Part shown: piece after piece, positions 1 through 64,000 of the stretch
Numbering within the stretch: the stretch's first letter is position 1
How the letters are laid out: each line of letters begins with the position of its first letter
Source: Arthrobacter sp. ov407
Lineage (GTDB): Bacteria; Actinomycetota; Actinomycetes; Actinomycetales; Micrococcaceae
DNA: 64,000 nt
NCBI RefSeq assembly: GCF_900102895.1
Contig: NZ_FNGD01000011.1
Coordinates: forward strand, 1-64,000
Direction of reading: 5' to 3'
The notes under the pieces: generated by a model
Database searches by the model: none
What the model saw: the letters and a program-made list of their open reading frames with translations, nothing else
Told to the model about the DNA's origin: nothing
Translations under genes and position numbers: made by a program

Positions 1-63
1 CTGGGAAAACTAACGCCAATCGAATATGAAACAATCAACCGGACCGCGCTCACAGCGGCCTAA
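1..63 (+). CDS. IS3-family transposase, C-terminal end only
   Basis: Reading from base 1 gives 20 codons up to the TAA at 61-63. The peptide contains LTPIEYETINRT followed by a short Ala-rich end. This is the usual C-terminal end of IS3-family OrfB (DDE integrase-type) transposases, where an xLGxLTPxEYE motif precedes a short tail. The catalytic part lies off the left edge, so intactness cannot be judged. The family call rests on this short tail and on the element end just downstream. Confidence 0.6.
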   Translation: MGKLTPIEYETINRTALTAA

Positions 64-96
64 GACCCCGAGTCAACAAAAGCCGGGGCAGTCCCA
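1..96 (+). mobile_element. right end of an IS3-like insertion sequence
   Basis: The transposase tail is followed within about 35 bases by GGGGCAGTCCCA (85-96). IS3-family elements commonly end in a terminal inverted repeat of the GGGGCAGT type shortly after the transposase stop. The outer boundary at 96 is an estimate because the left end and any target duplication are outside the window. From 97 to 333 I see no gene, only weak open frames. Confidence 0.45.
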
Positions 97-333
97 GACT
101 CTAATTTTTCGGAACGAACGAGTGCCGTGCGCGATGAGCCGCATAACCGGAGATGTCCCTGCTTAAGTTCTACGGGGCGGACTTCCCGTGGAGACTTTCC
201 AAGCCTTGCCAAGCGAGGCCGACCTCGACCACCATGGAACGCGCAGGCGGATTGACCCTTTGCTTCCGGCCGGGCGCGAATGGGCCGACTGTCAGCTCGA
301 CCGGGTCTCAGCACATGGAACGAAGGAGTCCTA

Positions 334-927
334 ATGACTAAGATCAAGCGCCGCCTCCAAAGGGTCACCCGGCTAACCCCGGCCTCTGACCGGGCCAGGT
401 ATGGCGAAGAGTGGCAGGGCGACATTGAGGCGGCGGATACGGCGGGCGCAAATGCTGACCGCATCAGCCGCGGCGCGGTCCGGATGGCGATCCACCTCCG
501 GGTGCGCCAGACGGGCCGGCTCCTGCTCGGACAGTTCGGGGTTGTCCCTGCGGTAGTCGCCTGGTTGCTGCTGGCGGTCGTGGCCGCCCTGGCCTTGATT
601 TTCGGCGGCGTCACTCTGCTGGCCGGGCTCGGCGTCGCCGCCGCTGTCATCGCTGTCCTGACGCGGACGGGAGTGCAGACCCACTGGTCGCACTTCGTCC
701 TGCTCGCCTCCCTGATAGTGGGGGCCGCCTCGGCAGCGTTCGTCTGGTGGACCCTGGGCTTGAGCATCGACGCCGCCGATTCGTTCACTCCCGAGCCTCC
801 GGTCACACACTGGGCTGGCACCGCCCTCGTGCTGGTCGTCCTCAGCGCGCTCGGCGTCCTCGTCACAGCGATCATCGCCACCGTTACCGAGGCCGGCCGC
901 CGCAGCGGCGGCCCGCAACCCCGGTAG
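334..927 (+). CDS. small integral membrane protein, function unknown
   Basis: 197 aa. The ATG at 334 is chosen because GAAGGAG (322-328) sits at ideal spacing; an in-frame start at 280 has no such site. The N-terminus is basic, with an RxRYxEEWxxxI stretch (about residues 19-30). This short motif heads many actinobacterial membrane proteins that lie beside PadR-type regulators, but no PadR gene is seen here. Four hydrophobic segments follow, at about 68-92, 93-108, 120-142 and 163-188, then a polar tail. No catalytic motif is visible. It stands alone, downstream of the IS end, and I cannot assign a role. Confidence 0.75.
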   Translation: MTKIKRRLQRVTRLTPASDRARYGEEWQGDIEAADTAGANADRISRGAVRMAIHLRVRQTGRLLLGQFGVVPAVVAWLLLAVVAALALIFGGVTLLAGLGVAAAVIAVLTRTGVQTHWSHFVLLASLIVGAASAAFVWWTLGLSIDAADSFTPEPPVTHWAGTALVLVVLSALGVLVTAIIATVTEAGRRSGGPQPR

Positions 928-1071
928 ATCCGGCAATGGGCAAAGCCGCGGCCACCACCCAGTCAACGACCGTGACCCCGACCAGCGCCACAGCAGACAC
1001 AAAGCGCCTCCCCAACAGTGTCACCCTCGCCGCGGGACGACCGATCCGGTCACGCCAGTGCGCCGCAGGGA

Positions 1072-1521
1072 TCAGCTCCACCGCTCCCAGTAGTCGTCTG
1101 CGGCATGAAGAAGTCTCCGTCTGCTCGTCCGTTCCCCGAACAGGGGGTAGCTGGCTGGACTACCCAAGGGGCCGGAAGCGTCATTGCCTGGAGCGAAGTT
1201 GACGGCTATCAGAACCGCTATCGCGGGTACTGATGCGAACGTGAGCAAGGCGAGGACCAGCCCGTAAGTGCGCCCGGGTGCCTGTCCATTCCGGGTCCGG
1301 ATCCGAAAACCGGCCAGATAGGTTCCGAGCGTGGTTCCGTGGGAGTAGAGCGTCCAGTTGGCTGCCACGGTGGCCAGCGCGGACCCGGCTGCGAGCGGCA
1401 GCGCGTGTTCGGGAGCGAGAAAGAAAACCAGGCTGGCCGGGACCCATACGAGGAGCGAATCGACAAGAAGCGCGAACAGGACTGAGGGCCAGTTCACTGT
1501 CAGGGGGTCCGGGGTATCCAC
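1072..1521 (-). CDS. RDD-family membrane protein
   Basis: About 149 aa from a GTG at 1521. Two hydrophobic segments near the N-terminus flank a loop, followed by the pattern W-TLYSHGTTLGTYLAGFRI and then ALLTFASVPAIAV. That matches the RDD pattern GxTLGKxLxGLRI between membrane helices. The C-terminal region ends in a hydrophilic tail with RRRLLHAADDYW. The frame can be extended to an ATG at 1644, but that would overlap the DUF4193 gene at 1632 and adds non-conserved sequence, so the shorter start is preferred. The exact start is uncertain. RDD proteins are poorly characterised; some act in ion transport. Confidence 0.6.
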   Translation of the reverse strand: MDTPDPLTVNWPSVLFALLVDSLLVWVPASLVFFLAPEHALPLAAGSALATVAANWTLYSHGTTLGTYLAGFRIRTRNGQAPGRTYGLVLALLTFASVPAIAVLIAVNFAPGNDASGPLGSPASYPLFGERTSRRRLLHAADDYWERWS

Positions 1522-1631
1522 GCAGTGATTCTGGCACGCAACGGCCGGTAGTCCCTCGAACCCGCCGTGACCGGGCGGGGCGAGGCCATCTAGAGAAACC
1601 TCAGCGTCAGCGGCAACGGGGAGAGAGTGGG

Positions 1632-1934
1632 TCAGGCTGCGCATTCAGTGCAGCAGCGGTGGCCGTTTTTCTCACTGGCGATCTGGGAGCGGTGTCGGAC
1701 GAGGAAGCAGGAGAAACAGGTGAACTCATCCTGCGCCTGGGGGATGACCTGGATGACGAGTTCTTCGCCGGAAAGGTCGGCGCCGGGGAGTTCGACGCCG
1801 TCGACGGTCTCTGTTTCGTCCAGTTCCATGACAACGCTGCGGGCGTCGGGGGAGTTGGCCTCTTTAAGGGCCTCCAGGGACGCGTTGCGGGATTCCGCGA
1901 GATCGGGTTTCACTTCGTCGTAGTCGGCTGCCAC
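1632..1934 (-). CDS. DUF4193 family protein
   Basis: 100 aa, the usual length for this actinobacterial family. The N-terminus reads MAADYDEVK, the middle has VDGVELPGADLSGEEL, and the C-terminal half has DEFTCFSCFLVRHRSQIA then a CTEC pair. The ELPGADLSGEEL and FTCxxCFLVxHRSQ blocks are diagnostic. The four cysteines suggest a small metal-binding fold, which is inferred. Members are usually near-universal housekeeping genes in Actinobacteria, with unknown function. The upstream 287 bases hold a perfect 14-bp palindrome, CCCGCTGCAGCGGG at 1987-2000, of unknown role. Confidence 0.85.
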   Translation of the reverse strand: MAADYDEVKPDLAESRNASLEALKEANSPDARSVVMELDETETVDGVELPGADLSGEELVIQVIPQAQDEFTCFSCFLVRHRSQIASEKNGHRCCTECAA

Positions 1935-2221
1935 GGTAGCTTCTCATTTCCTCTGGATGATTGTTCGGAATGGACCCTACCGGACGCCCGCTGCAGCGGG
2001 AGGCTCCGCCACCGTGGGCGCGCCTCAGCGTCGCTTATGCCGCTCGTGCAGTTGGTCTGGACCTGTCGTCGCCGGATTGTCGCAGCGGCACAGTGGTCGG
2101 GGGGTGAAGGGGTACGGGCCAGGCCGTCTTCTGGCTGCTCTTTCAGATCCGTGATCCGCTGGCGGGTCTCTACCACGTTGGAGGATCGACCGTCTATGGG
2201 GACGGGCCGTAGAATTTTCCG

Positions 2222-2728
2222 GTGACCCTTCATATCCGCCTCGCAGCACCAACCGACAATGCGGCGATCGAGCAGATAGAGAACGCCGCCGACCAGCTGC
2301 TCATTGACCGGTTGACACCCCACAGATGGGAGCCGGCTCCGGCCGGTGGGTCGAGAGCGGCGGAGCCTGGTTACATCCTGGTCGCGGAAGAGACCGAGGG
2401 AAGCGCCGTTATCGGGTTCGTGCACGTCCTCGAACACGACCAGGCTGCCCACATGGAGCAGTTGTCGGTGCTGCCCGAGCACGGTCGGCGCGGACACGGC
2501 CGGGCTCTCGTCGAGGCCGCGAAGAACGAGGCACGTCGCCGCGGATACGAGTGCATAAGTTTGCGAACCTATGCCGAAGTCCCCTGGAACGGGCCCTTCT
2601 ACGCGCGCGTCGGCTTCGTCGAAACAAAGCCGGTCTCCGACTTCCACAAGCACCTCGCGGAGGTGGAGGAGCGATTCGGACTCGACCGGTACGGTCGTCG
2701 CATTCAGATGACAGCCGCGCTCCTATAG
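2222..2728 (+). CDS. GNAT-family N-acetyltransferase
   Basis: 168 aa from a GTG start. The GNAT core is complete: beta strand VIGFVHVLEH, then the motif A region MEQLSVLPEHGRRGHGRALVEAA, which contains the acetyl-CoA pyrophosphate loop RRGHGRA. A C-terminal strand/helix FYARVGFVET follows. The substrate is not predictable; the short VLPEHGRRGHG loop is typical of small-molecule or peptide acetyltransferases. The gene is transcribed toward the SnoaL-like gene with about 145 bases between them. Confidence 0.85.
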   Translation: MTLHIRLAAPTDNAAIEQIENAADQLLIDRLTPHRWEPAPAGGSRAAEPGYILVAEETEGSAVIGFVHVLEHDQAAHMEQLSVLPEHGRRGHGRALVEAAKNEARRRGYECISLRTYAEVPWNGPFYARVGFVETKPVSDFHKHLAEVEERFGLDRYGRRIQMTAALL

Positions 2729-2873
2729 CTCCGTTCGGAACCTCATATGTGCGGAGCTTCCCGTCCGACTCCCCGGCCGCTAGGCTTCGGGGAAACGAGG
2801 TGACCACCCGCGGGTTCTTGGCTTGCCCATGACGCCTGCCGGGCCCCCTCCGCTGCTCAAGAAAGGATCTCTT

Positions 2874-3260
2874 ATGCCGGACTCCAGCGTCGAAGGGATC
2901 ACACGCTCCTACATCCAGGCCGTTGGCTCCCACGATATGGACGCCCTTGAAAACTTGCTCGGTGAGGATCTCCTGGCCACCTTCGCCGGCACCACCCTCG
3001 ACAAGGCCGGGTGGACTGCGGCGCTTAAGCGCCTTCTCCCGGTGCTGGTCCGCAACGAGATTCGGGAGGTCTTCACCGCGCAGGACCGTGCCTGCGTCGT
3101 GTACGACTTCGTCACCGATACGGCTGCTGGTGCCGTGAGGTGCATCGAGTTGCTCACCATCAACGCAGACAAGATCCGCGAGATCGAACTTGTCCTGGAT
3201 CGGGTCGCCTTCGCCCCCGTGAATGAGTCCCTGAACGCGCGGACGCCGCCGGTCCAATAA
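2874..3260 (+). CDS. SnoaL-like / NTF2-fold protein
   Basis: 128 aa. The ATG at 2874 follows GAAAGGA (2861-2867); an upstream TTG at 2823 lacks a site. The pattern is a helix-rich N-terminus (GITRSYIQAVGSHDMDALENLLGEDL) followed by a curved sheet (VRCIELLTINADKIREIELVLDR). This is the layout of SnoaL-like polyketide cyclase/NTF2 domains, which are usually small dimeric ligand-binding or isomerase folds. The catalytic residues of SnoaL itself cannot be recognised, so the substrate is unknown. Confidence 0.75.
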   Translation: MPDSSVEGITRSYIQAVGSHDMDALENLLGEDLLATFAGTTLDKAGWTAALKRLLPVLVRNEIREVFTAQDRACVVYDFVTDTAAGAVRCIELLTINADKIREIELVLDRVAFAPVNESLNARTPPVQ

Positions 3261-3568
3261 AGATCACCAGTCATCTTCGGCGCAGGCAGTGCCTGGTTTC
3301 ACTCCGTTCGACGTCCGCGAAGGACGTCAGTGTTCTTTGGTTCTCTTTCACCCGCATTGGGTGAAGACTGCCCCCGCTGGAAGCGCTAGCTTGGAGAACA
3401 TGTGATGGACCGGACTCAATCGCTTGTGAGACCTCGCTAGAGGCTCCCGCCGTCCAGCGGACGGCCAGCGGAGGGAGTAGGGATGCCCAACTGTTACCAG
3501 TCGACCCGATCTAGAAGAAGGAAATTCGGGGCCACCCGAATCGTCACCCGCGCGCCAGGTTGCCGGGA
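3261..3568. other. intergenic stretch with two short hairpins
   Basis: 308 bases with no gene. There are two perfect short inverted repeats: GACGTCC (3310-3316) with GGACGTC (3322-3328), and TTCACCC (3347-3353) with GGGTGAA (3359-3365). They lie 50-105 bases after the SnoaL-like stop, with no T-run, so a terminator role is only possible. The remaining approximately 200 bases presumably carry the promoter for the ClC operon. I looked for a fluoride riboswitch because ClC genes can carry one, and did not find its conserved core. Confidence 0.4.
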
Positions 3569-4945
3569 ATGAGCGAGCCTGCCGCGTCGGCGCCCAGTAT
3601 CGATCCGGTCGCCGTGATTCGTTCTAGGGCGTACATCGCTGCGCTCGTGTTGGCAGCGGTCTTGGGCGTTCCCATCTCGATCATTGCGTACGGTTTTCTC
3701 GCTTTGGTCGCGGCGGTCCAGAGGTTCGTCTTCGACGAGCTGCCGAATCAAGTCCTCGGGGGTCCTGCTCCTGCGTGGTGGCCGGTTCCGTGGTTGGTGC
3801 TGTGCGGGCTCTTGACGGCGTTGACCATCCGATATCTGCCGGGAACGGGGGGCCACTCACCCGCTTTCGGATTCAAGACGGGCGGCGGTCCGCCCAGCGG
3901 TCGGGAGCTCGTGGGCATCGTTCTCGCGGCGCTGACCACGCTCAGCCTGGGTGCGGTGCTCGGGCCCGAGGGGCCGCTCATCGCGATCGGCTCAGGCCTC
4001 GGGGCGTTGGCGGTGCACCTGGTGAAGAAGGACGCTCCGCCGATGGCCCTGACGATCATGGCGTCGGCTGGCAGCTTCGCAGCGATCAGTACCCTGTTCG
4101 GGTCTCCCGTGCTCGGTGCATTCCTGATCATGGAGGCCGCAGGGATCGGGGGAATGACGCTGAGTCTGGTGGCCCTGCCCGGGCTGCTCGCTTCTGGCGT
4201 CGGGGCGCTGGTGTTCGTTGGCTTGGACGGCTGGACCGGGTTGGGCAGCTTCTCGCTGGCGCTGCCCGCGGTGCCGCCTGCGGTGCCGCCGACGTTGGCG
4301 TCGATGGGCTGGGCGGTGATCATGGGCGCGGTCGGCGCGCTGTTGGGATGGTTGATCCGCTGGGTCGCGCTGTCGCTTCGTCCGGTCGTGCATCTGAACC
4401 GGCTGTTCGTGACGTCTGCGCTCGGCTTGCTGATCGGTCTTACCGCGATGGCGTACCAGCTGATCTCTGGGCACAGTTTCACGCAGGTGTTGTTCTCGGG
4501 GCAGGACGCACTTCCGGATCTGGTGGAACACGGCGCGGACTACTCGCTTGCTGTGCTGGTCCTGCTGATCGCTTGTAAAACCTTGGTCTACGGACTCTCG
4601 CTGAGCGCATTTCGTGGTGGGCCGGTGTTCCCGTCGTTGTTCATCGGTGCGGCGCTCGGTATTGCCGCGAGTGGGTTGCCCGGAATGAATCTGGCGGCAG
4701 CGATCGGCATGGGCATGGGAGCCATGTGTGCAGCTATGCTGCGGCTGCCGTTGACGTCGACGCTGCTGGCCACTCTGCTGCTGGGGGCTGACGGTGTGGC
4801 CGTAACACCCCAGGTGGTGGTGGCTGTGGTGGTGGCCTTCGTGATCACCAATGTGCTCCCGGTCCCGGGCCCGAGGGCGTCCGCGGCGCCTGACGACGCC
4901 GGCAGTGTCCAACGTCGGGCTCCCTCGAGGGCCGACAATGACTGA
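3569..4945 (+). CDS. ClC-family chloride channel / H+-Cl- antiporter
   Basis: 458 aa from the ATG at 3569 (a TTG at 3560 is also possible). The protein is almost entirely hydrophobic helices. The ClC signatures are present in order: LPGTGGHSP near residue 94, at the selectivity-filter position; GPEGP with the gating glutamate at about residue 134; and GGPVFPSLFIGAALG near residue 350, matching GGxFxP. It heads a three-gene unit with a YrhK-like membrane protein and glutamate decarboxylase. ClC antiporters are known to support amino-acid-decarboxylase acid resistance in E. coli by compensating charge, so the same role is likely here. The third-position bias looks weaker than in the core genes downstream, a hint of transfer. 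Confidence 0.88.
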   Translation: MSEPAASAPSIDPVAVIRSRAYIAALVLAAVLGVPISIIAYGFLALVAAVQRFVFDELPNQVLGGPAPAWWPVPWLVLCGLLTALTIRYLPGTGGHSPAFGFKTGGGPPSGRELVGIVLAALTTLSLGAVLGPEGPLIAIGSGLGALAVHLVKKDAPPMALTIMASAGSFAAISTLFGSPVLGAFLIMEAAGIGGMTLSLVALPGLLASGVGALVFVGLDGWTGLGSFSLALPAVPPAVPPTLASMGWAVIMGAVGALLGWLIRWVALSLRPVVHLNRLFVTSALGLLIGLTAMAYQLISGHSFTQVLFSGQDALPDLVEHGADYSLAVLVLLIACKTLVYGLSLSAFRGGPVFPSLFIGAALGIAASGLPGMNLAAAIGMGMGAMCAAMLRLPLTSTLLATLLLGADGVAVTPQVVVAVVVAFVITNVLPVPGPRASAAPDDAGSVQRRAPSRADND

Positions 4946-5639
4946 GATCTCGGGCGCGGGCCGTTTGACCGTACGGGACCGGCGGATCGCCTGGTTGTTC
5001 ATCATTGGCTCGAGTCTGTTCGCCCTGGGAGCGGTGCCGTTATACGCCGAGGCCGTGGGATTGCGCTTGTGTGCAGTCACATTCTTCGTCGGTTCGCTGT
5101 TCTTCACCTGTGCGGCGTTCCTGCAGTACCGCGAAGCCGTTGACGCGCTCCCGGCCGTGGGTGCCACGCGGCGCCATTCGTTTTGGGTGTGGGCGCCGCG
5201 GAATCTCGGCTGGCTCGCTGGCGCGGTTCAACTTGCCGGCACGCTGTGGTTCAACTGGAGTACGGCAAACGCAATGCGGGTCAATCTCAGTGCGGCGCTG
5301 ACCGAGCAGCAGGTGTGGCGACCCGACGCTCTGGGGTCAGTCGCCTTCCTCGTTTCAAGCGGTGTGGCGTTGCGGGATGCCGGTCGCGGCGCCATTGCCG
5401 GCCGGCCGAGGACTCGAACGTGGAAGATCGGCGTGATCAACGTGGCCGGCTCCGTTGCGTTCGGCATCTCGGCTGTCGCGGCCTTTGTCATACCGTCGAG
5501 CGGCGATGTCTGGAACGCCGAGCTGTCGAATCTCGGCACATTCGTGGGAGGCCTGTGCTTCCTCACCGGCGCGATTCTGATGCTGAGTCCAGAATCCACC
5601 GATGCCTCGTCTCCTGCAGGCCGGGGAACTCATCCGTAA
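4938..5639 (+). CDS. YrhK-like domain membrane protein
   Basis: 233 aa; its ATG lies 8 bases inside the ClC gene, so the two are translationally coupled. It has about six hydrophobic segments. Repeated pieces such as WLFIIGSSLFALGAVP at the N-terminus and LGTFVGGLCFLTGAILML at the C-terminus resemble YrhK domains, where a W/F-x-GS-x-LF or L-G-x-x-GA-x-L-ML-P helical hairpin is conserved. Function of the family is unknown. Its position between a chloride transporter and glutamate decarboxylase suggests a part in acid stress or membrane potential maintenance, which is inference from context only. Confidence 0.65.
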   Translation: MTEISGAGRLTVRDRRIAWLFIIGSSLFALGAVPLYAEAVGLRLCAVTFFVGSLFFTCAAFLQYREAVDALPAVGATRRHSFWVWAPRNLGWLAGAVQLAGTLWFNWSTANAMRVNLSAALTEQQVWRPDALGSVAFLVSSGVALRDAGRGAIAGRPRTRTWKIGVINVAGSVAFGISAVAAFVIPSSGDVWNAELSNLGTFVGGLCFLTGAILMLSPESTDASSPAGRGTHP

Positions 5640-5670
5640 CACCTTTTCAACAGTCTCTGAAGGAGAAGTC

Positions 5671-7050
5671 ATGTCAATTAATTTCCAGCCAACGGATGCC
5701 GACGCGGCACTGTTCGGCAACCGATTTGTCACCCAGGAGGTTCCGAGCCGGGAGTTCCCGGACACCGGCCTTCCTGCTCAGGACGCTTTCCGGCTGGTGT
5801 CGGAGGACCTGGAGCTGGAGGGTGATCCGGCCCGGAACCTGGCGACCTTCGTGACGACGTGGATGGAGCCGGAGGCCCAGCAGATCATCGCCGCGAACCT
5901 GCACCGCAATTTCATCGACCACGCCGAATATCCCCGCACGGCCGAGATCGAGCAGCGCTGCATTCGGATGCTCGCCGACCTCTTCCACGCGCCCGGCGAG
6001 ACGACCGGAGCCCGAACCCAGGGATCGTCCGAGGCGATTATGCTCGGCGGCCTGTCCCTGAAGTGGAACTGGCGCAAGCGTCGCGAGGCCGCCGGCGCGT
6101 CGACGTCGAGCCCGAACCTGGTGTTCGGCGGCGACGTGCATGTCGTGTGGGAGAAGTTCTGCCGCTACTTCGACGTCGAGCCACGAATCGTGCCACTGCA
6201 GCCGGGGAAGTACACGATCGGCCCGGACGACGTGCAGGCCCACATCGATGAGAACACCATCGGTGTCGCAGCCGTGCTGGGTACGACGTTCACCGGGCAC
6301 AAGGACGACATCGTCGGCATCAACGACCTGCTGCTGCGGATCAAGCGTGAGCGAGGCCTTGATGTGCCGTTGCACGTGGACGGGGCCAGTGGGGGGTTCG
6401 TCTGGCCCTTCCTCTACCCGGACTCCGAGTGGGACTTCCGGCTCGAGCAGGTCCGGTCGATCAATGTCTCCGGGCACAAGTTCGGACTGGTCTATCCCGG
6501 CATCGGCTGGCTGATCTTCCGGGAGAAGGCCGACCTGGCCAAGGACCTCGTCTTCGAGGAGAACTACCTCGGCAAGACCGACTCGACCTTCACCCTGAAC
6601 TTCTCCACCGGCTCGGCGATGGTTCTCGCCCAGTACTACAACTTCGTGCGCTATGGTCGCGCGGGTTACACCTACATCATGCAGAACATGCAGACCAACG
6701 CCCGCGTCCTCGCCGAGAAGTTGGAGGCCATGGGTCGGTTCGAGATCATCGGCCCCGACGAGGAGCAACTTCCCCTGGTCGCGTTCCGGCTCGCCGCCGA
6801 CACCGGGTACGACGAGTTCGACATTGCCTGGCAGCTCTCGGCCGAGCGCGGCTGGATGGTGCCGGCGTACACCCTGCCGCCGAACGCCCAAGACGTGACG
6901 ATCATGCGGGCCCTGGTCAAGGAAACGATGAGCCGCGAGCACGTCGACACGCTCGCCCGAGACATCGAAGAGGCGTGCTCCACGCTGGCGAAGAAGGGCG
7001 GCGCGCACGAATCCGAACGAAACAAGATCGTCACCGGATCCGGCCATTGA
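5671..7050 (+). CDS. gadB: glutamate decarboxylase
   Basis: 459 aa, the normal length of bacterial GadB. The ATG at 5671 follows AAGGAG (5660-5665). It converts L-glutamate plus H+ to GABA and CO2 using pyridoxal phosphate. Seen: the early TARTQGSSEAIMLGG block (as GARTQGSSEA), HVDGASGGFVWPF with the PLP-contacting Asp, and SINVSGHKFGL with the Schiff-base Lys at residue 270. A C-terminal YTLPPNAQDVTIMR block precedes the tail. The E. coli type pH-gating C-terminal His is not evident; the tail ends in SGH. No glutamate/GABA antiporter gene (gadC) is nearby, so export of GABA would need another carrier. Confidence 0.95.
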   Translation: MSINFQPTDADAALFGNRFVTQEVPSREFPDTGLPAQDAFRLVSEDLELEGDPARNLATFVTTWMEPEAQQIIAANLHRNFIDHAEYPRTAEIEQRCIRMLADLFHAPGETTGARTQGSSEAIMLGGLSLKWNWRKRREAAGASTSSPNLVFGGDVHVVWEKFCRYFDVEPRIVPLQPGKYTIGPDDVQAHIDENTIGVAAVLGTTFTGHKDDIVGINDLLLRIKRERGLDVPLHVDGASGGFVWPFLYPDSEWDFRLEQVRSINVSGHKFGLVYPGIGWLIFREKADLAKDLVFEENYLGKTDSTFTLNFSTGSAMVLAQYYNFVRYGRAGYTYIMQNMQTNARVLAEKLEAMGRFEIIGPDEEQLPLVAFRLAADTGYDEFDIAWQLSAERGWMVPAYTLPPNAQDVTIMRALVKETMSREHVDTLARDIEEACSTLAKKGGAHESERNKIVTGSGH

Positions 7051-7086
7051 CCCAGTGCGCCGTAGTCCATCTGGATCCGACAACAG

Positions 7087-7107
7087 GTGCCGGCCAGCAT
7101 CCGGCAC
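7087..7107 (+). terminator. candidate hairpin terminator after gadB
   Basis: GTGCCGG (7087-7093) pairs perfectly with CCGGCAC (7101-7107) around a 7-base loop, 37 bases after the gadB stop. No T-run follows, so it may act as a weak terminator or mRNA end. A second 7-bp hairpin, ATGCAGC/GCTGCAT (7153-7172), lies just before a TATACT box (7174-7179). That box could be the -10 element for the next gene, but no good -35 is seen. Confidence 0.35.
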
Positions 7108-7211
7108 GGCGACGAGATGCCCTGACCTGCAACCCGTTCTGTTGATGCCCTGATGCAGCACGAAGGCTGCATATATACTCTGACGAATCGTTAATCACGT
7201 TGGGGGAATTC

Positions 7212-9089
7212 GTGGGCCGTGTTGTACGTGCTGTCATCTCTGCAGGTCTTGCCGCAATCGTGGTTTTGTCAGGCACGGTGGTGGCATCCCCTGCCATTGC
7301 GGTCTCGCCGTACCCCTGCGGAGCAGAATCTTCGGGGGCAGTGGGCACCCTCGAATCCCTGGCTTTGCCGGGAACCATCGTTGCCGGTGACGAGTTGCGG
7401 ATGCAGGTCAGTATTGGATGCCAGGGGGATCAGCAGGCCGTGCTGGCCCACATGCATCTCACGTTTGAAAACGACCAAGGTATCACCACGAAAGTCAGCG
7501 TAGACAAGGCCGGCATCGAAGCCGGGGCAGCTAATGGTGCGTCCACAACTTACACGGTGACCATTCTCACGCCGGAAGGGTCCTTGCCGGAAGGGCTGCA
7601 GCGGCTCACCTACGTCACCCCGGTGATGGAAATGGTTCCGCGCTTCCCCACGGGAGCCCAGCCGCCGCTCTACTCACGGACCATATACCAGCCCTACTTG
7701 TCGCTGCACCGCACGGCAGGATGGGAAGTCCTGGTGGGCCATCCCACCCATGCTGCCCCGACGCCGCAGGTGCCCTGGGCGTTCAAGGCCGGAGTTCCAG
7801 CTGAGGTTCGTTTCCCGGCCTGGGGTAAGGGAGCGGTCCTGACCTACCGCTGGCTCCTGGAGGACGGGACCCCGGTGGCTGACCGCAGAGAATACATCCC
7901 GGCGGCAGGCAGCGTGTCGCGGATCGTTGTCACCGGGACATGGCCGGACGGCACGGTGCACGAGCGGTCCTCAATGCTGGCCCGCACCGTTGAAGACGCG
8001 GGCGGATTCAACGACGTGACTGTTGGGCAGGCAATGCCCTACAGCGATCACGCAGTCCGGGTTGTCCGTACCGCGCCGGAACAGAGTACGAGGTCCGGGT
8101 GGTACCGGCTGCGCTCGGACGGAAGCTTCACGTCCACGCGGGAAGCGGCACCGGATTCCTGGTATCCCGCACCGACGGACGTGGGGCAGAGATTCCAGTT
8201 CATCGAGGCCGGCGCCCGTGTAAGGGGAGCCTCTGCGGTTATCACGGTCGGTCCCGCGCCCCTGCCAGAGGACCGGCGCAGCGGCTATGTCCACGGCGAC
8301 ACGCTCGTGAACACGGCGGCAGAACTGCAGCCAAGACTCCAACCCGGCTACCGGCTGACCGCTAACAATCCATGGCCTGCGGGACAGGCAGTCACATACG
8401 CTTGGCTGCGCAACGGCAAGACTGTGCCCGGTGCGATCACAGCGGCATACACCCTGGCGGCCTCTGACGCCGGAGCTACTATTCAGGCAGTGGTTCGAAC
8501 GGGCAGTCCCGGCTATGTCTCCAACGAAGCCAAGGCCTCCGTGGTGAAAATCCCGCTCGTTAACCTGAAGTCCGCTGAACCGCTTGTCTCCGGGAGCGCG
8601 CGCGTCGGAGTGACCCTGCGGGCGTCTACCCCCGGGTGGACCGCTGGGACCAAGTTCAGCTACCAGTGGCTTCGTAACGGCCAGACCATTCAGGGCGCCA
8701 CACGCTCAAGCTATGCCGTGCCGGCCAAGGATCGTCATGCGGTTCTGCAGGTGCGGGTCACGGGCGCGCAGACCTTTTACACGACGGTCACGAGGAAAGG
8801 CGCCGAGCACCTCATCAACTACGGCATACTGACCGCCCCTGCGCCGGGTATAACGGGAACCCCGCAAGCGGGACGGACGCTAACAGCCCATGCCGGCTCG
8901 TGGACCCCCGGAACACAGCTTCGCTATCAGTGGTACCGGAACAACCAGCCGATCAGGGGCGCCACTATGGCCACCTACCGGATCGCGGCCGCTGACCGCG
9001 GTCAAGCCATAAAAGTCCAGGTGCGGGGAACCAAGGAGGGGTACACCGGCATTTGGACAACCTCTGCCCAGAAACGCGTTCAGCGCTGA
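7212..9089 (+). CDS. secreted protein with three Ig-like repeats
   Basis: 625 aa from the GTG at 7212, preceded by GGGGGAA; a TTG at 7200 is possible. Residues 1-30 form a clear Sec signal (RVVRAVISAGLAAIVVLSG, cleavage near ASPAIA-VSPYP). An N-terminal region of about 330 residues matches nothing I recognise. The last 260 residues hold three repeats of about 90 residues, each with the core W-x-x-G-T/Q-x-x-x-Y-x-W-x-R-N-G/N then I-x-G-A-T/I-x-x-x-Y-x-x-x-x-x-D. These are Ig-like domains common in actinobacterial secreted proteins. No LPXTG or membrane anchor is seen, so it is probably released or held non-covalently. Adhesion or ligand binding is a guess. Confidence 0.8.
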   Translation: MGRVVRAVISAGLAAIVVLSGTVVASPAIAVSPYPCGAESSGAVGTLESLALPGTIVAGDELRMQVSIGCQGDQQAVLAHMHLTFENDQGITTKVSVDKAGIEAGAANGASTTYTVTILTPEGSLPEGLQRLTYVTPVMEMVPRFPTGAQPPLYSRTIYQPYLSLHRTAGWEVLVGHPTHAAPTPQVPWAFKAGVPAEVRFPAWGKGAVLTYRWLLEDGTPVADRREYIPAAGSVSRIVVTGTWPDGTVHERSSMLARTVEDAGGFNDVTVGQAMPYSDHAVRVVRTAPEQSTRSGWYRLRSDGSFTSTREAAPDSWYPAPTDVGQRFQFIEAGARVRGASAVITVGPAPLPEDRRSGYVHGDTLVNTAAELQPRLQPGYRLTANNPWPAGQAVTYAWLRNGKTVPGAITAAYTLAASDAGATIQAVVRTGSPGYVSNEAKASVVKIPLVNLKSAEPLVSGSARVGVTLRASTPGWTAGTKFSYQWLRNGQTIQGATRSSYAVPAKDRHAVLQVRVTGAQTFYTTVTRKGAEHLINYGILTAPAPGITGTPQAGRTLTAHAGSWTPGTQLRYQWYRNNQPIRGATMATYRIAAADRGQAIKVQVRGTKEGYTGIWTTSAQKRVQR

Positions 9090-9186
9090 TCGAAGGGCAC
9101 GATACCCGCGAGGTTCGGTTCCACGTGTAGCATCGCGAGGTCTTCGGCGGCGATGATGATCCCGGACCCGGGTGTTGTGACCGGCT
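9080..9186 (-). pseudogene. possible relic of a coding sequence
   Basis: The gap between two convergent genes reads on the minus strand as a short protein-like stretch containing GIIIAAEDLAMLHVEPNLAG then IVPFDQR and a TGA. A stop lies immediately upstream of its first residues, so it cannot be a full gene. The alternating hydrophobic pattern looks more like real protein than random antisense. I could not name the family. It overlaps the last 10 bases of the secreted-protein gene. Treat as tentative. Confidence 0.2.
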
Positions 9187-9247
9187 AGGCGAGGGTCAGT
9201 ACCCGCGGGCAGTTCTGGATTCCCGGGTCGATGCGCTGGGAAGCAAC

Positions 9248-10498
9248 TTAGGATTCGACGTCGGCCGCGGCAATTGCCTTGTCCGTCAGGATGGGCATCA
9301 TCCCGAGTAGCGCGAGGGTCAGCACTCCCATGATGCCGAACATGGCCTGCAGGCCCAGCCATTGGGCCAGCAGACCGCCCGCTGCTGCACCGAGCGGCAT
9401 GGTGCCCCAAGCCAGCAGGCGGTAGGCGCTGTTGATTCTGCCCAGTAGGCGGTTGGGAGTAATGCGCTGGCGCAAGGATACGGTGATGACGTTCCACAGC
9501 ACGATCAGTATGCCGCCCACAAAGAGGATCGGGCCAAGAACATAGGGGTTGTGGGTCATGGCGGGCGCACCTACGAACAGCGCGACTCCGAAGATCGTGA
9601 GCGTCAGGGACTTCGACCGACCCAGCCTGGCCTCCGCCCATTCGGAGATGAACGAGCCAAGGAAGGCGCCGAGAGCTGAGGCCGTCAAAAGTAGGCCGAA
9701 CCCCACTTCGGACAGTTTCATTTCTGAAGCCGGACCCACGGCAAACAGCACCAAGACTGCGAAAGCCGCGCTGGATGCGAAGTTGAACACCCCGGTCATC
9801 ACCGCGAGCGTGCGAAGGATCTTCTGGTTCCAGAGGAACCGCAAACCCTCACCAATGTCGAATCGCAGTGTCGTTTTCTGCTCCCGCTCTATGCGAAAAG
9901 CCCCCGGGATCAGGAGCAGGCCGCCGACGGCCGCAAGCCACAGTGCCGCCGGCACGGCAAGGCCCGCAACAACGCCGATGGCCACCAGCAGCCCACCCAG
10001 CGGGGGACCAACGAACTGGTTGGCGGTGAGCTCGACGGCGTAGAGTCGGCCGTTGGCGCGCGAAAGCTGATCCCTGTGCACCACCTGGGGCATGATCGAC
10101 TGCGCGGAGGTATCGTAGAGCGTTTCAGCCACACCCACCATCAATGCGACAACGTACAGAGCCCAAATGGAGCCGAAATCCAGCAGCACGACGGCGACCA
10201 GCAAGGCGGGCAGCATCGCGCGGCTGAGGTTGGCCCACAGCATGAGCTTGCGCCGATCCAGCCGGTCGGCCAGCGCTCCGGCAGTTAGGGCGAAGAGAAG
10301 CCAGGGAAGCGTCGCTGCGACGGTCAGCCCGGCAATCAGCGTGGGCGACTGAGTGAGCTGAATGGCCAGCAGCGGCAGCGCGATCTTGAAGACGCCGTCC
10401 GCGAGGTTGGACAGCCCGGACGAAGTCCATAGCTTCCAGTAGGACGCACCCAGCGGCGCACGACGCCGTTCTTTCACCTGCGCAGCGTGACCAGTCAT
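9248..10498 (-). CDS. MFS transporter, EntS/MFS_3-like exporter
   Basis: 416 aa with about 12 hydrophobic segments. The N-terminus has FWKLW-type SYWKLWTSSGLSNLADGVFKIALPLLA, and the loop 2-3 motif ADRLDRRKLM is the MFS motif A variant of the MFS_3 group (macrolide/enterobactin exporters). A mid-protein segment QSIMPQVVHRDQLSRANGRLYAVELTANQFVGPPLGG is also typical of this group. It is divergent from an ArsR-like regulator 75 bases away, which suggests drug- or metabolite-responsive export. The substrate is unknown. Confidence 0.85.
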   Translation of the reverse strand: MTGHAAQVKERRRAPLGASYWKLWTSSGLSNLADGVFKIALPLLAIQLTQSPTLIAGLTVAATLPWLLFALTAGALADRLDRRKLMLWANLSRAMLPALLVAVVLLDFGSIWALYVVALMVGVAETLYDTSAQSIMPQVVHRDQLSRANGRLYAVELTANQFVGPPLGGLLVAIGVVAGLAVPAALWLAAVGGLLLIPGAFRIEREQKTTLRFDIGEGLRFLWNQKILRTLAVMTGVFNFASSAAFAVLVLFAVGPASEMKLSEVGFGLLLTASALGAFLGSFISEWAEARLGRSKSLTLTIFGVALFVGAPAMTHNPYVLGPILFVGGILIVLWNVITVSLRQRITPNRLLGRINSAYRLLAWGTMPLGAAAGGLLAQWLGLQAMFGIMGVLTLALLGMMPILTDKAIAAADVES

Positions 10499-10527
10499 AG
10501 GTGAACCATTCCCTATTGATTGAGAAA

Positions 10528-10544
10528 ATTCAAGGTGGTTGAAT
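10528..10544. promoter_or_regulatory. candidate operator in divergent promoter
   Basis: A perfect inverted repeat, ATTCAA-N5-TTGAAT, sits in the 75-base gap between the MFS exporter and the HTH regulator. Its position between the two starts suits autoregulation and control of the exporter by the neighbouring winged-helix protein. Assignment to that protein is inference. Confidence 0.45.
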
Positions 10545-10573
10545 CTAGTACATCAGTTTGTAGGATGGGGTAC

Positions 10574-11116
10574 ATGACGGACGCAGAGCAGACGAGCGCG
10601 GAAGAGAAAAAACCCGCCGCGAGCGCCCGGGAAATCAAGGCGCTGGCCCATCCGCTGCGCTTGAGGATCCTGCGCCTGTGCGGGCTCCACGAACTGACCA
10701 ACAAGCAACTCGCCGACCGGCTGGGTCAGGATCCGGGAACGATGCTCTATCACGTACGGCAATTGCTCTCCACCGGATTCCTTGAACCCGCCGATGTCCG
10801 CACGGGAGCGAGTGGCGCGCTGGAGAAGCCGTATCGTTCCACGGGGCGGTCCTGGAATCTGGACACCGCACTGGGTGAAGCTGGTCCGGACGGCCCGCTG
10901 GCACCGATCGAGGCGTTTCGGGAAGAGCTCACGGAAGCAGGGCCGGACGCGCTCACCAGCCTCTCACGCTTCGTTCTACACCTCTCAAAGGAAGACGCTG
11001 AGGACCTCATCACGCGCATCGACGCTGTGCTGAGCGAATACACCGAAAGTGATCGGCAGCGATCGGATCAGCCCGCCTACGGCGGCATCTTTGTCCTGCA
11101 CCGGTCGTCAGACTAG
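10574..11116 (+). CDS. ArsR-like winged-helix transcriptional regulator
   Basis: 180 aa from the ATG at 10574, which follows GGATGGGG; a longer frame to 10520 would run through the operator candidate. The HTH core is EIKALAHPLRLRILRLCGLHELTNKQLADRLG then PGTMLYHVRQLLSTGFLEP, the HTH_20/ArsR layout with a long C-terminal effector region of about 100 residues. No CxC metal site is seen, so it is probably not a metal sensor. It is divergent from the MFS exporter and likely represses it. Confidence 0.82.
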   Translation: MTDAEQTSAEEKKPAASAREIKALAHPLRLRILRLCGLHELTNKQLADRLGQDPGTMLYHVRQLLSTGFLEPADVRTGASGALEKPYRSTGRSWNLDTALGEAGPDGPLAPIEAFREELTEAGPDALTSLSRFVLHLSKEDAEDLITRIDAVLSEYTESDRQRSDQPAYGGIFVLHRSSD

Positions 11117-11145
11117 ATCGTCGGCCCCTTCAGGAAACGACTTGC

Positions 11146-11185
11146 CGAGGCACAACGTGAGGCCTGTCAGGCCGGCCGTGCCTCG
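11146..11185. terminator. bidirectional terminator-like nested hairpin
   Basis: The outer arms CGAGGCAC (11146-11153) and GTGCCTCG (11178-11185) pair perfectly and enclose a small hairpin, GGCCT-GTC-AGGCC (11161-11173). It lies between the convergent regulator (ends 11116) and pncB (ends 11274), the expected place for a shared terminator. Confidence 0.45.
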
Positions 11186-11273
11186 TCGACAGCACACAGC
11201 AAGGTAGCAGGCACACGCTGCAGGGCGGGCCCCGGGCATGAGCTACGGGCCTTGCGAACTAGCAGGGGCAGCC

Positions 11274-12596
11274 TTAATCGTAGATGGTGGGGATGGCCGG
11301 CTCGCCGGGCTGCAGCCGGTCCACCACCCGAGGCAGCTCAGCCATGGAGGCCATGTGCCGTTCCCGCGCCCGTCCCACCGCGTCCGGCCCGGTCCAGCCG
11401 GGCAGGATTTCGCCACCCTTCATGAACTGCTGCAGGAGGGGGCGTCCGTTCCTGCCGGCGGCCGGCGCGTGGCCCACGCCGAGGACCTCGTGGGTGGCGG
11501 TGCCGCGGTCATCGAGGCGGCGCACGGCGAACTTGCGGCCGCCCATGTTGATCTTGTCCTTCGAGGTCTTCGCCACGGCGGTCAGCTCACCGGAGTCACC
11601 GGCCCGGCTCACCAGCTTGTAGACCATCCCGGCCGTGGGCGCCCCGGATCCGGTCACCAGCGATGTGCCGATGCCATAGGAATCTGCCGGTGCAGACCGG
11701 AGCGCGGCGACGGAGAATTCGTCCAGGTCCGAGGTCACCACGATCCTGGTGTGCATATTGCCGAGGCTGTCCAGGAGTTCGCGGACCCACCGCGCCTGGG
11801 CCACGAGGTCTCCGGAGTCGAGCCGGATAGCCCCGAGCCTGTCTCCGGCGAGGTCGACGGCGGTGCGGACGGCCGCTTCGACGTCGTACGTGTCCACGAG
11901 CAGCGTGGTGCCGGGCCCGAGCGAGGCCAGCTGCGCGGCGAAAGCTTCGCGCTCGGAGTCGTGGAGCAGGGTGAAGGAGTGGGCCGCGGTGCCGATGGTC
12001 CGGAGGCCGTAACGCCGTCCGGCGGCCAGGTTGGACGTGCCGGAAAAGCCGGCGATCACGGCCGCGCGGGCCGCTGCGGCGGCCGCTTCCTCGTGCGTGC
12101 GGCGGGATCCCATCTCAATGCAGGGCCTGCCGCCGGCGGCACTGATCATCCGGGACGCTGCCGACGCGATGGCGCTGTCATGATTCAGCACCGACAGAAC
12201 GTAGGTCTCCAAGACGCAGGCCTCGGCGAACGTCGATTCGACGATCAGGACGGGGGAGTGCGGGAAATACGCTTCACCCTCCGGGTAACCCCAGATGTCA
12301 CCCGAGAACCGGAAGGCGGCCAAATGGTCCAGCGTGTCCTGATGGACCACGCCGGCGCCGGCCAAAAAATCGAGGTCGTCCTGGTCGAAGCGGAAGTCCG
12401 CGATCCCCTCCAGGAGCCGGCCGGTGCCGGCCACAATGCCGTACCGGCGCCCGGCCGGCAGCCCCCGGGCAAAGGCCTGGAAGACGGACCTGCGGTGTGC
12501 CGCCCCGGAGTGCAGGGCCGCCTGGAACATGGTCAGCTCATAGTGGTCGGTAAACAGGGAGGTCCGGCGTCCGCCCGGGCCGGCCGAAGTGTCCAT
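11274..12596 (-). CDS. pncB: nicotinate phosphoribosyltransferase
   Basis: 440 aa from the ATG at 12596; the frame extends to 12644, but the conserved part starts at TSLFTDHYELTMFQAAL, a few residues after the shorter start. It makes nicotinate mononucleotide from nicotinate and PRPP (NAD salvage). Seen: SRRTHEEAA; GFSGTSNLAAGRRYG followed by GTAAHSFTLLH, with the His that is phosphorylated in this family; and the PRPP-binding IRLDSGDL and GIGTSLVTG blocks. It is a single gene between a terminator-like hairpin and a 70-bp repeat. Confidence 0.93.
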   Translation of the reverse strand: MDTSAGPGGRRTSLFTDHYELTMFQAALHSGAAHRRSVFQAFARGLPAGRRYGIVAGTGRLLEGIADFRFDQDDLDFLAGAGVVHQDTLDHLAAFRFSGDIWGYPEGEAYFPHSPVLIVESTFAEACVLETYVLSVLNHDSAIASAASRMISAAGGRPCIEMGSRRTHEEAAAAAARAAVIAGFSGTSNLAAGRRYGLRTIGTAAHSFTLLHDSEREAFAAQLASLGPGTTLLVDTYDVEAAVRTAVDLAGDRLGAIRLDSGDLVAQARWVRELLDSLGNMHTRIVVTSDLDEFSVAALRSAPADSYGIGTSLVTGSGAPTAGMVYKLVSRAGDSGELTAVAKTSKDKINMGGRKFAVRRLDDRGTATHEVLGVGHAPAAGRNGRPLLQQFMKGGEILPGWTGPDAVGRARERHMASMAELPRVVDRLQPGEPAIPTIYD

Positions 12597-12649
12597 GCTC
12601 CACTCTAGGCCGGGGCCGCCCCCGGAGCAGCAGGTCGGGGTCATGGCCG

Positions 12650-12719
12650 GAGTTCGCCGGAAACGTGCGGAGTCGTCGGAAACTTCCGGCGAACTCGGGC
12701 GTTTCCGGCGAAATCGACG
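12650..12719. repeat. 70-bp nested-palindrome repeat, copy 1
   Basis: First of six similar elements. It starts with a TTCGCCGGAA arm, has a central near-palindrome TCGTCGGAAACTTCCGGCGA and ends TTTCCGGCGAAATCGACG. It lies just after the DsbA-like gene (ends 12729, minus strand) and before pncB. Confidence 0.75.
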
Positions 12720-12728
12720 ACGCCGGGC

Positions 12729-13451
12729 TCAGACGGCGCAGCCGTCGGGACCGCAGGCGCCGGATTCGGCGGTGTCCGCAGCGTCTCCGGCATCGGCGCC
12801 CACCATGACCAGCGGGTGGCTGTCCTGCCACGCCTGCTCGAGGGCCGCGCTGAAGGTCTCCGCGGGCTGGGCGCCGGAGAGCCCGAATTTCCGGTCAATC
12901 ACGAAGAACGGGACGCCGCTGATGCCCAGGGCGCGGGCCTCGGCGAAGTCGTTGCGGACGGCGTCGGCGTAGGCGTCCGTGCTGAACAGTTCCGCCAGTT
13001 CGCCGGCGTCGAGCCCGAGGTCCAGGCCCAGGGCGGTCAGGTACTCCTGGCTGCCGATGTCTTTGCCGTGCTCGAAGTGATCGCTGAGCAGGCGTTCCTT
13101 CGCGGCGTCCTGCCTGCCGTGCGCGGCGGCGAGGTGGATCAGCCGGTGGGCGGTGAAGCTGTTGGCCACCACGACGGCGTCGAACCGGTAGTTCAGCCCC
13201 TCGCCCTTGGCCTGGGCCGCGACGTGCTCGAACATCTGCGAGACCTGCGCCGGCGCCATGCCCTTGCGCGTGCTCAGGTAGTCCAGTTCGGTGCCGTCAT
13301 AGTGCTCCGGGAGCGTGGGGTCCAGCTGGTAGCTGCGCCACTGCACCTCCACGGAATCGCGGTGCGGGAAGGCCTCGAGGGCGGTTTCGAAACGGCGTTT
13401 GCCGATGTAGCACCAGGGGCAGGCGACGTCGGACCAGATCTCAATCTTCAT
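12729..13451 (-). CDS. DsbA-family oxidoreductase, FrnE-like
   Basis: 240 aa from the ATG at 13451. The N-terminus MKIEIWSDVACPWCYIGKRRF carries the thioredoxin-fold CPWC active site at residues 11-14. A helical insert and then GISGVPFFVIDRKFGLSGAQ hold the cis-Pro of the fold. No signal peptide is present, so it is cytoplasmic, like FrnE and the 2-hydroxychromene isomerase/DsbA group. The tail ends with an extra CGPDGC pair that could form a second redox or metal site. Substrate unknown. Confidence 0.9.
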   Translation of the reverse strand: MKIEIWSDVACPWCYIGKRRFETALEAFPHRDSVEVQWRSYQLDPTLPEHYDGTELDYLSTRKGMAPAQVSQMFEHVAAQAKGEGLNYRFDAVVVANSFTAHRLIHLAAAHGRQDAAKERLLSDHFEHGKDIGSQEYLTALGLDLGLDAGELAELFSTDAYADAVRNDFAEARALGISGVPFFVIDRKFGLSGAQPAETFSAALEQAWQDSHPLVMVGADAGDAADTAESGACGPDGCAV

Positions 13452-13549
13452 GCCGGCAACAACCCCGCCAGCGCCGGGTCCATTCCCCGGCGGCCTGTCG
13501 GCTTCGTCACGGCTTGGTATTGGGCTCGGCTGGCTGGGCGGGCTCGCGC

Positions 13550-14086
13550 TCACGGCGCGACCGGGCGCTCCATCACGAAGTCGTGTTCCACGGTGTTGCC
13601 CAGCTGGAAGGACTTGGTGCCGACCTTGCGGAAGCCGGACTTCTCGTAGAACCGGATGGCACGGGCATTCTGGTTGTTCACGCCGAGCCAGAGCCCTCGG
13701 GCGCCAGCTGCCGCGGCCGCACCGATGCTGGCGTGCATCAGTTCGGCCGAGGCGCCGAGTCCGTGGTGCTCCGGGTGGACGTAGCACTTGCTGAGCTCGG
13801 TGCACGGGAGTTCGCTCAGGACTGCGGCTACATCCGGATCCCGGGTGGGGCGGGCCACCAGCAGGCTGTAGCCGCGGAGATCGCCGCCGGCGTCGATTAC
13901 CAGCACCGTTACCGCGGGATCGGCCAGATAGGCCCGGAAATTGGCCTCGCTCAGGGTATTGGCCACGTGTGCCGCGATGTCCTCCGGCCGGGATTCCGGC
14001 GGGCACGCCAGCGGGAAGGTGACGGCCGCGAGCGCTGCCAGCCGCCCGGCGTCGTCCGCGGTTGCTGTCCGGATCTGGTGCGTCAT
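13550..14086 (-). CDS. GNAT-family N-acetyltransferase
   Basis: 178 aa. The ATG at 14086 has AGGAG just upstream; the longer frame up to 14356 overlaps the preceding gene antisense and is rejected. The GNAT fold is clear: TVLVIDAGGDLRGYSLLV, then the core LSKCYVHPEHHGLGASAELMHASI with the acetyl-CoA loop H-G-L-G-A, then LWLGVNNQNARAIRFYEKSGFRKVG. The Y-V-H-P-E-H-H-G-x-G motif and NxxAxxFYxKxGF end are classic for RimI-like enzymes. Target unknown. Confidence 0.88.
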   Translation of the reverse strand: MTHQIRTATADDAGRLAALAAVTFPLACPPESRPEDIAAHVANTLSEANFRAYLADPAVTVLVIDAGGDLRGYSLLVARPTRDPDVAAVLSELPCTELSKCYVHPEHHGLGASAELMHASIGAAAAAGARGLWLGVNNQNARAIRFYEKSGFRKVGTKSFQLGNTVEHDFVMERPVAP

Positions 14087-14207
14087 AGTGGAATCTCCTG
14101 GCAAGCGCCTAATTTCTTCGCCAGCTAACACGTCAATCGGCGCCTCCGCCGGCGCTAGCTGTCCGGAAGAGACTCTAGCGGGTGGTGGTCGCCCTGCTGC
14201 AGCGCCC

Positions 14208-15071
14208 TCACAGGCTGCGCAGGAAAGCCAGACCACTTTCAGCCAACTCGTCCTGGCTCGGAGCCAGCGGCCGCCAGATCGACGCCGCGACGGCAATGGC
14301 GGCATTGTCGACCGTGAAACTTTCAATGTTGAGGGGCCCTGTGTAGCCCACTTCATTCAGGACCTGGAGGAAGCCTTTCCAATCGGTCTGGTCCCCGCCG
14401 GGGGCGCCGCGGTCGTTGCCGCAGACTTGCACGTGCACCAGATGTTCTCCGGCGGCCCGGACCGCCGCGGCCACCGATCGCTCCTCGATGTGTAGGTGGT
14501 AGCTGTCCAGCGCGAGGCCGACGCCGTTCCCGAGCAGCGGTCCAAGGGCCTCAAGCGCCTGGTCCACCGTGTTGATCAGCGATGTTTCATACCTGTTCAG
14601 GGGTTCGATACCCAGCACCACGCCCGCCTCCTGTGCCCGGGCCGCTACCGGCTGGAGGTTTCGGCGCAGCTCCGCGTAGGCGTCCCGTCGCTGCTCCCGC
14701 GACATTCGCCAGACCCGGCCAGTTCGGGCGTAGAAGGGCCCACAGACAGTAGGCGAGCCGATGCTGCCCGCCATGGTGACGCAGGCTTCCAGGTAGGCCT
14801 GGGTCTTTTCCACGGAAGCCGGATCCGCCGCCACCAGGTCCCGGCCCGGTGCCATGGCCCCCACCAGAAACGGTTTCAGCCCATTTCCCGCGAGGGATTC
14901 CAGCACCGTTGCGGACGTGAAGTCGCCCGCGTTTTCGAGCGGGAGTTCGACGGCGTCAAACCCCATGGCGGCGATTTTCGCCAACAGTCCGGGAAGGCTG
15001 GAGTCGGTCAAGGGGGATTCCCAGACCCAGGTGCTGATTCCGATCAGACGCATCACGCGGCCATCTTCCAT
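14208..15071 (-). CDS. sugar isomerase/epimerase, ketose 3-epimerase-like
   Basis: 287 aa; start at 15071, with MRLIGIST at 15053 as an alternative. It is a TIM barrel of the xylose isomerase-like group. The metal-site layout resembles D-tagatose/D-psicose 3-epimerases: GIEPLNRYETS (first Glu), GLALDSYHLHIEE (Asp plus the xxH-IEE signature), LVHVQVCGNDRG and a final NIESF Glu. This group interconverts ketoses at C3 without phosphate. It is the last gene of the minus-strand sugar cluster, 70 bases after the binding-protein gene, so it probably acts on the imported sugar or on a product of the dehydrogenases. Confidence 0.8.
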   Translation of the reverse strand: MEDGRVMRLIGISTWVWESPLTDSSLPGLLAKIAAMGFDAVELPLENAGDFTSATVLESLAGNGLKPFLVGAMAPGRDLVAADPASVEKTQAYLEACVTMAGSIGSPTVCGPFYARTGRVWRMSREQRRDAYAELRRNLQPVAARAQEAGVVLGIEPLNRYETSLINTVDQALEALGPLLGNGVGLALDSYHLHIEERSVAAAVRAAGEHLVHVQVCGNDRGAPGGDQTDWKGFLQVLNEVGYTGPLNIESFTVDNAAIAVAASIWRPLAPSQDELAESGLAFLRSL

Positions 15072-15141
15072 ATGTTTGTCCTGCCGATGGGTCCCGCGCC
15101 AGCGGTCCCGTGGGGGAACTCCGCGGGTCCGCGGGGCCGCG

Positions 15142-16362
15142 TCAGGGCATCTGCCGTTTCTGCCAGACCTCCGGGTAGCCGGGCAGGTCCTCGCCGCCGA
15201 ACTTGGCGTAGTGCCCGCTGGGCATGCCCTGGTTCCGCTGCAGCCAGTCGTCCAATTCGTTCGCGAGGATAGGCTTCTGCGGCAGAACCCATTCGGTCGG
15301 GATCTGCTCGCCCTTGAAGATCTTTTCCAGTGCCAGCAGCGGGGTTCGCCATTGGAAGTTCGAGTAGACCGGGGCCATGGCGTCGATCCCGGTTTGCTTC
15401 CACTTGGTCAGGAAGCTCATCTCATCTTCGCCGGTCATCACGGGCAGCTTCTTGCCGGCATCTTCGAAGGCCTCGAGGGCAGCCACCGCACCGTCTCCGG
15501 CATCCATCCAAACGCCCTTGACGTCACCTGTGGCCAATTCATCGGAGATGATGTTCTTGATCTTGGTAGGGTCGGCGCCGGTGAAGTAGTCCTTGGCCTG
15601 GATTCCCTTTTCCTCGAAGATCTTCTTGGCCGCCGCCCAGCGGTGCTCCAAGACATCCACACCCGGGAGGATGCGAAGGGCAACGACCTTGTCCCCGGAC
15701 TGAAGCCTCTCACTCAGGAAGGTGGCGGTGTCGATGCCCCAGGCGAACCCACCGATCGGGTGGATGAACGTGGTGGCACAGTCAGTCTCCACACCGCGGT
15801 CAAACACCACCACGGGCTTGCCTGTCTGGCAGGCACGTTCGACGGCTTGGGTGAGGGCGGCCGTGGAATTGGGTGAAATGACGAACGCATCGCATTTGCC
15901 CTCGGCGATGAAATAGTCAATGTCCGCAATTTGGGTGTTGTCATTGTCCTTGGCGTCCCGGGTCTCCATTTCAGAAATGACGCCGGTGCCCTGGAGTGCC
16001 TTGAGTTGCTGGTTCATGGTGATCCAGCCGGTTTGCCGCCAGGGGTTGGAGATGGAGGCGTTGGCGAAGCAGACCTTGTGCGCTCCCGGGGACTTGAACT
16101 TGGACGTGTCCGTCATCGGGCCCGCGATGTACTGCAGGTAGGGCTGCTCCGGGTTCCCTTCAAAGGTTGCCGACCGCTGCTGGTTCTGTGTGTCGTAGAG
16201 CGCCTGGTCAAACCAGTCTTTGCTTGCGGGACTGGATGCCGCGGCAGAGCCGGTGCCGGTCCCTGTCGTTTGGGTGACGGATGGCTCGGTGGTACATGCG
16301 GTCAGGGCCACCAGCGGCAATGCTGCGGCAAGGGCGATCGCGCGGACAGAGTTATTGCGCAT
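15142..16362 (-). CDS. CUT2-type sugar ABC transporter, substrate-binding lipoprotein
   Basis: 406 aa. The N-terminus is a lipoprotein signal with lipobox LTAC (Cys23), followed by a Ser/Thr/Gly-rich linker. The mature part is a two-lobed periplasmic-binding (Peripla_BP_4) fold: KVCFANASISNPWRQTG, IAEGKCDAFVISPNSTAALTQAV, GKPVVVFDRGV and GVWMDAGDGAVAALEAFEDAG are the expected strand-helix units. It starts 1 base inside the permease stop (TGATG). Ligand unknown, but the family binds monosaccharides or related polyols. Confidence 0.9.
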   Translation of the reverse strand: MRNNSVRAIALAAALPLVALTACTTEPSVTQTTGTGTGSAAASSPASKDWFDQALYDTQNQQRSATFEGNPEQPYLQYIAGPMTDTSKFKSPGAHKVCFANASISNPWRQTGWITMNQQLKALQGTGVISEMETRDAKDNDNTQIADIDYFIAEGKCDAFVISPNSTAALTQAVERACQTGKPVVVFDRGVETDCATTFIHPIGGFAWGIDTATFLSERLQSGDKVVALRILPGVDVLEHRWAAAKKIFEEKGIQAKDYFTGADPTKIKNIISDELATGDVKGVWMDAGDGAVAALEAFEDAGKKLPVMTGEDEMSFLTKWKQTGIDAMAPVYSNFQWRTPLLALEKIFKGEQIPTEWVLPQKPILANELDDWLQRNQGMPSGHYAKFGGEDLPGYPEVWQKRQMP

Positions 16363-17474
16363 CAGACTCTTTCTCCTCCTTGTTCGGTGCCCTCGGCGGG
16401 CGTGGGTGCTGCGGCCAACTGGTGCTGTTCGTCATGGGCAGCGGAACTGGCTCCCTTGCGCTTGCGCTGCCACGACCTGGATGCCGCGGCCACGGCGATG
16501 ATGATGATTGCTCCTTGGACCGTGTCCCGCCACGTTGCCTGGAGACCCATGAAATTCAGGAGGGTGAACAGGGACTCGAGGGCGAACGCCCCGGCCGCGG
16601 CGGACAGGACCCAGCCGCGCCCGCCGCCCAGCACAACGCCGCCGAGGACGACGGCGGTGATCGCTGTGAACTCGTAACCGCGCCCCACCGACGGGTGCAC
16701 GCCCGCGTAGCCCACGAGCAGGATGCCGGCCACGGTGGCCGACAGTGACGACATCATGAAGGCCCGCGTCCGCACCCACCAGACGCGCGAGCCGGCCAGT
16801 GCGGCCGCCTCAGGATTGTCCCCGACCGCGATAAGCATGCGGCCGTAGGGGCGGCGCATCAGGACGAACCCCGCGACCGCCACCGCTGTCAGGATAATGA
16901 CCGGGTAGGGAATGACGTCCAGGACCGGAACGTCCTGGATGCCGCCGCGCCCGATCTGCCGGAAGCTGTCCGCAGGGTTCCCTTGGGCCGCGCCGCCGGT
17001 CCAGTAGAGGACCAGCCCGAGCAGCGCCAGCATCATGCCCAGCGTGACAATGAAACTAGGGACTTGTAGCAAGGTTGTGATCAGTCCGTTCACCAGTCCG
17101 ACGAAGGCGCCCAGCACCAGCATCAGGACCAGCACGGGGATCACTTTGGAATCGTCCTGCCGTATCAGGTTGCCGGCAACGATGACCTGCATCGTCACGA
17201 CCGATCCCATCGACAGGTCGAATTCCCCGCCGACAATGACGAAGTACTGGCCGATGGCGGCGATGGCAATGGGGGCAGTCCTGCCGACGAACCGGATGAA
17301 GGAGCTCGGCTCCCCGAAGGACGGGTTTAAGACGATGATGGCCGCCAGGAGGCCGATCAGCAGGACGAAGACGGCGCCGCCGGGGGTGCGCACGGCGCGC
17401 AGGAGCCGCTCGGAACGGCTGGCACGGTTCTGCTTGAGAATGGCGCTGCGCTCGGAGTTCAGTGCCGTACTCAT
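16362..17474 (-). CDS. CUT2-type sugar ABC transporter, permease
   Basis: 370 aa, with 8-10 hydrophobic segments and an N-terminal basic cytoplasmic tail. FDLSMGSVVTMQVIVAG and ALAGSRVWWVRTRAFMMSSLSATVAG match the RbsC/YtfT-type BPD_transp_2 fold, where the D-L-S-x-G loop is conserved. The C-terminus is a basic plus Ala/Pro-rich tail. It pairs with the second permease at 17471, overlapping it by 4 bases, to form the membrane channel for the adjacent ATPase and binding protein. Confidence 0.9.
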   Translation of the reverse strand: MSTALNSERSAILKQNRASRSERLLRAVRTPGGAVFVLLIGLLAAIIVLNPSFGEPSSFIRFVGRTAPIAIAAIGQYFVIVGGEFDLSMGSVVTMQVIVAGNLIRQDDSKVIPVLVLMLVLGAFVGLVNGLITTLLQVPSFIVTLGMMLALLGLVLYWTGGAAQGNPADSFRQIGRGGIQDVPVLDVIPYPVIILTAVAVAGFVLMRRPYGRMLIAVGDNPEAAALAGSRVWWVRTRAFMMSSLSATVAGILLVGYAGVHPSVGRGYEFTAITAVVLGGVVLGGGRGWVLSAAAGAFALESLFTLLNFMGLQATWRDTVQGAIIIIAVAAASRSWQRKRKGASSAAHDEQHQLAAAPTPAEGTEQGGERV

Positions 17475-18508
17475 GGCCCCTCCACGGGCACAGGCTGGGC
17501 CGCGGGTGTTTCCGCGGAACCTTTCGCGGGGAACCGTTCCGGTCTGCTGACGATCCGGCGCCGGGCATAGACGGCGACCGCGAGCACGATGACTACGCCC
17601 CTGACCACATCCTTCAGAAACGGGTTGACCTGCATGACGGACATGATGTTGTCCAGCATGGCAAAGATCAGCACGCCGCCGAGGGTGCCGGTGATAGTTC
17701 CTTTGCCACCGGAGAGCAACGTGCCGCCGAGCACAACTGCGGCGATGGAGAGCAGATCGTAGCCGCCCTGGGAACCTACAGTGGGACTGCCCACGCCCAG
17801 CCTGCTGGCCAGGAGCAGCCCTGCCATCCCTGCCAGGACGGAACAGATGACGTGCGCCGTAATGACAGGCACGTCAACGCGGATTCCGGAAGTACGGGCG
17901 ACGGCAATGTCGCCGCCGACAGCGTACAGATGGTGCCCGACGCGTGTGCGGTGCAGGAGCAGCATGGCCAGCCCCGCACAGGCCAGCATAATGATCGTGG
18001 AGATCGGAACCGGACCGAGCCCCGTGGCCCCGACCATGCGGAACGCAAGCGGTGTCTCACCGAAGCTGCCCTTGAAATTGGTGGCGAGGTAGCCGCTGAT
18101 GATCAGGCCCACGCCAAGCGTGGCGATGAAGCCGTGCACATTCAGGCGGGCGACGATCAGCCCGTTCGCGAGTCCAATGACTGCTGCCGTCCCCAGCGTC
18201 AGCAGGACTGCGGACAGGACGTTGTTTGGGTTGTTGGCCATCACGCCGGCGGCGATGAGGCTGGCCAGGCTGGTGACGTAGGGAACTGACAGATCCAGGC
18301 TGCCTGCGAGGATGACCAGCGTCTGGCCGATCGCGATGAAGCCCAGAACGCTGGTTCCGGTGAGGATGCTCGAGATATTTCCTGGGCTGAAAAAACTCCG
18401 CCCGATGGAGTTCACTAACAACGCACCCAGAATGAGCGTCACGAGCGCCACGAGGTAGACGATCTGGGTGGAGGACAGTCTCTGGAAGAAGCCCGCTCGC
18501 TGATTCAT
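17471..18508 (-). CDS. CUT2-type sugar ABC transporter, permease
   Basis: 345 aa, the second BPD_transp_2 permease. It has the SLDLSVPYVTSLASLIAAGVMA loop and the ALAIGLANGLIVARLNVHGFIATLG block (as AAVIGLANG...) characteristic of RbsC. Its ATG overlaps the ATPase stop by 4 bases (ATGA), and its own stop overlaps the next permease start, so all four transport genes are coupled. Two different permeases suggest a heterodimeric channel, as in XylH/YtfT-YjfF type systems. Confidence 0.9.
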   Translation of the reverse strand: MNQRAGFFQRLSSTQIVYLVALVTLILGALLVNSIGRSFFSPGNISSILTGTSVLGFIAIGQTLVILAGSLDLSVPYVTSLASLIAAGVMANNPNNVLSAVLLTLGTAAVIGLANGLIVARLNVHGFIATLGVGLIISGYLATNFKGSFGETPLAFRMVGATGLGPVPISTIIMLACAGLAMLLLHRTRVGHHLYAVGGDIAVARTSGIRVDVPVITAHVICSVLAGMAGLLLASRLGVGSPTVGSQGGYDLLSIAAVVLGGTLLSGGKGTITGTLGGVLIFAMLDNIMSVMQVNPFLKDVVRGVVIVLAVAVYARRRIVSRPERFPAKGSAETPAAQPVPVEGP

Positions 18509-20085
18509 GCCTCTCCTTCGGGTGCCGTCCTGGCGCCGGTTCCCAGCTGCAGGATGGCTTCTTCTGACGTTCCGGCAGGCAGTTCACCGACGAGCCGGCC
18601 ATCACGCAGGACAAGGATGCGGTCCGACAGGCCGATAACTTCAGGAAGCTCGCTGGACACCATCAAGATGGCCTTGCCCTCCGCCGCGAGCTGGCGCATC
18701 AGCCGGTACACCGCCACTTTGGCTCCCACGTCAATGCCGCGGGTGGGTTCATCCAGCAGGACGAGCCGGGGGCGGATAGCCAGCCACTTGGCGAGGACCA
18801 CTTTTTGTTGGTTGCCGCCCGACAGGTACTGCACCTCCTGGTCCAGGTCCCGGGCGATAACCTCGAGGGAGGAGAATACGCCCGGAATTTCTGTCCTGAC
18901 GGCTCCAGTGCGGCGCGGAAAGACCGACCTGATCACACTGAGTGCGTTGTCCAGGATGGACTGGTTCAGGCTCAGGCCCTCAGCCTTGCGGTCCTCTGTG
19001 ATCAGGGCCATCCGTGCCCGCACGCCTTGGCGGGGTAACTTGGGCATCAGCTCCACGCCTGCCATTTTCATCGTTCCGCGGGTGAAGGGCGCTGCGCCAA
19101 AGATGCCGTGAAGCAATTCCGTGCGGCCGGACCCTTGAAGCCCTGCCAGGCCAACAATCTCGCCGGGCCGAATGCTGAGGCTGATTCCGTCCAGCTGCCC
19201 GTTTCCGGCGCCCTGCAACTCGAGGATCGGCTTCTCCTCAACGCCGTCAGCGTCCACGTCCTCCCGGGGTAATTTGTCCGGGAAGAACGCCGAGATGGGA
19301 CGGCCCACCATCAGCCGGACCAGCCGGGCGTCGTCGAGCTCGGAGGCGGGTAGGGTGCTGACCACTTTGCCGTCTTTCAGGACGGTGATGACGTCGCAGA
19401 GGTCGAACACTTCGCGGAGACGGTGGGAGACGTAGAGGATGGCCGTGCCACGTTCACGGAGGCGTGCCACGATCTCGTAGAGAAGTTCGACCTCGGCGCC
19501 GGCCAGGGCCGCAGTCGGCTCGTCCATGGAGATGATCCGAGCGTCGTAGCTGACCGCCTTCGCGATCTCCACTACCTGCTGCTCAGCCACAGTCAGGCTC
19601 CGCACCTGCGTGGTGGGCCGGATGGCGGCGATCCCCAGAGAATCAAGCAACTCCGCCGTTTGCGAATTCATCAGGGTCTTGTTCACGAGTAGTCCGCGGC
19701 GCGGCTCCCGGCCAAGGTAGATGTTCTCGGCCACCGTCCGGTCGGGGAGGAGGTTGAACTCCTGGAACACGGATGACAGCCCCGCTTCGTGTGCCTTCGT
19801 GGGGTGGCTGAAGTTCACTTCCTGGCCGTCCAGGAGTACCGTTCCGGCGTCGGGCTGGTACACCCCGGCCAGCACCTTCATCAGGGTGGACTTTCCGGCG
19901 CCGTTTTCCCCCACGAGCCCGTGCACCTGGCCTCGGTGAAGGCTGAGATGGGCATCTTCCAGTACGGGTACGCCGAAAAAACTCTTGGTCAGTCCGCGGA
20001 CCTCCAGGATTGGCGGTGGTGCCGGAGAGCCGGAGTGGAGCGCCTCGGAAGCATTCATGGCATCAGTTTCGTTGTGGTTCTCCAT
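18505..20085 (-). CDS. CUT2-type sugar ABC transporter, tandem ATPase
   Basis: 526 aa. The ATG at 20085 is chosen because GGAGGG lies 7 bases upstream; an upstream GTG at 20100 lacks a site. It has two ABC domains in tandem, as in RbsA/XylG. The first has Walker A GENGAGKST near residue 60 and the Walker B region IISMDEPTAAL. The second has a degenerate Walker A, GLQGSGRTEL, then signature YLSGGNQQKVVLAKWLA and LLDEPTRGIDVGAK. A degenerate second Walker A is normal for this family. The 94-base gap to the upstream isomerase gene could hold an internal promoter. Confidence 0.93.
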   Translation of the reverse strand: MENHNETDAMNASEALHSGSPAPPPILEVRGLTKSFFGVPVLEDAHLSLHRGQVHGLVGENGAGKSTLMKVLAGVYQPDAGTVLLDGQEVNFSHPTKAHEAGLSSVFQEFNLLPDRTVAENIYLGREPRRGLLVNKTLMNSQTAELLDSLGIAAIRPTTQVRSLTVAEQQVVEIAKAVSYDARIISMDEPTAALAGAEVELLYEIVARLRERGTAILYVSHRLREVFDLCDVITVLKDGKVVSTLPASELDDARLVRLMVGRPISAFFPDKLPREDVDADGVEEKPILELQGAGNGQLDGISLSIRPGEIVGLAGLQGSGRTELLHGIFGAAPFTRGTMKMAGVELMPKLPRQGVRARMALITEDRKAEGLSLNQSILDNALSVIRSVFPRRTGAVRTEIPGVFSSLEVIARDLDQEVQYLSGGNQQKVVLAKWLAIRPRLVLLDEPTRGIDVGAKVAVYRLMRQLAAEGKAILMVSSELPEVIGLSDRILVLRDGRLVGELPAGTSEEAILQLGTGARTAPEGEA

Positions 20086-20179
20086 CGATGCGCCCTCCAC
20101 GAGCTAACTGTTACAGCACCGGTTCTGATCCGTCAAGGAATAAACGAGCGTTCACTATTGCCGCTTTTCGCCCAGTTCC

Positions 20180-21175
<996 letters not shown>

Positions 21176-21176
21176 A

Positions 21177-22370
21177 TCAGGCTCCTTCGGTAGTCGTCTG
21201 GGTGGTCGGTGCGGGCGGGGTGAGCTGGACGAGCGAGCTTTTGGCCGCGGCGCTTTCTTCCACGGCCGTGAGGATCCGCTGGACGGCCAAGCCGTCCTCG
21301 AACGACGGCGAGGGCTGGGTTCCATTGCCCACCGCCACGAGGAAGTCGCGGATCTCGTGCGTGAACGTGTGTTCCCAGCCGATCACGTGGCCTTGCGGCC
21401 ACCAGGCTTCAAGATACGGGTGCTCGGGTTCGTTGACGAGGATCCGGCGGAAGCCCTGTTCGCGGACGGGCAGCGTGGCGTCCAAGAAGCCGAGCACGTT
21501 CAGGTTCTCCAGATCAAACAGCAGTGCGCCCTTGTCGCCGTAGATCTCCAGCTTGAGCGAGTTCTTCTGGCCGGTGGCCACCCGGGAGACCTCCACCGAG
21601 GCGATGGCCCCGGACGCGAGGGTCAGCGTGGCCCACGCGGCGTCGTCAACCGTCACCTGTTCCGGACCATTGGGGCCGGGCCGGCTGGGCGTGAAGGTGT
21701 GCAGCCGGCCGGCGACTTCAGTGACCTGCTCGCCCAGGAGGAACAGCACCTGGTCAATCGCATGGCTGGCGATGTCGCCCAGCGCCCCCGAGCCCGCGGT
21801 TTCCTTGTTTAGCCGCCAGGTCATGGGCGAGTCCGGGTCCACGAGCCAGTCCTGCAGGTAGGCCGCGCGGACGTGCCGGACGGTGCCGAGCCGGCCCTCC
21901 GCGATCAGCTCCCGGGCCAGAGCCAGGGCCGGGACCCGGCGGTAGTTGAAGCCGATCATGGACTGCACCCCGTTGTCCTGGGCGCTCCGGGCCGCCGCCG
22001 CCATGGCCTCGGCCTCGGCCAGAGTGTTGGCCAGCGGCTTTTCGACGAGGACGTGCTTGCCGGCGGCCAGCGCGGCGATGGCGATTTCCGCGTGCATGAA
22101 CCCCGGCGCACAGATATCGACGATCTGGACGTCATCGCGGGCGATCACCTCGCGCCAGTCCGTGGCGGACTCGGCCCAGCCGTACTTCGCGGCCGCCTCG
22201 GCGACCCCCTCCGGGTCGCGTCCGACGAGGACGCGCCGTTCGAACGCCGGGACGTCGAAGTAGCTGGCAACATTGCGCCAGGCATTCGAGTGGGCCTTGC
22301 CCATGAACGCGTACCCGATCATGGCCACCCCCAGAGGGGGAGGGCCGGGGGTGGTTTCGTGGGGGTTCAT
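21177..22370 (-). CDS. Gfo/Idh/MocA oxidoreductase, sugar/glycoside dehydrogenase
   Basis: 397 aa. The NAD-binding N-terminus has IGYAFMGKAHSNAWRN, a Rossmann loop variant with a GxxMGKAHS motif. VEKPLANTLAEA carries the catalytic-type EKP Lys. FNYRRVPALALAREL, YLQDWLVDPDSPMTWR and GSGALGDIASHAIDQ are the substrate-domain signatures. This combination (GFMGKAHS, FNYRRxPA, LQDWxxDPxSPxxWR, GSGALGDIxxH) closely resembles bacterial levoglucosan dehydrogenase as I remember it, an enzyme that oxidises the C3 hydroxyl of a sugar. It ends 2 bases before the next gene. Function as a C3 dehydrogenase of a glycoside is an inference. Confidence 0.88.
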   Translation of the reverse strand: MNPHETTPGPPPLGVAMIGYAFMGKAHSNAWRNVASYFDVPAFERRVLVGRDPEGVAEAAAKYGWAESATDWREVIARDDVQIVDICAPGFMHAEIAIAALAAGKHVLVEKPLANTLAEAEAMAAAARSAQDNGVQSMIGFNYRRVPALALARELIAEGRLGTVRHVRAAYLQDWLVDPDSPMTWRLNKETAGSGALGDIASHAIDQVLFLLGEQVTEVAGRLHTFTPSRPGPNGPEQVTVDDAAWATLTLASGAIASVEVSRVATGQKNSLKLEIYGDKGALLFDLENLNVLGFLDATLPVREQGFRRILVNEPEHPYLEAWWPQGHVIGWEHTFTHEIRDFLVAVGNGTQPSPSFEDGLAVQRILTAVEESAAAKSSLVQLTPPAPTTQTTTEGA

Positions 22371-22379
22371 AGCTGGTTC

Positions 22380-23516
22380 CTAGAGTGTGGAAGCGGTGGG
22401 GTCCCAGTCCTCGGGCAGGGCCGGTACCCGGGCGGCGGAGCTTGCGACGTCCACGAAGGCGCGGGTGTCGATCGACTCGGAGATGGAGGCCATGGTGTCG
22501 AGGATGTGAAACGCCAGCTCGCCCTGGGCCCGGTGCGGCCGGCCCGCGCGCATGGCACGGGCCATTTCGAGCACGCCGGCGCCGCGGCTGGCGGTGGAGC
22601 CGACGGACGGGACGACGGTCCAGTCCTCGGAGCCCAGCGCGCAGATCCGGATGTCGCCGTCGAAGTTGTTCGGGTCCGGCAGCGCGATCGTGGCGTCGGA
22701 GCCGGTGATCTCCACGAAGCCGGCGCGCTGGAACGGTGAGTCGAAGCTGAAGATGCTCTGGCCGGATTCGCCGCCTTCGAACTCCAGGATGGAGCTGACG
22801 TGCGTCGGGACGGTGACGGAGCATTCCTCGCCTGCCTTCGGCCCGGAACCGATCACACGAGTTTCGCGGGACTTGGAGCCGAAAGCTGCCACCCGGCGGA
22901 CGCTGCCGAAGGTCTGGACGAGGGTGGTGAGATAGTACGGGCCGATGTCGAACAGCGGTCCGGCGCCGTCCTGGAACAGGAACGCGGGGTTCGGGTGCCA
23001 GGATTCCGGGCCGGGGGACTGCATCAGGGTCAGCGCGGTCAGCGGCGTGCCGATGTCACCGCGTTCGATCATCCGGCGGGCAGTCTGCAGCCCGGCGCCG
23101 AGGAAGGTGTCCGGGGCGCAGCCGAGCCGGACTCCGACGGCGTCGGCTGCCTTGAGCAGCCCGCGGCCGCTTTCGCGGTCCAGGGAGAAGGGCTTCTCGC
23201 TCCAGACGTGCTTGCCGGCGTGGACGGCCCGGGTGGCCACCTCGACGTGGGCTGCGGGGATGGTCAGGTTGATGACGATCTCGACGTCGGGATTGCCAAG
23301 TACGGCGTCGACGCCGCCGTGGTTTTCAATCCCGTATTCAGCGGCGCGGGTGGCGGCTGCCTCCTCGAAGAGGTCTCCGATGGCGACGACCCTGACGTCC
23401 GGGAAGCTCGTGAGGTTGTCCAGGTACTGCTTGCTGATGACGCCGGCGCCGATGATGCCGACGCCGACGGGGCCCGATCCGAGCGGGCCGAAGGCGGATC
23501 CTGCGGCGTGGCTCAT
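22380..23516 (-). CDS. Gfo/Idh/MocA oxidoreductase
   Basis: 378 aa. The Rossmann GVGIIGAGVISKQYLDNLTS loop and WSEKPFSLDRESGRGLLKAA mark the NAD domain, with the EKP catalytic Lys. The substrate-binding C-terminal sheet follows (GAGPLFDIGPYYLTTLVQTFG). It lacks the levoglucosan-dehydrogenase-like FNYRR and QDW motifs of its neighbour, so the two are not redundant. A second dehydrogenase could reduce a keto-sugar back to the product, closing a redox-neutral route. Its start overlaps the upstream isomerase stop by 4 bases. Confidence 0.88.
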   Translation of the reverse strand: MSHAAGSAFGPLGSGPVGVGIIGAGVISKQYLDNLTSFPDVRVVAIGDLFEEAAATRAAEYGIENHGGVDAVLGNPDVEIVINLTIPAAHVEVATRAVHAGKHVWSEKPFSLDRESGRGLLKAADAVGVRLGCAPDTFLGAGLQTARRMIERGDIGTPLTALTLMQSPGPESWHPNPAFLFQDGAGPLFDIGPYYLTTLVQTFGSVRRVAAFGSKSRETRVIGSGPKAGEECSVTVPTHVSSILEFEGGESGQSIFSFDSPFQRAGFVEITGSDATIALPDPNNFDGDIRICALGSEDWTVVPSVGSTASRGAGVLEMARAMRAGRPHRAQGELAFHILDTMASISESIDTRAFVDVASSAARVPALPEDWDPTASTL

Positions 23517-24253
23517 GCGGAGACTCTCCCGGCGCTGAGGTAGTTGTAGCTGTCCCGGACGGCGTCGAACATGTCGCCCTGGAAGTCGTCGAGTTCGACC
23601 ACGCCGGCCTCAAGCGAACCTGCCGCGTCCAGCACGTCCCAGATGGGCATCTTGCCGTCACCCACGGCGAGCTGGTTGGAGGGGTCCGAGGTGACCGGGC
23701 CGTCCTTGATGTGGATGAACTTCACCCGGTCACCCAGCCGGGCGAGGAGGTCGGCAGGATTCTGGCCGCCGACGGCCGCCCAATACGTGTCCAGTTCGAG
23801 GACGACCTCGGGGTCCAGGTGGTCGGCGAGGTGCTCCAGGGCGGTCTTGCCGTCAATCACGGACTGAACTTCCCACCAGTGGTTGTGGTAGCCGACGCGG
23901 ACGCCGTAGCCGGCTCCCTTGGCCGCTGCGGCGTTGAGCTGCGCGGCGGTTTCCTTGATGTCCTCGATGGTGTTCCAGCGCTCGGTCGGCACGTGCGGAT
24001 CGATGACGGTGCCGATGCCCAACTGCTGGGCGGCGGTGAATATGGCGTCCTGGTCGTCGCTGAGCAGGGGAGCGTGGCCGGACGGTGCGGTGAGGTTGTT
24101 TTCGGCCATGGCCTCCTTGAGTTCAGCGGCTTTGGCGACGAAACGGTAAGGCTCAACCATGGTGAAGCCGATGTCAGCCAGGCGCTGGATGGTTCCAGCG
24201 AGATCCTCTTCCAGGGCCTTGCGGACCGTGTACAGCTGGATCGAGTATGGCAC
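23513..24253 (-). CDS. sugar isomerase/epimerase-family TIM barrel
   Basis: 246 aa from the GTG at 24253 with GAGGAG upstream; the longer open frame to 24451 has no conserved content and crosses the operator candidate. The sequence has SIQLYTVRKALEEDLAGTIQRLADIGFTMVEP, GVRVGYHNHWWEV, VVLELDTYWAAVGGQNPA, FIHIKDGP and GVVELDDF. The H-N-H, E-L-D-T-Y and H-I-K-D pieces are the metal-site and strand signatures of the AP-endonuclease-2/xylose isomerase-like superfamily. It is the first gene of the minus-strand operon, right next to the ROK regulator. Confidence 0.85.
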   Translation of the reverse strand: MPYSIQLYTVRKALEEDLAGTIQRLADIGFTMVEPYRFVAKAAELKEAMAENNLTAPSGHAPLLSDDQDAIFTAAQQLGIGTVIDPHVPTERWNTIEDIKETAAQLNAAAAKGAGYGVRVGYHNHWWEVQSVIDGKTALEHLADHLDPEVVLELDTYWAAVGGQNPADLLARLGDRVKFIHIKDGPVTSDPSNQLAVGDGKMPIWDVLDAAGSLEAGVVELDDFQGDMFDAVRDSYNYLSAGRVSA

Positions 24254-24367
24254 TGTCTCTCCTCGTCGTTGGGGATGAGCCGCAGCCGCCGCGCCTGATG
24301 CCGTACGAGGAATTGTTCGCAGGTTCATGCAGGCCCGATGATCTGGCTCACAGCCAAAACTAGAGAT

Positions 24368-24393
24368 ACTTTTGCCGAGCGTCAAGCAAAAGT
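24368..24393. promoter_or_regulatory. ROK regulator operator candidate, 8-bp perfect arms
   Basis: ACTTTTGC (24368-24375) and GCAAAAGT (24386-24393) are perfect inverted arms separated by 10 bases, giving an AT-rich palindrome inside a GC-rich region. It lies in the 204-base divergent gap, about 65 bases before the ROK start and 115 before the isomerase start. ROK-type repressors bind AT-rich inverted repeats in sugar operons, so this is the most likely operator for both directions. Confidence 0.6.
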
Positions 24394-24457
24394 TGGAAAC
24401 TACGTGTCGATCTTTCCCGGCGTGACATGCAGAAGATCTTCGTGCTATCACTTACTC

Positions 24458-25669
24458 ATGAGTACGCCCGCCGGTACCGAGTCCGCAGCCTTAGAGGCCG
24501 GCGGCAGCCTGTCCCGAGCCGGCGATCTTTTCCAACTCCTGCGTGACGGCAAGGCCAGGACCCGCGCGGAACTGGCCCTGACCACCGGGCTGGCCCGCTC
24601 CACCGTCGCTTCCCGCATCGACGCGCTGATGGTCTCGGGGCTCGTTGGCCCCGCGGGGGAGGCGAGCTCCAGCGGCGGCAGGCCGCCGTCGCGCTATGCC
24701 TTCAACCCGGCCGCCCGCGTAGTCCTGGCGGTGGATGTCGGGGCCACGCACGTGATCATCGCCGTCACGGACCTCGGCGGGAAGGTGCTCGCCGAGCGCC
24801 GGCTGGCGCAGGATGTTGCAGACGGCCCGGTGGTTGTCCTGGACGGTGTGATCGATGAAGGGCTGCGGCTGCTCGGCGAGGCCGGCCGGGGCGCCGCGGA
24901 TCTGGCCGGCGCCGGGATCGGGCTTCCGGGGCCGGTGGAACACGCCACCGGCATGCCGGTGAAGCCGCCGATCATGCCCGGCTGGGACGGGTTCGACGTC
25001 GTCCGTCACGTCCAGCGGTCCCTTCCGGTTCCGGTCCTGGTGGACAACGACGTGAACATCATGGCGCTGGGCGAGCGCACGGCGCACTGGCCCGAGGACG
25101 ACAACTTCCTGTTCATCAAGGTGGCCACCGGCATCGGGGCGGGCATCATCAGCAGCGGCCAGCTCCAGCGCGGCGCCAACGGAACCGCCGGCGACCTCGG
25201 ACACGTCCGGGTTCCGCGCGGCGATGACGTGCTGTGCCGTTGCGGCAACTACGGGTGCCTCGAAGCCCTGGCCTCCGGACCCGCCGTCGCCAAGGCGCTG
25301 ACACAGCGGGGCCTGCCGGCGCACGATGGCGGCGATGTGCTGCGCCTCGTCGCGGCGGGGAACCTGCAGGCCATCCAAGCGTTGCGGCAGGCCGGCAGGG
25401 ACCTCGGCGACGTCCTCTCCACAGTCGTGAACCTGCTGAACCCCTCGGTGATTGTGATCGGCGGAAGCCTCGGCCAGGCCGGGGAGCACCTCATGGCCGG
25501 AGTCCGCGAGGTGGTGTACCGGCGCTCGCTGCCCCTGGCCACGACGCACCTGCGGATCGGCCTGTCCCGGGCCGGGGACCAGGCCGCCATCCTCGGAGCC
25601 AGCCAGATGGTCACGCAGCACGTGCTCTCACCCGCCGTCATTGAGGCGACCCTGCAGGCCACGGGCTAG
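24458..25669 (+). CDS. ROK-family transcriptional regulator
   Basis: 403 aa from the ATG at 24458 (MSTPAG); the longer frame crosses the operator candidate and is rejected. The N-terminal winged helix (RAELALTTGLARSTVASRIDALMVSGLVG) is followed by the sugar-kinase-like ROK domain. VLAVDVGATHVIIAVTDLGGKV is the phosphate-1 loop, VLVDNDVNIMALGE the catalytic-type Asp region and LCRCGNYGCLEALASG the CxCGxxGC zinc motif. A repressor lifted by a sugar is the usual mode. It is divergent from the nine-gene sugar operon and is its probable regulator. Confidence 0.92.
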   Translation: MSTPAGTESAALEAGGSLSRAGDLFQLLRDGKARTRAELALTTGLARSTVASRIDALMVSGLVGPAGEASSSGGRPPSRYAFNPAARVVLAVDVGATHVIIAVTDLGGKVLAERRLAQDVADGPVVVLDGVIDEGLRLLGEAGRGAADLAGAGIGLPGPVEHATGMPVKPPIMPGWDGFDVVRHVQRSLPVPVLVDNDVNIMALGERTAHWPEDDNFLFIKVATGIGAGIISSGQLQRGANGTAGDLGHVRVPRGDDVLCRCGNYGCLEALASGPAVAKALTQRGLPAHDGGDVLRLVAAGNLQAIQALRQAGRDLGDVLSTVVNLLNPSVIVIGGSLGQAGEHLMAGVREVVYRRSLPLATTHLRIGLSRAGDQAAILGASQMVTQHVLSPAVIEATLQATG

Positions 25670-25790
25670 GGTGTCCCGGGAAGCGGTGCGCCCGGAAGCG
25701 TCACATACCGCAGGTGCGGCAGGGGCCCGTGATAGCAATGGGACTGATGAAAGCATATTTCTGCCCGCCCGCCGGGCAACGGTCCACCCC

Positions 25791-26978
25791 ATGAGCGGCG
25801 GGACTCGGGCGCCGCGCGGCTGGCTCCTCATGCTCGCGATCGGGCTGATCGCGCTGAACATGCGCGGGCCGCTGGTGGCCGTGGCCCCGGTGATCGCGCA
25901 GCTGGAGGACGATCTCGGCTTCACCCCGGTGGAATTGGGATTCCTGACCGGGATCCCGGTGCTGTGCTTTGCCCTGGCCGCGCCGCTGGCCTCGCTGGCC
26001 GGGCGCAAGCTGGGTCCCGAGTTCGCCATCACCCTGACCCTGCTCGGCGTGCTCTTCGGCGTCGTGGTCCGCTCGGCAGGCGGGGGCGCCCTGGTCATGC
26101 TCGGCACCGTGATCCTCGGCGTCGCCATCACGATCGGCAACATCGTGGTCCCGCTGATCATCCGGCGGGACTTCACCCCCGCACGGCAGGGCGCGGCGAT
26201 GGGCACGTACACCGCGGCGCTGAATATCGGCTCGTTCCTGACCTCGATGGTGTCGGCGCCGCTGGCTGAGCTGCTGGGCTGGCGGCCCGCGATCGCCGCG
26301 AGCGGCCTCTTCGCGGTGGCTGCCGGCGCGGTCTGGGTGATCGCGGTCGGCCGGCGGGCCTTCATTCCTGCCGCCGTCCCCGCCTCGGACCCGCGGCGGC
26401 CGGCCGGCAAGCTCACGTCCCGGTGGATCACGGCAGCCTTGACGCTCGGGTTCGCCGGGCAGGCGTTCTCCTACTACGGGGTGACCGCCTGGCTGCCGAG
26501 CCTGCTGGCGGACGAACTCGGCATGGCGCCCGCAGCCGCCGGGGCGGGGTCCTCGCTCTTCCAGATCCTGGCCATCGTGGGCGGACTGGGCGTGCCGCTG
26601 GCGGCCCGTTTCGCCAGCACGACGGCGGTGGGCCTCACCCTGGGACTGCTGTGGCTCACGGTACCCCTGGGTCTGCTGCTCGCACCCGAGCTGTGGTGGC
26701 TCTGGTGTTCCTTCGGAGGGGTGGCCCAGGGCGGCGGCATCACCCTGATCTTCCTCGCCATTATCCGGCTGGCACGGGACCAGGCCTCGGCGGCCCGGAT
26801 GTCCGCCGTCGTCCAGGGCACGGGCTACTCCTTCGGGGCCGTGGCGCCGACCCTGCTGGGCTACGTCCACGGGGTCACCGGTGCCTGGACCGGACCGCTG
26901 CTGATGATCCTGTGCTCCGTGACCGCGTTCATCGTGGGCACCGCACTGTCCCTGCGCCGGGTGCCGAAGCCGCACTAG
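25791..26978 (+). CDS. MFS transporter, CynX/NimT-like
   Basis: 395 aa from the ATG at 25791; the frame reaches 25641, but those first 50 residues are basic and not membrane-like. It has twelve hydrophobic segments and opens with GLIALNMRGPLVAVAPVIAQLEDDLGFTPVELGFLTGIPVLCFAL, the signature start of CynX/NimT-type (cyanate, 2-nitroimidazole) MFS proteins with an N-M-R-x-P motif. The substrate is uncertain. It begins about 120 bases after the ROK stop and may be co-transcribed, but has no clear link to the sugar genes. Confidence 0.85.
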   Translation: MSGGTRAPRGWLLMLAIGLIALNMRGPLVAVAPVIAQLEDDLGFTPVELGFLTGIPVLCFALAAPLASLAGRKLGPEFAITLTLLGVLFGVVVRSAGGGALVMLGTVILGVAITIGNIVVPLIIRRDFTPARQGAAMGTYTAALNIGSFLTSMVSAPLAELLGWRPAIAASGLFAVAAGAVWVIAVGRRAFIPAAVPASDPRRPAGKLTSRWITAALTLGFAGQAFSYYGVTAWLPSLLADELGMAPAAAGAGSSLFQILAIVGGLGVPLAARFASTTAVGLTLGLLWLTVPLGLLLAPELWWLWCSFGGVAQGGGITLIFLAIIRLARDQASAARMSAVVQGTGYSFGAVAPTLLGYVHGVTGAWTGPLLMILCSVTAFIVGTALSLRRVPKPH

Positions 26979-27041
26979 GCTCTGCTCAAGGCGCGGATTT
27001 CGTTCCCGCTGTGCCGGCGCCGAGACCACGCTGCCGAGACC

Positions 27042-27084
27042 ACAGCTAAGGCCCATGCTCGCGAAGAACATGGGCCTTAGCTGT
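27042..27084. terminator. strong bidirectional terminator hairpin
   Basis: The 16-bp perfect arms ACAGCTAAGGCCCATG (27042-27057) and CATGGGCCTTAGCTGT (27069-27084) enclose an 11-base loop. It lies between the convergent MFS gene (ends 26978) and malate synthase (ends 27196), the best-paired inverted repeat of this kind I saw in the window. Confidence 0.7.
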
Positions 27085-27195
27085 CAGCTCGACGCCGTTG
27101 TCGCCTCTGACGGGGTGTTCCGTCGCTGGGCTGCCACCCGGATTTCGGGCTGCCTGTTGCGAAGGGCGGGCTGCCCAGCGGACGGAATTCTGGGG

Positions 27196-28860
27196 TTACG
27201 CCGGGATGAGGGCGGCCTTCGCGCGGCCGGGGCCGGCGCCGTCGCGCGCTTCATGCAGGAAGCGGTCGTAGGCCGGCAGCGTCAGGAACGCTGGGAACTC
27301 GCTGCTGAGGGTGACTTCCTCGAAGATGTCGCGCGCGTCGGCGAAACGGTCCCCCTCGAAGCGCTCCAGCTTGGCGAATTCCTCGTCCAGCATGTCCTCC
27401 ACCGACTCGCGGGTGATGACGTCGCCCTGGTCCGTGATGGCCCGAGAGAAGATCCACTGCCACAGCTGCGAGCGGGAGATCTCCGCGGTGGCGGCGTCCT
27501 CCATCAGGTTGTGGATGGCCACCGCGCCGTTGCCGCGCAGCCAGGACTCGATGTAGCGGATCCCCACTTCGATGTTGTTCCGGATGCCCTGTTCGGTGAT
27601 GGTTCCGGTGGTCGCGGAGATGTCCAGGAGGGCGCGGTCGTCCGGGGTGACGTCCTCGCGGAGGCGTTCGAGCTGGTTCGGGCGGTCGCCGAGAACGCCG
27701 TCGAACACCTCGCGGCAGACCGGCACCAGGTCCGGGTGGGCCACCCACGAGCCGTCGAAGCCGTCGCCGGCCTCACGGGTCTTGTCCGCGCGGACCTTCT
27801 CGAAGGCGATCGCGTTGGCATCCTGGTCCTTGCGGTTGGGGACTGCCGCGGCCATGCCGCCGATCGCCATGGCGCCGCGCTTGTGGCAGGCGCGGACGAG
27901 CTGTTCGGTGTAGGCCCGCATGAACGGCTGGGTCATGGTGACCTGGCCGCGGTCCGGCAGCACGAAGCGGGGGCCGCGGGTGCGGAAGTTCTTGATCAGG
28001 GAGAAGATGTAGTCCCAGCGGCCGGCGTTCAGGCCCGCCGCGTGGTCCCGCAGTTCGTAGAGGATCTCCTCCATCTCGAACGCGGCGGTGATGGTCTCGA
28101 TCAGCACCGTGGCGCGGATGGTGCCCTGCGGGATGCCCAGCAGGTCCTGGGCCAGGATGAAGATATCGTTCCACAGCCGGGCCTCGAGATGGGTCTCGAT
28201 CTTGGGCAGGTAGAAGTACGGGCCCTTGCCCTGGGCGATCAGGCGGCGGGCGTTGTGGAAGAAGTACAGTCCGAAGTCCACGATCCCGCCGGCAACCGGC
28301 GTGCCGTCGATGAGCATGTGCTTTTCCGGCAGGTGCCAGCCGCGGGGGCGGACCACAATCGTGGGCAGGTCCTCGGCGGCGCGGAGCTTGTACTCCTTGC
28401 CCTCGGGCGAAGTGAAGTCGATCCGGCGTTCCAGCGCATCCGTGAGGTTTAGCTGACCCTGGATCACGTTGCGCCAGGACGGGGTGGAGGAGTCCTCCAT
28501 GTCCGCGAGCCACACCTTGGCGCCGGAGTTCAGCGCGTTGATGGTCATCTTCTTATCCACCGGCCCGGTGATCTCCACGCGGCGGTCCTCCAGCCCCGGC
28601 GCCGGGGGAGCGACGCGCCAGTTCGGGTCGTTGCGGACGGCCTCGGTCTCGCGCAGGAACCGCGGGTCCTGGCCTTTGGAGATCTGGTGGCGGCGTTCCT
28701 GCCGCGCCTGCAGCAGCTCCTGCCGGCGCCCGGCCGTGGCCCGGTGCAGCTTGGCCACAAACGCCAAAGCGTCCGGGGTAAGAACCTCGCTCTGCCGGCA
28801 AATCGGCTGCGCGGTCAGCGTGATCCCGTTGATGGTGAAGTTGTCAGTGAAGCTGTTCAT
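27196..28860 (-). CDS. aceB: malate synthase A
   Basis: 554 aa, the length of the A-type enzyme. It condenses glyoxylate with acetyl-CoA to malate in the glyoxylate shunt. Seen: [36 protein letters not shown] with the active-site Arg, [41 protein letters not shown] with metal-binding Glu, and a C-terminal [11 protein letters not shown] block. The ATG at 28860 follows AGGAGAG. It lies downstream of isocitrate lyase on the same strand, separated by 240 bases that contain a terminator, so the two may be transcribed separately or with partial read-through. Confidence 0.96.
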
Positions 28861-28972
28861 TTCAAATCTCTCCTAAACGAAGAAGGAAGTTCGACGGCGG
28901 GTGGTGACGTGCGCTGGTGAGGTGAATACGAGGCCGAAGGTGCCGGTGTTGCGGCAGCCTGCGTAAAAGGGG

Positions 28973-29023
28973 CCCTGTGTCCGGACCTGTCCTCGCTCAG
29001 CGAGGTCGGGCCCGGACACGGGG
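28973..29023 (-). terminator. rho-independent-like terminator of aceA
   Basis: A long imperfect hairpin: outer arms CCCTGTGTCCGG (28973-28984) and CCGGACACGGG (29012-29022) pair over about 12 bases, with an inner CCTCG-CTCAG-CGAGG (28991-29005). On the minus strand the stem is followed by four C then TTTT (28968-28965). This is between aceA and aceB, so aceB may have its own promoter or depend on read-through. Confidence 0.6.
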
Positions 29024-29100
29024 AATAGCAGGCAGAGCAATGCCGGACCGAAGGCCGGACGCGAGCCGCGCCGGCAGACGCAAGCGCCGCCGTCGGGAAG

Positions 29101-30432
<1,332 letters not shown>

Positions 30433-30624
30433 CTTTGTCTCCTTGATGGGTCCGGGCCGGCCAGTCTGCGTCACTGCAGATCCTGGCCGGTTGTTCCGGA
30501 TGGTGATGGGCCCACGGCCGCCGGGGTCCCTCACCGAGCTTGCGAGGTGCGGGGGAGCGGCTGGGGCTTCCGTGAGATCTACTTTTCTTCACTTTCCAGG
30601 GGGTTTCTAGGTCAAAGCTCTGGA

Positions 30625-30663
30625 AAGAAATGCACTTCTTCGCATATTCTCAAGAAATGCACT
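30625..30663. promoter_or_regulatory. 12-bp direct repeat in aceA/ramB gap
   Basis: AAGAAATGCACT occurs twice, at 30625-30636 and 30652-30663, in the same reading register (27 bases apart). It lies in the divergent gap between aceA and the RamB-like gene and covers two possible ATG starts of the latter. It could be an operator for the regulator or just a duplicated start region. It does not closely match the corynebacterial RamB motif as I recall it. Confidence 0.4.
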
Positions 30664-32141
30664 CAACCAGCTGGAACCGCCAAGCTTCGTCCCCGCCGTC
30701 CCCCGCCGCGCCCGAAGTGGACGTCATCAGCATGGGCCGCCGCGTCCGCCACTTGCGCAAGGCCGCCGGGCTCACGCTCGATGACCTGAGCGCCGCCGTC
30801 GGGACCGCCCCCAGCCAGCTGAGCCTGATTGAAAACGGTAAGCGCGAGCCCAAGCTCGGCCTGCTCCAGCAGCTCGCCGCGGCCCTCGGGGTAAGCATCG
30901 ATGAGCTCCTCGGCGCCGAGCCGCCCAACCGCCGCGCGGCGCTGGAAATCGAGCTGGAACGCTACCAGCGCAGCCCCATCTATGAGTCCCTCAACCTGCC
31001 GAAAATCCGCATCAGCTCGCGGCTTCCGATGGATGTGCTGGAGTCGATGGTGGGGCTGCAGCATGAGCTCGAGCGCAGGCTGAACGAGCAGGTGGCGACG
31101 CCGGAAGAGGCCCGCCGCGCCAACGGCGAGCTGCGGGCCATGATGCGGGAGCGGAACAACTACTTCCCGGAGTATGAGGCCGAGGCGCAGAAGGTCCTGG
31201 CCTCGGTGGGCCACACGAGCGGTCCGTTGTCCCACCACGTCATTGCGGACATCGCCGGGCACCTCGGTTTCAGCCTCCACCATGTGGGGGATTTGCCGCA
31301 TTCCACCCGCTCCGTGACGGATCTTAAGAACCGCAGAATTTACCTCACGCAGAACGCCCGCAGCGATCACGACCCCCGTTCGGTGCTGCTGCAGGCGCTG
31401 GGCCACTACGTCCTGGGCCACCAGACGCCCAACAACTACGGCGACTTCCTGATGCAGCGCGTGGCCACGAACTACTTCGCCGCCGCGCTCCTGCTGCCCG
31501 AGCAGGCGACGGTGGAGTTCCTGCAGCGGGCCAAGCAGGCCAAGGAAATAGCGGTCGAGGACATCCGGGACGCTTTCGCGGTGTCCTACGAGACGGCCGC
31601 GCACCGGTTCACGAACCTGGCCACTCAGCACCTGGACATCCGGACGCACTTCCAGAAGACGCACAAGAGCGGCATCATCTACAAGGCCTACGAGAACGAC
31701 GGCGTGACGTTCCCGCAGGACCACACCGGCGCCATCGAGGGCCAGTTCTCGTGCCGGAACTGGACGTCCCGGGTGGTGTTCGACGTCCCGGACAAGTTCA
31801 GCGCGTACAACCAGTACACCGACACCCCCGCCGGGACCTACTGGTGCACTGCCCGGACGGAACGCTCCGCGAACGGTGAGTTCTCGCTCTCAGTGGGTGT
31901 CCCGTATGCGCATGTGAAGTGGTTTCGCGGCCGCGACACAACGGAGCGGTCCAAGTCCACCTGCCCGGACGAAAGCTGCTGCCGCCGCCCGCCGGCGTCG
32001 CTGACCGCCGAATGGGCCGGCAACGCCTGGCCCTCGGCCCGGGCCCACTCCCACCTGCTGGCCGCAATGCCGCCGGGTGCATTCCCGGGCGTGGACGAGA
32101 CCGAGGTGTACACCTTCCTGCAGGCGCACTCCGGCACCTGA
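30657..32141 (+). CDS. ramB: RamB-like XRE/ImmA regulator of acetate metabolism
   Basis: 494 aa from the ATG at 30657; 30630 and 30732 are also possible and no start has a good ribosome site. The XRE helix-turn-helix (MGRRVRHLRKAAGLTLDDL then TAPSQLSLIENGKREPKL) is at the N-terminus. An ImmA/IrrE-like region follows: LGHYVLGHQ with NYFAAALLLPE. The usual HExxH of active ImmA peptidases reads ALGHYVLGH, so the catalytic Glu is missing and it is probably a sensor, not a protease. The Cys-rich C-terminal domain (CRNW, CPDESCCRRP) is typical of RamB/ScfR. It likely controls aceA, aceB and possibly poxB; effector unknown. Confidence 0.82.
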   Translation: MHSTSWNRQASSPPSPAAPEVDVISMGRRVRHLRKAAGLTLDDLSAAVGTAPSQLSLIENGKREPKLGLLQQLAAALGVSIDELLGAEPPNRRAALEIELERYQRSPIYESLNLPKIRISSRLPMDVLESMVGLQHELERRLNEQVATPEEARRANGELRAMMRERNNYFPEYEAEAQKVLASVGHTSGPLSHHVIADIAGHLGFSLHHVGDLPHSTRSVTDLKNRRIYLTQNARSDHDPRSVLLQALGHYVLGHQTPNNYGDFLMQRVATNYFAAALLLPEQATVEFLQRAKQAKEIAVEDIRDAFAVSYETAAHRFTNLATQHLDIRTHFQKTHKSGIIYKAYENDGVTFPQDHTGAIEGQFSCRNWTSRVVFDVPDKFSAYNQYTDTPAGTYWCTARTERSANGEFSLSVGVPYAHVKWFRGRDTTERSKSTCPDESCCRRPPASLTAEWAGNAWPSARAHSHLLAAMPPGAFPGVDETEVYTFLQAHSGT

Positions 32142-32146
32142 CCCTC

Positions 32147-32294
32147 CCTCAGCTTCTGCAGGTTTTCCCCGGACGCTCCCTCAGGTCCTGCGGTTTTGGG
32201 GGGCGCTCCCTCAGATCCGGCCCGAAGCTGCCGGGCGCTCCCTCAGATCAGGTGAGGGAGCGTCTCGGTTCCCGTTGCCAAAGGTGAGGGAGCG
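32147..32294. repeat. cluster of GCTCCCTCA repeat units
   Basis: Between the RamB-like gene and poxB there are three CGCTCCCTCAG units (32174, 32204, 32236) plus a partial at about 32147, and two inverted units TGAGGGAGCG (32253-32262, 32285-32294). The third forward unit and the first inverted unit make a perfect hairpin at 32236-32262. The same unit family recurs at 35689-35781. It may terminate transcription of the regulator gene. Confidence 0.65.
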
Positions 32295-32378
32295 TTCCCA
32301 GGGCGGGGCGGCTGTCAGCAGCGCGGACTATATTGGCCTGTGTCAGCTCATCGATCCACCTCGCGGGAGCGTGCACCC

Positions 32379-34127
32379 ATGGCCAAGGAACTTGCCACCC
32401 AGCTCATCGAACAACTCCAGGCTGCCGGCGTGCAGCGGATCTACGGGATCGTGGGGGACAGCCTCAACCCGATCGTCGACGCCGTCCGCAAGACCGGCGG
32501 CTCGCAGCAGGGCGGCATCGACTGGATCCATGTCCGGCATGAGGAGGCGGCCGCGTTCGCCGCGGCGGCGGAAGCGCAGCTGACCGGCCGGCTCGCGGTG
32601 TGTGCCGGTTCCTGCGGGCCCGGCAACCTGCACCTGATCAACGGGCTATACGACGCCAACCGCTCCGGGGCGCCCGTACTGGCGATTGCCTCGCACATCC
32701 CCAGCAAGCAGATCGGCAGCAGATTCTTCCAGGAGACACATCCGGACCGGCTCTTCAACGAATGCTCGGTCTACTCCGAGCTGATCAGCACCGCGGAGCA
32801 GGCGCCCCGGGTCATGCACAGCGCCATCCAGCACGCCGTCGGACTCCGGGGCGTCGCCGTCGTGACCCTGCCCGGTGATATCGCCGGCCTGGAGGCCACA
32901 GCTCCAACCCCGGCCCCCGCGGCATTCCGGCCAGCGACGCTCACGCCGGACCCCGCCAGCGTGCAGGAACTGGCCGACGCCATCAACGCCGCCGAGAAAG
33001 TGGCCATCTTTGCGGGGGCTGGCGTCGAGGGCGCGCACGACGAGGTGGTGGCGCTCGCGGGGCTGATCGCGGCGCCGATCGGCCACTCGCTCCGCGGCAA
33101 GGACTTCATGCAGTACAACAACGCCTATGACATCGGCATGACCGGGCTGCTTGGCTACGGTGCCGCGGCCGAGGGCATCGAGGACGCGGACCTGCTGATC
33201 CTGCTGGGCACCGATTTCCCGTACGACCAGTTCCTGCCCGGCACCCGTACGGCGCAAGTGGACCGGGCCGCGCACAGACTGGGGCGGCGGACCGACGTCG
33301 ACGTCGCCGTCCACGGCGACGTGCTCCCCACACTCGCTGCCCTCATGCCGTTGCTCAAGGCCAAGAAGAGCCGGCGTTTCCTTGACTCCATGCTGAAGAA
33401 ACACGACCGGCTGATGAACAAAGCCGTGGGCGCGTACACCCGGAACGTCGGGACAAAACAGCCGATCCACCCGGAATACGCGGCCTCGCTGCTGGACCAG
33501 GTGGCGGCGGAGGACGCGATCTTCACGGCGGACACCGGCATGTGCAACGTCTGGACCGCCCGGTACATCAACCCGCTGGGCACCCGCCGGCTGATCGGCT
33601 CCTACCTGCACGGCTCCATGGCCAACGCGCTGCCGCACGCGATCGGCGCCCAACTGGCGTACCCCGGCCGGCAGGTGGTGTCGGTCTCGGGCGACGGCGG
33701 CCTGTCCATGCTGCTGGGCGAGCTCATCACGGTCGCCGCCCACCGGCTGCCGGTCAATGTGGTGGTCTTTAACAACTCCACGCTGGGCATGGTGAAACTC
33801 GAAATGCTGGTGGACGGGCTTCCCGACTTCGGCGTCGACGTCCCGGACGCCAACTACGCGGACGTGGCCCGGGCCCTGGGCTTCCACGCCGTCCGGGTCA
33901 CGGACCCGTCCCGCGTCGAGGCCGCCTACCGGGAAGCCTTTGCCCACCCCGGCCCGTCGCTCGTGGAGCTCATCACGGACCCCAAGGCCCTGTCTCTCCC
34001 GCCGAAGATCAAGGGGGCGCAGATCCTGGGCTTCGCCACGGCCATGTCCAAGGTGGTCCTCAACCGGGGCGCCGGCGAGGCAGTCAGCATGGCGCGGAGC
34101 AACCTGCGGAACATCCCGCGGCGCTGA
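32379..34127 (+). CDS. poxB: pyruvate dehydrogenase (quinone) / pyruvate oxidase
   Basis: 582 aa from the ATG at 32379 with GGGAGC upstream. It is a thiamine-diphosphate and FAD enzyme that oxidises pyruvate to acetate and CO2, passing electrons to quinone. Seen: IYGIVGDSLNPIVDAV and the catalytic Glu of WIHVRHEEAAAFAAAAE, the FAD domain (ADLLILLGTDFPY), and TPP-binding SVSGDGGLSMLLGEL...VVFNNSTLGM (GDG-N). The C-terminal end DPKALSLPPKIKGAQ is typical of PoxB. Its neighbour at 30657 is the acetate-metabolism regulator, so pyruvate-to-acetate overflow and acetate use may be regulated together. Confidence 0.93.
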   Translation: MAKELATQLIEQLQAAGVQRIYGIVGDSLNPIVDAVRKTGGSQQGGIDWIHVRHEEAAAFAAAAEAQLTGRLAVCAGSCGPGNLHLINGLYDANRSGAPVLAIASHIPSKQIGSRFFQETHPDRLFNECSVYSELISTAEQAPRVMHSAIQHAVGLRGVAVVTLPGDIAGLEATAPTPAPAAFRPATLTPDPASVQELADAINAAEKVAIFAGAGVEGAHDEVVALAGLIAAPIGHSLRGKDFMQYNNAYDIGMTGLLGYGAAAEGIEDADLLILLGTDFPYDQFLPGTRTAQVDRAAHRLGRRTDVDVAVHGDVLPTLAALMPLLKAKKSRRFLDSMLKKHDRLMNKAVGAYTRNVGTKQPIHPEYAASLLDQVAAEDAIFTADTGMCNVWTARYINPLGTRRLIGSYLHGSMANALPHAIGAQLAYPGRQVVSVSGDGGLSMLLGELITVAAHRLPVNVVVFNNSTLGMVKLEMLVDGLPDFGVDVPDANYADVARALGFHAVRVTDPSRVEAAYREAFAHPGPSLVELITDPKALSLPPKIKGAQILGFATAMSKVVLNRGAGEAVSMARSNLRNIPRR

Positions 34128-34148
34128 GCACGGCTGCCGGGACGTAGC

Positions 34149-34218
34149 GAGTTCGCCGGAGGCTCTCCGGTTCGCCCGAAAATCCCGGCGAAACGGTGCC
34201 ACTCCGGCGAATTGGACG
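34149..34218. repeat. 70-bp nested-palindrome repeat, copy 2
   Basis: It begins 22 bases after the poxB stop. This is the most diverged copy: the first arm TTCGCCGGA, a central TCGCCCGAAAATCCCGGCGA and the end ACTCCGGCGAATTGGACG are kept. The rest of the 283-base gap to the serpin gene holds the serpin promoter and nothing else recognised. Confidence 0.7.
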
Positions 34219-34410
34219 TCAGGGGCACCGGCGTCGTGCCTCAGGAGAACCACCGGATCGGCGCCCCGGATGGGAACCGCGGAGCCGCCGCCCCGAGACC
34301 AAAACGACGGCAAACCGTGACCGTACAGGCATCGTTGTGCCACGCTCTGGCTGGTTGACTGGGAGCGGCGGATTCCGCCTATAGTCGGACGCACCTGTCG
34401 GAGGGCAGCC

Positions 34411-35688
34411 ATGAAGTTGAAGGCGACCAGAATCGCTGCGGCGGGAGTCATTGTGGCCCTCACCGCATGTTCGCCCCCGGCCCCCGTGCTCCTGAAGGCC
34501 GACGGCGTGGAACGGGTTTCGGTCTACAGCGCCGCGTATGCCGCTGAGCTGAAAGCCTTCCGGGCATCCGCCCTTGAACTCGGCGCGGCGCTGCTGTCCG
34601 ACGGCGGTAACGGTACCAACGGCAACGTCGTTTCCTCGCCGGGAAGCCTGCTGATTGCCTTGGCGATGCTCCGGGCCGGCGCCACCGGGGACACCGCCGC
34701 CGAAATGGACGGGGTGCTGGGACTCCCCGCGGACCGGCGGGACGAAGCCATGAACGCGGTGCTCGCTTCCCTCGAAAAGTTCGACGGCGACCCCGGGGCC
34801 GTGGACGAGGAGAACCCGCCGCGTAAACCGGTGATGCACGCGGCGAACGGCCTGTTTGTGGACAAAGCCGTGCCCACGGGCCAGGACTACCTGGCCACCC
34901 TTGCCAGGCACTATGGAACCGGCGTGTACCCAGTGAACTTCCCGGACGAGCGCTCCACGAAGCCTGCCATGGATGCCTGGGTGGAGGAGAACACCGGCGG
35001 ACGGATCAAGGAGGCTCCGGCGAAATACGATCCGGACAACACCTTCAGCCTGCTCAATGCGCTGTACTTTGCGGCCGCCTGGAGTGCGCCGTTTGACCCG
35101 AACAACACCTCGGACCTGCCCTTCACCATGGCGGATGGCGAGGAAATCGCCACCCCCGCCATGAACAACGAACTGAAAATGAAATATGCGGAAGGCAAGG
35201 GCTGGCGCGGAGTTGATCTGCCGTATGCGGAGGGCTTCGTCATGCGGCTGGTTCTGCCCGACGCCGGTACCGGCCCGCCGGCCACCGCGTTCGACGTCGG
35301 GAAGTTGACCGAAATTGCGGCAGCCTTCGACGCGGCGCAGGCGGAATCCGTGCAGATCCAGCTGCCCCGGTGGGATCACAAATGCAGTTTTGACCTGCGC
35401 AAGGTGCTTGGATCCCTCGGACTGCACAAAACTCTAAGCACTGCGGAGGACTTTAACAGTATCCAGCCGAAGCTGACTCTCACGCAGGCTGCCCAGGCCG
35501 CCAACATCACGGTCGCAGAGAAGGGCACCGTGGCCGCGGCCGTGACCCAGGTCAACGGCGCAGTCACCAGTGCCCGACCCGTCCCGGAGCGCACCATCGA
35601 TTTCAACCGGCCGTTCCACTACGAGATTGTGCATGTCGAATCCGGGCTGCCCCTGTTCATGGGAACCGTGGCCGATCCCCGCTCATGA
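34411..35688 (+). CDS. serpin-family protease inhibitor, lipoprotein
   Basis: 425 aa. The N-terminal signal ends in a lipobox LTAC (Cys20), so it is membrane-anchored on the outside. The body is a complete serpin: NVVSSPGSLLIALAMLRAGATGDTAAEM (helix B signature), NGLFVDKAVPTGQDYLATLARHYG, and FSLLNALYFAAAWSAPFD (serpin motif NA-x-YF-x-x-x-W). The reactive centre loop starts with AEKGTVAAAVTQ, a small-residue hinge as in inhibitory serpins, then VNGAVTSARPVPER and the conserved FNRPFHYEI and FMGTVADP end. P1 is Thr by simple counting from the hinge, but Arg a little further is possible. Serpins are uncommon in bacteria, and the target protease is unknown. Confidence 0.92.
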   Translation: MKLKATRIAAAGVIVALTACSPPAPVLLKADGVERVSVYSAAYAAELKAFRASALELGAALLSDGGNGTNGNVVSSPGSLLIALAMLRAGATGDTAAEMDGVLGLPADRRDEAMNAVLASLEKFDGDPGAVDEENPPRKPVMHAANGLFVDKAVPTGQDYLATLARHYGTGVYPVNFPDERSTKPAMDAWVEENTGGRIKEAPAKYDPDNTFSLLNALYFAAAWSAPFDPNNTSDLPFTMADGEEIATPAMNNELKMKYAEGKGWRGVDLPYAEGFVMRLVLPDAGTGPPATAFDVGKLTEIAAAFDAAQAESVQIQLPRWDHKCSFDLRKVLGSLGLHKTLSTAEDFNSIQPKLTLTQAAQAANITVAEKGTVAAAVTQVNGAVTSARPVPERTIDFNRPFHYEIVHVESGLPLFMGTVADPRS

Positions 35689-35781
35689 GACGCTCCCTCT
35701 GATCTTGCACGCAAGAAACGGCTCCCTCTGCGAAACGTGAGGGAGCGTCCGGAGAGTTGCTGCGAAACGTGAGGGAGCGTC
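35689..35781. repeat. GCTCCCTC repeat hairpin between convergent genes
   Basis: Starting right at the serpin stop, GACGCTCCCTC (35689-35699) and GGCTCCCTC face two inverted GTGAGGGAGCGTC units, the last ending at 35781. Several alternative hairpins are possible. The element fills the gap to the convergent ThiD gene (ends 35794), so it probably serves as a bidirectional terminator. Same unit family as the cluster at 32147-32294. Confidence 0.65.
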
Positions 35782-35793
35782 TTATCTGACGGG

Positions 35794-36678
35794 TTAGCGC
35801 GGGCCGCCCTGCCACAAGGCATCGAACGGGGCGCCCGAGGCCACCCGGTTCCGGATTCCCGCGGTCACAAAGGCCTTCGCCGTCCGGGCGGCCGCCAGCG
35901 GCGTCGCACCCTTGGCGAGCTCGGCCGTCACCGCCGCGGCCAGCGAGCACCCCGCGCCGGACACGGCCACTTCGCCCACCTTCGGGGCGGACAGGACTTC
36001 CAGGGTTTCGCCGTCGTAGTAGACGTCGACGGCGTCGGGCCCTTCCAGCCGCACGCCGCCCTTGGCGAGCACCGCGGCGCCGCTGAGCTCATGGATGCGG
36101 ACCGCGGCGGCCTTGAGGGACTCGACGTCGGTGATTTCCAGCCCGGAGAGCGACTCGGCCTCGAAATGGTTCGGCGTGACAAAGGTGGCCAGCGGCAGGA
36201 TGTGGGACTTGAGCGCCTGGTCGGTGTCCAGGGCGTGGCCCGGTTCCTGGCCCTTGCAGATCAGCACCGGATCCAGCACCACGTTGGCGAACTGCCCGCC
36301 GGCCAGCGCCGCGGCCACGGTCGAAATCGTCGCGGGGCTGCCCAGCATGCCGATCTTGACGGTCTCCAACACGGCCAGTGCGCCGGACGCGGCACCGTAG
36401 GCCGCCGTCGTCGCTTCCAGCTGATCCGCGATGACCTGCTGGTCCACCGGGACGAAGCGGTGGTTCCAGTTGTCCTTGGGGTCGAAGGACACGATGCAGG
36501 TCAGGTTCGCGATCCCGAAGACGCCAAGTTCCTGGAACGTCTTCAGGTCAGCCTGCGCGCCGGCGCCGCCGGTCGCTTCGGAGCCTGCGATGGTCAGCGC
36601 GACGGCGGGGGAGGAGGCGGCGTCGGGAGCGGTATCGGCAACTGCCAGGGCAGCGGAGTCGAATGCGGTAGAAGTCAT
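35794..36678 (-). CDS. thiD: hydroxymethylpyrimidine/phosphomethylpyrimidine kinase-like
   Basis: 294 aa from the ATG at 36678; the frame extends to 36780, but only the part from LTIAGSEATGGAGAQADLKTF onward is conserved. It is a ribokinase-fold enzyme that phosphorylates HMP and HMP-P (thiamine biosynthesis) or pyridoxine-type substrates. Seen: the N-terminal AGSEATGGAGAQAD (usual AGSDSSGGAG), NVVLDPVLICKG, FVTPNHFEAESLSG and the anion-hole SGAGCSLAAAV. ThiD and PdxK members cannot be told apart by eye, so a pyridoxal kinase role is possible. No thi genes are beside it. Confidence 0.8.
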   Translation of the reverse strand: MTSTAFDSAALAVADTAPDAASSPAVALTIAGSEATGGAGAQADLKTFQELGVFGIANLTCIVSFDPKDNWNHRFVPVDQQVIADQLEATTAAYGAASGALAVLETVKIGMLGSPATISTVAAALAGGQFANVVLDPVLICKGQEPGHALDTDQALKSHILPLATFVTPNHFEAESLSGLEITDVESLKAAAVRIHELSGAAVLAKGGVRLEGPDAVDVYYDGETLEVLSAPKVGEVAVSGAGCSLAAAVTAELAKGATPLAAARTAKAFVTAGIRNRVASGAPFDALWQGGPR

Positions 36679-36835
36679 GGTCCCATCCTGCCATCCCGCC
36701 AAAACCACCCGCATTGTGCTGATGAACAAGCATTCCGTGAACAGTATGAACAAAACCTTAGTGTTCCGGATCACGCGCACTAGGGTGGCGGACGGTGTTG
36801 CTTACCGGCGGCGCCGGATCCAGGAAGGTTCATTG

Positions 36836-38272
36836 ATGAGCACCCAACTGTCCGAAGCGGCCCAGACCCGGAAAGCCGTCGGCAACATCCTCAAAGGCTC
36901 GGCCGGCAACCTTGTCGAATGGTACGACCTCTACGTCTACACCGTCTTCGCGGCCTACTTCCAGGCGCACTTCTTCAACTCCACGGACGAGCTCCAAGCC
37001 GGTCTCGAGGCGATGGCCGTCTTCTCGACGTCGTTCCTGATGCGCCCGATCGGTGCCTGGTTCTTCGGCCGGTACGCCGACCGCAAGGGCCGCAAGGCCG
37101 CGCTGACGCTGAGTGTGACCATGATGTCCGCGGGCTCCTTCGCCATCGCCGTGCTGCCCACCCAGGACGTGATCGGCCTGTGGGCCCTGATCCTGCTGGT
37201 CCTGATCCGCGTGATCCAGGGCTTCTCCGTGGGCGGTGAGTACGGCACCAGCGCCACGTACATGTCCGAGGCAGCCACCTCCAAGCGCCGCGGCTTCTTC
37301 TCCAGCTTCCAGTACGTCACGCTGATCGGCGGACAGATGCTGGCCCTGCTGGTCCTCGTGGTCCTGCAGAACGCCATGCCCAAGGCCGACCTGACCGAGT
37401 GGGGCTGGCGCATCCCGTTCGCGATTGGCGGCGTGGCCGCCCTGGTGGTGCTGTGGCTGCGGCGCTCCATGGAGGAGACCGTCTCCGCCGAACAGATCGA
37501 GGCCGCAAAATCCCCGGCCGTGGCGGGCCAGGCGCAGCCCGGAACCATGAAGCTGCTGTTCACCAGCTACTGGAAGCCGCTCATGATCTGCATCGGCATC
37601 ACCCTTGGCGGCACGGTGGCGTTCTACACGTACACCAACTTCATCCTGAAGTTCATGAACGATACCTCCGGCATCGCCAAGACCGACACCTCCGTCATCA
37701 ACTTCTGGGCACTGTTCATCTTCATGCTCCTCCAGCCGGTCTACGGCATCATCTCGGACAAGGTGGGCCGCAAGCCGCTGCTGCTGTGGTTCGGCATCAC
37801 CGGCGTCCTGTTCACCTGGCCGCTCCTGTCCGCCCTCGCCGGTACCAAGGATCCGTTGACCGCGTTCCTGCTCATGATGGGCGGCCTGCTGATCGTGGGC
37901 GGCTACACCTCCATCAACGCCTTGGTGAAGGCCGAATTGTTCCCCGCGTCCATCCGCGCCCTCGGCGTCGGCCTGGGCTACGCGATCGCCAACTCGCTCT
38001 TCGGCGGCACCGTCCCGCTCATCGGTGCGGCACTGCAGAAGGCCGGCCAGGAAGAACTGTTCTTCACCTACGTCACCGTGGCGATCGGCATCTCCCTGCT
38101 GGTCTACATCTTCGCCCTGAAGAACAAGAAGTCCACGCACCTGGATCACGAACAGGGTCACGCCTGGGCGCCGGCTGCGGTACCGGTGGCGGGCAAGGAC
38201 GACGGCGCAGGCCAGGGCAAGGAAACGGGCAGGGACGAGGACAGCGACCTCATCGACGCCTCCCGTCGCTAG
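36836..38272 (+). CDS. MHS-family MFS transporter
   Basis: 478 aa from the ATG at 36836 with AGGAAGG upstream. It has twelve hydrophobic segments and classic metabolite:H+ symporter pieces: GNLVEWYDLYVYTVFAAYF, the MFS motif RYADRKGRKAAL, IQGFSVGGEYGTSATYM and SDKVGRKPLLLWFG. KgtP/ProP-type members import organic acids or betaines. The gene is divergent from the ThiD gene, and its long polar Asp/Gly-rich tail is not part of the fold. Substrate unknown. Confidence 0.9.
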   Translation: MSTQLSEAAQTRKAVGNILKGSAGNLVEWYDLYVYTVFAAYFQAHFFNSTDELQAGLEAMAVFSTSFLMRPIGAWFFGRYADRKGRKAALTLSVTMMSAGSFAIAVLPTQDVIGLWALILLVLIRVIQGFSVGGEYGTSATYMSEAATSKRRGFFSSFQYVTLIGGQMLALLVLVVLQNAMPKADLTEWGWRIPFAIGGVAALVVLWLRRSMEETVSAEQIEAAKSPAVAGQAQPGTMKLLFTSYWKPLMICIGITLGGTVAFYTYTNFILKFMNDTSGIAKTDTSVINFWALFIFMLLQPVYGIISDKVGRKPLLLWFGITGVLFTWPLLSALAGTKDPLTAFLLMMGGLLIVGGYTSINALVKAELFPASIRALGVGLGYAIANSLFGGTVPLIGAALQKAGQEELFFTYVTVAIGISLLVYIFALKNKKSTHLDHEQGHAWAPAAVPVAGKDDGAGQGKETGRDEDSDLIDASRR

Positions 38273-38603
38273 CGCAGGCCGCCGCGCCGTCCGCTGGAGT
38301 AGGCGCCGCGTCGTCCCGCCGCTGGGGCCGGCGCCCGCCGTCTTCGAAATCGCCGGAAGCGCGGCGGCTCGCCGTATATTTCCGGCGACCACGAGCGTTT
38401 CCGGCGAACTCGCGGCTACGGGCCTGGCCCAGACCGCCGTGTGCCCAGACTCCCGGGACCAGACCCCTGCCCGCATGGCCGGGTGCGAGAATGGAGGCGG
38501 TTCCGGCGGCTCGCGTCACCAGGGCCGTCCAGTGCTAATACAGCCGGCAGCCAAGCGTGTTCCCTTGCGGGCACGGGCCGCCGAGCGAACCACTACGAAT
38601 GGA
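38273..38603. other. 331-base intergenic stretch with one 70-bp repeat
   Basis: Between the MHS transporter and the VUT protein, both on the plus strand. It contains the 70-bp repeat at 38346-38415 and presumably the promoter of the VUT gene. I see no other gene or hairpin. Confidence 0.4.
38346..38415. repeat. 70-bp nested-palindrome repeat, copy 3
   Basis: It begins 74 bases after the MHS transporter stop. First arm TCGCCGGAA, centre TCGCCGTATATTTCCGGCGA, last arm TTTCCGGCGA. Confidence 0.75.
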
Positions 38604-39305
38604 ATGCCCATGACTTCCGCCAAGACTTTCCCGGCGTCAGCGCCGCCGAGTTTCGCCTCGATTGGTTCCCCGTATTTCGGCATCATGCTCGCCGTCATGG
38701 CCGTGGTGTTGATCCTGTCCAACATCGGGGCGTCCAAGGGCGTGGCGATCGGCCCCGTCATCACGGACGGCGGCTTCTTCCTCTTCCCGCTGGCCTACAT
38801 CCTGGGCGACGTCATCAGCGAGGTCTACGGCTTCAAGGTGGCGCGCAAGGCCATCGTCACCAGCTTTGCCCTGTCCATCTTCGCGTCCCTTTGCTACTGG
38901 ATCATCATCGCTCTCCCGGGGTTCGGCGACGAGTACGGCGCCTCCAAGCAGGCAGCCCTGGAAGGCGCCCTGGGGCCGGTCCCGCAGATTGTGCTGGCAT
39001 CGCTGTTGGCCTTCCTCGCCGGCCAGACCATCAACTCCTGGATCCTCGTGAAGATGAAGGCGCGGACCGGGGAAAGGTCCCTGTGGGCACGCATCATGGG
39101 CTCCTCCGTGGCAGGCGAATTCGTGGACACTCTGATCTTCTGCAGCATCGCCGCGTCCGTGATCGGAATTACCGACGTCGGGATGTTCGTGAACTACGTC
39201 CTCGTGGGCTTCCTCTACAAGACTCTCGTGGAGTTCGCCTTCGTGCCGCTGACCTCGCTCGCCATCGGCTGGGTCAAGAAGCGCGAACCGAGCTACGGGG
39301 CCTAG
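38604..39305 (+). CDS. VUT/YhhQ-family queuosine precursor transporter
   Basis: 233 aa. The ATG at 38604 and another at 38610 are both possible. It has six to seven hydrophobic segments with the VUT_1 signature: VVLILSNIGASKGVAIGPVITDGGFFLFPLAYILGDVISEVYGFK, then ARKAIVTSF, FLAGQTINSWILVKMK and GSSVAGEFVDTLIFCSIA. The N-x-x-x-xK and GDVISEVYG blocks are diagnostic. E. coli YhhQ imports preQ0/preQ1, precursors of the tRNA base queuine. tRNA-guanine transglycosylase, which inserts such bases, is encoded 4.9 kb downstream, which supports this role. Confidence 0.88.
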   Translation: MPMTSAKTFPASAPPSFASIGSPYFGIMLAVMAVVLILSNIGASKGVAIGPVITDGGFFLFPLAYILGDVISEVYGFKVARKAIVTSFALSIFASLCYWIIIALPGFGDEYGASKQAALEGALGPVPQIVLASLLAFLAGQTINSWILVKMKARTGERSLWARIMGSSVAGEFVDTLIFCSIAASVIGITDVGMFVNYVLVGFLYKTLVEFAFVPLTSLAIGWVKKREPSYGA

Positions 39306-39405
39306 GACCCCCGTCCTCGGCCGCCGCCACCCGAGGAACCCGAGGGACAGGGCGGGTTCGGCCGCCGCCACCCGAGGGACAGGACGGGTTCGGCCGCCCC
39401 CACCC

Positions 39406-39474
39406 AAGTCGCCGGAAACCGGCGGGGTGGCCGTAAGTTTCCGGCGTCGCCGCGGGCTTCCGGCGAATTCGACG
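39406..39474. repeat. 70-bp nested-palindrome repeat, copy 4
   Basis: Lies between the convergent VUT gene and the AbiEi-like gene, ending 2 bases before the latter's stop. First arm TCGCCGGAA, centre GGCCGTAAGTTTCCGGCG, end TTCCGGCGAATTCGACG. It is 69 bases long by the same alignment. The gap also holds a short direct repeat of the CGGCCGCCGCCACCCGAGG type just upstream. Confidence 0.75.
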
Positions 39475-39475
39475 C

Positions 39476-40414
39476 TCATGGATGCGGGCGGCCGGCCAGC
39501 GCACGAAGCAGGCGGCTCTTGAATTCCTGCTCTCGGAAGAGGTCCTTCCACTCAACGCGGACGAAGCGCCAGCCCTCTTCAGTCAGGGCCTTCTCGCGGC
39601 GCCGTTCCTCGAAGAGCACCTCGGCCGTGGGACTGTAGTCGAAGTACTTGATTTTGCCGTCGAACTCGAGGGCTACCTTCTCCTCCTTCCACGCAAAGTC
39701 CAGGCGATGACGCCCCTCGCGGCTTGACACTGCAAGCTGTGGCTCTGGAGGCCTGATCCGCAGCCGCAGGATCAGCTCGCGGGTCAGGGTCTCGCCGGGA
39801 GATTCGGACCGCGGATCGGCCGAGGCCAGGACGCGGCGGAATGTCCGGATCCCCCGCCGGCCGTCCAGGTCATCAGCCATGGCCTGCAGGGCGGCCGGGT
39901 CCGCGCCCAGGCGAAGCGCGTGGTCAGTGAGGATCAACGCCTGCCTGTAGGGCAGCAGCATGGCGCAGTCGGCCGTGGTGCGCTCCAGGGAAGTCGTCCG
40001 GAGGCCGTTAACCACGGCGACGTCGTGTTCGGCGAAGGGACGCGTGTGGCAGCGGACGTCCCTGCCGTGGCGCTCGTTCGAGGGGCGCACTTTCTGGAGG
40101 ACATGGATGGCGTCGTCCACGTCCCACAGGTAGAGGCGGCGGAGGCGCGCCGCGGAAGTGTGGCTGTAGAGGAAGGTGCCTGTCGACGTCGTGCGCGTTC
40201 CGTGGGCATGGGCGTAGATGATCTGCCTGCTCCGGACGGCGGGGGACTGGGCCCGCCAAAGGCTGGCGCGGATGTAGCAGCCGTGCCGAAGCCGGACGAG
40301 GGTGCCCGAATTCAGCAGCGAGCGGATGGCGCGCGAGCTGTAGCCGAGGTCCAGGAGTTGTTCGGTGCGCCATAGGCTGCCCGTCGGCGGCAGCTCCAAG
40401 GGGTTCTGCGTCAT
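39476..40414 (-). CDS. AbiEi-like N-terminal domain with DUF559-type nuclease fold
   Basis: 312 aa. The N-terminal half has LDLGYSSRAIRSLLNSGTLVRLRHGCYIRASLW, a small winged-helix pattern seen in AbiEi-type antitoxin proteins. The C-terminal half, HRLDFAWKEEKVALEFDGKIKYF then RREKALTEEGWRFVRVEWKDL, matches DUF559/Vsr-like PD-(D/E)xK folds with candidate catalytic D, E and K (LDFAW and LEFDGK). The combination is common in actinobacterial solo genes without a partner toxin. Here no AbiEii neighbour is seen. Function unknown; a defence or DNA-repair role is only suggested by the fold. Confidence 0.75.
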   Translation of the reverse strand: MTQNPLELPPTGSLWRTEQLLDLGYSSRAIRSLLNSGTLVRLRHGCYIRASLWRAQSPAVRSRQIIYAHAHGTRTTSTGTFLYSHTSAARLRRLYLWDVDDAIHVLQKVRPSNERHGRDVRCHTRPFAEHDVAVVNGLRTTSLERTTADCAMLLPYRQALILTDHALRLGADPAALQAMADDLDGRRGIRTFRRVLASADPRSESPGETLTRELILRLRIRPPEPQLAVSSREGRHRLDFAWKEEKVALEFDGKIKYFDYSPTAEVLFEERRREKALTEEGWRFVRVEWKDLFREQEFKSRLLRALAGRPHP

Positions 40415-40527
40415 GCAACCAGCTTGAACTGCCCAGGGAGCGGGCGGCAGACCGCGCCGTTGCTATGTGGAAAACGCGAGGCCGCACCGCGGATCTTTTG
40501 CGACGGCTCTTCTTGGGACGGAGCGCC

Positions 40528-40597
40528 CATTTCGCCGGAACGCGGTGGAGTCGCCGGAAATTTACGGCGAGTTCGGTGGCTTCCCGCGAATTCGACG
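40528..40597. repeat. 70-bp nested-palindrome repeat, copy 5
   Basis: Lies between the AbiEi-like gene and the LacI gene, 85 bases after the LacI stop (minus strand). First arm TTCGCCGGAA, centre TCGCCGGAAATTTACGGCGA, end TTCCCGCGAATTCGACG. Next to it is a G-rich run (40598-40675), and nothing else in this 267-base gap is recognised. Confidence 0.72.
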
Positions 40598-40681
40598 GCG
40601 GGAGGGCGGGAGGGCGGCGGGGGCGGGCGAAACGGAGGGCGGGGAGGGTCGGCGGGGCGGCAGGGAGTGCGGCGGGCTGTC

Positions 40682-41695
40682 TCAGCCGGGAACGCGGGCG
40701 GTGGTGCCGCGGACGACGAGGGCGGGCTCGATCAGCTTGCGCTGGGGTTCGAGGGTTGGGTCCTGGATCCGTGCCAGCAGGGTGTTTGCGACATCGGACC
40801 CGACAACGTCGCTGCGGTTGTCCACGGAGGTCAGGTCCAGGTACCGCGACTTGGCCAGCTGGGAGTTGTCGTAGCCGATCACCGAGAGCTCGGCCGGAAC
40901 GGACAGGCCGCGGGTCTTGGCTGCGGCCAGGGCACCCAGGGCCATGGCGTCGTTGGCCGCGAACAGGGCGGTCGTGTCGGGGTGGTGGTCCAGCAGCCAG
41001 CAGGCGGCGGCGTAGCCATTCTCCTCTGAGGTCCCCTGGGATTCTCCGGCGATCCGGACCTCGACGCCGGCCTCCAGGATGCCGCTGCGGAAACCGTCCC
41101 GCCGGTGGGCAGCGGCGCCGCCGGAACCCGAAAGATGTCCGATCCGCGTGTGGCCGAACCCCAGCAGGTGCTCCGCCGCCATGCGGCCGCCGCCGTCGTC
41201 GTCGTTCGTAATGAGGTCGGCGCCGGCGGGAACGCCGTTTCGCCACCCGGCGACGACGGCGGGAACCCAGGTCCCGGCCATCATGGACTCGCTTGGCTCG
41301 GCGGCGATGACGAGGCCCTCCACGTGCATGGACAGCAGTCCGTCCGTGGCCTCGGTGATGCGGTTCTCGCCCGGGCGGGAATCCGCGAGGGTGACCTGGT
41401 AGCCGTGGGGAGACAGCGCCGATTCCATGCCGCGCAGGAGGTCCACGAACCAGAGATTCCGGAAGTCGTCAATGACCAGCCCGATGCTTTTCGTCTGGCT
41501 GCTGGCGAGCGTGGTCGCCGCCCGGCTGGGCCGGTAACCCAGCTCCGACATGGCCGCCCGGACAGCCTCCCGCCGCTTCTCGCTGACCTTCGACGGGTTT
41601 TGAAGCACGAGCGACACCAGCGACGGGGAGACGCCGGCGCTCTTGGCGACGTCGTAGATCGTCGGGCGGCGGGTTCGAGGGGTATTCAACGACAT
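40682..41695 (-). CDS. LacI-family transcriptional regulator
   Basis: 337 aa. The N-terminal HTH reads TIYDVAKSAGVSPSLVSLVLQNPSKVSEKRREAV...LGYRPSRAATTLAS, which is the LacI DNA-binding and hinge-helix region. The periplasmic-binding-like core follows, with IGLVIDDFRNLWFVDLLRGMESA, LLGFGHTRIGHLSG and ALFAANDAMALGALAAA. It is divergent from the dehydrogenase/isomerase pair at 41850, with a LacI-type palindrome in between, so it most likely represses that operon and itself until a sugar binds. Confidence 0.93.
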   Translation of the reverse strand: MSLNTPRTRRPTIYDVAKSAGVSPSLVSLVLQNPSKVSEKRREAVRAAMSELGYRPSRAATTLASSQTKSIGLVIDDFRNLWFVDLLRGMESALSPHGYQVTLADSRPGENRITEATDGLLSMHVEGLVIAAEPSESMMAGTWVPAVVAGWRNGVPAGADLITNDDDGGGRMAAEHLLGFGHTRIGHLSGSGGAAAHRRDGFRSGILEAGVEVRIAGESQGTSEENGYAAACWLLDHHPDTTALFAANDAMALGALAAAKTRGLSVPAELSVIGYDNSQLAKSRYLDLTSVDNRSDVVGSDVANTLLARIQDPTLEPQRKLIEPALVVRGTTARVPG

Positions 41696-41786
41696 CTGCA
41701 GAGCCTTTCACGTCTCATCCGAGGATAGCCGGTCAACCATTGACAGGACATATGCACATAGCTACGCTTTTGTTCAGCGCCAGTTT

Positions 41787-41800
41787 TTGTAGCGCTCCAA
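41787..41800. promoter_or_regulatory. LacI-type operator candidate
   Basis: TTGTAGCGCTCCAA is a 14-base palindrome with one mismatch (T against C at the fourth position), centred on CG as in LacI/GalR operators such as TGGGAGCGCTCCCA. It is 50 bases before the dehydrogenase start in the divergent gap. Confidence 0.6.
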
Positions 41801-41849
41801 TTTTCTAGCGTCGGGCCGTCGGCCTGGCCGAATTTCAAAGGAGAAATCG

Positions 41850-43028
41850 ATGGCTGACAGTTTGGGAGTTGCCGTAATCGGCGCCGGAATGGCAGGGAAG
41901 GCGCACGCAGCCGCTTACCGGACGGCCTCTGCGCTGTACAGCCCGGTTCTTCCTCCGATCCGGCTGGTCTCCATCGGCGATGTGAACGCCGAGTTCGGTT
42001 CCCTGGCCGCGAAGCGCTTTGGCTACGAACGCAATGACACGTCGTGGCAGGCGATCGCCGAGGCCGACGACATCGACGTCGTGAGCGTCGTGATCGCGAA
42101 CTCCCTGCACCGCGAAGTCGTCGAAGGCCTGCTGGCCGCCGGGAAGCACGTGCTGTGCGAGAAGCCGCTGAGCGACTCAATCGAGGACGCCCGCGCCATG
42201 GCCGAGGCGGCCCGCAACGCCAGCTCGATCGCCCGCATCGGCTTCACCTTCCGCCGCACGCCGGGCATCGCCTACATCCGCGACCTCATCCGTACCGGCG
42301 TCCTGGGCAACGTGCTGCACTTCAGCGGCCGCTACTGGACCGACTACGGGTTCAGCCCGTCGGCGCCGATGAGCTGGCGCTACAAGGGCGGCCCGGGTTC
42401 CGGCGCGCTGGCCGACGTCGGCAGCCACCTGACGTACGTCGCCGAGTTCCTCTGCGGCGACATCAAGTCCATCAGCGGCGGGCGCCTCAGCACCGTGATC
42501 GACAAGCGCCCGCTGCCGCTCGGCGCCGTCATGGGCCACGACCACGCCGCGGTCAGCGACACCTTCGAGCCGGTCGACAATGACGACTACGCGGTGTTCT
42601 CCGCCGAATTCGAGAACGGCGCGGGCGGCTTCGAGGTCTCGCGGGTCGCGGCCGGGCACGCCAACAGCCTCATCTTCGAGGTCTTTTGCGAGAACGGTGC
42701 CGCCCGGTTCGACCAGCGCCGCCCCGCGGAGATCGAGCTGTTCCTCAACGACGGCCCGGCCAACGAGAACGGCTACCGCCAGGTCATCCTCGGCCCGGGA
42801 CACCCCTACATCGCCGGCGGCCTGGCCATGGACGCGCCCAGCGTCGGATTCGGCCAGAACGACGCCTTCGCCTACCAGTCGCGGGCCTTCCTCGAGGAAG
42901 TCGCCGGCCTCGGCGAGGCGGACTCCCTGCCCCGCTGCGCCACGTTCGACGAGGGCGTGCGCAACATGGAACTGCTCGGCGCGGTCACCGAATCCGCCCT
43001 CAACAACGGAAAGAAAATCACGCTATGA
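41850..43028 (+). CDS. Gfo/Idh/MocA oxidoreductase, sugar dehydrogenase
   Basis: 392 aa with AAAGGAG upstream. Rossmann loop GVAVIGAGMAGKAHAAAYRTA, EKP motif LCEKPLSDSIEDARAMAEAA, then FTFRRTPGIAYIRDLI, GRYWTDYGFSPSAPMSWRYKGGPGSGALADVGSHL and the C-terminal sheet. It resembles the levoglucosan-dehydrogenase-like gene at 21177 in the FxxRRxPxxA, SPxSWR and GSGALxDxxxH blocks but is clearly distinct. It is coupled to a TIM-barrel isomerase by a 4-base ATGA overlap and controlled by a LacI repressor, so together they may convert one sugar. Confidence 0.9.
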   Translation: MADSLGVAVIGAGMAGKAHAAAYRTASALYSPVLPPIRLVSIGDVNAEFGSLAAKRFGYERNDTSWQAIAEADDIDVVSVVIANSLHREVVEGLLAAGKHVLCEKPLSDSIEDARAMAEAARNASSIARIGFTFRRTPGIAYIRDLIRTGVLGNVLHFSGRYWTDYGFSPSAPMSWRYKGGPGSGALADVGSHLTYVAEFLCGDIKSISGGRLSTVIDKRPLPLGAVMGHDHAAVSDTFEPVDNDDYAVFSAEFENGAGGFEVSRVAAGHANSLIFEVFCENGAARFDQRRPAEIELFLNDGPANENGYRQVILGPGHPYIAGGLAMDAPSVGFGQNDAFAYQSRAFLEEVAGLGEADSLPRCATFDEGVRNMELLGAVTESALNNGKKITL

Positions 43029-44044
43029 AACTCGGCGTCTACAACGCAATCCTGCACGACCGGCCCCTTCCCGAGGCGCTCAAGGTCATCGCCGGCCTGG
43101 GCCTGACCGGCATTGAAATCAACACGGGTGGATTCCTGCCGGCCGTCCACGTCCCCAGCATGGACCAGATCCTGGAGAGCGACGCGGCCCGCGACGACTA
43201 CCTCGCGATTTTCGAGGGGACCGGTGTCTCGATCGCGGGCCTGAACTGCAACGGCAATCCGCTGCACCCCAAGCGTGAAATCGGCGAGAAGCATGCCGAG
43301 GACATCCGCCGCTCCATCCGGCTGGCGCAGCGGCTGGGACAGGACCGCGTGGTCACCATGTCCGGCCTGCCCGGCGGCGAACCCGGGGCCACCACGGTCA
43401 ACTGGGTCGTCAACGCCTGGAACTCGGCCGCCCTGGACGTGCTCGACTACCAGTGGGGCATCGCGGCCGACTTCTGGCAGGAAACCGACCGCCTCGCAGC
43501 CGATCACGGCGTGAAGGTTGCCCTCGAGCTGCACCCGCAGAACATCGTGTTCAATACCGCCGATGTCCACAAGCTCATCGAGCTCACCGGCGCCACGCAT
43601 GTGGGCGTCGAGCTGGACGCCTCGCACCTGTTCTGGCAGCAGATGGATCCGGTGGCCGTGGTCCGCGAACTTGGCCCGCTGGTCTTCCAGGCGGCCGCGA
43701 AGGACGTCCGCGTGAACACGGGGAACGCCGCGCTCTACGGTGTCCTCGACAACAGCTTCCGCCGGCTCTCCCCGGAGGAAAACCGCACCAACCTCGGCGG
43801 CGACGAGTGGGCCAATGAGTGGCCCAAGGACTCCGCCTGGGACTTCGTGGCGCTGGGGCGCGGCCACGACACCGCCTACTGGACCGAGTTCCTGCGGGCG
43901 CTCTACGAGGTGGACCCCAACATGCTGGTCAACATCGAACACGAGGACGTCTCCCTGGGCCGGATCGAGGGCCTCCAGGTGGCGGCCAAGGTGCTGCGGG
44001 ACGCCGACGCGGCGCTCACGGCGTCGCTGCACCCGACCGCCTGA
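43025..44044 (+). CDS. sugar isomerase/epimerase-family TIM barrel
   Basis: 339 aa; the ATG overlaps the dehydrogenase stop. Xylose isomerase-like features: KLGVYNAILHDRPLPEALKVIAGLGLTGIEI, GLNCNGNPLHP (NGN-H), VALELHPQNIVFNTADV (Glu and His), VGVELDASHLFWQQMDPVAVV (Asp, His), VFQAAAKDV and NIEHEDVSLGRIEG (terminal Glu). The N-G-N-P-L-H-P and AKD patterns are the same sub-type that commonly accompanies Gfo/Idh/MocA enzymes. The product of the dehydrogenase is its probable substrate. Confidence 0.85.
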   Translation: MKLGVYNAILHDRPLPEALKVIAGLGLTGIEINTGGFLPAVHVPSMDQILESDAARDDYLAIFEGTGVSIAGLNCNGNPLHPKREIGEKHAEDIRRSIRLAQRLGQDRVVTMSGLPGGEPGATTVNWVVNAWNSAALDVLDYQWGIAADFWQETDRLAADHGVKVALELHPQNIVFNTADVHKLIELTGATHVGVELDASHLFWQQMDPVAVVRELGPLVFQAAAKDVRVNTGNAALYGVLDNSFRRLSPEENRTNLGGDEWANEWPKDSAWDFVALGRGHDTAYWTEFLRALYEVDPNMLVNIEHEDVSLGRIEGLQVAAKVLRDADAALTASLHPTA

Positions 44045-44076
44045 CGGCCTGACGGACTGGCGGCACGGCAATCCAC

Positions 44077-44146
44077 GAGGTCGCCGGAACGCTGCGGGGT
44101 CGCCGGAAACTTCCGGCGATCTGGCACGGTTCCGGCGACCTCGACG
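44077..44146. repeat. 70-bp nested-palindrome repeat, copy 6
   Basis: Begins 32 bases after the isomerase stop and lies between this gene and the convergent tgt (ends 44197). First arm TCGCCGGAA, centre TCGCCGGAAACTTCCGGCGA, end TTCCGGCGACCTCGACG. Confidence 0.75.
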
Positions 44147-44196
44147 GCGGGAATCCCCACGCCGGGCGCGCCGAGCCGCCGACGCCGGGCCGCCCC

Positions 44197-45495
44197 CTAG
44201 GAGTAGTAGTTCCGCAGGGTCTCGGCCTTGAACTCGAAGAAGTTGCCGCCCTCGATGGCGAGCCGGGCGTCGTCGACCATTTTCACGACGAAGCGCTCGT
44301 TGTGGATCGAGATCAGGGTGGCCGAGACCATCTCCTTGGCCTTGAACAGGTGATGGATGTAGGCGCGCGAATAGTTCAGGCAGGCGTAGCAGTCGCAGCC
44401 TTCCTGCAGCGGGCCGAAGTCGCGCTTGTACTTGGCGCCGGAGAGGTTGTACCGGCCGGTGGGGTGGTAGAACGCCGAGTTGCGGGCCACCCGGGTGGGG
44501 GAGACGCAGTCGAAGGTGTCCGCGCCGTTCTCAATGGCGGTGAAGATGTCGTCCGGTTCGGAGATGCCCAGCAGGTGCCGCGGCTTGTTCTCCGGCAGTT
44601 CCTCGTTGCACCAGCGCACGATCGTGCCGAGGTTCTCTTTCTCCAGCGCCCCGCCGATGCCGAAGCCGTCGAAGTTCATGGCGCCGAGGTCGCGGCAGGC
44701 CTTGCGGCGCAGGTCCTCGTACTGGGCACCCTGGATCACCCCGAACAGGGCCTGGTAGGGCTTGCCGGCGCGCTCGTTCGTGAGCCGGAAGTGCTCTGTG
44801 ATGCACCGTTCGGCCCAGCGCCGGGTCCGTTCCAGGGACTCCTCCTGGTAACCGCGGGAGTTCTGCAGCGTGGTGAGCTCGTCGAACGCGAACATGATGT
44901 CGGCGCCGATCTGGTGCTGGACATTCATGGAGATCTCGGGACTGAAGCGGTGCCGGTCGCCGTTGAGGTGGCTCTTGAACCACACGCCTTCCTCGTCCAC
45001 GTGGGCCAGGCGTTCCTTGCCGGGGGCGACGGCGTCGTCGGGTCCGGAATTGTCCACCGATTTCATGTCGATGACCTTCTTGAACCCCGAGCCCAGGCTC
45101 ATCACCTGGAAACCGCCGGAATCGGTGAACGTGGGCCCCCGCCAGTTCATGAACGCACCGAGCCCCCCGGCCTCGTCCAGGATGTCCGCGCCCGGCTGCA
45201 GGTACAGGTGGTAGGCGTTGGCCAGCACGGCCTGCGCGCCGAGTTCCGCTACGGATTCCGGCAGCACGGATTTGACCGTGGCCTTGGTGCCGACGGCGAT
45301 GAACGCCGGGGTCTGGATCTCCCCGTGCGGGGTGGCGATGGTGCCGGTTCGGCCCAGAAACTCACCGCCGTTGGCGGCAATCTGCCCGGCCGACGGCGGG
45401 CACGCCTCGCTCAGGCGTTTGCCCACGCGGAAGGAGAACTCGGACTGCCGGGCAGGCGCGGGCGGGACGGAAGCGAGGTCAGGATTGGCTGGCAC
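44197..45495 (-). CDS. tgt: tRNA-guanine(34) transglycosylase
   Basis: 432 aa from a GTG at 45495; the conserved part starts near residue 38 (GEFLGRTGTIATPHGEIQTPAFI). It swaps guanine at the wobble position of GUN-anticodon tRNAs for a 7-deazaguanine base (preQ1 or queuine). The active site FTDSGGFQVMSLG (acid/base Asp) and FDCVSPTRVARN (nucleophile Asp) are present, as is the C-terminal zinc site CDCYACLNYSRAYIHHL. The N-terminal 30 residues (Pro/Ala-rich) are unusual. No preQ1 biosynthesis gene is in the window, which points to salvage via the nearby VUT transporter. Confidence 0.96.
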   Translation of the reverse strand: MPANPDLASVPPAPARQSEFSFRVGKRLSEACPPSAGQIAANGGEFLGRTGTIATPHGEIQTPAFIAVGTKATVKSVLPESVAELGAQAVLANAYHLYLQPGADILDEAGGLGAFMNWRGPTFTDSGGFQVMSLGSGFKKVIDMKSVDNSGPDDAVAPGKERLAHVDEEGVWFKSHLNGDRHRFSPEISMNVQHQIGADIMFAFDELTTLQNSRGYQEESLERTRRWAERCITEHFRLTNERAGKPYQALFGVIQGAQYEDLRRKACRDLGAMNFDGFGIGGALEKENLGTIVRWCNEELPENKPRHLLGISEPDDIFTAIENGADTFDCVSPTRVARNSAFYHPTGRYNLSGAKYKRDFGPLQEGCDCYACLNYSRAYIHHLFKAKEMVSATLISIHNERFVVKMVDDARLAIEGGNFFEFKAETLRNYYS

Positions 45496-45528
45496 GGTTC
45501 AAGTGTGCCAGCTAACGCAGCCCAAGAC

Positions 45529-46254
45529 TCAGTGGACGGGATCCGATGTGGGGTAGTTCTCAGCGCGCCACTTGTCCCAGTAATTGCGGACCGCGTCCAG
45601 CTGGTGGGCCCCGAGGTCGTACGTGGAGACGATCGCGAGGGATCCGCCGTCGGGCCGGACATCCGTGATGGGGGGCTGGTCCGCCACGATCAGCAGGCCG
45701 TCCCCGTGCTCGGCGTAATGGTGGACCGTCAGGCCAACCTGATGGTTGCTGCGGAACCACACCTTGCCGGAGAGCTCCTCGCCGGTGGGCAGGGTGAGCG
45801 AATACGGGTCCCCGGGCGCCGGGACGTCGCTGAGGCCAAGTTTCTCAATCGCGGACCCGCCGGTGCCGGGCACGGAGAAGAAAAAGGTCCGGCGCTTGCC
45901 GTGCGGGTGCCGTTCCAGGGCGAAGCGCAACTGATGGAGGAAGGTCAGCCAGCCCTGGGTGATGTCCTCGTCCCAGGCCGCCCACTCGGAATTGTGGTCG
46001 ATCGCCGCCCGGGTGACGCTGACTTCCGTGCCCGTGGGGACAGGTTTCAAGGTGAAGACGTCTCCGCCGTCGACCACCAGGGAGGTGTGGTCTGCGCCTT
46101 CGACCACATTGGGGCCGAAGTAGATTTCGCTGATTTCGGCCTCTTGGTCATCGGCCACCCAGCCGTGCCATTGGGCGATCTTGGCGGGTTCGCGCAGCAT
46201 GGTCCAAACTTGCTGCGCGTCGGAATTAATCACAACGCTCAGATTGTTCGTCAT
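45529..46254 (-). CDS. SRPBCC/AHSA1-like domain protein
   Basis: 241 aa. The first 125 residues follow an AHSA1/polyketide-cyclase-like pattern: VVINSDAQQVWTMLREPAKIAQWHGWV, then ADHTSLVVDGGDVFTLKPVPTGTEVSVTRAA and WAAWDEDITQGWLTFLHQLRFALERHP. Such proteins have a lipid or small-molecule cavity. The C-terminal 110 residues (WFRSNHQVGLTVHHY, ending YWDKWR) look like a second, diverged copy of the same fold. It sits just after tgt on the same strand. No specific function can be given. Confidence 0.72.
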   Translation of the reverse strand: MTNNLSVVINSDAQQVWTMLREPAKIAQWHGWVADDQEAEISEIYFGPNVVEGADHTSLVVDGGDVFTLKPVPTGTEVSVTRAAIDHNSEWAAWDEDITQGWLTFLHQLRFALERHPHGKRRTFFFSVPGTGGSAIEKLGLSDVPAPGDPYSLTLPTGEELSGKVWFRSNHQVGLTVHHYAEHGDGLLIVADQPPITDVRPDGGSLAIVSTYDLGAHQLDAVRNYWDKWRAENYPTSDPVH

Positions 46255-46343
46255 GGGGTGAATCTACAACTCCCGACCCGCCACGGGTAGGGCCCAACGC
46301 TAACGCCCGGCGCTAACGCCCAACGACACAGACCACCCAGCCC

Positions 46344-47423
46344 TCAGGCGCGGACTGATTCGAGCTCGTTGCCGATCCGGCGTTCGAGCTCGGCGGCGCC
46401 AATCGTTTCGGAGCCGCCATGCGCGCGCAGGAACAGGAGCGCCTCGAGCCGCAGCAGGCGCCAGTCGCGTTCCGCGTCCGGGTTCGCGTTGTCGATCGAG
46501 CGGAAGATTTCCTTGTCGTACAGGTTGGGCTCGTTGAGCGAGCGCTGACGCACCTTGGCGTTGATCCTGGCCTTGAACGGGTCCGTTTCCATGGCCTCCG
46601 GCGCGCGGAGCATTTTCTCGTAGATCCCGGCGCGCTGGTCCTGCCCCAGCTGGCGGCACATGTAGCTGGAGAGCGCCAGGGATGACTCCACTGAGGCCCA
46701 GCGGTCGGGGTTGCCGTCGAACGGCAGGACGTTGAGCAGGTCCGCGACCGCCAGGGCGTTTTCGGCATCCTTGAGGGTGACGAAGAGCTCGTGCGCGAGG
46801 TCGCTGAGATCTTTGAGGCAGCTCCCGGACTTGGTGTTGATGCCCTTGGCGAGCCGTTCACTGAGCAGGAGCACTCCGACGGCGCCCGGATGGGCCTCGG
46901 CCGCGGCTTCCACCACAGACTCCGGCGTGCCGTCGGGGGCCGGGATGAGCGCCAGGTCCGCTTCGCTGGGTCCGCTCACCGCGGGCGGTGCAACAGGCTG
47001 GGGAGGGACGACGACGGCGGCCGTCGTGTTGTCGGACTCAGCTGCGTCGGACACCTCCTCTTCCGGTTCGGGGGACGGGCCGGACGCCGGAAGTTCGGGC
47101 GCGCCGGACGCACTGTCGTCGGCGTCGTCGGAACCAGCCGGGGCGCCGGACGCACCGTCGTCGTCGTCGGTGTCGGAAGCAGTTGGGGTGTCGGGCTCGG
47201 CGTCGTCGGTGACCCGGACCAGCGACCCCGCCGCGATCCGCAGCACACCGCCGCCGCTGAGGGTCGCCAAGACCATGGCGGGAGTACCAAAATCGTCGGT
47301 TTGGACATCCACGCGATGGATCTCGGCGGAGCGGTTTCCGTCGGGCAGGATCAGGTGGTCGCCGGCCCGCAGAGATCCAGCCTGCTGTTCACTGTAGTTC
47401 CGGGAGGCTGGGGGGTGGGTCAT
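46344..47423 (-). CDS. unrecognised protein with acidic linker, cytoplasmic
   Basis: 359 aa. Three parts are visible. Residues 1-75 form a small domain of beta-type sequence (LRAGDHLILPDGNRSAEIHRVDVQ...GVLRIAAGSLVRVTDD). About 75-150 is an Asp/Glu/Ser/Pro/Thr-rich linker with almost no hydrophobic residues. About 155-359 is an alpha-helical domain (AVGVLLLSERLAKGIN, CLKDLSDLAHELFVTLKDAENALAVADLLNVLPFDGN, then RQLGQDQRAGIYEKML...). No signal peptide or transmembrane segment. I do not recognise the family and give no function. It is followed closely by the SRPBCC gene. Confidence 0.8.
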   Translation of the reverse strand: MTHPPASRNYSEQQAGSLRAGDHLILPDGNRSAEIHRVDVQTDDFGTPAMVLATLSGGGVLRIAAGSLVRVTDDAEPDTPTASDTDDDDGASGAPAGSDDADDSASGAPELPASGPSPEPEEEVSDAAESDNTTAAVVVPPQPVAPPAVSGPSEADLALIPAPDGTPESVVEAAAEAHPGAVGVLLLSERLAKGINTKSGSCLKDLSDLAHELFVTLKDAENALAVADLLNVLPFDGNPDRWASVESSLALSSYMCRQLGQDQRAGIYEKMLRAPEAMETDPFKARINAKVRQRSLNEPNLYDKEIFRSIDNANPDAERDWRLLRLEALLFLRAHGGSETIGAAELERRIGNELESVRA

Positions 47424-47542
47424 CGGGAGTCCTTAAAGTTCTCTTGCAGTCCGCCCAACAGTCTACAAAATCCGGTGCGTGAAATCGGGGACGCAGGGAC
47501 TCCCCGAGCGTCCCCGGACCTCGCCGGACCCAAGGGAGCAAG

Positions 47543-48082
47543 CTAGTTGCCGACTCCGGCGAAGGCCAGCGCCTGCCGGATCAGGGCCCCCCGGCCGCCG
47601 CTGAATTCCAGCTGCACGTCCGAGCTCATGACCTCCTGCGGAGTCATCCAGGTCAGCTCGAGGGCGTCCTGCCGCGGGGAGCATTCGCCGGTGACGGGAA
47701 TGATGTACGCCAGGGCAACGGCGTGCTGGCGGTCGTCCGTGAAGCCGGTGTGGGACGGGGACGGGAAGTACTCGGCCACCGTGAACGGCACCGGGCTGAC
47801 CGGCAGCTGCGGGAAGGCAAGCGGGCCCAGGTCCTTCTCCATGTGGCGGAGCAACGCGGCGCGGATGGTCTCGCGGTAGAGAACGCGGCCGGACACCAGG
47901 GACCGGACCATGGTGCCGTCCTCGTCGGCCTGCAGCAGGGTGCCGACCTCGTTCACGAACCCGAGCGGGTCCAGCCGGACCGGAACGGCCTCGACATAGA
48001 CCATCGGCAGCTTGCCCCGCGCTTCGAACAGGTCGTCGTCGGAGAGCCAGCCGGGATTCGGGTCAGGGGTGCGCACATTCAT
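47543..48082 (-). CDS. NUDIX-like (DUF4916-type) protein
   Basis: 179 aa. It begins WLSDDDLFEARGKLPMVYVEAVPVRLD and has SLVSGRVLYRETIRAALLRHMEKDLG, which resembles a NUDIX box region with degenerate spacing, then an ALAYIIPVTGECSPRQDALELTWMTPQE strand set. The layout fits the DUF4916 NUDIX-hydrolase relatives of Actinobacteria. The canonical GX5EX7REUXEEXGU box is not fully present (G-R-V-L-YRETIRAALLR), so hydrolase activity is not assured. It is separate from the RraA gene by 44 bases on the same strand. Confidence 0.7.
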   Translation of the reverse strand: MNVRTPDPNPGWLSDDDLFEARGKLPMVYVEAVPVRLDPLGFVNEVGTLLQADEDGTMVRSLVSGRVLYRETIRAALLRHMEKDLGPLAFPQLPVSPVPFTVAEYFPSPSHTGFTDDRQHAVALAYIIPVTGECSPRQDALELTWMTPQEVMSSDVQLEFSGGRGALIRQALAFAGVGN

Positions 48083-48126
48083 GGTTAAGTTCTACCGCAT
48101 CCCTGACCCGAGCCCTGCGCCGTCCC

Positions 48127-48753
48127 TCAGAACGCCAGCACCGATTCCAGCGGCTCGCCGGCTGCGACCCGTGCCAGCAGCGCGGGTTCGGCGGCGTCGG
48201 AGGCCAGTGCCTGGCCCAGCACCTCGGCTGCCGCCTCCGGGGACAGGACGATCACGCCGTTGTCGTCTCCGAGCACCCAGTCGCCCGGATTAACCTGGAT
48301 GCCGCCGCACTGCACCGGGACATTCACGGCGGAGCCGCCGCTCCGGACCCGTTTGGTGGTCAGGCACGAGGTCCCGCGGGCGAAGACCGGCAGACCGGTG
48401 GCGCGGAGCTCCAGGATGTCGGTGGCCACGCCGTCGACGACGACGCCGGCGGCGCCTTGCGCGGTGGCCGCTGCCGCGGTGACCGCCCCCACCGGAGCGT
48501 GCCGGTGGTCACCGGACATGTCCACCACCAGCACCGCGCCGGGGTAGAGCTCCAGCAGGGCACGGTTCATGGCGTAGGCGTCATTGTCCGCGATGCGCAC
48601 GGTGACCGCGGGGCCCGCCACCTTGACGCCGTCGAGCAGCGCCCGGATGGCCGGATCCACGAATCCGTCCTCCAGGAAGTGCCCGATCGTGGGGTAGCTG
48701 ACGGCGGCGAGTCCCTCGCCAAGCCCCGCGCTCACGGCGGTCCCGCCGCTCAC
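48127..48753 (-). CDS. RraA-like protein (4-hydroxy-4-methyl-2-oxoglutarate aldolase family)
   Basis: 208 aa from the GTG at 48753, which overlaps the RidA stop by 4 bases (GTGA); the open frame reaches 48819. Core motifs: VAGPAVTVRIADNDAYAMNRALLELYPGAVLVVDMSG then GAVTAAAATAQGAAGVVVDGVATDILELRATGLPVFARG. The G-V-x-V-D-G-x-x-T-D box and T-A-A-x-x-x-G-x-x-G-x-V-x-D-G are conserved in the RraA/HMG-CHA aldolase superfamily. Members cleave 4-hydroxy-2-keto acids. In this operon it may cleave a hydroxy-keto acid from the island's pathway. Confidence 0.85.
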   Translation of the reverse strand: MSGGTAVSAGLGEGLAAVSYPTIGHFLEDGFVDPAIRALLDGVKVAGPAVTVRIADNDAYAMNRALLELYPGAVLVVDMSGDHRHAPVGAVTAAAATAQGAAGVVVDGVATDILELRATGLPVFARGTSCLTTKRVRSGGSAVNVPVQCGGIQVNPGDWVLGDDNGVIVLSPEAAAEVLGQALASDAAEPALLARVAAGEPLESVLAF

Positions 48754-49208
48754 TGTGTTCCCGGCGCCGTCGGGCCGGCAACCACGGCCACGCAGTCGAT
48801 TTCCAGCGCGACGCCCCACAGGCTCACACAGACCGTGGTCCGCGCGGGCCGGGCCGTCCCGAAGAACTCGGAGTAGACCCGGTTGTAGTCTTCGAGCCGG
48901 TCGGGATCGGTGAGGTAGGCGTTGACCTTGACCACCTGCTCCAGGCCAGAGCCGGCCGCCTCAAGCACCGACCGGAGGTTGATGATGGTCTGGCGCACCT
49001 GGTCCTCGAACGTGTCAGGCTGGTGGTCCAGCCCGCTGATGGCGGGGATCTGGCCGGCGGTGAACACGAACCCGTTGGCGACGACTGCCTGGGAGAAGGG
49101 GCCGACGGCGGCCGCACCGCCCGGGATCTGCGCGATCCGGCGGACCGTCCCGTTGACGGGAAGAGCAGAGGGAGGAGCAGTGGGGAGCACGGCCTGCGGA
49201 ACTGTCAT
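48750..49208 (-). CDS. RidA-family (YjgF) imine deaminase
   Basis: 152 aa. QIPGGAAAVGPFSQAVVANGFVFTAGQI, then DTFEDQVRQTIINLRSVLEAAGSGLEQVVKVNAYLTDPDRLEDYNRVYSEFFG, then RTTVCVSLWGVALEIDCVAV. The GPFSQAV, the NLRSVLEAAG and the ARTTV motifs are the RidA hallmarks (GPYSQA, NI...VLEAAG, ARTxV, E-x-E/D-C). RidA removes reactive 2-aminoacrylate-type imines. Its N-terminus is extended by about 30 residues. It overlaps the transporter stop by 4 bases, so it is in one operon with the MHS transporter and RraA. Confidence 0.88.
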   Translation of the reverse strand: MTVPQAVLPTAPPSALPVNGTVRRIAQIPGGAAAVGPFSQAVVANGFVFTAGQIPAISGLDHQPDTFEDQVRQTIINLRSVLEAAGSGLEQVVKVNAYLTDPDRLEDYNRVYSEFFGTARPARTTVCVSLWGVALEIDCVAVVAGPTAPGTQ

Positions 49209-50608
49209 TTGGCAGCCACCACTTCGGCGGACGGGTCGGTGCTTGCGCCGGTAGCCGCGTCAGTGACAGCGTCAGTGGGGGCGGAGTCGACGGCGTCGAT
49301 GTTGCCGTGCCGGGTTTCGGTCAGGACGAACAAGGCACCGAGCGAGATGAGGGCGGCGGCCATGATGTACCACGCGATGGAGGAACTCTGGTGGGTCATG
49401 CCCAGCAGCCACGTGGTGATGAACGGTGTCATGGCGCTGCCGAGGAGCCCGGAGAGCATGTAGGCCACGGACAGTCCCGAGTAGCGGACCTTGGAACCGA
49501 AGAGCTCGGCGAGGAACGTGGCGATGGGGCCGTAGTTCGCGGCGAAGGCCGTCATCATGGCCAGGTAGGCAACAAAGAGCAGCGGCACGGACTTGGTGTC
49601 CATGAGCCAGAACATCGGGAACGCCAGGGCTGCCTCGGCGGCTACACCCACGTAGATGATCGGCTTGCGGCCGTGCTTGTCAGAGAGCCGGCCGAAGAAG
49701 GGGATCAGGACAAAACACAGGGCGCAGGAGGCCAGCACAACCCACAGCATCAGGGTTTCCGAGTGGCCCAGTTCCTTCTTGCCGTACGACACACCGGAGG
49801 CGACGAGCAGGGTGAAGGTGCTGCCGGTGGAAAGTGTAGCGACGCCGCCGAGGATGACCTGCTTCCAGTACTTGGCCATGAGGGCCGCGAAGGGCATCTT
49901 GGCCTTGGCGCCGGCATCCTTGACTGCCTGGAAGGACGGGGTTTCTTCGATGTGCAGCCGGATGTAGATGCCCACCGCAACGAGTAGCGCGGAAGCCATG
50001 AACGGAATGCGCCAGCCCCAGGCGAGGAGGGCTTCGGTGCTGACGCTCGAGGCGACAATGAGGAACGCGACGTTGGCGATCAGGGTTCCGGCGGGCACGC
50101 CCACCTGGACCAGCGAGCCGTAGAATCCGCGCTGGGACGCGGGAGCGTGTTCCACCGTCATCAGGACGGCGCCGCCCCATTCGCCGCCCAGGGCCAGGCC
50201 CTGGATGACGCGCAGGAAGAGCAGCAGCAGCGGCGCCATGATGCCGATGCTGTTGTAGTCCGGCAGCAGGCCGATGGCGAAGGTGGCGGCGCCCATGGTC
50301 AGCAGTGAAATCAGGAGCATGGACTTCCGGCCCATACGGTCCCCGAAGTGGCCGAAGATGATGGCGCCCACCATGCGTGCAATGTAGGCGGAGGCGAAGG
50401 TTCCGAAGGCGAGCATGGTGCCCACGACGGGGTCGAAGCTGGGGAAGAAAATCTTGTTGAACACCAGCGCGGACGCTGTGCCGAAGACAAAGAGGTCGTA
50501 CCACTCGACGGTGGTGCCGATGACGCTGGCGAGGGCGATTTTGCGCATTTTTGCGAGGTCCAGCCGTGCCGAAGCAGCGACGGTGGTGGCATTTACCATA
50601 TGAGCCAT
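49205..50608 (-). CDS. MHS-family MFS transporter
   Basis: 467 aa from the ATG at 50608 with TGGAGAA upstream; the longer frame to 50707 is not supported because of the operator-like repeats there. Typical MHS pieces are IGTTVEWYDLFVFGTASALVF, FGDRMGRKSMLL, IQGLALGGEWGGAVLM and GRLSDKHGRKPIIYVG. The tail is Ala/Thr/Ser-rich. It is the first gene of the minus-strand arm of the PucR island and probably imports the substrate. Confidence 0.9.
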   Translation of the reverse strand: MAHMVNATTVAASARLDLAKMRKIALASVIGTTVEWYDLFVFGTASALVFNKIFFPSFDPVVGTMLAFGTFASAYIARMVGAIIFGHFGDRMGRKSMLLISLLTMGAATFAIGLLPDYNSIGIMAPLLLLFLRVIQGLALGGEWGGAVLMTVEHAPASQRGFYGSLVQVGVPAGTLIANVAFLIVASSVSTEALLAWGWRIPFMASALLVAVGIYIRLHIEETPSFQAVKDAGAKAKMPFAALMAKYWKQVILGGVATLSTGSTFTLLVASGVSYGKKELGHSETLMLWVVLASCALCFVLIPFFGRLSDKHGRKPIIYVGVAAEAALAFPMFWLMDTKSVPLLFVAYLAMMTAFAANYGPIATFLAELFGSKVRYSGLSVAYMLSGLLGSAMTPFITTWLLGMTHQSSSIAWYIMAAALISLGALFVLTETRHGNIDAVDSAPTDAVTDAATGASTDPSAEVVAAK

Positions 50609-50694
50609 CAGTTCTCCAGATGGGGGTGCGGGGACGATTGTCCAGTGCAGGTGATCACCAACTATCCTGTGTCGGCCATCACAGTTCAATGGCA

Positions 50695-50736
50695 AAAAAT
50701 CCACCAAAAATCCACCGAAATTGTGTGTTCACACAA
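50695..50736. promoter_or_regulatory. direct repeat plus 16-base palindrome upstream of MHS-RidA-RraA operon
   Basis: AAAAATCCACC is repeated in tandem (50695-50705, 50706-50716), followed at 50721-50736 by TTGTGTG-TT-CACACAA, a perfect 7-bp inverted repeat. This AT-rich block lies between PucR (ends 50761) and the MHS start (50608) and is the best candidate regulator site for that arm. Confidence 0.5.
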
Positions 50737-50760
50737 CGCTGAGACGCCACTGAGGCGCAC

Positions 50761-51951
50761 TCAGGCCCACGCAACCACCAGCCTGGCCGCTTGGGAGGGC
50801 ACGGTGAGGTCGATCCCGGTCAGGTCCTGGAAACGGTGAAGGCGGTTGAGGATGGTGTTCCGGTGGCAAAACAGGGCCTGCGCCGTGGTGGTGATATTGC
50901 CCGTGGACAGGAAATGGCGCACCGTTTCCTCCAGGCGTTCGCGCTCCCCGCCGCGGCATGGCGAGAGTGCCGAGTCCAGGTCCGCCCACAGATCCAGGCC
51001 GGCGTCCTGGAGTTGCTGCTTCGCGAGCCTGGCCCAGGCGCCGGCGGCAGTCAGGGGGCCCTTGTCCGAAGGGTGGAGGAGTAGGGCCAGCCGCTCGGCA
51101 GTCCGTGCCGCTGACGGGAGGGCGCGCAGGCCGGCAAAACCTTCCACATAGCCGCAGGGGATCCCGGCGATGCCGGCCGGGAGATAGGCGGATCCCTCCG
51201 GTTGCACTCCTCCGGCCCCGGGACGGCCGAGTGCCCAGAAAACATATGCGCTGCCACCAAATTCGTGCACAAAGAGCCGCTGCGAGGACGGCGGCCCCTG
51301 AGCCGCGATGGCGCGCAGTTTCGACGCCGCCTCCCCGCTGGCGGCAACGATGGAGAATCGTGCGTCAGGATCCGTAACCAGGGCTGCGGCCGCCTGGCTG
51401 ATGGTGTCTGCGGAGAGTTCAGACTTGCTGAAAAGCCGGGCGATGAACTCGCGGCGGATATTTGATTCCTCCTGTGCCATGCGCACCCGCTCCGCCGAGT
51501 AACTCGAGTGCGTTTGAGTGGCGAATTCATCCACAACCCGCCAGACCCTGTCCACCCTGGAGGTCAAAAGCATGGCGTCTTCGGGATCGGAGATCTGCAG
51601 CAGGTCAGCCCAGAGGATGCTGAAATCCAACCGGACGGCCGAAATCAGGGCCTCGGGAGAGATCCCGGCCCTCGCCCTTTTGGCGCCCAGCTCCGAGGAG
51701 AACTGCGTCAGTGAATCGCGGTCGCCGTTGCGGCCCGACTGCTGCAACTCCTTGTCCCGCAGCCCGTCCACGAGGCGGCGGAACGTCTCGCGGGCAGTAT
51801 CCCGGAGTTCCGGGAGGCCAACCCTGTTGCCGGCGTACTCGGGGATCTCCTGAACCCGGGCCATGAAGAGGTCCACGAGTTCGTCGAGCCGCCCGTGCAG
51901 CCGCTCCACCAGTTCCCCCCAGCGGGCGGCATTGTCCTGAAAGTTGTGCAT
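50761..51951 (-). CDS. PucR-family transcriptional regulator
   Basis: 396 aa. The long N-terminal region is helical (LHGRLDELVDLFMARVQEIPEY through THSSYSAERVRMAQEE), followed by a central GGDEF-related sensor-like part. The C-terminal HTH_30 is clear: LEETVRHFLSTGNITTTAQALFCHRNTILNRLHRFQDLTGIDL, with the CHRNTILNRLHR recognition block typical of PucR/CdaR proteins. It is divergent from the catabolic genes at 52114 and upstream of the minus-strand transporter operon. It is likely the activator or repressor of both arms; its effector is unknown. Confidence 0.9.
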   Translation of the reverse strand: MHNFQDNAARWGELVERLHGRLDELVDLFMARVQEIPEYAGNRVGLPELRDTARETFRRLVDGLRDKELQQSGRNGDRDSLTQFSSELGAKRARAGISPEALISAVRLDFSILWADLLQISDPEDAMLLTSRVDRVWRVVDEFATQTHSSYSAERVRMAQEESNIRREFIARLFSKSELSADTISQAAAALVTDPDARFSIVAASGEAASKLRAIAAQGPPSSQRLFVHEFGGSAYVFWALGRPGAGGVQPEGSAYLPAGIAGIPCGYVEGFAGLRALPSAARTAERLALLLHPSDKGPLTAAGAWARLAKQQLQDAGLDLWADLDSALSPCRGGERERLEETVRHFLSTGNITTTAQALFCHRNTILNRLHRFQDLTGIDLTVPSQAARLVVAWA

Positions 51952-51983
51952 TTACACATTCTAGGACCGGAATCCCGTGACGC

Positions 51984-52101
51984 ATTGCTAGTTATTTTGG
52001 ATGAACCTACTGGAAGAATGGAGTCAGTCCCAAGGGTGAGCCACATCACGGGGCAAGCGGCGAAAACTGCCGCCCGTCCGAGGTACCCGGTCCCTAGCAA
52101 T
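51984..52101. promoter_or_regulatory. long-spaced inverted repeat in divergent promoter
   Basis: ATTGCTAG (51984-51991) and CTAGCAAT (52094-52101) are exact inverse copies 110 bases apart centre to centre, in the gap between PucR and the plus-strand operon. Short matching 8-mers can occur by chance, so this is weak support for looped binding. Confidence 0.25.
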
Positions 52102-52113
52102 TTGGAGTAATTC

Positions 52114-53451
52114 ATGGCAAGCAACGACAGCACGGCGGTCGCGGGGGCGGAGCGCCCGGTCCTACGGATCGTGGATGAGAGTGTCACCCGCAAGGTGGCC
52201 CTGGCAGCCCTCGTCGGCACAGCCCTCGAATGGTACGACTTCTTCCTTTTCACCACTGCCGCGGCGCTGGTGTTCAACGCCCAGTACTTCGTGTCCGCGG
52301 ACCCCTTCGTCTCGGCGATGAGCTCCTTCGCCACCCTGGCTGTCGGCTTCGTGGCCCGCCCGATCGGCGGCTTCATCTTCGGCTCCCTGGGGGACAAGGT
52401 GGGCCGGAAGAAGATCCTGATGGTCACCATCGTGGGCATCGGCGTCGTGACCGGACTGATCGGCCTGCTGCCGAACTATATGACGATCGGCATTGCGGCC
52501 CCTATTATCCTGGTGGCCCTGCGGATCATCCAGGGACTCGCGGTGGGCGGCGAGTGGAGCGGCGCGGTGATCATCGCCGTCGAAAACGCGCCCGTGGCCA
52601 AGCGTGCCCGCTACGCTGCACTGCCCCAGATCGGTTCGCCGATCGGCACCATCCTGTCCTCCGGCGGGTTCTTCGGCATGCTCTACCTCGTGGGCCAGAC
52701 GAACTTTGACGCTTGGGGCTGGCGGATCCCGTTCATCGCCGCGATCCCGCTGCTGGCCATCTCGATGTGGATCCGCAGCAGGCTCAGTGAATCCCCCGAG
52801 TTCGAGGCTCTCATGGAGTCGGGCGAGACCGAGCACGCGCCCATCCGCGGCGTCCTTCGGAACAGCTGGCGCCAGATCCTGGTCGGCATGTGCTCCGCCT
52901 TGCTGGGCATCGGCGGTTTCTACCTGATCACCAGCTTTGTGGTGTTCTACGGCACCAAGATCCTCAAGATGCCCTACGAAACCCTGCTCTTGGGCTCCCT
53001 CCTCGCGGCAACGCTTGAGATCTTTGTCCTCATCTGGGCCGGCCGAATGGGTGAAAAGTTCGGCGCCAGCCGCGTCATTCTGTGGGGCGGCGTGGTCTCC
53101 GCGGTTGTGGCCGTTCCGGTCTTCCTGGCCATCGACACCGCAAACCCGGTGCTGGTCATCGGCGCCATGATCATCGGCGTGGCCACGCTCTCCGTTCCCT
53201 ACGCTGTCTCCGGCACGGCCCTCACAGCACTGTTCGCCACCCGCGTCCGCTACACCGGCGTAGCCATCACCTCCAACAGCGCCGGCGTTATTTCCGGCTT
53301 TATCCCACTTATCGCCACAGCCCTCGTGGCTGCCAGCGGCAATTCATTCTGGCCCGGGGCCATCATCCTGCTGGTCGTGTCGGTCCTGACCGCACTCTCG
53401 GGAATTCTCCTGCCGGCCCTCAGCATCGAAGAAAAAGGTATGAAGCATTGA
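52114..53451 (+). CDS. MHS-family MFS transporter
   Basis: 445 aa from the ATG at 52114, which follows TTTGGAG. LVGTALEWYDFFLFTTAAALVF, SLGDKVGRKKILM, IQGLAVGGEWSGAVIIAVENAP and GRMGEKFGASRVILWGG mark an MHS symporter. The second MFS motif copy (usually SDxxGRRP) reads RMGEKFGASR, weaker than usual. It heads the plus-strand arm of the PucR island, so two different transporters serve one regulator; one may import and the other export or both import related compounds. Confidence 0.9.
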   Translation: MASNDSTAVAGAERPVLRIVDESVTRKVALAALVGTALEWYDFFLFTTAAALVFNAQYFVSADPFVSAMSSFATLAVGFVARPIGGFIFGSLGDKVGRKKILMVTIVGIGVVTGLIGLLPNYMTIGIAAPIILVALRIIQGLAVGGEWSGAVIIAVENAPVAKRARYAALPQIGSPIGTILSSGGFFGMLYLVGQTNFDAWGWRIPFIAAIPLLAISMWIRSRLSESPEFEALMESGETEHAPIRGVLRNSWRQILVGMCSALLGIGGFYLITSFVVFYGTKILKMPYETLLLGSLLAATLEIFVLIWAGRMGEKFGASRVILWGGVVSAVVAVPVFLAIDTANPVLVIGAMIIGVATLSVPYAVSGTALTALFATRVRYTGVAITSNSAGVISGFIPLIATALVAASGNSFWPGAIILLVVSVLTALSGILLPALSIEEKGMKH

Positions 53452-55073
53452 GCACCTCAACCACCGCCGGGCACTTGATTGTTGCCCAGCTCGAACGTGC
53501 CGGTATCCAACGCGTCTACGGAGTCCCCGGGGAGAGCTTCCTGGATGTGCTGGACGGCCTGCACGGATCCTCCATTGAAACCGTGGTGACCCGCCACGAA
53601 GGCGGCGCCGGGTTCATGGCCCTCGCCGAAGGCCGGCTCACGGAGCTTCCGGGCGTGGCCATGGTGACCCGTGGTCCCGGTGCCGCCAACGCCTTCATCG
53701 CCATCCACACCGCGCACCAGGACGCCACCCCGATGATCCTGTTCGTAGGCCTCATCCCGGTCGCGGACCGCGGCCGGGAGTCGTTCCAGGAATTCGACAT
53801 CAACGCCTGGTTCGGCAGCACCGCCAAGAAAGTCGTGACGCTCGACGACGCCGCCTCCGCCGCCCGCGTGGTGGACGACGCCATCTTCACGGCCCTCAGC
53901 GGCCGGCCGGGTCCCGTCGTGATCGGCCTCCCCGAAGACGTGCTGGTCCACGCCATAGAATCCGGCACGGTGGAACCGCGCACCGTCGCCCGGCCCGAAC
54001 CGTCAGCGGCGGACCTCGCCGGCCTCGAGACGCGGCTGGCCGCAGCCAAGAAGCCCTTGATCGTAGTGGGCGGCGAAGGCTGGGACCAGGAGTCCTCCGA
54101 CGCGCTGGCCGGCTGGGCCTCCCGCCACGGCATCCCCGTGCTCGCGGACTTCCGCGCCTACGACGCCGTCCCGCACGGCAGCGACTCCTATGCCGGCTAC
54201 CTCGGCTATGCCCGCAGCGACGCCAACGCCCGCCGCCTCGACGAGGCTGATCTGCTGGTCTTCGTCGGCTGTGTCCGCGCCGACGTGCTTTCCGACGGCT
54301 ACAAGCGCGGACTCGATGCCGTCACCGTCGTCATCCACCCCGGCGCCGATCTGCTGGGCCACTTCGGCCGGTTGGACCAGCACATTCCCGCCCACGTCGC
54401 ATCCTTCGCCAATGCACTCGCCGCCACGGAATCCGCCGTGGAACCCACGGCCGGCTGGCTGGCCGGGGCCCGCGCCGACTATGAGAAGTTCTCCACCGCG
54501 CAGCCGGACGGCGGCACCGGTGTGGACCTCGCCGTCGTGATGGAAATCCTCAAGCAGGAAATGGACGACGACGCCGTCATCACCTACGGCGCCGGGAACC
54601 ACTCGCTGTGGCCGGCCCGCTACCTCAAGCACAACACGGCGAACTCGCTCGCCGCGCCCCGCAACGGTGCCATGGGCATGGGCATCCCGGCGGCGGTGGC
54701 TGCCTCTCTGGCCTATCCCGGGCGCCAGGTGATCTCCGTGGCCGGCGACGGCTGCTTCATGATGAACGGCCAGGAAATGGCCACGGCCATGGGCCACGGC
54801 GGGAAGTTCATCGCCCTGGTGGTGGACAACGGCATCTTCGCCACGATCCGTGAGCACCAGGAAGGCCACTACCCGGGCCGCCCCTCGGGCACCCACATGA
54901 CCAACCCGGACTTCGCCGCGCTGGCCCGGTCCTACGGCGGCTACGGCGAACGCGTGGAGAAGGCCGAGGACTTCGGCGCCGCCTTCCGCCGCGCCGTCGG
55001 ATCCGGGCTGCCGGCGGTCCTGCACCTCCCGCAGGACCCCACCACCCGCTCACCCAAAACCGCCAGCAACTGA
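53448..55073 (+). CDS. thiamine-pyrophosphate enzyme, 2-keto acid decarboxylase/acetolactate synthase-like
   Basis: 541 aa from a TTG at 53448 that overlaps the transporter stop (TTGA). The POX/DC/AHAS fold is complete: RVYGVPGESFLDVLDGLH, then VTRHEGGAGFMALAEGRL with the TPP-activating Glu, a central Rossmann-like domain (ADLLVFVGCVRADVL), and the TPP-binding SVAGDGCFMMNGQEMATAM...VVDNGIF (GDG-N). No FAD motif is obvious. It probably decarboxylates a 2-keto acid to an aldehyde for the next gene, an aldehyde dehydrogenase, or makes an acetohydroxy acid. The true substrate is not deducible. Confidence 0.88.
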   Translation: MSTSTTAGHLIVAQLERAGIQRVYGVPGESFLDVLDGLHGSSIETVVTRHEGGAGFMALAEGRLTELPGVAMVTRGPGAANAFIAIHTAHQDATPMILFVGLIPVADRGRESFQEFDINAWFGSTAKKVVTLDDAASAARVVDDAIFTALSGRPGPVVIGLPEDVLVHAIESGTVEPRTVARPEPSAADLAGLETRLAAAKKPLIVVGGEGWDQESSDALAGWASRHGIPVLADFRAYDAVPHGSDSYAGYLGYARSDANARRLDEADLLVFVGCVRADVLSDGYKRGLDAVTVVIHPGADLLGHFGRLDQHIPAHVASFANALAATESAVEPTAGWLAGARADYEKFSTAQPDGGTGVDLAVVMEILKQEMDDDAVITYGAGNHSLWPARYLKHNTANSLAAPRNGAMGMGIPAAVAASLAYPGRQVISVAGDGCFMMNGQEMATAMGHGGKFIALVVDNGIFATIREHQEGHYPGRPSGTHMTNPDFAALARSYGGYGERVEKAEDFGAAFRRAVGSGLPAVLHLPQDPTTRSPKTASN

Positions 55074-55085
55074 CCGGAGCCTGTC

Positions 55086-56513
55086 ATGATCACCCTGCAC
55101 AACATCATCAACGGTGAGATCGTCCAAGGCAGCGCCGCAGACGGTTCGGCCGCGGCCACCCTGCCGTTCTTCGACCCCGCCACCGGAGTCCAGCTCGGCA
55201 CCGCCCCGGACAGCGACGCTGCCACGGTGGACCGCGCGTTCCAGGCCGCCCACACCGCCTTCCAGAGCTACAAGCGGACCACCCCGGCCGAACGCCAGGC
55301 CATGATGCTCAAACTCGCCGACCTCATCGAAGCCAACGTCGACAGGCTTCTGGACGCCGAGGTGGCCTGCACCGGCAAGCCGCGCCAGGTCACCCGCGAG
55401 ATCGAGATCCTCCGCGGCGCCGACCAGCTGCGCTTCTTTGCCGGCGCCTGCCGCGTGGTGTCCGGGACCGCGCAGACCGAATACGTCCGCGGCTTTTCCT
55501 CCACCGTCCGGCGCGAACCCCTGGGCGTGGTCGCCCAGATCACCCCCTGGAACTACCCGTTCATGATGGCCATCTGGAAGATCGGACCGGCGCTGGCTGC
55601 CGGCAACACGCTCGTCCTGAAACCGGCGGACACCACCCCCTGGTCCACCCTGGTCCTGGGCGAGCTGGCGCAGGAGGCCTACCCGGCCGGCGTCGTGAAC
55701 GTCATCTGCGGCGGCCGGGGAACCGGCGCCGCCATGGTGGATCACGAGATCCCGGAAATGGTGTCCATCACCGGCTCCACCCGGGCCGGGGCACAAGTGA
55801 TGTCCGCGGCGTCGAAGACCCTCAAGGACGTCCACTTGGAACTCGGCGGCAAAGCACCCGCGATCGTCTTCGCCGACACCGACATTGACCTGGCCGCCCG
55901 GGAGATCGCGCTCGGCGCGTTCTTCAACGCCGGGCAGGACTGCACCGCCGTGACCCGCGTGCTCGTGGAGGAATCCATTCACCAGGAGTTCGGTGCCGCG
56001 CTCGCCACGGCTGCCGAGGCTCTGCAGGTCGGCGGCGACGCCGCGGACCTCGGGCCGCTGAACAGCGCCGCGCAGCTGGACCGGGTGGAGGGCTTCATGT
56101 CCCGGCTGCCCGCGAACGCCAGGGTCCTGGCCGGCGGCAAGCGGACGGGCGCCGGCTTCCACTTCGAACCGACCGTGATCGATGGGGTGTTCCAGGCCGA
56201 CGAGGTGGTGTGCGAGGAAATCTTCGGACCCGTCGTCACCGTTCAGCCGTTCGCCACAGAGGAAGAGGCCATCGAGCTCGCCAACGGGACGAAGTACGCG
56301 CTGGCCTCCAGCGTCTGGTCCAACAACCACGGCGTGGTCACCCGGGTCTCCAACGAACTGGACTTCGGCGCCGTCTGGATCAACTGCCACCAGGTGATCC
56401 CGGCCGAGGCCCCGCACGGCGGTTTCAAGCACTCCGGCACCGGCAAGGACCTCTCCGTCTTTGGCCTGGAGGATTACACCCGCATCAAGTCAGTCACCAC
56501 CTCCCACCGCTGA
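55086..56513 (+). CDS. aldehyde dehydrogenase family protein, GABA-aldehyde type
   Basis: 475 aa. NAD(P)-aldehyde dehydrogenase with ITPWNYPFMMAIWKIGPALAAGNTLVLKPADTTP, catalytic ELGGK (Glu252) and GQDCT (Cys286). EEIFGPVVTVQPF and GGFKHSGTGKDLSVFGLEDYT end the domain. The G-x-D-C-T (rather than G-x-x-C) and the SVFGLEDYTRIKSV end resemble 4-aminobutyraldehyde dehydrogenases (PatD/YdcW). It starts 12 bases after the TPP enzyme and is likely to oxidise the aldehyde that enzyme yields. Confidence 0.92.
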   Translation: MITLHNIINGEIVQGSAADGSAAATLPFFDPATGVQLGTAPDSDAATVDRAFQAAHTAFQSYKRTTPAERQAMMLKLADLIEANVDRLLDAEVACTGKPRQVTREIEILRGADQLRFFAGACRVVSGTAQTEYVRGFSSTVRREPLGVVAQITPWNYPFMMAIWKIGPALAAGNTLVLKPADTTPWSTLVLGELAQEAYPAGVVNVICGGRGTGAAMVDHEIPEMVSITGSTRAGAQVMSAASKTLKDVHLELGGKAPAIVFADTDIDLAAREIALGAFFNAGQDCTAVTRVLVEESIHQEFGAALATAAEALQVGGDAADLGPLNSAAQLDRVEGFMSRLPANARVLAGGKRTGAGFHFEPTVIDGVFQADEVVCEEIFGPVVTVQPFATEEEAIELANGTKYALASSVWSNNHGVVTRVSNELDFGAVWINCHQVIPAEAPHGGFKHSGTGKDLSVFGLEDYTRIKSVTTSHR

Positions 56514-56532
56514 GAACCACGCTAGGTAACCC

Positions 56533-58284
56533 ATGAAACTCGATCTGCTGCTGCGCAACGCGGACATCATCACCATGGATGAGCGCCGCCCGCATGCCAC
56601 CTCGTTGGGGGTCTGGCAGGGCCGGGTTGTGGGCCTCGACGATGACCTGGACGGGCTGGAGGCCGCCGAGGTCCTGGACCTCGGCGGCGCCACCGTGACT
56701 CCCGGCTTCATCGACGCCCACTGCCACACCACCTGGTTTGGGCTCGGCCTCGGCGAACTGGACGTCTCCGCCGCGCGCGGACTGAACCAGCTCTACGCCT
56801 TGCTGGAGGCCGGCATGGCGGCAGGCAGCGCCGCCGGGCCCGGGACCGGGCCCGCGACCAGCGCGGCGCCGGATTGGCTGCTGGCCACCGGCTTCAGCCA
56901 GCAGCAGCACGGTGGCGAGTTCCCGGACATCACCGTCCTGGACCGGATCACGGGAAACCGGCCGCTGTTCATCCGGCACAACTCCGGCCACATGGCCGTG
57001 GTCAACACCGCCGCGCTGCGGCTGGCCGGCGCCGAAGCGGCGTCGTTTCCGGACCCCGACGGCGGTGTGATTGTCCGCGACGCCGCCGGCCGGCCCACCG
57101 GGCTGGTCCAGGAAACCGCGCAGCAGCTGATCCAGCAGCTGATCCTGCCGTACTCGTCCGAGGCGATCGAAGCCGCGCTGGACCGGGCCACCAGCCACTA
57201 CGCCGCGGAGGGCATCACGAGCTTCACCGAGGCCGGGATCGGCGGCGGCTGGATCGGCCACAGCCCCGTGGAGCTGGCCGCCTACCAGCGGGCGGCGTCC
57301 GCGGGCAGGCTGCACGCGCGGGCGCAGCTGATGCCGGTCCTTGATGTGCTCCACCCGATCGGCGGCCCGAATTCCGGGGACGCGTCACCCGCAGGGCTGG
57401 ACCTGGGCATCACCAGCGGATTCGGCGGCGACTTCCTGTCCCTGGGCCCGGCGAAGGTGTTCCTGGACGGGTCACTCCTCGGCGAAACGGCCGCGGTCAG
57501 CCAGGACTACTGCAGCCACGGAGGGACGGACAACACCGGCAACACCGGCTACTTCCAGGCGGAACCGGAGGCGCTCCGGGCAAAGATCGAGGCCGCCTAC
57601 GCGGCCGGCTGGTCGATCGCGGCGCACGCGATCGGCGACCGCGCCGTTGACCTCGCGATCGAGATCATCACCGGCTGCGCCGCGAAATACGGCCCCCGGG
57701 CCGTGCCCAACAGGATCGAACACGCCTCGATGACGCGGCCGGACCAGCTTCCAGGGCTTGCCGCAGCGAACATCGCCGTCACCCCGCAGGCCAGCTTCTT
57801 CTTCGACGGCGGGGACGGCATGACGCTGTCGCTCGGGCCGGAACGGCTCGGCTGGGCCTACCGGGCCGCGTCGTTCCTTGCCGCGGGGGTGACGCTCGCC
57901 GGCAGCTCCGACCGCCCCGTGGCGGACGGCAACGTGCTCCGCGGAATGCAGGCCTTCGTGGACCGGAGCACCGCCTCCGGGGCCATTTTCGGGAACCCGG
58001 ACGAGCGGCTGAGCCCGCTCCAGGCCCTGGCGGCGTACACCACCGGAGCCGCCGCAGCCACCGGCACGTCCGGCATCAAAGGCTCACTGACCACCGGGAA
58101 GCTGGCCGACTTCACCGTCCTGTCCGGGTCCCCGCTCACCGCGGGCAGCATCGCCGAACTCCAGGTGCTGGCCACCGCCGTCGGGGGGACCTTTACGTTC
58201 CGGACCCCCGGCATCACGTCCCCGGTTGCGGCCGATTCGGCCGCAACCGGTCCATTCTTCCACCCAGCTACCAACCGTTCATAG
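56533..58284 (+). CDS. amidohydrolase, YtcJ-like
   Basis: 583 aa. The metal-dependent hydrolase fold has GATVTPGFIDAHCHTTWFGL (HxH), LFIRHNSGHMAVVNTAAL, KVFLDGSLLGETAAVSQDYC, IAAHAIGDRAVDLAIEII, RIEHASMTRPDQL and LAGSSDRPVADGN. These are hallmarks of YtcJ-type amidohydrolases (the HxH, H, SDR/D-type metal and catalytic residues). The family hydrolyses N-acyl and cyclic amide substrates broadly. It follows the aldehyde dehydrogenase by 19 bases in the same operon. Confidence 0.9.
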   Translation: MKLDLLLRNADIITMDERRPHATSLGVWQGRVVGLDDDLDGLEAAEVLDLGGATVTPGFIDAHCHTTWFGLGLGELDVSAARGLNQLYALLEAGMAAGSAAGPGTGPATSAAPDWLLATGFSQQQHGGEFPDITVLDRITGNRPLFIRHNSGHMAVVNTAALRLAGAEAASFPDPDGGVIVRDAAGRPTGLVQETAQQLIQQLILPYSSEAIEAALDRATSHYAAEGITSFTEAGIGGGWIGHSPVELAAYQRAASAGRLHARAQLMPVLDVLHPIGGPNSGDASPAGLDLGITSGFGGDFLSLGPAKVFLDGSLLGETAAVSQDYCSHGGTDNTGNTGYFQAEPEALRAKIEAAYAAGWSIAAHAIGDRAVDLAIEIITGCAAKYGPRAVPNRIEHASMTRPDQLPGLAAANIAVTPQASFFFDGGDGMTLSLGPERLGWAYRAASFLAAGVTLAGSSDRPVADGNVLRGMQAFVDRSTASGAIFGNPDERLSPLQALAAYTTGAAAATGTSGIKGSLTTGKLADFTVLSGSPLTAGSIAELQVLATAVGGTFTFRTPGITSPVAADSAATGPFFHPATNRS

Positions 58285-58294
58285 GGGAACCACC

Positions 58295-59557
58295 GTGACT
58301 ACTCAGACCATTTTCAGCACCCGCGACGCCGCGTTCGTGCGGGACTTCCACATCATGAGCGAATTCGGTGCTACCGAGAACGGCGGCGTGGACCGGCAGG
58401 CGGCCAGCGTGCCGGACGGCCAGCAGCGGCAGTGGCTCACGGGCCTGCTGGAGGCAAAGGGCTTCACCGTCCGGTTCGACCGGGCCGGCAACCAGTGGGG
58501 CCTGTATGAGGCCGTGCCGGGTGCTCCCTTCGTGGTGGTGGGCTCCCACATGGATTCACAGCCGACGGCGGGACGCTACGACGGCGCGTACGGCGTGCTG
58601 GCCGCAGCGCACGCGGCGTTCCGGCTCGTGGAGCAGTGGGCCGCGGCCGGAGCCGCCGGGCAGCCCCGGTTCAACATCGCGGTGGTCAACTGGTTCAACG
58701 AGGAGGGCTCCCGCTTCAAGCCGTCCATGATGGGCTCCTCCGTCTACACCGGAAAGCTCGAGCTCGAGACCGCGCTGGCCACCACGGACGCGGCCGGTGT
58801 CTCGGTCCGCGAGGCCCTGGACGCGATCGGCTGCCGGGGCAGCTACGAGGGCCCGGAAGCCGCCTACTGCGCCGAGATCCACATTGAACAGGGCCGGAGC
58901 ATGGAGCGCGAAGGCATCACCATCGGCCTGGTGAATTCCAACTGGGCGGCCAACAAATACGAGTTCGTGGTCCATGGCGAGCAGGCCCACACGGGCTCCA
59001 CCGTGATTGCCGACCGGAAGGACGCGCTGCTGGGTGCCTCCATGATGGTGGTCGCCGCCCGGGAACTCGCCGACACCTTCCCCGGCGTGCTGCACACCTC
59101 CGTGGGGCAACTGAATGTCTACCCCAACTCGCCCGTCGTGGTGCCGTCCCGGGTGAGCCTGCTGCTGGACCTGCGCAGCGCCGATGAAGCTGTCCTTGCC
59201 GAGGCCGACGCCCTGCTGGACGAGCGGATCGCCGGGATCGAGAGGCTGGCGAACGTCACGGTTGAGCGCAACCACGCCCACACCTGGCCCGTGACCCCCT
59301 ACCAGCCAGAGGGCGTTGAACTTGCGGCCAAGGTGGCGGCGGACCTGGGCCTGGCGAACAAGCCGGTCATGACCCTGGCCGGGCACGATTCGACCAACAT
59401 GAAGGACCTGGTCCCGACGGTGATGCTGTTCGTGCCCAGCGTGGACGGGATCTCCCACAACGAGCACGAATACACCACGGACGAGGACATCGTGGCCGGG
59501 CTGACGATGCTCACCGAAGTAGTGAACCGGCTCTGCAACGGGGCGCTGGAGGACTGA
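58295..59557 (+). CDS. M20 hydantoinase/carbamoylase-family amidohydrolase
   Basis: 420 aa from the GTG at 58295. M20 metal ligands are recognisable: VVGSHMDSQPTAGRYDGAYGVLAA (His, Asp), NWFNEEGSRFKPSMMGS (the EE pair), EIHIEQG (His) and SHNEHEYTTDEDI (final His). The mid EIHIEQG and the GRYDG block match allantoate amidohydrolase, beta-ureidopropionase and N-carbamoyl-L-amino acid amidohydrolases. With the YtcJ amidohydrolase upstream, it suggests an N-carbamoyl or N-acyl substrate for the island. It is the last gene of the plus-strand operon. Confidence 0.92.
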   Translation: MTTQTIFSTRDAAFVRDFHIMSEFGATENGGVDRQAASVPDGQQRQWLTGLLEAKGFTVRFDRAGNQWGLYEAVPGAPFVVVGSHMDSQPTAGRYDGAYGVLAAAHAAFRLVEQWAAAGAAGQPRFNIAVVNWFNEEGSRFKPSMMGSSVYTGKLELETALATTDAAGVSVREALDAIGCRGSYEGPEAAYCAEIHIEQGRSMEREGITIGLVNSNWAANKYEFVVHGEQAHTGSTVIADRKDALLGASMMVVAARELADTFPGVLHTSVGQLNVYPNSPVVVPSRVSLLLDLRSADEAVLAEADALLDERIAGIERLANVTVERNHAHTWPVTPYQPEGVELAAKVAADLGLANKPVMTLAGHDSTNMKDLVPTVMLFVPSVDGISHNEHEYTTDEDIVAGLTMLTEVVNRLCNGALED

Positions 59558-59614
59558 CCGCGGACCCGGCCGTATCTCCGGAGGAACAGCCTCAAGCGCA
59601 CGGAAAGGACCGGC

Positions 59615-60367
59615 TCAGGCGCCTTCGCGCTTCTGCGAGATCCAGAGCATCCCGCCGTTGGGGTTGTCCGGCAGATCGGCGGCGTCGGGGTTGGCCACGT
59701 GCAGGGTCTGCCCGAAAGCTTCCTCCGTCAGGCTGACCCGGTGCCCCGCGGCCGCCAGGCGGTCGCGCAGGGCGGCGAGGTCGCCGGTGTATTCAAAGCC
59801 CAGACCGGAACGGGCGGCGCCGCTGGCCGGACGCACCATCAGCACGCCGCCGTTCTTCGCCGTGAAATCCGCCGTTTCGTCGTCGTCCGGGGTCGGGCGC
59901 AGCCGGGCGCCCATGTTCCGCAGGGTTTGCGCAGCGGCAGCAGCTTCCGGCGTGAACCAGACTTCGACGACGGCGAGAGCAGGGTCGGCGTCCGCGCACT
60001 GCGCGCCGTGGGCGGCCTTGTCCGCGAAGAAGCCGAACCCGTCCTCGCCCGTGATGCGGCAGGTGTCGCCGTGGCGGGCGCTGACCAGTTCGGCCGGGGT
60101 GGTCCCGTCCTCCACACCGGCCAGGTTGGTGCGGCGCGCGAACTCTGCCAGGTCTCCGACCTCGACGCCGAAGTCCGTCCTGCAGTCACCGGCATCCGCC
60201 CCAGCGGTGGCACCCGCCGCTACGCGGTGCAGCGCGAGCCGGCCCGAGCCGGCGTCGAACTCCTGCCAGTCGCCGTCGTCGACAGTCCGCACCATACCGA
60301 GGGCGGATAGGAGCTGCCCCCACTGGTCCATGCGGGAGGTGTAGTGGATCGGACGGACGCGCAGCAT
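59615..60367 (-). CDS. VOC (glyoxalase-like) superfamily protein
   Basis: 250 aa from the ATG at 60367, with AAGGAG upstream; the open frame reaches 60448. It shows two VOC-type modules: residues 1-110 (RPIHYTSRMDQWGQLLSALGMVRTVDDGDWQEFDAGSGRLALHR) and 120-250 (ALAVVEVWFTPEAAAAAQTLRNMGARL...GGVLMVRPA). The usual metal-binding Glu and His are not clear in both halves, so it may be a binding rather than a catalytic form. Function unknown. Confidence 0.72.
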   Translation of the reverse strand: MLRVRPIHYTSRMDQWGQLLSALGMVRTVDDGDWQEFDAGSGRLALHRVAAGATAGADAGDCRTDFGVEVGDLAEFARRTNLAGVEDGTTPAELVSARHGDTCRITGEDGFGFFADKAAHGAQCADADPALAVVEVWFTPEAAAAAQTLRNMGARLRPTPDDDETADFTAKNGGVLMVRPASGAARSGLGFEYTGDLAALRDRLAAAGHRVSLTEEAFGQTLHVANPDAADLPDNPNGGMLWISQKREGA

Positions 60368-60457
60368 GGGATCTCCTTGCGAGGGACGGGATTGGCTCCA
60401 CAAAACATGGTGCCACCAAAGTGCCCATCCGGTCAGCCCTGCGGGCACAATGGGCCC

Positions 60458-61057
60458 ATGGCTGCTGAACTTGAGGAATTGCTGGTGAAGGATGCCGCCG
60501 AGTGGCGCGCCTGGCTAGAAAGGCACCACGCGCAGAGTCCCGGGGTGTGGCTCGTGCTGCACAAGAAGGGCGGTTCGGTGACCGAGCTGGACTACGAGGC
60601 CGCGCTGCAGGAGGCACTTTGCTTCGGCTGGATCGACGGGCAGGGCCGGCGGCGGGACGAGGAGAGCTCGTTCCAGCGGATGACCCGGCGGGGACCCAAG
60701 AGCGTGTGGTCTGCGCGGAACGTGGAGCGGATTGAACGCCTGGAATCGGCGGGGCGGATGTCCCCGGCCGGACAGGCCGCCGTCGCGTCCGCCAAAGCGG
60801 ACGGCCGCTGGGAGGCCGCCTATTCGGGTGCAGCGACGGCGGAAGTCCCGGATGACCTCGCCGCGGCCATCGCGGCGGAGCCCCGGGCGCAGGCGATGTT
60901 CGAGGTCCTGACGTCCGTGAACCGATATGCCCTGATCTATCGCACCAACGCGGTCAAGCAGGCCTCCACCCGGGAGAAGAAGATCGCCGGGTTCGTGGAG
61001 ATGCTCGCCCGCAACGAGACGCCGTACCCGCAGACCAAGCGGCCCGCAAAACCTTAA
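60458..61057 (+). CDS. YdeI/OmpD-associated family protein
   Basis: 199 aa from the ATG at 60458 (a second possibility is 60450, out of frame with it). LDYEAALQEALCFGWIDGQGRRRDEESSFQRMTRRGPKSVWSARNVERIERL is the defining YdeI motif (EAL-CFGWIDG, RRxPKSxWSxxN). C-terminal pieces YRTNAVKQASTREKKIAGFVEMLARNETPYPQ complete the fold. It is a soluble protein; the enterobacterial relatives are linked to resistance to cationic peptides, but the activity is unknown. Convergent with nothing; stands alone. Confidence 0.85.
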   Translation: MAAELEELLVKDAAEWRAWLERHHAQSPGVWLVLHKKGGSVTELDYEAALQEALCFGWIDGQGRRRDEESSFQRMTRRGPKSVWSARNVERIERLESAGRMSPAGQAAVASAKADGRWEAAYSGAATAEVPDDLAAAIAAEPRAQAMFEVLTSVNRYALIYRTNAVKQASTREKKIAGFVEMLARNETPYPQTKRPAKP

Positions 61058-61190
61058 CAGAGGAACACTAGCGGCCGTTCCCGCGGCCGACCGGTACGGA
61101 TCCCAGCCGCCGCGAGTCCCGGAGACCACACCAGAGAACTCACAGGCTTCGTCCGGGCTGCAGGGAGTTGCCTCTGGCAGAATTGGCCGG

Positions 61191-62033
61191 ATGCTCCTTG
61201 CCCAGCGTGCCCCGAGACCCCCTGCCCGCCCGCCGCTGCCGTCCCAACGGCGGCTCTTCTTCGTGGCAGCAGGCCTGTTGATCGCGGGGGAGACGATCTT
61301 CTGGACCGTGCTCGCCGCCGTGCAGTCGAACAGCGGCGTGGCCGACCTGGACGCGCCCGTGCACGATGGACTCGTGGCGTCCAGGAACCCGTTGGCCACC
61401 GCCATCCTGACGGCAGTGACCACGGTGACGTCGCCGCTGTGGATGACGGTGATCGGCTGCGTGTTGGCCCTGGCCTGGGCGGTCTGGAAACGGGAACTCT
61501 GGCGTCCCGCCCTGCTAATCGGCGCCATGGCGGCCACCTTCGCGGTGTCCACGCTGATCAAGCACGACGTCGGCCGGGGCCGGCCCGCCGCCAGCGACTT
61601 CCTGCTGGGACCGGACGACGCCCTGTCATTTCCCTCCGGCCACACCTTCGGCGCCGGCGTCTTCCTGTGCGTCCTCAGCTACCTGCTGGTGACGGCCCGC
61701 GGGACGCGGACGAGCAAACTGTCGACGTCGGTGCTCGGCTTCGCGGCCGCAGCCATTGGGACGCTGGTGGTCGCCTTCAGCCGCCTGTATCTGGGCTATC
61801 ACTGGCTGACGGACGTGCTCGCCTCCATGGGCCTGGCGATCGCCGTTACCGGGATCGTCATCCTGGCCGACGGGCTCCGCGCCACCATGGTTCCGCGGAG
61901 TGCGCCGCTGACGCCGGCCGGGCTGACACCGCCAGAGCCGGCGGAGGTTAGCCCGGCCGAAGTTAGTCTGGCAGGGCCAGACCCGTCAGAGCCCGACGCC
62001 CATCGCCTGGGCGAGCACAACCGCCGAGGCTGA
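61191..62033 (+). CDS. PAP2-superfamily phosphatase, membrane
   Basis: 280 aa. Five or six hydrophobic segments. The three PAP2 phosphatase motifs are complete: KHDVGRGRPAA (KxxxxxxRP), FPSGHTFGAG (PSGH) and SRLYLGYHWLTDVLAS (SRxxxxxHxxxD). Such enzymes dephosphorylate lipid phosphates such as phosphatidate, undecaprenyl-PP or related substrates on the outer face. The C-terminal 40 residues are polar (Pro/Ser/Glu) and overlap the end of the convergent debranching-like gene by 48 bases. Confidence 0.9.
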   Translation: MLLAQRAPRPPARPPLPSQRRLFFVAAGLLIAGETIFWTVLAAVQSNSGVADLDAPVHDGLVASRNPLATAILTAVTTVTSPLWMTVIGCVLALAWAVWKRELWRPALLIGAMAATFAVSTLIKHDVGRGRPAASDFLLGPDDALSFPSGHTFGAGVFLCVLSYLLVTARGTRTSKLSTSVLGFAAAAIGTLVVAFSRLYLGYHWLTDVLASMGLAIAVTGIVILADGLRATMVPRSAPLTPAGLTPPEPAEVSPAEVSLAGPDPSEPDAHRLGEHNRRG

Positions 62034-63875
62034 GGACCACGCCTGCGGGTGGCACGACGCCGGATAGGGCACCGCGACGCCCGAGTCCTCGGCCCGCACG
62101 CCTGCGAACACCTCCGGCAGCCGGTGCCCGAAGGAGGCTGCCGCCGCGAGCAGTCCGTCGGCGAGGGTCCGGCCCTCCGCGATGAAACCGTCGGCGAGGA
62201 GGCCGCGGATCGCGATGGCGGTGTCGTGGCTCCAGACCGAGCCGCAGTGGTAGCTGAAGGGCCAAAACCCTGCGGCCCGCCGCGAAATCGTGTGCACCCC
62301 GTAGCCGGAGAACAGCTCGGGGCTCACAAGCCGGTCCGCCACGATCCGGGCTTCGGCCGCGTCCAGGATGCCCGTGCCCAGCAGGTGTCCCATGTTCGAG
62401 CCCGGGATGTCCAGGGGAACCCCGTGCCCGTCCAGGGCCATGGCCGGGAACGGCCCGCCGTCGTCCTCAACCCAGAAGCGCTGCCGGAACCGGAGCCGGA
62501 GGGCAGCGGCGAAGTCACGCAGCGCCTGCCCGCCGGGTTCGCCGAAGGCGTCGAACAGCTCCGCCGTTTCGATTGCTGCCTGGTAGGCGTAGCCCTGCAC
62601 CTCGGACAGGGCGATTGGCCCCTCGGCCTGGCGGCCGTCGCGGAACTGCATGGCGTCCCGGGAGTCTTTCCAGCCCTGGTTGCTCAGGCCGTGCCCCGTG
62701 GCGTCCCGGTAGCTGAGGAACCCGCCGTTGCCCGCGGCGAGGAGCCACTGCGCGGCGCGTGCCGCGTTCGGCAGCAGCGACCGGACGGCGTCGTCGTCCC
62801 GGCCGGCGCGCCAGAGTTCCCCGAGCAGGCACAGCCACAGCGGGGTGGAATCCACGGCCCCGAAGTACACCGGGGGCAGGCGCAGGCCCTGGCTCTCCAG
62901 CACGAGTTCCTTGGACCGCAGTTCGTGCAGGATCTTGCCGGGTTCCTCGGCGGCCGCCGCGTCCGTCCGGGTGCCCTGGAAGGCCGCCAGTGCGCGCAGC
63001 GTGCCCGCCGCCAGCCCGGTGTCCAGCGGCAGCAGCAGCCGCGCGGCCCACAGCGAATCCCGCCCGAACAGCGTGAAGTACCAGGGCGCCCCGGCGGCGA
63101 TGAACGGAGCGTCCGGCAGCTGGCGGGTGGCCAGCCGGAGCCCGGCCACTTCATCGAGGGAGTTATCCAGCAGCAGGCCCAGGGCACCGGCCGGGCCGGT
63201 CCGCGGCGGCCGGGAGGCCGGCGGGCGGGCCGCCACCACGGCGTCGTCGTCATCGGTGAGGACGGCCTGCCATTCGGCCTCGAACGGCCGGCCCCGGCCC
63301 AGGGGCCCGCGCCAGGTGAGGTGGCCGTCCGGGGTGACGGCGCCGGCGGCCGCCACCGCCAGGGTCTTGCCGCCCTCCCTCCAGCGCAGCGCAGACTGGT
63401 CGGCAGAGATCGGCCCGGTCGCGTCGCGGAAGCGGCTGAGGCGGATCTGGGCCATGTCGGTGAAGTCGGCGGCGAGTTCAATGTCGATTTCGACGTCGAG
63501 GGAATCCAGTGAGGTGCGCAGTTGCAGGGTGTGCCGCACCACGCCCGGCGTCACGGTCCAGGTCTGGAGGAGCTCGACGGCGGGATCTTCCGTGGGTCCC
63601 GGAATGCCCCGGACCAGGCCCCGGACGCGCAGGACGCCGCCGGGCTCGGTCTCGACGGCGGCCGGTTCGGGTTCCAGACCGTTGACGCGCACGAGCGCCC
63701 GGGACAGCATCCGGGTGTCGCCGTGGAGCAGCCCGGTGAACCCGGCCGGATCAGCGGAGTCACCGGCTCCGGGCGGTTTGACCTCCCCGGCCAGGCGGCC
63801 GTCCGGATCGAGCCACAGCTGTGTGGGGGCGGCAACGGAGCAGTGCTGGCGGTGCAGGCCTGGCTGAACAGTCAT
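61986..63875 (-). CDS. glycogen-debranching-like (amylo-alpha-1,6-glucosidase) protein
   Basis: 629 aa. An N-terminal beta-rich domain of about 230 residues (LWLDPDGRLAGEVKPPG..., LLHGDTRMLSRALVRVNG) matches the GDE_N_bis type. A long (alpha/alpha)6 domain follows: APWYFTLFGRDSLWAARLLLPL, PPVYFGAVDSTPLWLCLLGEL, NQGWKDSRDAMQFRDG, SEVQGYAYQAAIETAELFD, YHCGSVWSHDTAIAIRGL and PYPASCHPQAWSSAS. The G-W-K-D-S-x-D and GSVWxHD blocks are the glucosidase active-site pieces. Substrate could be glycogen or trehalose-related glucans. Start ATG overlaps an upstream stop (ATGA). Confidence 0.9.
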   Translation of the reverse strand: MTVQPGLHRQHCSVAAPTQLWLDPDGRLAGEVKPPGAGDSADPAGFTGLLHGDTRMLSRALVRVNGLEPEPAAVETEPGGVLRVRGLVRGIPGPTEDPAVELLQTWTVTPGVVRHTLQLRTSLDSLDVEIDIELAADFTDMAQIRLSRFRDATGPISADQSALRWREGGKTLAVAAAGAVTPDGHLTWRGPLGRGRPFEAEWQAVLTDDDDAVVAARPPASRPPRTGPAGALGLLLDNSLDEVAGLRLATRQLPDAPFIAAGAPWYFTLFGRDSLWAARLLLPLDTGLAAGTLRALAAFQGTRTDAAAAEEPGKILHELRSKELVLESQGLRLPPVYFGAVDSTPLWLCLLGELWRAGRDDDAVRSLLPNAARAAQWLLAAGNGGFLSYRDATGHGLSNQGWKDSRDAMQFRDGRQAEGPIALSEVQGYAYQAAIETAELFDAFGEPGGQALRDFAAALRLRFRQRFWVEDDGGPFPAMALDGHGVPLDIPGSNMGHLLGTGILDAAEARIVADRLVSPELFSGYGVHTISRRAAGFWPFSYHCGSVWSHDTAIAIRGLLADGFIAEGRTLADGLLAAAASFGHRLPEVFAGVRAEDSGVAVPYPASCHPQAWSSASAVVLAQAMGVGL

Positions 63876-64000
63876 CCGCCCACCCTATCTGCTTGTTCTT
63901 GGCCAGCTAGCCGGGCCGACGCGCGGCCCTTGAACGGGCACATTTCGCGGGTGGAGATCGATGTCGCCACTTGGTGCGAGGGCGCCCGCTCGACGTTGGG
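63872..64000 (-). CDS. C-terminal end of an upstream gene, cut by the window
   Basis: On the minus strand, from the right edge, 42 codons run open to a TGA whose last bases overlap the start of the debranching-like gene (ATGA). The peptide ends CPFKGRASARLAGQEQADRVGG. The 4-base coupling to a real gene is the main support. Too short to assign; could also be chance. Confidence 0.3.
   Translation of the reverse strand, partial: PNVERAPSHQVATSISTREMCPFKGRASARLAGQEQADRVGG

Follow-up and report, generated by a model that had tools for sequence, protein, structure and literature searches.

The 64,000-nucleotide stretch of Arthrobacter sp. ov407 DNA analysed here (the window) carries a gene for a full-length serpin. 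The protein is probably a lipid-anchored inhibitor that protects surface proteins from soil proteases preferring small P1 residues. In the proposed mechanism the precursor would be exported and cut before Cys20, and Cys20 would be lipidated. The serpin would then be held at the outer surface of the cytoplasmic membrane. A serine protease with a preference for small P1 residues (elastase-like, alpha-lytic-like or some subtilisin-like) would attack the Thr386-Ser387 bond, the cleaved loop would insert into sheet A, and the protease would stay covalently bound in a distorted state.

The serpin gene and its surroundings

The features of the region are as follows.

Upstream of the serpin, ending at 34127: poxB (pyruvate dehydrogenase/oxidase)
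34400-34405, plus strand: likely ribosome-binding site GGAGGG, 5 bases 5' of the ATG
34411-35688, plus strand: serpin gene, 425 amino acids and stop codon (open reading frame with ATG start and PF00079 match)
34411-34467, plus strand: predicted type-II (lipoprotein) signal peptide, residues 1-19 (basic/hydrophobic stretch and lipobox pattern)
34459-34470, plus strand: lipobox L17-T18-A19-C20 (by pattern), with Cys20 as the predicted lipidated residue
34615-35679, plus strand: serpin domain (PF00079, residues 69-423)
35518-35544, plus strand: reactive-loop hinge P17-P9, EKGTVAAAV, E370-V378 (orthologue alignment and dN/dS)
35566-35571, plus strand: predicted scissile bond P1-P1', Thr386-Ser387 (ungapped chloropin alignment and orthologues)
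35575-35580, plus strand: Arg389-Pro390 (P3'-P4')
35794-36780, opposite strand, downstream of the serpin and convergent with it: thiD (phosphomethylpyrimidine kinase)

The PF00079 match (E 5.1e-72, 243.6 bits with a cut-off of 27) covers positions 19-370 of the 370-position profile and ends two residues before the C-terminus of the protein, in agreement with the claim of an earlier sequence-only reading that the serpin is full length. No NCBIfam family was found for the protein at E 0.001. A PF00079 search detected this serpin as the only one in the genome (4,264,397 bases in 27 contigs). The closest named relative is from Arthrobacter sp. Bi26 (93% identity in the best segment), and further near relatives are found in other Arthrobacter and in Pseudarthrobacter. 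The best solved relatives are conserpin (1e-37) and chloropin (PDB entry 8gxv, 8e-35), and the sequence alignment to solved serpins covers the whole domain. Two long open reading frames on the opposite strand overlap the gene (402 amino acids, 34219-35427; 605 amino acids, 32646-34463). Neither has a Pfam match. The plus frame is under purifying selection, with a dN/dS of 0.13 for the body of the protein. The gene is an intact, ordinary member of a known family.

Beyond thiD lies a gene for an MFS transporter. Further out are genes for isocitrate lyase, a helix-turn-helix/peptidase M78 protein, a LacI-type regulator and an oxidoreductase; no serine protease is present among the open reading frames scanned around the serpin (29.1-43.0 kb). 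The helix-turn-helix protein with its peptidase M78 (IrrE-like) domain adjoins the opposite-strand isocitrate lyase gene (30630-32141 and 29101-30534), an arrangement like that of the RamB-type regulator of isocitrate lyase.

Lipoprotein signal and predicted anchoring

Residues 1-20 read MKLKATRIAAAGVIVALTAC and form, by pattern, a lipoprotein-type signal. The lipobox noted in the sequence-only reading is LTAC at residues 17-20, and 77 of 81 orthologues of the genus, all distinct, also have a lipobox by pattern together with a fitting start codon. In the four exceptions the cysteine is preceded by Pro-Ala (L109), the cysteine is absent (L055) or the frame is short (L041 and L114). A cruder count gives a lipobox in 93 of 108 N-termini. 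Arthrobacter is Gram-positive, so that the outer face on which the serpin is placed is the outside of the cytoplasmic membrane.

It is unlikely that the serpin is secreted instead of anchored, either because the lipobox is used inefficiently or because the protein is shed, as the lipobox persists in nearly all orthologues of the genus although the signal sequences vary. Secretion would be consistent with the serpins of other genera of the family, where 20 of 27 have the lipobox and 7 have none by pattern. It would also agree with proteomics of Renibacterium salmoninarum, as reported in PMC8863785, in which the serpin A9WLI2 was detected in the extracellular fraction. This bacterium is a fish pathogen, unlike the soil Arthrobacter, and the title of a reference in PMC8863785 presents it as having evolved from an Arthrobacter ancestor. 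Membrane-anchored prokaryotic serpins are already a recognised class, since Spence et al. assign some prokaryotic serpins to it from their N-terminal signals (PMC8233489).

Reactive loop and predicted scissile bond

Starting at the hinge Glu370, the loop sequence is EKGTVAAAVTQVNGAVT-SARPVPERTIDFN. It aligns without gaps to the loop of chloropin, where the P1 Arg comes 17th, counted from the hinge Glu. The P1-P1' pair of chloropin is reported to be Arg-Ser, and the mass of a peptide, determined by mass spectrometry, fits Arg383 as P1 (PMC10090351). The equivalent bond in the window serpin is thus predicted to be Thr386-Ser387. The sequence-only reading had pointed out an unusual TSARPVPER region, which is indeed found at residues 386-394, but had considered P1 not obvious; from the comparison with chloropin and the 81 orthologues it can be read as Thr386.

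P1 is always small or beta-branched in the orthologues of the genus (Thr 53, Ser 14, Val 13, Ala 1). P1' is Ser in 67, Gly in 11 and Ala in 3 of them, and the residue at P3 is highly variable (Met 29, Ala 18, Glu 12, Arg 12 and others). Similarly, the 27 serpins of other family genera have Ser (13), Thr (9) or Gly (5) at P1. The invariably small or beta-branched P1 of the genus points to proteases with a preference for small P1 residues and not to trypsin-like ones. Arg389 and Arg394 both lie within the reactive loop, and an inhibitor of trypsin-like proteases could use one or the other. This is hardly to be expected, as Arg389 is followed by Pro, its position has Arg in 3 of 81 orthologues with Pro being commonest (51 of 81), and Arg394 corresponds to P8', far outside the usual register.

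A class-wide control comprised 70 serpins and is uneven, 30 of the 70 being the best-scoring loci of the search; 63 fit the loop pattern, with Ser (36), Ala (15), Thr (4), Gly (3), Leu (2) and one each of Pro, Glu and Val at P1. Ser, Ala, Thr and Gly together account for 58 of the 63 (59 when Val is included). A small P1 as a hallmark of Arthrobacter is therefore ruled out. Since small P1 residues are usual among actinobacterial serpins, P1 alone singles out no target. Many loops of the class sample carry Ser-Ala one residue earlier, so that the register may shift by one; the candidate P1 is small in either register (Thr386 or Ser387). Siropins are reported to be cut at P3-P2 and P6-P5 (PMC5127057), which shows that counting residues can miss the true cut site.

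Hinge, shutter and probable capacity to inhibit

A hinge of the inhibitory type with small residues, as claimed from the sequence alone, is clearly present and nearly invariant. In the orthologues of the genus P17 Glu, P15 Gly, P12 Ala and P10 Ala are each found in 81 of 81 sequences, P14 Thr in 80 of 81, and P11 is Ala or Ser in all. EKGTVAAAV has the expected Glu at P17, Gly at P15, Thr or Ser at P14 and small residues at P12-P9. P13 is Val or Ile and not Glu as in ExGTEAAAA, and the Val at P9 also departs from this motif. One sub-group of genus serpins (L029, L043, L078, L081, L092, L093 and L110) has Ser at P11 (ASAV). Members of this sub-group have a longer signal ending in SACAP and no poxB within the stretch examined.

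Selection along the protein was estimated from 121 orthologue pairs of at least 85% identity, which overlap and are thus not independent. The hinge (P17-P7) is the most constrained of six regions, with a dN/dS of 0.027 versus 0.132 for the body. The loop tip has a value of 0.194, the following P4'-P12' segment 0.300, the region after the loop 0.100, and the signal and linker 0.217. Positive selection was not seen at the loop tip in these pairs. An arms race at the reactive loop is hence unsupported, and a steady rather than an escalating target is suggested.

The shutter and breach residues S53, S56, N186, W194 and H334 (antitrypsin numbering) were placed by alignment to antitrypsin. The window serpin keeps the first four, which are conserved in 81, 80, 80 and 81 of the 81 genus orthologues, respectively. 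H334 is replaced by Gln in the window serpin, in all 81 genus orthologues and in 21 of 27 serpins from other family genera. The 70 class serpins have His (55), Gln (14) or Ala (1) at this position. Additionally, K191 is replaced by Ala in the window serpin, in 81 of 81 genus orthologues and in 26 of 27 serpins from other family genera; the corresponding residues of the class serpins are Lys (31), Arg (16), Leu (14), Asp (5), Ala (3) and Thr (1). The genus-wide exchange of the shutter His for Gln was missed by the sequence-only reading; among the sequence features it speaks most strongly against a wholly canonical inhibitor.

Spence et al. suspect a loss of inhibition in a Streptomyces clade whose breach and shutter are divergent, and in which the hinge motifs persist (PMC8233489). 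The hinge alone is accordingly not decisive for inhibition. By analogy to that clade, the exchanges at 334 and 191 would suit a serpin that has kept the fold but lost trapping, and that acts as a chaperone, binding protein or sensor at the surface. Such a role is improbable in view of the constraint on the hinge, its small residues at P14 and P12-P10, the conservation of S53, N186 and W194, and the presence of Gln334 in a fifth of the class serpins as well. As judged from these residues, the window serpin is likely, though not certain, to be a protease inhibitor.

An AlphaFold2 model was calculated from 20 sequences (3 of the 19 added ones being distant). Its mean pLDDT is 56, and the C-terminal 41 residues including the reactive loop have values below 50, so that the model says nothing about the geometry of the loop. 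The best Foldseek matches of this weak model are serpins (E 3e-27, TM 0.73).

Presence and absence at the poxB-thiD site

The description of bacterial serpins as sporadic holds in the form of presence and absence within the genus, as 76 of the 150 genomes have a PF00079 match. The domain occurs in 42 of 295 genomes (8 of 32 genera) of a family draw and in 97 of 345 genomes (42 of 126 genera) of a class draw, the three draws overlapping. There is one match per genome in 75 of the 76 serpin-bearing genomes of the genus. In the remaining one, whose completeness is 79%, a single serpin is split into two pieces.

The serpins of the genus mostly adjoin poxB and/or thiD. Upstream of the serpin poxB is found in at least 37 and an MFS transporter in at least 20 of the 76 genomes, with neither in 19, and thiD lies downstream on the opposite strand in at least 61; these are lower bounds, as the flanks span only 1.5-2.5 kb. 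Among the 74 serpin-less genomes, 35 or more show poxB adjoining thiD, with 19-468 bases (median 106) between the matched ends. The close relative G083 (poxB 98% and thiD 96% identical) has about 60 bases between the two genes and no serpin. Thus, the serpin gene is variably present at one fixed site and is dispensable there.

Relatedness was taken from a thiD tree, which comprises 117 genomes (64 with and 53 without serpin) and leaves out 14 serpin-bearing genomes without a usable thiD. The distribution of the serpin needs 24 changes on this tree, at least 12 of them on starred branches; the tree is a stand-in for the species tree, and gains are indistinguishable from losses. No remnant of a serpin was detected in 55 serpin-less stretches (best tblastn E 0.31; blastn hits to repeat elements only). 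Many of these stretches consist of thiD and a few hundred bases, and G135 is covered in part, so that the whole site is shown only where poxB is adjacent. No mobile-element genes are present among nine further open reading frames scanned near the serpin. A mobile cassette is therefore unsupported, both by these genes and by the 55 stretches.

Serpins are found on some plasmids (21 of 72,556 records), and several of these homologues are annotated as 'serpin family protein'. A 1.0-Mb Arthrobacter plasmid record (NZ_AP024649.1, 773261-774493) encodes a serpin with 67% identity where no gene is listed, the PLSDB gene table being incomplete. A pattern scan of viral contigs revealed no relative. Serpin-like proteins (26-30% identity, about 80% coverage) are encoded in two 'Bacteriophage sp.' records that lack annotation and come from human faeces (MT835777.1 and MT835510.1); these proteins may be mobile gut serpins or stem from mis-sorted contigs.

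Palindromic repeats flank the serpin site. The first one lies between the convergent ends of the serpin gene and thiD (35685-35785) and reads GACGCTCCCTC followed by two copies of GCGAAACGTGAGGGAGCGTC. It folds strongly as RNA (-55.8 kcal/mol, z -5.2). Its core ACGTGAGGGAGCGTC has 10 copies in the genome (0 for the reversed control), including two clusters on C15 in which a minus copy is directed towards plus copies at a distance of 77-162 bases. A similar palindrome is present at the serpin-less site of G125. Perhaps this repeat is a REP/MITE-like element or a two-way terminator. The second one, AGTTCGCCGGA ... TCCGGCGAA, follows poxB (34148-34211). It recurs near serpin-less sites elsewhere (L136, 2143-2210; L235, L237 and L130) and also near the serpin of Bi26.

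Own or foreign proteases as possible targets

The same inhibitory mechanism might be directed at secreted proteases of the bacterium itself, subtilisins or trypsins that are kept off its own surface proteins. This is possible, if rather doubtful. Matches to S8 subtilisins are more frequent in the 76 genomes with a serpin (mean 5.6) than in the 74 without (4.3, p 5e-7). The excess persists with genome size as a covariate and within the 91 genomes with a close poxB (5.8 versus 4.1). A loop evolving under constraint, as with a steady target, also agrees with own proteases, as does the Clostridium thermocellum serpin, which is described as inhibiting subtilisin and is linked to the subtilisin gene of that species (PMC6718151). 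However, the strong S8 excess turned insignificant once relatedness was considered. Across 11 independent pairs on starred branches, five or more S8 matches went the same way as the serpin in 2.3 pairs and the opposite way in 0.3 (median p 0.5), and six or more in 1.9 and 1.0 pairs (median p 1); with so few informative pairs this test is weak. Co-occurrence with S8 thus does not identify the target. Furthermore, every one of the 150 genomes has S1 and S8 matches, whether or not it carries a serpin.

For S1 the means are 4.8 with and 4.2 without serpin (p 0.026, uncorrected). A serpin is present in all ten genomes whose S1 trypsin-type matches are strongest (E 1.9e-27 or better; G114, G063, G149, G059, G101, G124, G116, G020, G142 and G082). 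Nine of them are the full membership of a single starred clade in the thiD tree, so that ancestry alone may explain this link; the tenth has no thiD row and is thus outside the tree.

The lack of a protease partner among the scanned neighbours, the dispensable gene and the predicted surface anchor make protection from outside proteases the slightly better guess, and targets from other organisms are slightly more likely than own ones. Most likely, the anchored inhibitor would shield surface proteins from proteases encountered in soil. The sequence-only reading had proposed that the serpin might protect the cell from serine proteases of a host or of competitors. Arthrobacter is attacked by bacteriolytic proteases of the Lysobacter type, which favour small residues at P1. 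A more far-reaching proposal, speculative and quite unlikely as a whole, is that a Micrococcaceae subfamily of tethered serpins with a rebuilt shutter and a fixed small-residue bond forms a shield against the bacteriolytic elastase-like proteases of soil predators, with the shutter tuning the firing of the trap. If true, the repeated absence at one site would track the exposure of a lineage to predators.

Relation to known serpins

Chloropin from Chlorobium limicola (8gxv) resembles the window serpin as an exported bacterial serpin with an EKGT-AAA hinge, a reactive loop of equal length and Ser-Ala at P1'-P2'. It differs in the P1 Arg, with which it acts on thrombin and KLK7, in place of Thr, and by alignment it keeps the shutter His. 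The Bifidobacterium longum serpin, likened here by description and not by sequence, is also actinobacterial. This serpin and the siropins are reported to act on neutrophil elastase, and the siropins on proteinase 3 as well (PMC5127057, PMC6718151); in contrast to the window serpin they come from gut commensals and have host targets. According to PMC5127057, neither pancreatic elastase nor subtilisin was inhibited by the siropins. Thermopin from Thermobifida fusca is likewise actinobacterial and belongs to group U of Spence et al., whose other members are described as poorly characterised (PMC8233489). Judged by title, no individual Arthrobacter serpin is among the literature matches listed.

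The role of serpins in many prokaryotes is called enigmatic by Spence et al. (PMC8233489), and Arthrobacter is well suited to studying serpin function in free-living bacteria. The present analysis adds a predicted reactive bond, a shutter change seen in every orthologue of the genus sample, and a single locus at which the gene is present or absent. With one serpin per genome, about half of the genus lacking it, close relatives with and without the gene at the same site, a predicted bond and soil strains at hand, the question of own versus foreign targets is directly testable.
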